Shown here: one piece after another, positions 1 through 10,016 of the stretch
Layout: each line of letters starts with the position of its first letter
Position numbering within the stretch: position 1 is the first letter of the stretch
Source: an uncultured Prevotella sp.
GTDB taxonomy: Bacteria; Bacteroidota; Bacteroidia; Bacteroidales; Bacteroidaceae
Direction of reading: 5' to 3'
Assembly (NCBI GenBank): GCA_900770515.1
Contig: CAAHDP010000347.1
Coordinates: 1-10,016, forward strand
Length of the DNA stretch: 10,016 bases
Position numbers and translations under genes: made by a program
The notes under the pieces: model-generated
What the model was told of the DNA's origin: nothing
Seen by the model: only the letters and a program-made list of their open reading frames with translations
The model's database searches: none

Positions 1-779
1 ATATCAGAGTCGGTAGAGATAGCATACTGAACGCCTTCTTTCTTGCGGCAGGTATAGGCGATGGTCTTGGAATCCGGACTCCATGCCAGCTGCTCGATGC
101 CACCGAATGGAGCCATAGGACACTCGAATGGTTCATCCTTCAGGATGTCTTCGCCGGCGTTGACGGTACCGTCCTCAGCCACATCAGCCACGAAAGGATG
201 GAGAAGGCTCTCTACGTAGTGGTCCCAGTGGCGATAGTTCATGTCGGTAACGAGACGACCGGTAGCCAATGGAAGGTCAGAAGGATTCTCCTTGATGGTT
301 CCGTGATAAGGGAGTTCCTTGATGAGGATTACCTTCTTGCCGTCAGGAGAGAAGCGGAAGCCCTGGATGCCCAACTTGTCGTTGGTGAGCTGCTTGCGGC
401 CTGTTCCGTCTGGGTTCATGCTCCAGAGCTGACCGCCACGGATGAAGGCAATCTTCTGACCGTCCTGAATCCATGCAGCATCGCTTTCGCTCTTGGCATC
501 AGTGGTCAGTGCCTTCTGGTTCTTGCCGTTGGCATCCATGATGAAGAGCATCTGATGGCCCTTGTTTTCCTTTACACTGTAGTAACCTACCTGGTACACC
601 ACCTGCTTGCCGTTAGGCGAAGCCTCTGCTGCACCGATTCTTCCCATCGCCCAAAGAGCCTCTGGGGTCATCAGGTGGTTCTCCACCTTGATGTTGTTTT
701 TCTCAATCATAGTCTGTGCATCAGCTGCCGTAGCGCTCATGGTGAGTGCAGCCGCAGCCAGAATCATTGCTTTAATCAT
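1..779 (-). CDS. S9-type secreted serine peptidase, N-terminal part (cut by window edge)
   Basis: Starts at the ATG read down from 779 and stays open to the window edge, giving 259 complete codons. Seen: a short signal peptide (a few polar residues, then the hydrophobic run AMILAAAALTMSATA, then ADAQ as a likely cleavage site). Next come repeated beta-propeller blade signatures of the TolB/PD40 kind, such as ASPNGKQVVY, RFSPDGKKVILI and AWSPDSKTIAYT, each followed by a strand. Family knowledge: an N-terminal propeller of this kind precedes the alpha/beta-hydrolase catalytic domain in S9 (prolyl oligopeptidase / acylaminoacyl peptidase / DPP) enzymes, which trim peptides in the periplasm or at the cell surface in Bacteroidota. 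The catalytic Ser-Asp-His lie outside the window, so activity cannot be judged. A TolB-like propeller protein without a peptidase domain is the main alternative. It has its own promoter at 834-864. Confidence 0.8.
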   Translation of the reverse strand, partial: MIKAMILAAAALTMSATAADAQTMIEKNNIKVENHLMTPEALWAMGRIGAAEASPNGKQVVYQVGYYSVKENKGHQMLFIMDANGKNQKALTTDAKSESDAAWIQDGQKIAFIRGGQLWSMNPDGTGRKQLTNDKLGIQGFRFSPDGKKVILIKELPYHGTIKENPSDLPLATGRLVTDMNYRHWDHYVESLLHPFVADVAEDGTVNAGEDILKDEPFECPMAPFGGIEQLAWSPDSKTIAYTCRKKEGVQYAISTDSD

Positions 780-833
780 ATTTCTAAGATATTTATTAAT
801 TATTTCTCGTTGTCATCTTCCTGATATTCCGTG

Positions 834-864
834 CAAAGTTACAGAAAATTAATGAGAAAACAAA
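834..864 (-). promoter_or_regulatory. Bacteroidota-type promoter for the S9 peptidase gene
   Basis: On the minus strand TTTG (864-861), 19 nt, then TAACTTTG (841-834) match the Bacteroidota primary-sigma consensus TTTG-N19/20-TAnnTTTG. The start codon lies about 55 nt downstream of the -7 box, a normal leader length. Inferred from sequence only. Confidence 0.65.
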
Positions 865-905
865 ATTATTCTTCTTTCATTACAAAAGTATGCGTTTTTT
901 TTTTG

Positions 906-913
906 TATTTTTG
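906..913 (+). promoter_or_regulatory. Candidate -7 box for the AraC-type regulator
   Basis: TATTTTTG matches TAnnTTTG and sits at the end of a long T tract in the divergent intergenic region. No clear TTTG is found 19-20 nt upstream, so this is weaker than the opposing promoter. If it is used, the leader to the start codon at 997 would be about 75 nt. Confidence 0.4.
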
Positions 914-996
914 CATCAGAAATGATTTCGTTTAGTTTTGAAAACTGAATCATTCGGAGTATGAGTAAAGATAATAATAATTAAAATAATGAGTAA

Positions 997-2109
997 ATGA
1001 ATACATTGTTTCTCGTGCAGTTTGCTTGCTGCATTATTGTGTCGATGTTGGGCTTGATATTAATATTATCCAGGTTTCAGATACGTTGGTACAATCGTCG
1101 TTATGAGGTTTCTCGTTGGCTTCTTGCTTTTGCTATGTTTGTACTTACAGGACATTACGTTCTGCAAATGACTTATGGTTTCCGTGCAGAAAGCGATGAA
1201 ATAGGAGCCGTTGTCAATATTCTCTTCTATTGTCCTGTCTCTTTCATCATTTCCTATTCAGCGTATAATGTTATATCCTATAGAGGCGGGCGCAGGAATT
1301 TTGCCATAATGGGAGTTGTGAGCTATGCATTGATATTATTGTGTTTCTTCGTCGGATACTATGAGATTCCCAAGGGAATGCACATGGGGGAGTGGCTCTA
1401 TGTGATGCTCGCATTATTTGTACTCACGATTCTGTATAGCGTTTATACTACAGTCGTAGAGATACGGTATCATCGAAAAATCATCGAGGATAATACGACA
1501 GAAGATTTGCTTCCTTTCGACGGATATACCTATGCCAGTTATACTTTGATGGGTATCCTAGTACTGGCGATGGCTGCTGCCATCTGTTATCGTCCACTTC
1601 TCTATAGTGTGGCACCACTGATGCTTTTGGCTCTGATTTCCTTTGTAGTCCATTTCTTGGGTTTCGGTTACATTATCATGCCAACAGGGGTGAGATTGGA
1701 GATGGATACTGCTGATGCTCCTTTTGAGATGATGGAAGAGTGTGAAGGGATGGGGCTGGATTCTGAAAAAATAGCTATGATAGAATCTTTGCTTGATAAG
1801 TGGTGTGAAAATGGCGGATATAGAGACAGTACGGTGAATATGCCAATGCTATCGGCAAAGTTGCGCATTCCTCGCTCCGAATTGAGCTTCTATTTCGAGA
1901 ATTATCTGAAGAGCAGTTTCCGTACCTGGCTTAGCGATATCCGTTTCAAGGAGGCACAGCGTATGCTGCTGGAAGAAAGTGGGTACAGCAACGATACCAT
2001 TTCTACGGAATGCGGGTTCTCGTCTCATGCACATCTCTATAAGATTTTCAAGACTAAGACGGGATATACACCTGGTCAATGGAGAGACTCAGTACGGAAA
2101 ATGCAGTAA
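997..2109 (+). CDS. Membrane-anchored AraC-family transcriptional regulator (about 7 TM helices plus HTH)
   Basis: 370 aa, two-part architecture. Residues 1-230 contain about seven hydrophobic segments (roughly 5-25, 41-60, 70-93, 102-121, 133-155, 181-199, 203-228), with basic loops such as RWYNRRYEVSR between the first two. After an acidic linker (about 235-265), residues 275-365 form an AraC-type double helix-turn-helix. This includes the second-helix signature DTISTECGFSSHAHLYKIFKT and the closing TGYTPGQWR. Family knowledge: such proteins in Bacteroidota are thought to sense an envelope or membrane signal and bind DNA from the membrane. The ligand and targets are unknown. The start at 997 has no clear Shine-Dalgarno and is preceded by two tiny reading frames. 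Its targets may include the divergent peptidase or the downstream DUF1846 gene, but that is inference from position alone. Confidence 0.8.
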   Translation: MNTLFLVQFACCIIVSMLGLILILSRFQIRWYNRRYEVSRWLLAFAMFVLTGHYVLQMTYGFRAESDEIGAVVNILFYCPVSFIISYSAYNVISYRGGRRNFAIMGVVSYALILLCFFVGYYEIPKGMHMGEWLYVMLALFVLTILYSVYTTVVEIRYHRKIIEDNTTEDLLPFDGYTYASYTLMGILVLAMAAAICYRPLLYSVAPLMLLALISFVVHFLGFGYIIMPTGVRLEMDTADAPFEMMEECEGMGLDSEKIAMIESLLDKWCENGGYRDSTVNMPMLSAKLRIPRSELSFYFENYLKSSFRTWLSDIRFKEAQRMLLEESGYSNDTISTECGFSSHAHLYKIFKTKTGYTPGQWRDSVRKMQ

Positions 2110-2144
2110 TGTATCTGCTCTCTCTTATTTTTTCAGATAAAAGA

Positions 2145-2176
2145 TTTGTTAGTCCGATACTTTTTTTGTAATTTTG
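2145..2176 (+). promoter_or_regulatory. Bacteroidota-type promoter for the DUF1846 gene
   Basis: TTTG (2145-2148), 20 nt, then TAATTTTG (2169-2176) match TTTG-N19/20-TAnnTTTG. Transcription would begin near 2183, giving a leader of about 35 nt to the ATG at 2219. This supports choosing 2219 over the upstream TTG at 2174, which lies inside the -7 box itself. Confidence 0.7.
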
Positions 2177-2218
2177 CAGGCGATTTTTGATTTCAAATTG
2201 CAAGATATAATAACAATT

Positions 2219-3682
2219 ATGAAGATAGGATTTGACAACGAGAAGTATCTGAAGATTCAATCCGAGCATATCAAGGAGAGAATCTCTAAGTTTAACGGAA
2301 AGCTCTACCTGGAATTGGGAGGTAAGCTTTTCGATGACCACCACGCCAGTCGTGTTTTGCCGGGTTTCCAGCCTGATAGCAAACTGCGCATGTTTCAGAA
2401 AATCAGCGATAGCATTGAGATTGTTATCGTCATCAGTGCCGCCGACATCGAGAAGAACAAGAAGCGTGCCGACCTGGGCATTACTTACGATGAGGACGTG
2501 CTGCGCCTTCGTGGTGAGTTCCAGAACCGTGGTTTCATGGTGGGTTCTGTTGTCATTACCCATTATAACGGTCAGCCTGCTGCCATCGCTTTCAAGCAGC
2601 GTTTGGAGCGTGAGGGCATCAAGGCTTACTGCCATTATCTCATCGAGGGCTATCCTCACAACGTGAATCTCATCGCTTCTGACGAGGGATTCGGTCAGAA
2701 TGACTATGTGGAGACTGAGCGTCCGCTCGTCATCGTTACTGCTCCTGGTCCTGGTAGCGGCAAGATGGCTGTCTGCCTGAGCCAGCTTTATAATGAGAAC
2801 AAGCGCGGGGTGCGTGCAGGCTATGCCAAGTTTGAGACCTTCCCTGTATGGAATCTCCCATTGAAGCATCCGGTGAACATCGCATACGAGGCTGCTACTG
2901 CCGACCTCAACGATGTGAACATGATCGACCCATTCCATCTGGAGGCATACAACAAGATTGCCATCAACTACAACCGTGACGTGGAGATTTATCCAGTGCT
3001 CAATGCTTTGTTCGAGGGCATCTATGGCAGCAATCCTTACAAGTCGCCAACGGATATGGGTGTCAACATGGTGGGCTTCTGCATCTCTGATGATGAGGTT
3101 TGCTGCGAGGCATCCAAGAACGAGATTATCCGTCGTTACTATGCTGCAACCAACAAGATGGCGGCTGGCGCTTGCAATGATGAGGAAATCAACAAGATCC
3201 AGATGCTCTTCAATCAGGCTAAGATTACTACGGATTACCGCAAGGTGACTGTGGCTGCAAAGAATCACAAGAAGGAGACGGGTCATACTTCTGCTGCGTT
3301 AGAGTTGGAGGATGGCACGATTATCTGCGGTCACAGCAGTGAATTGTTGGGTTGCAGTGCGGCATTGATCTTGAATGTTACCAAGCACTTGGCGGGCATC
3401 GACCATGAATTGAAGTTGATTCCTCAGTCAATGATTGAGCCAATCCAGCATACAAAGGTGAATTATCTGGGTGGTCACAATCCTCGTCTTCATACGGATG
3501 AGGTTCTCGTAGCCCTCTCTGTTCTCTCGGAGAATGATGAGAACTGCAGAAAGGCATTGGAGCAGTTGCCTAAGCTTCGTGGCTGTCAGGCACATTGCAC
3601 CGTGATGCTGAGTGATGTAGACCAGAAGATCTTCAAGAAGCTCGGAGTGAATATCACCTGCGAGCCGGTGTTGAAGAAGTAA
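2219..3682 (+). CDS. DUF1846 / UPF0371 family protein
   Basis: 487 aa from the ATG at 2219, close to the usual length (about 490-500 aa) of this family. The start MKIGFDNEKYLKIQSEHIKE and LYLELGGKLFDDHHASRVLPGF are characteristic of the family N-terminus. Residues 177-182 (GPGSGK), directly after the hydrophobic strand LVIVTA, form a Walker-A-like P-loop, so nucleotide binding is plausible. The second half carries conserved-looking stretches (MGVNMVGFCISDDEVCCEASK around 280-300, and VAAKNH and TSAALELEDG around 345-366). The high content of charged residues and the absence of signal peptide and membrane helices suggest a soluble cytoplasmic protein. No biochemical function is assigned here. 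The gene is monocistronic by its own promoter and terminator. The family name is recognised from memory and the P-loop is seen directly. Confidence 0.88.
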   Translation: MKIGFDNEKYLKIQSEHIKERISKFNGKLYLELGGKLFDDHHASRVLPGFQPDSKLRMFQKISDSIEIVIVISAADIEKNKKRADLGITYDEDVLRLRGEFQNRGFMVGSVVITHYNGQPAAIAFKQRLEREGIKAYCHYLIEGYPHNVNLIASDEGFGQNDYVETERPLVIVTAPGPGSGKMAVCLSQLYNENKRGVRAGYAKFETFPVWNLPLKHPVNIAYEAATADLNDVNMIDPFHLEAYNKIAINYNRDVEIYPVLNALFEGIYGSNPYKSPTDMGVNMVGFCISDDEVCCEASKNEIIRRYYAATNKMAAGACNDEEINKIQMLFNQAKITTDYRKVTVAAKNHKKETGHTSAALELEDGTIICGHSSELLGCSAALILNVTKHLAGIDHELKLIPQSMIEPIQHTKVNYLGGHNPRLHTDEVLVALSVLSENDENCRKALEQLPKLRGCQAHCTVMLSDVDQKIFKKLGVNITCEPVLKK

Positions 3683-3731
3683 TTTCGAATTAAATTCTAT
3701 AGAAGAAGTAGATTCGGATTATATAAAATAT

Positions 3732-3793
3732 CCCCGAAGGGGTATAGTTAATCGTGAAGTTTGATTAATTATACCTTTTCGGGGCTATTTTTT
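3732..3793 (+). terminator. Intrinsic terminator after the DUF1846 gene (22-bp stem)
   Basis: Arms 3732-3753 and 3763-3784 pair over 22 bp around a 9-nt loop, and six T residues follow (3788-3793). Three pairs (3739/3777, 3740/3776, 3747/3769) are G-U in plus-strand RNA but would be A-C mismatches in minus-strand RNA, so the hairpin is tuned to the plus transcript. It may still work weakly for the convergent rhodanese gene, because the minus strand also continues into a T-rich stretch. The T tract overlaps the rhodanese stop codon. Confidence 0.85.
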
Positions 3794-4229
3794 ATCTTTC
3801 CACAGGCATTCCGAGCTTGGTCCAGTTTAGGATTCCGCCTTCCATATCATATATCTTGAAGCCTTGCTTCTGCATTTTCAGGCAGGCACCATGGCTTCGC
3901 TTTCCGCTTCTGCAATAGATGTAGTAGGTGCGGGATTTATCCAGCTTACTGATGCCGGCATTGAATGCTTCGGGATTGAGATAATCCAGTTGTTGGGAGC
4001 CAGCCAGATGTCCTTCTGCATATTCCTTTTGGGTGCGGACATCTAGAAGGATGCTGGTTGTATCTGCCTTTGCCTGGTTGATGAATGCCTGAGGAGCCAA
4101 TACGATGATACCATCCGAAGGGACTGGTTTTGCTGATGAATCAGATGGGGCTGATTGACTTGCCTGTGCTGAGCAGCCCGTAGTTGATAAGCCGATAGCT
4201 GCTAAAAATGATAATAATATTTTCTTCAT
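3792..4229 (-). CDS. Rhodanese-domain lipoprotein, probably periplasmic
   Basis: 145 aa. Residues 1-19 form a type II signal peptide: KK, a hydrophobic core, then STTGC with Cys19 as the candidate lipid-attachment site. The lipobox is loose, as is common in Bacteroidota. A Ser/Ala/Pro-rich linker (20-40) follows. Residues about 43-145 are a single rhodanese domain with LLDVRTQKEYAEGHLAGSQ (59-78), the active-site Cys106 in the six-residue loop CRSGKR, and the closing MEGGILNWTKLGMPV. Family knowledge: such domains carry a persulfide on the Cys and take part in sulfur transfer or thiol redox chemistry. The donor and acceptor here are unknown. It lies 80 bp downstream of the hip operon on the same strand, with no recognisable TAnnTTTG box in the gap, so read-through from hip is possible. 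It reads as an ordinary housekeeping lipoprotein rather than part of the toxin system. Confidence 0.87.
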   Translation of the reverse strand: MKKILLSFLAAIGLSTTGCSAQASQSAPSDSSAKPVPSDGIIVLAPQAFINQAKADTTSILLDVRTQKEYAEGHLAGSQQLDYLNPEAFNAGISKLDKSRTYYIYCRSGKRSHGACLKMQKQGFKIYDMEGGILNWTKLGMPVER

Positions 4230-4309
4230 TGTATATTGTTTTTGTTTTAAGCGTGACTTGTGACGGTCACTTTTGTGATTTTTTTATTATTCTATTTATA
4301 CAGAAAACG

Positions 4310-5251
4310 CTATCTCAAAGCCATGACTCTGCAGAGAATCAGCTTTTTGTATTCTTTTTTCATGCTATCCGGCAGAAAAGAGGCTTCTATCAGGTCGAGC
4401 CATTTCACGATGGAGCGACGGAACTTCTTGGCGATGTTGTTGATTACCTTCTCACTGAGTCCTGAGGCGGTCATAACCTTGATGAAGTCGGCTTTCTGAA
4501 TCTTTCTCTTTCTTCCGTTGAGCGTCAGTGCGAGTTCTTCGGGATCCTCCGGCATCACGAGCTGGGTGCAGAGAAGGTCGTAGGCTGGGGTTAAGCCATA
4601 GCCCAACTGGCGGTTGTTGTAGAGTGAGAAGTTCTTGAGGTGCATGTCGGCATTGCCGGTAATCCAAGAGAAGATGACTACTTCCCAATAGTTCACGAGG
4701 TCGAGCTGCGAGAAGGAGGAGTACTTTTTGATGAGTTTGGCTACCTGCTCGTAGGAACCTTTGTATTTGTATTCGGTGAGGCGCTCGGATAGCTGGCACA
4801 TATCTTCCATGGGTACTTTGGTGCCATCATCCAGTCGGTCTATTCTCCGGGTGATGTAACAGAGTTCGCCATCGGCAAAGCGAATCAGGCCATGGGGAAC
4901 CACGGCGATCTTGGCTGCTTCGGCGAGGTGCATCGTGAGGTCTTCTATTTCCGGGAGACAGCGATAGCGGTCGGTCTGTGGCTTGAGGATGTATTTTCCC
5001 CAGAGGCCTACGATGGTGAAGCGGGATGGTTCATTCTTTCCACCTGGGTTCACATCGAGCGAGAGCTTTGCCTGCACACCGGTCAGGGTGGTCTGGGCAC
5101 GCACTACCTGCTTTGCCAGGTCGCCGATTTCCTTTCTTACGTAGGGTAGGACAGGGGCTTCCTTGGTACCGAAGAGTTTCTTGGCGCAAGCAGGGTGGTA
5201 ATCTATCTGACCTGGCTTGAGCGGTTTATAGCAATATAGACATTTTTCCAT
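4310..5251 (-). CDS. hipT: HipT-like serine/threonine kinase toxin (HipA C-terminal kinase, split form)
   Basis: 313 aa. Residues 1-28 hold a zinc-knuckle-like motif (C4, C7, H19, C22). The HipA kinase core follows: Gly-rich loop QTTLTGVQAKLSL (53-65), likely ATP-binding lysine K90 in KYILKP, catalytic loop WITGNADMHLKNFSLY (196-211) with D202 as catalytic base and N207 as metal ligand, then PAYDLL with D225 replacing the DFG aspartate. All key kinase residues are present, so it should be active. The HipA N-terminal subdomain is missing and is encoded by the preceding gene. This is the architecture of HipBST systems, in which the kinase phosphorylates an aminoacyl-tRNA synthetase (TrpS for the E. 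coli O127 HipT); the target here is unknown. Start chosen at 5251, with GAAAGGAG 5-12 nt upstream. It follows hipS after a 15-nt gap. Confidence 0.85.
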   Translation of the reverse strand: MEKCLYCYKPLKPGQIDYHPACAKKLFGTKEAPVLPYVRKEIGDLAKQVVRAQTTLTGVQAKLSLDVNPGGKNEPSRFTIVGLWGKYILKPQTDRYRCLPEIEDLTMHLAEAAKIAVVPHGLIRFADGELCYITRRIDRLDDGTKVPMEDMCQLSERLTEYKYKGSYEQVAKLIKKYSSFSQLDLVNYWEVVIFSWITGNADMHLKNFSLYNNRQLGYGLTPAYDLLCTQLVMPEDPEELALTLNGRKRKIQKADFIKVMTASGLSEKVINNIAKKFRRSIVKWLDLIEASFLPDSMKKEYKKLILCRVMALR

Positions 5252-5256
5252 ATTTC

Positions 5257-5268
5257 TTTCTCCTTTCT
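5257..5268 (-). promoter_or_regulatory. Shine-Dalgarno of hipT overlapping the hipS stop codon
   Basis: Minus-strand AGAAAGGAGAAAG places AAGGAG at normal spacing before the hipT ATG at 5251 and overlaps the hipS TAG at 5269-5267. This dedicated site supports hipT as an independently translated gene coupled to hipS, not the broken end of one HipA gene. Confidence 0.7.
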
Positions 5269-5665
5269 AGTTTTGGGGTGAAGCATTTGTTACTTCTGCA
5301 GGTGAAGTTCCTTCTGCAGGTGAACTGTTGGTTTTTTCTGCATGAGATTCTTCAACCGGGATGACGCTGACGGCTCCGATGCAATCCTTGCAGCAGGCAA
5401 GGAGGAGCGACATTCTATCCCGCTGGTTGATTTTCCAACTGCTTTCTGCGATATTCAGTAGCCATCCTTCGGGGATTAACCCATCGAAGAAGGGAAACAG
5501 CACGGTATCGTGGTAGGGCTCGTTTGATAACGGGAGTGTGAGGCTCACGGCTTCGGCTTGACTCGATGCCAGATAATCAGCATCGTAAGCGAAGGTGAAG
5601 CCTGTTTCATCTTCCGTCAGCAGGCCTACGTATTGGTCGTAGAGATAAATCTTTCCTTGTTTCAT
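5267..5665 (-). CDS. hipS: HipS-like protein (HipA N-terminal subdomain, probable antitoxin)
   Basis: 132 aa. Residues 1-103 match the HipA N-terminal subdomain (couple_hipA type): GKIYLYDQYVGLL, FAYDADYLASSQAEAVSLTLPLS (25-47), FPFFDGLIPEGWLLNIAESSW (57-77), then a variant of the usual GxDCxGA as KDCIGAVSVIP (93-103). Family knowledge: in the E. coli HipBST system this domain is a free protein that neutralises the kinase, with a tryptophan reaching into the kinase active site. W68 in IPEGWLL is the obvious counterpart here. The remaining 28 residues form a Ser/Pro/Ala/Glu-rich tail with a duplicated SPAE(G/V)T unit encoded by an 18-bp tandem repeat, and are probably disordered. It is separated from hipB by 150 bp containing a palindromic repeat element and lacks a clear Shine-Dalgarno. 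It is one half of a split HipA, not a fragment, because its partner follows intact. Confidence 0.82.
   Translation of the reverse strand: MKQGKIYLYDQYVGLLTEDETGFTFAYDADYLASSQAEAVSLTLPLSNEPYHDTVLFPFFDGLIPEGWLLNIAESSWKINQRDRMSLLLACCKDCIGAVSVIPVEESHAEKTNSSPAEGTSPAEVTNASPQN
5293..5328 (+). repeat. 18-bp tandem repeat in the hipS 3' end
   Basis: CTTCTGCAGGTGAA occurs at 5293-5306 and 5311-5324, an 18-bp (6-codon) period that keeps frame and duplicates SPAEGT/SPAEVT in the HipS tail. Slippage here would change tail length without a frameshift. Confidence 0.75.
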
Positions 5666-5675
5666 GGAATTTTAA

Positions 5676-5762
5676 AGCTTTTGCCCTTACAGGGCGTTTT
5701 GGTATATATTGCTGATACCCAGGGCGATGCCCTGGGCTAGGAGCTTCTGCCCTTTCAGGGCG
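5676..5762. repeat. Triple-hairpin palindromic repeat element between hipB and hipS
   Basis: Two near-identical 21-nt direct copies (5676-5696 and 5742-5762, 19/21 identical by eye) each contain the small hairpin GCCCT-3 nt-AGGGC (5683-5695 and 5749-5761). Midway between them is a perfect 8-bp hairpin CCCAGGGC-GAT-GCCCTGGG (5718-5736), whose core is the same GCCCT/AGGGC unit turned inside out. The layout resembles dispersed REP-like elements of Bacteroidota chromosomes. That resemblance is from memory and no second copy lies in this window. On the minus strand it would sit in the hipB-hipS leader RNA and end about 10 nt before the hipS ATG. Confidence 0.7.
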
Positions 5763-5815
5763 TGTGATTCAGGCCTGGCATGTTGTTTTGCCTTGGCATG
5801 TGGGGCGAAGTCGCT

Positions 5816-6022
5816 TTATTCTTTTTTGATAGGAACGGGACCGATTTCCTGGCCGAAGAGGAGGAGAACCTGATTAACTTTGTCGAGTCGCAGCGTTTCC
5901 TTTCCCTGTTCCAGTTCTCTTACGAATCTGAGGCCTACGCCCGATTTCGCTGCCAGATCTACTTGGGTCAATCCGAATTGCTTGCGCATTTCCTTGACGT
6001 ATGATGATAATGTATTGCTCAT
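5816..6022 (-). CDS. hipB: HipB-like helix-turn-helix antitoxin/repressor
   Basis: 68 aa, a single Xre/Cro-type HTH domain filling residues about 6-58: YVKEMRKQFGLTQVDLAAKS, then GVGLRFVRELEQGKETLRLD, then KVNQVLLLFG. The run GLRFVRELEQGK...RLDKVNQVL is the signature of the couple_hipB (y4mF) subfamily that pairs with HipA-type kinases. Its role by family is to bind operators in its own promoter as a dimer and, together with HipS and HipT, to repress the operon. It is short for HipB (E. coli K-12 HipB is 88 aa) and lacks the extended C-terminal strand. It is the first gene of the operon. Its leader holds two CCCGAAAGGG-type direct repeats that are natural candidates for its operators. The ATG at 6022 is preceded by an A-rich stretch and no Shine-Dalgarno. 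Confidence 0.85.
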   Translation of the reverse strand: MSNTLSSYVKEMRKQFGLTQVDLAAKSGVGLRFVRELEQGKETLRLDKVNQVLLLFGQEIGPVPIKKE

Positions 6023-6034
6023 ATTTTATTTGTT

Positions 6035-6092
6035 TTATACCCTTTCGGGTAAAATGATATAGTTGGTAATACTATATTATACCCTTTCGGGG
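6035..6092 (-). promoter_or_regulatory. Repeated operator-like sites upstream of hipB
   Basis: TTATACCCTTTCGGG occurs at 6035-6049 and again at 6077-6091 (plus-strand reading), exactly 42 bp apart. The proximal copy is a perfect small palindrome TACCC-TTTC-GGGTA (6038-6051). Between them is a 7-bp inverted repeat ATATAGT/ACTATAT (6057-6063, 6071-6077). By analogy with E. coli HipB operators (TATCC-N8-GGATA), these are probable HipB binding sites; that is inference. Confidence 0.55.
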
Positions 6093-6093
6093 A

Positions 6094-6101
6094 CAAATAT
6101 A
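6094..6101 (-). promoter_or_regulatory. Candidate -7 box of the hipBST promoter
   Basis: TATATTTG on the minus strand matches TAnnTTTG. It lies directly upstream of the first operator-like repeat, so a repressor bound there would cover the transcription start. No TTTG is found 19-20 nt upstream, where the stem of the hairpin after hicB begins. Confidence 0.5.
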
Positions 6102-6120
6102 CGAATAAATAATGAAAATA

Positions 6121-6175
6121 CCCCCGAAAAGGTATAATTTATAATATCATTTAACAAATTATACCTTTTCGGGGG
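6121..6175 (-). terminator. Perfect 20-bp hairpin after hicB, probable terminator
   Basis: Arms 6121-6140 and 6156-6175 are perfectly complementary over 20 bp around a 15-nt loop. The hairpin begins 5 nt past the hicB stop codon. The following minus-strand sequence is T-rich (TATTTTCATTATTTATT) but has no long T run, so termination may be partial and allow read-through into hipB. The right arm shares 18 identical bases (AATTATACCTTTTCGGGG) with the terminator arm at 3767-3784. Confidence 0.6.
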
Positions 6176-6180
6176 TAATG

Positions 6181-6534
6181 TTATGCGTTTGTGACTGGAG
6201 TAACTCCTGTAACATTAGCTAGTGTGTCACGAATAAAACCATTGATTGTTGTTCCTGCTTGCATCGCCATCATTGCAATACGGCTATGAATTTCAGGAGT
6301 AATGCGGATATTTAAGTTGCCACTATAAGGTGCACGAGGTGCCTTGCCATTGGCTTTGCATAAGGCTAGATAGTCATCTATTGCGCCTTCAAAATCCCTT
6401 CGTAGTTCATTGACATCTTGACCTTCGTAGGTAATCATATCCTTGCTCATTCCGAGAACTTTGCCATATAAGCAATTGTCCTCCTCACTATAATCTACGC
6501 TACCCGTATAACCTTTATATTTTAATAATCCCAT
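6181..6534 (-). CDS. hicB: HicB-family antitoxin
   Basis: 117 aa. Residues 1-66 resemble the partial RNase-H-like HicB domain that binds the toxin: a YKGYTGSVDYSEEDNCLYGKV strand pair, then YEGQDVNELRRDFEGAIDDYL. Residues about 72-106 (GNLNIRITPEIHSRIAMMAM...INGFIRDTL) form a ribbon-helix-helix DNA-binding domain, as in HicB proteins that autoregulate. Role by family: neutralises HicA and, with it, represses the shared promoter. It is the second gene of the pair, 12 nt after hicA, and its strong Shine-Dalgarno AGGAGG (minus strand, 6548-6543) overlaps the hicA stop codon, which suggests coupled translation with excess antitoxin. A hairpin follows directly. Confidence 0.88.
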   Translation of the reverse strand: MGLLKYKGYTGSVDYSEEDNCLYGKVLGMSKDMITYEGQDVNELRRDFEGAIDDYLALCKANGKAPRAPYSGNLNIRITPEIHSRIAMMAMQAGTTINGFIRDTLANVTGVTPVTNA

Positions 6535-6546
6535 ATTATGTTCCTC

Positions 6547-6810
6547 CTATTTATTAATATATCCATTAGCTTTTAGAAATGTGAATACTTGTCTCATAAC
6601 ATATCCTTTGATAATATTTGAAGGATGAGGCTTGTGCATGATGTAGCTATTGCCATCTTTGTCATTGACAAATATGACTCTTGAACCAGAAGTTGTTCCT
6701 TTGTTTTCCTGATGGAACCCATAGCAAGAAAATACACTAACCATCTCGTCGAAAGTAAAATCTTTCGGCAGGCTATAGAAGCGTTTCAAAAGTTTATCTT
6801 TCTTGTTCAT
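6547..6810 (-). CDS. hicA: HicA-family mRNA interferase toxin
   Basis: 87 aa, the usual size. The pattern LLKRFYSLPKDFTFDEMVSVFSCYGFHQENKGTTSGSRVIF, then IMHKPHPSNIIKGYVMRQVFTFL, is that of the HicA/YcfA fold, a double-stranded-RNA-binding-like domain that cleaves mRNA when free of antitoxin. In classical HicA the catalytic His lies in a GSHH-like motif. Here that place reads SGSR, while the second motif HKPHP (H59, H62) is intact, as in the subfamily paired with HicB in Bacteroidota; this is from memory. It leads the hicA-hicB operon on the minus strand, downstream of a promoter with an overlapping palindrome. It begins at the ATG read from 6810, which has no strong Shine-Dalgarno, consistent with low toxin translation. 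Confidence 0.85.
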   Translation of the reverse strand: MNKKDKLLKRFYSLPKDFTFDEMVSVFSCYGFHQENKGTTSGSRVIFVNDKDGNSYIMHKPHPSNIIKGYVMRQVFTFLKANGYINK

Positions 6811-6837
6811 TTGTCACATTCTTTATTTATTCGACTG

Positions 6838-6868
6838 CAAATGTAACTAAAAATAGTTACACTTCCAA
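6838..6868 (-). promoter_or_regulatory. hicAB promoter with overlapping palindromic operator
   Basis: Minus-strand TTGG (6868-6865), 19 nt, then TACATTTG (6845-6838) approximate TTTG-N19-TAnnTTTG. A perfect palindrome TGTAACTA-AAAA-TAGTTACA (6842-6861) fills the spacer and enters the -7 box, which is where a HicB ribbon-helix-helix dimer would block RNA polymerase. The palindrome is seen; the operator role is inferred. Confidence 0.6.
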
Positions 6869-6920
6869 GCTTTTGGGGCTTTTTAACAATCTTTTTTTGG
6901 CTTTAATTATGTAATCATAT

Positions 6921-6966
6921 AAAAAAAGCGTAACGAACACCTTTTCTGGGTAATCCATTACGCTTT
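6921..6966 (-). terminator. Intrinsic terminator of yidC
   Basis: Arms 6958-6966 and 6925-6933 form a 9-bp stem (AAAGCGTAA/TTACGCTTT). On the minus strand the stem runs straight into seven T residues (6927-6921). It lies 20 nt past the yidC stop codon and separates the core operon from the hicAB region. The loop is long (24 nt). Confidence 0.8.
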
Positions 6967-6985
6967 AATTATTATCTAGAAAACT

Positions 6986-8923
6986 TTATTTTCCGAGATT
7001 ATTCTTTTTCTCGTTCAGTTCTGCCTGCTTACGCTGCATCTCTTCCTGCTGCTGGCGCTGCAACTCCTGAAGGGCCTGCATTCTTGCCATAAGGCCGCTT
7101 GCCTTCTTAGGGTTGTTCTTGTTCTCCTGATAGCGCTTCTCCAGGATGGCGAGGAGCTTCTCGTCGTTGGTGGTCTTGCGCAAGGTCCACATGATTGCGG
7201 CACTGAAGAACAAGGAGATGAAGTAGTAGAAGTTCAAACCTGCTGAGTAGTCATTGAACATGAAGAAGAACATCAATGGCATGAGAAACATCATCCATTG
7301 CATCATCTTCATCTGCTCTGCCTGCTGACCTACCATTTGGTCACGCTGCTGGCGCATGGTCATCCATGAGTACAACAGGTTGGCTACGCAGAAGAGAATA
7401 CAGGTCAAACTCAAGTGGTCGCCAATCAACCAGATGTTGGTGTTCCACTCGAAGATTGGGTCGAAGGTGCTCAAGTCGCTCATCCACAAGAACTTCTCAC
7501 CACGAAGCTGAATAGCGTTAGGCACGAAGTTGAACATCGCAACCCAAACCGGCATCTGAATCAGCATAGGGATACAACCAGATAATGGGCTTACACCATA
7601 CTTGGCATACTCTGCCAGCATCGCCTGCTGCTTCTGCATTTGATCCTCTGGCTTGTTGAACTGAGCGGTAGCTGTCTCGAGCTTTGGCTTCAACACACGC
7701 ATCTTGGCAGAACTCATGTAGCTCTTCTTCACCATAGGGTAGGTGATGAGCTTCAGGAGCAATGTGATGAGAATCAATACGATACCCATTGGGAATACAT
7801 TGCTCAACCAGTCGAACACGTAGAGTGTGAAGAAACGGTTGATCCAGCGGATGATAGGCCATCCCAGATATACGAGCTTCTGGAACTCCAGGTCCTTGCC
7901 GAAGGTGCTCTCCTTCTCTGTATTCTTCAGAATCTGGAAGTCGTTAGGACCAAAGTAGAACTCAAACTCAGATGCCTTCTTGCCGGTAGGGTCGAAAGCT
8001 GTCTTCATCTTAGCCTGGAACTGCTTCAGGTAGCCTGTGCCCTTCTCCTGAGGGATAGAAGTCATGAAGGCATCCTTGTCGAAGTTGTCCTTAGCCACCA
8101 TGATGGCAGAGAAGAACTGGTTCTTGAAAGATACCCAGTCGATAGTCTCTTCAATCTTCTCGTCGATTTTCTCGCTGCCCTCGTTCAGGTGGTCGGTGCC
8201 GCCCTCTGCCTCATGATAGGTGAGGGTGGTGTAGCGGTTCTCGAACATGAATCCACGCTCCTGCTGGCGCGCCTTGTCGCTCCAGTCGATGCTCATCTTG
8301 TTGCAGTTTGGTGAGAACAGACCAGACATTCCCTCAGCCTGCAGGCTCATGTGGAGCATGTAGCCCTTGCCCAGGGTGTAAGTCATACTGAGGGTCTTGC
8401 CAGGGGCAGCCACAGCAGTCATGGTTACAGAGTTCTTGGTAACGTTGGATGGAGTGAAGTAGAGGTCGCTGGTGATGATGTTTGCTTCCTTTGCCTCGAG
8501 CATGAACTTGAGGCACTGGTCTTTGCCGTCGAAGAGCGTAACGTCCTTCTGGTCGGCAGAACCATCTTTCACCTGGAGGTTGTGACCCACATACCCCTTG
8601 ATTACAGCTTTCTCTACAGTGCCACCCTTGGTGTTGAGAGTAAGCGCCACTTTCTCGTTTTCGAGCGTTACAGTCTTAGCCTGTCCCTTCAAAGCCGAGT
8701 AGAAGAGGGCGGTAGAGTCTGCCTCGATTTTTGCTTTTGCATCAGCCTGGCGCTTATCAGCGGCAGCCTTGCTTGCTTTTTCCATCTCGGCGTGCTTAGC
8801 CTTGGCGATGGAGTCCTGAACGAATGCCGTTCTCTGTTCTTCGGCTGATGGCTGGTTGTACCAGCTGAAACCTATCAGCACTACGGCAATCAGGAGGAAA
8901 CCGAAAATGTTGTTTTTATTCAT
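6986..8923 (-). CDS. yidC: Membrane protein insertase YidC
   Basis: 645 aa, the normal length for Bacteroidota YidC. Residues 6-21 are the N-terminal membrane anchor, followed by a Lys/Ala-rich charged stretch (38-70) and the large periplasmic P1 beta domain (about 75-345). The insertase core follows: TM segments near 362-396 with K391 in LLLKLITYPM at the place of the groove arginine of E. coli YidC, a cytoplasmic helical hairpin (MSSAKMRVLKPKLE to KQQAMLAEYAKYGVSPL, 403-447), then PLSGCIPMLIQMPVWVAMF (446-464), TM near 497-520 and the last two near 541-556 and 563-580. The C-terminal 60 residues are basic and Gln/Glu-rich, probably a coiled helix that contacts the ribosome. It inserts inner-membrane proteins alone or with SecYEG. 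It lies 121 bp after pyrG on the same strand with no clear promoter between, so the two are probably co-transcribed. Confidence 0.96.
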   Translation of the reverse strand: MNKNNIFGFLLIAVVLIGFSWYNQPSAEEQRTAFVQDSIAKAKHAEMEKASKAAADKRQADAKAKIEADSTALFYSALKGQAKTVTLENEKVALTLNTKGGTVEKAVIKGYVGHNLQVKDGSADQKDVTLFDGKDQCLKFMLEAKEANIITSDLYFTPSNVTKNSVTMTAVAAPGKTLSMTYTLGKGYMLHMSLQAEGMSGLFSPNCNKMSIDWSDKARQQERGFMFENRYTTLTYHEAEGGTDHLNEGSEKIDEKIEETIDWVSFKNQFFSAIMVAKDNFDKDAFMTSIPQEKGTGYLKQFQAKMKTAFDPTGKKASEFEFYFGPNDFQILKNTEKESTFGKDLEFQKLVYLGWPIIRWINRFFTLYVFDWLSNVFPMGIVLILITLLLKLITYPMVKKSYMSSAKMRVLKPKLETATAQFNKPEDQMQKQQAMLAEYAKYGVSPLSGCIPMLIQMPVWVAMFNFVPNAIQLRGEKFLWMSDLSTFDPIFEWNTNIWLIGDHLSLTCILFCVANLLYSWMTMRQQRDQMVGQQAEQMKMMQWMMFLMPLMFFFMFNDYSAGLNFYYFISLFFSAAIMWTLRKTTNDEKLLAILEKRYQENKNNPKKASGLMARMQALQELQRQQQEEMQRKQAELNEKKNNLGK

Positions 8924-8947
8924 TCTTATTTTTATTGTTTTATTTTC

Positions 8948-8996
8948 TCTGAAGAGACAGCAAACTCTATGCCTTTCTGCTGTCTGAAGAGACAGC
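8948..8996. repeat. 14-bp direct repeat in the pyrG-yidC gap
   Basis: TCTGAAGAGACAGC occurs at 8948-8961 and 8983-8996. The second copy is part of a 6-bp hairpin GCTGTC-6 nt-GACAGC (8979-8996). No T tract follows on the minus strand, so it is not an obvious terminator. It might be a processing or weak attenuation site. Confidence 0.5.
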
Positions 8997-9044
8997 CATC
9001 CGCTTTTTCATGATGAATGCAGCAGAATCTTAGCTCTTTTCCTG

Positions 9045-10016
9045 CTATTTCTTGTTAGCGATGGCGGTCTTTACAAAGTCAACAAACAGTGGGTGTGGTT
9101 TCAAAACCGTGCTCTGGTACTCTGGGTGATACTGTGTTCCTATGTACCACTTCAAGCCCGGAATCTCCACGATTTCTACCAGGTCGCTCTCTGGGTTGCG
9201 GCCCACGCACATCATGCCATGCTTCTCGTATTCCTTCAGGAATTCGTTGTTGAACTCATAGCGGTGGCGGTGGCGCTCCTGGATATGCTCCTTCTTGTAG
9301 ATGTTGAACACGCGACTGCCCTGCTTCAGCACGCACTCGTAGGCGCCGAGTCGCATGGTTCCACCCATGTTTGATATGTTCTTCTGCTCCTCCATGATGT
9401 CGATGACATTATGCGGAGTCTTCTCATCCATCTCGCGCGAGTTGGCATCCTTGTAGCCCAGCACGTTGCGGGCGAACTCGATCACCATCATCTGCATACC
9501 CAGGCAGATGCCGAAGGTAGGGATGTCGTGGGTGCGGGTGTAGTGGGCAGCGATAATCTTGCCCTCGATGCCTCGCTGGCCGAATCCAGGACAGATGACT
9601 ACGCCATCCTGACCCTTCAGCTGCTCAGCCACGTTCTCTTCTGTGAGATATTCTGAGTTGATGAATGTAATCTTCACCTTGTGGTCGTTGTAGGTGCCGG
9701 CATGCGAGAGACTCTCGCGGATGCTCTTGTAGGCATCCTGCAGGTCGTATTTTCCTACGAGACCGATGTTCACCGTCTCGGTAGCCTTGTTTCTGCGGTC
9801 GAGGAAAGTTCTCCAAGGACCCAGCGCAGGCTTCTCGCCGATAGGTTCGCCCATCTTGCGGAGAATGGCGGTGTCGAGGCCCTGGTTCTGCATGTTTACA
9901 GGCACCTCGTAGATGCTAGGAAGGTCTTCGCTCTGGATTACGCAGTCTAAATCTACGTTGCAGAAGCTAGCCACCTTCTTCAGGATTCCCTCTTCGAGAT
10001 GCTTCTCGGTGCGGAG
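9045..10016 (-). CDS. pyrG: CTP synthase, C-terminal part (cut by window edge)
   Basis: 323 codons are visible and the reading frame is open to the window edge. The GTG at 9974 is internal, because the frame continues upstream with LRTEKHLEEGILKK, a conserved part of the synthetase domain. Visible are the end of the amidoligase domain and the whole class I glutamine amidotransferase domain: NIGLVGKYDLQDAYKSI, oxyanion region CPGFGQRGIEGK, nucleophile FGICLGMQM (Cys codon at 9506-9504), RHRHRYEFN, and the QYHPEYQST motif with the catalytic His and Glu. The amidotransferase triad is complete. The enzyme makes CTP from UTP, ATP and glutamine, the last step of pyrimidine nucleotide synthesis. The full family length is about 535-545 aa, so roughly 215 residues lie outside. 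It is followed by yidC. Confidence 0.97.
   Translation of the reverse strand, partial: LRTEKHLEEGILKKVASFCNVDLDCVIQSEDLPSIYEVPVNMQNQGLDTAILRKMGEPIGEKPALGPWRTFLDRRNKATETVNIGLVGKYDLQDAYKSIRESLSHAGTYNDHKVKITFINSEYLTEENVAEQLKGQDGVVICPGFGQRGIEGKIIAAHYTRTHDIPTFGICLGMQMMVIEFARNVLGYKDANSREMDEKTPHNVIDIMEEQKNISNMGGTMRLGAYECVLKQGSRVFNIYKKEHIQERHRHRYEFNNEFLKEYEKHGMMCVGRNPESDLVEIVEIPGLKWYIGTQYHPEYQSTVLKPHPLFVDFVKTAIANKK

Follow-up and report, generated by a model that had tools for sequence, protein, structure and literature searches.

A chromosomal HipBST operon in an uncultured Prevotella and a distinct branch of HipBST loci with a putative zinc-binding motif in HipT

Three adjacent genes in the genome of an uncultured Prevotella encode an HTH regulator, the HipA N-terminal domain alone, and the HipA kinase domain alone. 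Do they form a HipBST toxin-antitoxin operon, or are they pieces of a hipA gene broken in one strain? The window, i.e. the whole stretch of DNA analyzed, measures 10,016 nucleotides and derives from a gut Bacteroidota, the nearest named relatives of which are three Segatella copri contigs (HipT 91–97% identical). Genome G001 (25% of sampled words) and the S. copri contigs served as comparison genomes. The locus is best read, with good confidence, as a complete chromosomal HipBST operon, in which HipS would act as antitoxin through a plug formed by tryptophan W68, HipB as repressor, and HipT would probably hold a zinc ion.

Gene layout and age of the split

The coding region includes the following features:

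5816..6022, minus strand: hipB, HTH regulator, 68 aa (TIGR03070 couple_hipB/Y4mF, 83.1 bits; cut-off 71.65)
5666..5815, minus strand: hipB-hipS gap, 150 bp, largely a dispersed palindromic repeat
5267..5665, minus strand: hipS, HipA N-subdomain-1 alone, 132 aa (PF13657 Couple_hipA, 2.7e-27)
4310..5251, minus strand: hipT, HipA-like Ser/Thr kinase, 313 aa (PF07804 HipA_C, 1e-46)
5186..5242, minus strand: putative zinc-binding motif C4-C7-H19-C22 of HipT (101/127 HipT)

The three ORFs are complete, and are preceded on the same strand by hicA (6810-6547) and hicB (6534-6181), and followed by a rhodanese-domain gene (4229-3792). The cluster is flanked by yidC (8923-6986) on one side, and by a convergent DUF1846 gene on the other. 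PF07804 is confined to HipT and PF13657 to HipS; N-subdomain-1 is thus a separate protein, and the one-piece HipA typical of HipBA systems is absent from the locus. The order regulator, N-terminal domain, kinase, proposed in the initial annotation, is borne out by ORFs and family matches, as is a Shine-Dalgarno sequence proper to the kinase gene (AAAGGAG ahead of the hipT ATG).

Gene order was analyzed in 141 loci with a HipT-type match, window included, leaving out L001 and L002 (copies of L032 and L045) and L075-L088. The order hipB-hipS-hipT on one strand was found in 131. The remaining 10 include 8 distant one-piece kinases of 415–507 aa (L021-L028), one locus lacking hipB in order (L019), and a fragment (L073). 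HipS and HipT are fused in one frame in none of the 141, a count valid within the reach of the HipS profile, since this missed the N-terminal domain of the 8 one-piece kinases. Among the best 120 of 7999 scored homologous proteins, all measure 290–336 aa and feature HipA_C alone. A continuous hipA in close relatives, which would have marked the split as a strain-specific lesion, was looked for and not encountered in the 141 loci. That HipS and HipT jointly resemble HipA is what a lesion would produce, but with 131 loci in the same order, none in a single frame, and one-piece relatives limited to distant kinases unmatched by the HipS profile, this explanation is ruled out for practical purposes. 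The HipS/HipT split is old.

HipT, HipS and the types of loci

K90, D202, N207 and D225 of HipT lie at conserved catalytic columns, in agreement with the earlier claim of an intact kinase, and the set is intact in 123 of 127 surveyed loci. The HipT model (mdc6769e56979) has a mean pLDDT of 92.1. The Gly-rich loop, T55-L-T57-G, features the Ser/Thr residues expected in HipBST, yet TLT is neither the S-Psi-S of O127 nor the S-Psi-Q of Legionella. The best PDB match of HipT is Legionella 8ezr (1.9e-51, vs 1.7e-15 for O127). The locus had been called O127-like: HipBST holds as a reading, while the likeness to O127 holds for the HipS tryptophan only, the kinase being closer to Legionella HipT.

W68 of HipS sits where it had been predicted, aligned with the Trp of the O127 EGW motif (W65 in PMC10627512). 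The window thus shares the tryptophan of the O127 subtype, and differs from the Legionella subtype, in which HipS has none. PDB relatives of HipS are 7czo and 7ab3_B, the former being the best sequence match. The C-terminal tail of HipS (5267-5356, minus strand) contains a short repeat, varies among the Segatella loci L031-L033, and is modeled with low confidence (m81246050b705).

Types were surveyed in 127 loci having hipS and a HipT of at least 280 aa. Twelve of the 141 loci were dropped because lacking either (L015, L016, L021-L028, L073, L115), L108 and L109 as identical copies; near-identical copies were retained, so counts refer to loci, not to independent events. C4, C7, H19 and C22 of HipT are all present in 101 loci, hereafter the CCHC branch (60 of these, plus 7 others, make up alignment A1), in which the Gly-rich loop is mostly (T/S/A)-aliphatic-(T/P). 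A Legionella-like type includes 17 Bacteroidota loci: HipT starts with CPITY, CPISY or CPLSY, loops are S-aliphatic-Q, -A or -G, I or V mostly replace W68, and all lack CCHC. Nine loci have SxS loops and a HipT of 319–336 aa where the start was called; 7 of them lack the full ligand set. L135 and L136, also of the SxS type, feature at the CCHC place a four-cysteine CxxC...CxxC, an independent-looking finger variant; a finger-like mini-domain is thus not confined to the CCHC branch.

Several signs are linked to CCHC. W68 is kept in 99/101 CCHC loci, while W occurs in 2 of the 26 others (L132, L134); HipS C92 is found in 101/101 and 1/26, respectively. C91, C92 and C95 (window 5381-5395) are cysteines particular to the branch. 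In a HipT tree built after removal of the first 53 residues, 100 of the 101 CCHC loci, window included, group together with a local support of 0.856. Only L014, in spite of its CCHC and W, is placed elsewhere, within the Legionella-like group (support 1.0). Of 395 genomes sampled from the phylum, 52 give a match at E ≤4.3e-67, and CCHC is present in all 45 surveyed loci, those of G001 aside, coming from 48 of these 52 genomes. Sixteen loci added later from plasmids and IMG/VR contigs include 12 with CCHC, all with W, C92 and at least 2 operators, 3 without CCHC, which have no W, C92 or operators, and one fragment. The signs hence co-occur in 15 further scorable loci, some of them near-copies (L212 and L213 share one HipT; L210/L211 and L218/L219 are close kin). 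The branch is present in Bacteroidales and Chlorobium-type genomes, among others. HipBST homologues in Bacteroidota are already in print (PMC10653801, available sections), so the operon kind is known; the CCHC branch is distinct, and no description of it with its linked signs was found in the literature searched.

The HipT motif has the pattern C-x2-C-x11-H-x2-C, an arrangement which we take to resemble a treble-clef finger. Residues 1-40 are modeled with a mean pLDDT per block of 91–97; H19 immediately precedes the first predicted helix, and C22 lies within it. Pfam gave no family for the first 50 residues up to E 10, so the zinc reading draws on motif, conservation and model confidence; on these grounds the mini-domain probably holds a zinc ion. 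The corresponding region of O127 HipT, residues 1-41, is described as a mini-domain of unknown significance in the available text of PMC10627512, where zinc occurs in a reference title only. The word is absent from the texts PMC8262856, PMC10653801, PMC9325769, PMC6581861 and PMC9438503, and no report of a finger-like motif in HipT was found in the literature searched.

The sole CCHC loci without W68, L147 and L151, have alanine instead. In the HipT of both, N207 is replaced by H and D225 by E; that of L147 additionally has M for K90. The family has a copy in 21/86 genomes, and the other 19 surveyed loci feature KDND and W; as L147 and L151 form one lineage, the loss of W counts as one event. 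It is nevertheless what a plug serving an active kinase site predicts, as judged from sequence. L053 and L061, in contrast, have altered catalytic residues but retain W, against the plug reading. Values for L147 vs L151 (NG86) are dN 0.047 and dS 0.19 in hipT, dN 0.008 and dS 0.25 in hipS; because dN/dS is low, both genes still look constrained. Retention of CCHC in this lineage implies that these residues are not tied to catalysis. L147 and L151 may represent a pseudokinase HipBST.

Operators and local history

Upstream of hipB the window features an array of sites:

6160..6177, no strand assigned: operator-like site, -155 from the hipB start (palindrome scan)
6119..6136, no strand assigned: operator-like site, -114 from the hipB start (palindrome scan)
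6094..6101, minus strand: TATATTTG, fitting a TAnnTTTG -7 box
6078..6095, no strand assigned: operator-like site, -73 from the hipB start, 2-base overlap with the promoter box
6036..6053, no strand assigned: operator-like site, -31 from the hipB start (palindrome scan)

TAnnTTTG is the -7 box consensus of Bacteroidota. Allowing 2 mismatches, 7 copies of TACCCTTTCGGG were counted in the window, vs 0.49 expected and a maximum of 3 in 200 shuffles, and 4 of the 7 sites lie upstream of hipB. Within 1 mismatch, TTATACCYTTTCGGG marks 6 sites in the 3.9 Mb of G001, 5 of them at the hipBST locus (reversed control, 0), which rules out a dispersed repeat for this sequence. The looser 18-mer with 2 mismatches is not specific genome-wide, being found at 11 places in G001 vs 4 for the control, and at or below control in G025, G004, G017, G029 and G374.

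The consensus of the branch, TATACCC-N4-GGGTATA, was derived from six of the 101 CCHC loci themselves, the window and L031-L035. The best hipB-promoter site has at most 2 mismatches in 83/101 CCHC loci and in 0/26 others, where the best has 4; in shuffled promoters (45 rows listed) the mean best is about 5.4–6.0 mismatches, never below 3. At up to 3 mismatches, 241 sites were counted in 25,095 bp of promoters vs 31 in 620,722 bp of other DNA; 52 of the 101 loci have three sites, 12 none. Spacing is 40–42 bp in 141/152 cases, about four helical turns. The TAnnTTTG box meets an operator in 36/101 loci, and the 37 boxes of this kind all share one offset, which is weaker evidence than nine-to-one because the operator sequence disfavours most of the nine offsets. 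Array and box together make it likely that HipB represses the operon through these promoter sites, although the 12 loci lacking an operator and the limited share of loci with a box speak against it. No report of this operator was found in the literature searched.

A second operator-like pair (3729-3746 and 3770-3787, 41 bp apart) lies downstream of hipT. Like pairs, equally spaced, occupy the same side in L032 (6464-6522), L034 (5959-6017) and L035 (4382-4440); in the window and L034 the pair sits between convergent genes. It may be a terminator, a second HipB site or a module boundary.

The repeat in the hipB-hipS gap has 31 matches in G001, which cover parts of query bases 50-150. In L031 and L032 the operon resides at the same place, the gap measures 12 nt, and no hicAB match was found; repeat and upstream hicAB are local to the window strain among the strains compared. 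The latter is a hicAB-type toxin-antitoxin pair (PF07927, PF05534; 6181-6810, minus strand) directly upstream of hipBST. The repeat may uncouple hipS from hipB, or lower their coupling, in the window strain.

At 16 other yidC loci of the genus no hipBST gene was found within 1.5 kb on either side of yidC, and 11 of 36 genomes of the genus have a close HipT at E ≤1e-69, one of them in pieces. HipBST loci reside also on plasmids, that of Runella pRUNSL02 being typed as conjugative, and on 8 IMG/VR contigs, with 2 weak phage records; at least one plasmid may be mislabelled, because it includes mnmE, a gene normally found on the chromosome. Overall, the distribution of the module looks patchy, and the module itself mobile. 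PADLOC gave weak partial matches only.

Proposed mechanism and known systems

In the favoured mechanism, HipS, encoded just ahead of hipT, would be the antitoxin of a toxic HipT. It would dock at the position of N-subdomain-1 in one-piece HipA, and W68, inserted into a pocket beside the Gly-rich loop, would hold the loop out and block ATP binding. HipB would bind the HipS-HipT pair and act as repressor of the operon at palindromes set at even intervals, one of which overlaps the promoter box.

With a lesion set aside, two other explanations deserve attention. The operon may be HipBST, but with neutralisation as in Legionella, where the P-loop changes without a plug, W68 being kept for folding or binding of HipS. 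Closeness of the window HipT to Legionella HipT in sequence and fold agrees with this, as does the finding that residues at the plug place are not needed for neutralisation in Legionella (PMC10653801, available sections); near-universal retention of W68 in CCHC loci, and the degenerate kinase site of the lineage without it, make it rather unlikely. A little less probable again is a regulatory kinase module, not a poison-antidote pair, kept for instance for phage defence or plasmid upkeep. Low dN/dS in the degenerate-kinase lineage, the members on plasmids and IMG/VR contigs, and patchiness within the genus would suit such a module, but intact kinase residues in nearly all loci, and the poor PADLOC matches, speak against it. 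HipS as a tryptophan-plug antitoxin is still preferred.

Among known systems, E. coli K-12 HipBA has a comparable kinase fold, a HipB HTH repressor and several operators, but HipA is in one piece and HipB is the antitoxin; its operator is TATCCN8GGATA (PMC3376134, available sections). The three-component HipBA of Haemophilus influenzae (HI0666, PDB 7czo; PMC9438503), a gammaproteobacterial system providing the best match of the window HipS, has a split HipA and a HipS-like antitoxin; the available text of the paper gives no operator sequence and does not mention zinc.

Legionella pneumophila HipBST (PDB 7vkb, 8ezr; PMC9325769, PMC10653801) has the same three genes in the same order, and the HipT closest to that of the window in both sequence and fold. 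Ahead of hipB it also has three operators at regular intervals, called the first found for HipBST (PMC10653801, available sections), with gaps of 53 bp vs 23 bp between the 18-bp sites of the window. The loop is SVQ instead of TLT, and growth arrest by HipT is not relieved by TrpS. Legionella HipS has I65/M66 in place of the tryptophan and neutralises all the same (PMC10653801, available sections), so a plug tryptophan is not needed in principle.

E. coli O127:H6 HipBST (PDB 7ab3-7ab5; PMC6581861, PMC10627512), again hipB-hipS-hipT, shares with the window the HipS tryptophan, a pair of hydroxyl residues next to the Gly-rich loop, and an N-terminal mini-domain in HipT. Its kinase, shown to target TrpS, is only 24–28% identical to the window HipT in structural alignments, and its HipB measures 107 aa vs 68 aa. 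Trp65 is reported to be essential for the antitoxin role of O127 HipS (PMC10627512, available sections). On the need for a plug tryptophan, O127 and Legionella, the two HipBST systems whose complexes have been solved, disagree. For the mini-domain, the CCHC motif offers an initial idea open to testing, and the operator array provides a ready promoter assay. As the CCHC branch pairs a Legionella-like kinase with an O127-type tryptophan, and includes a natural joint loss, it makes the plug question directly testable.
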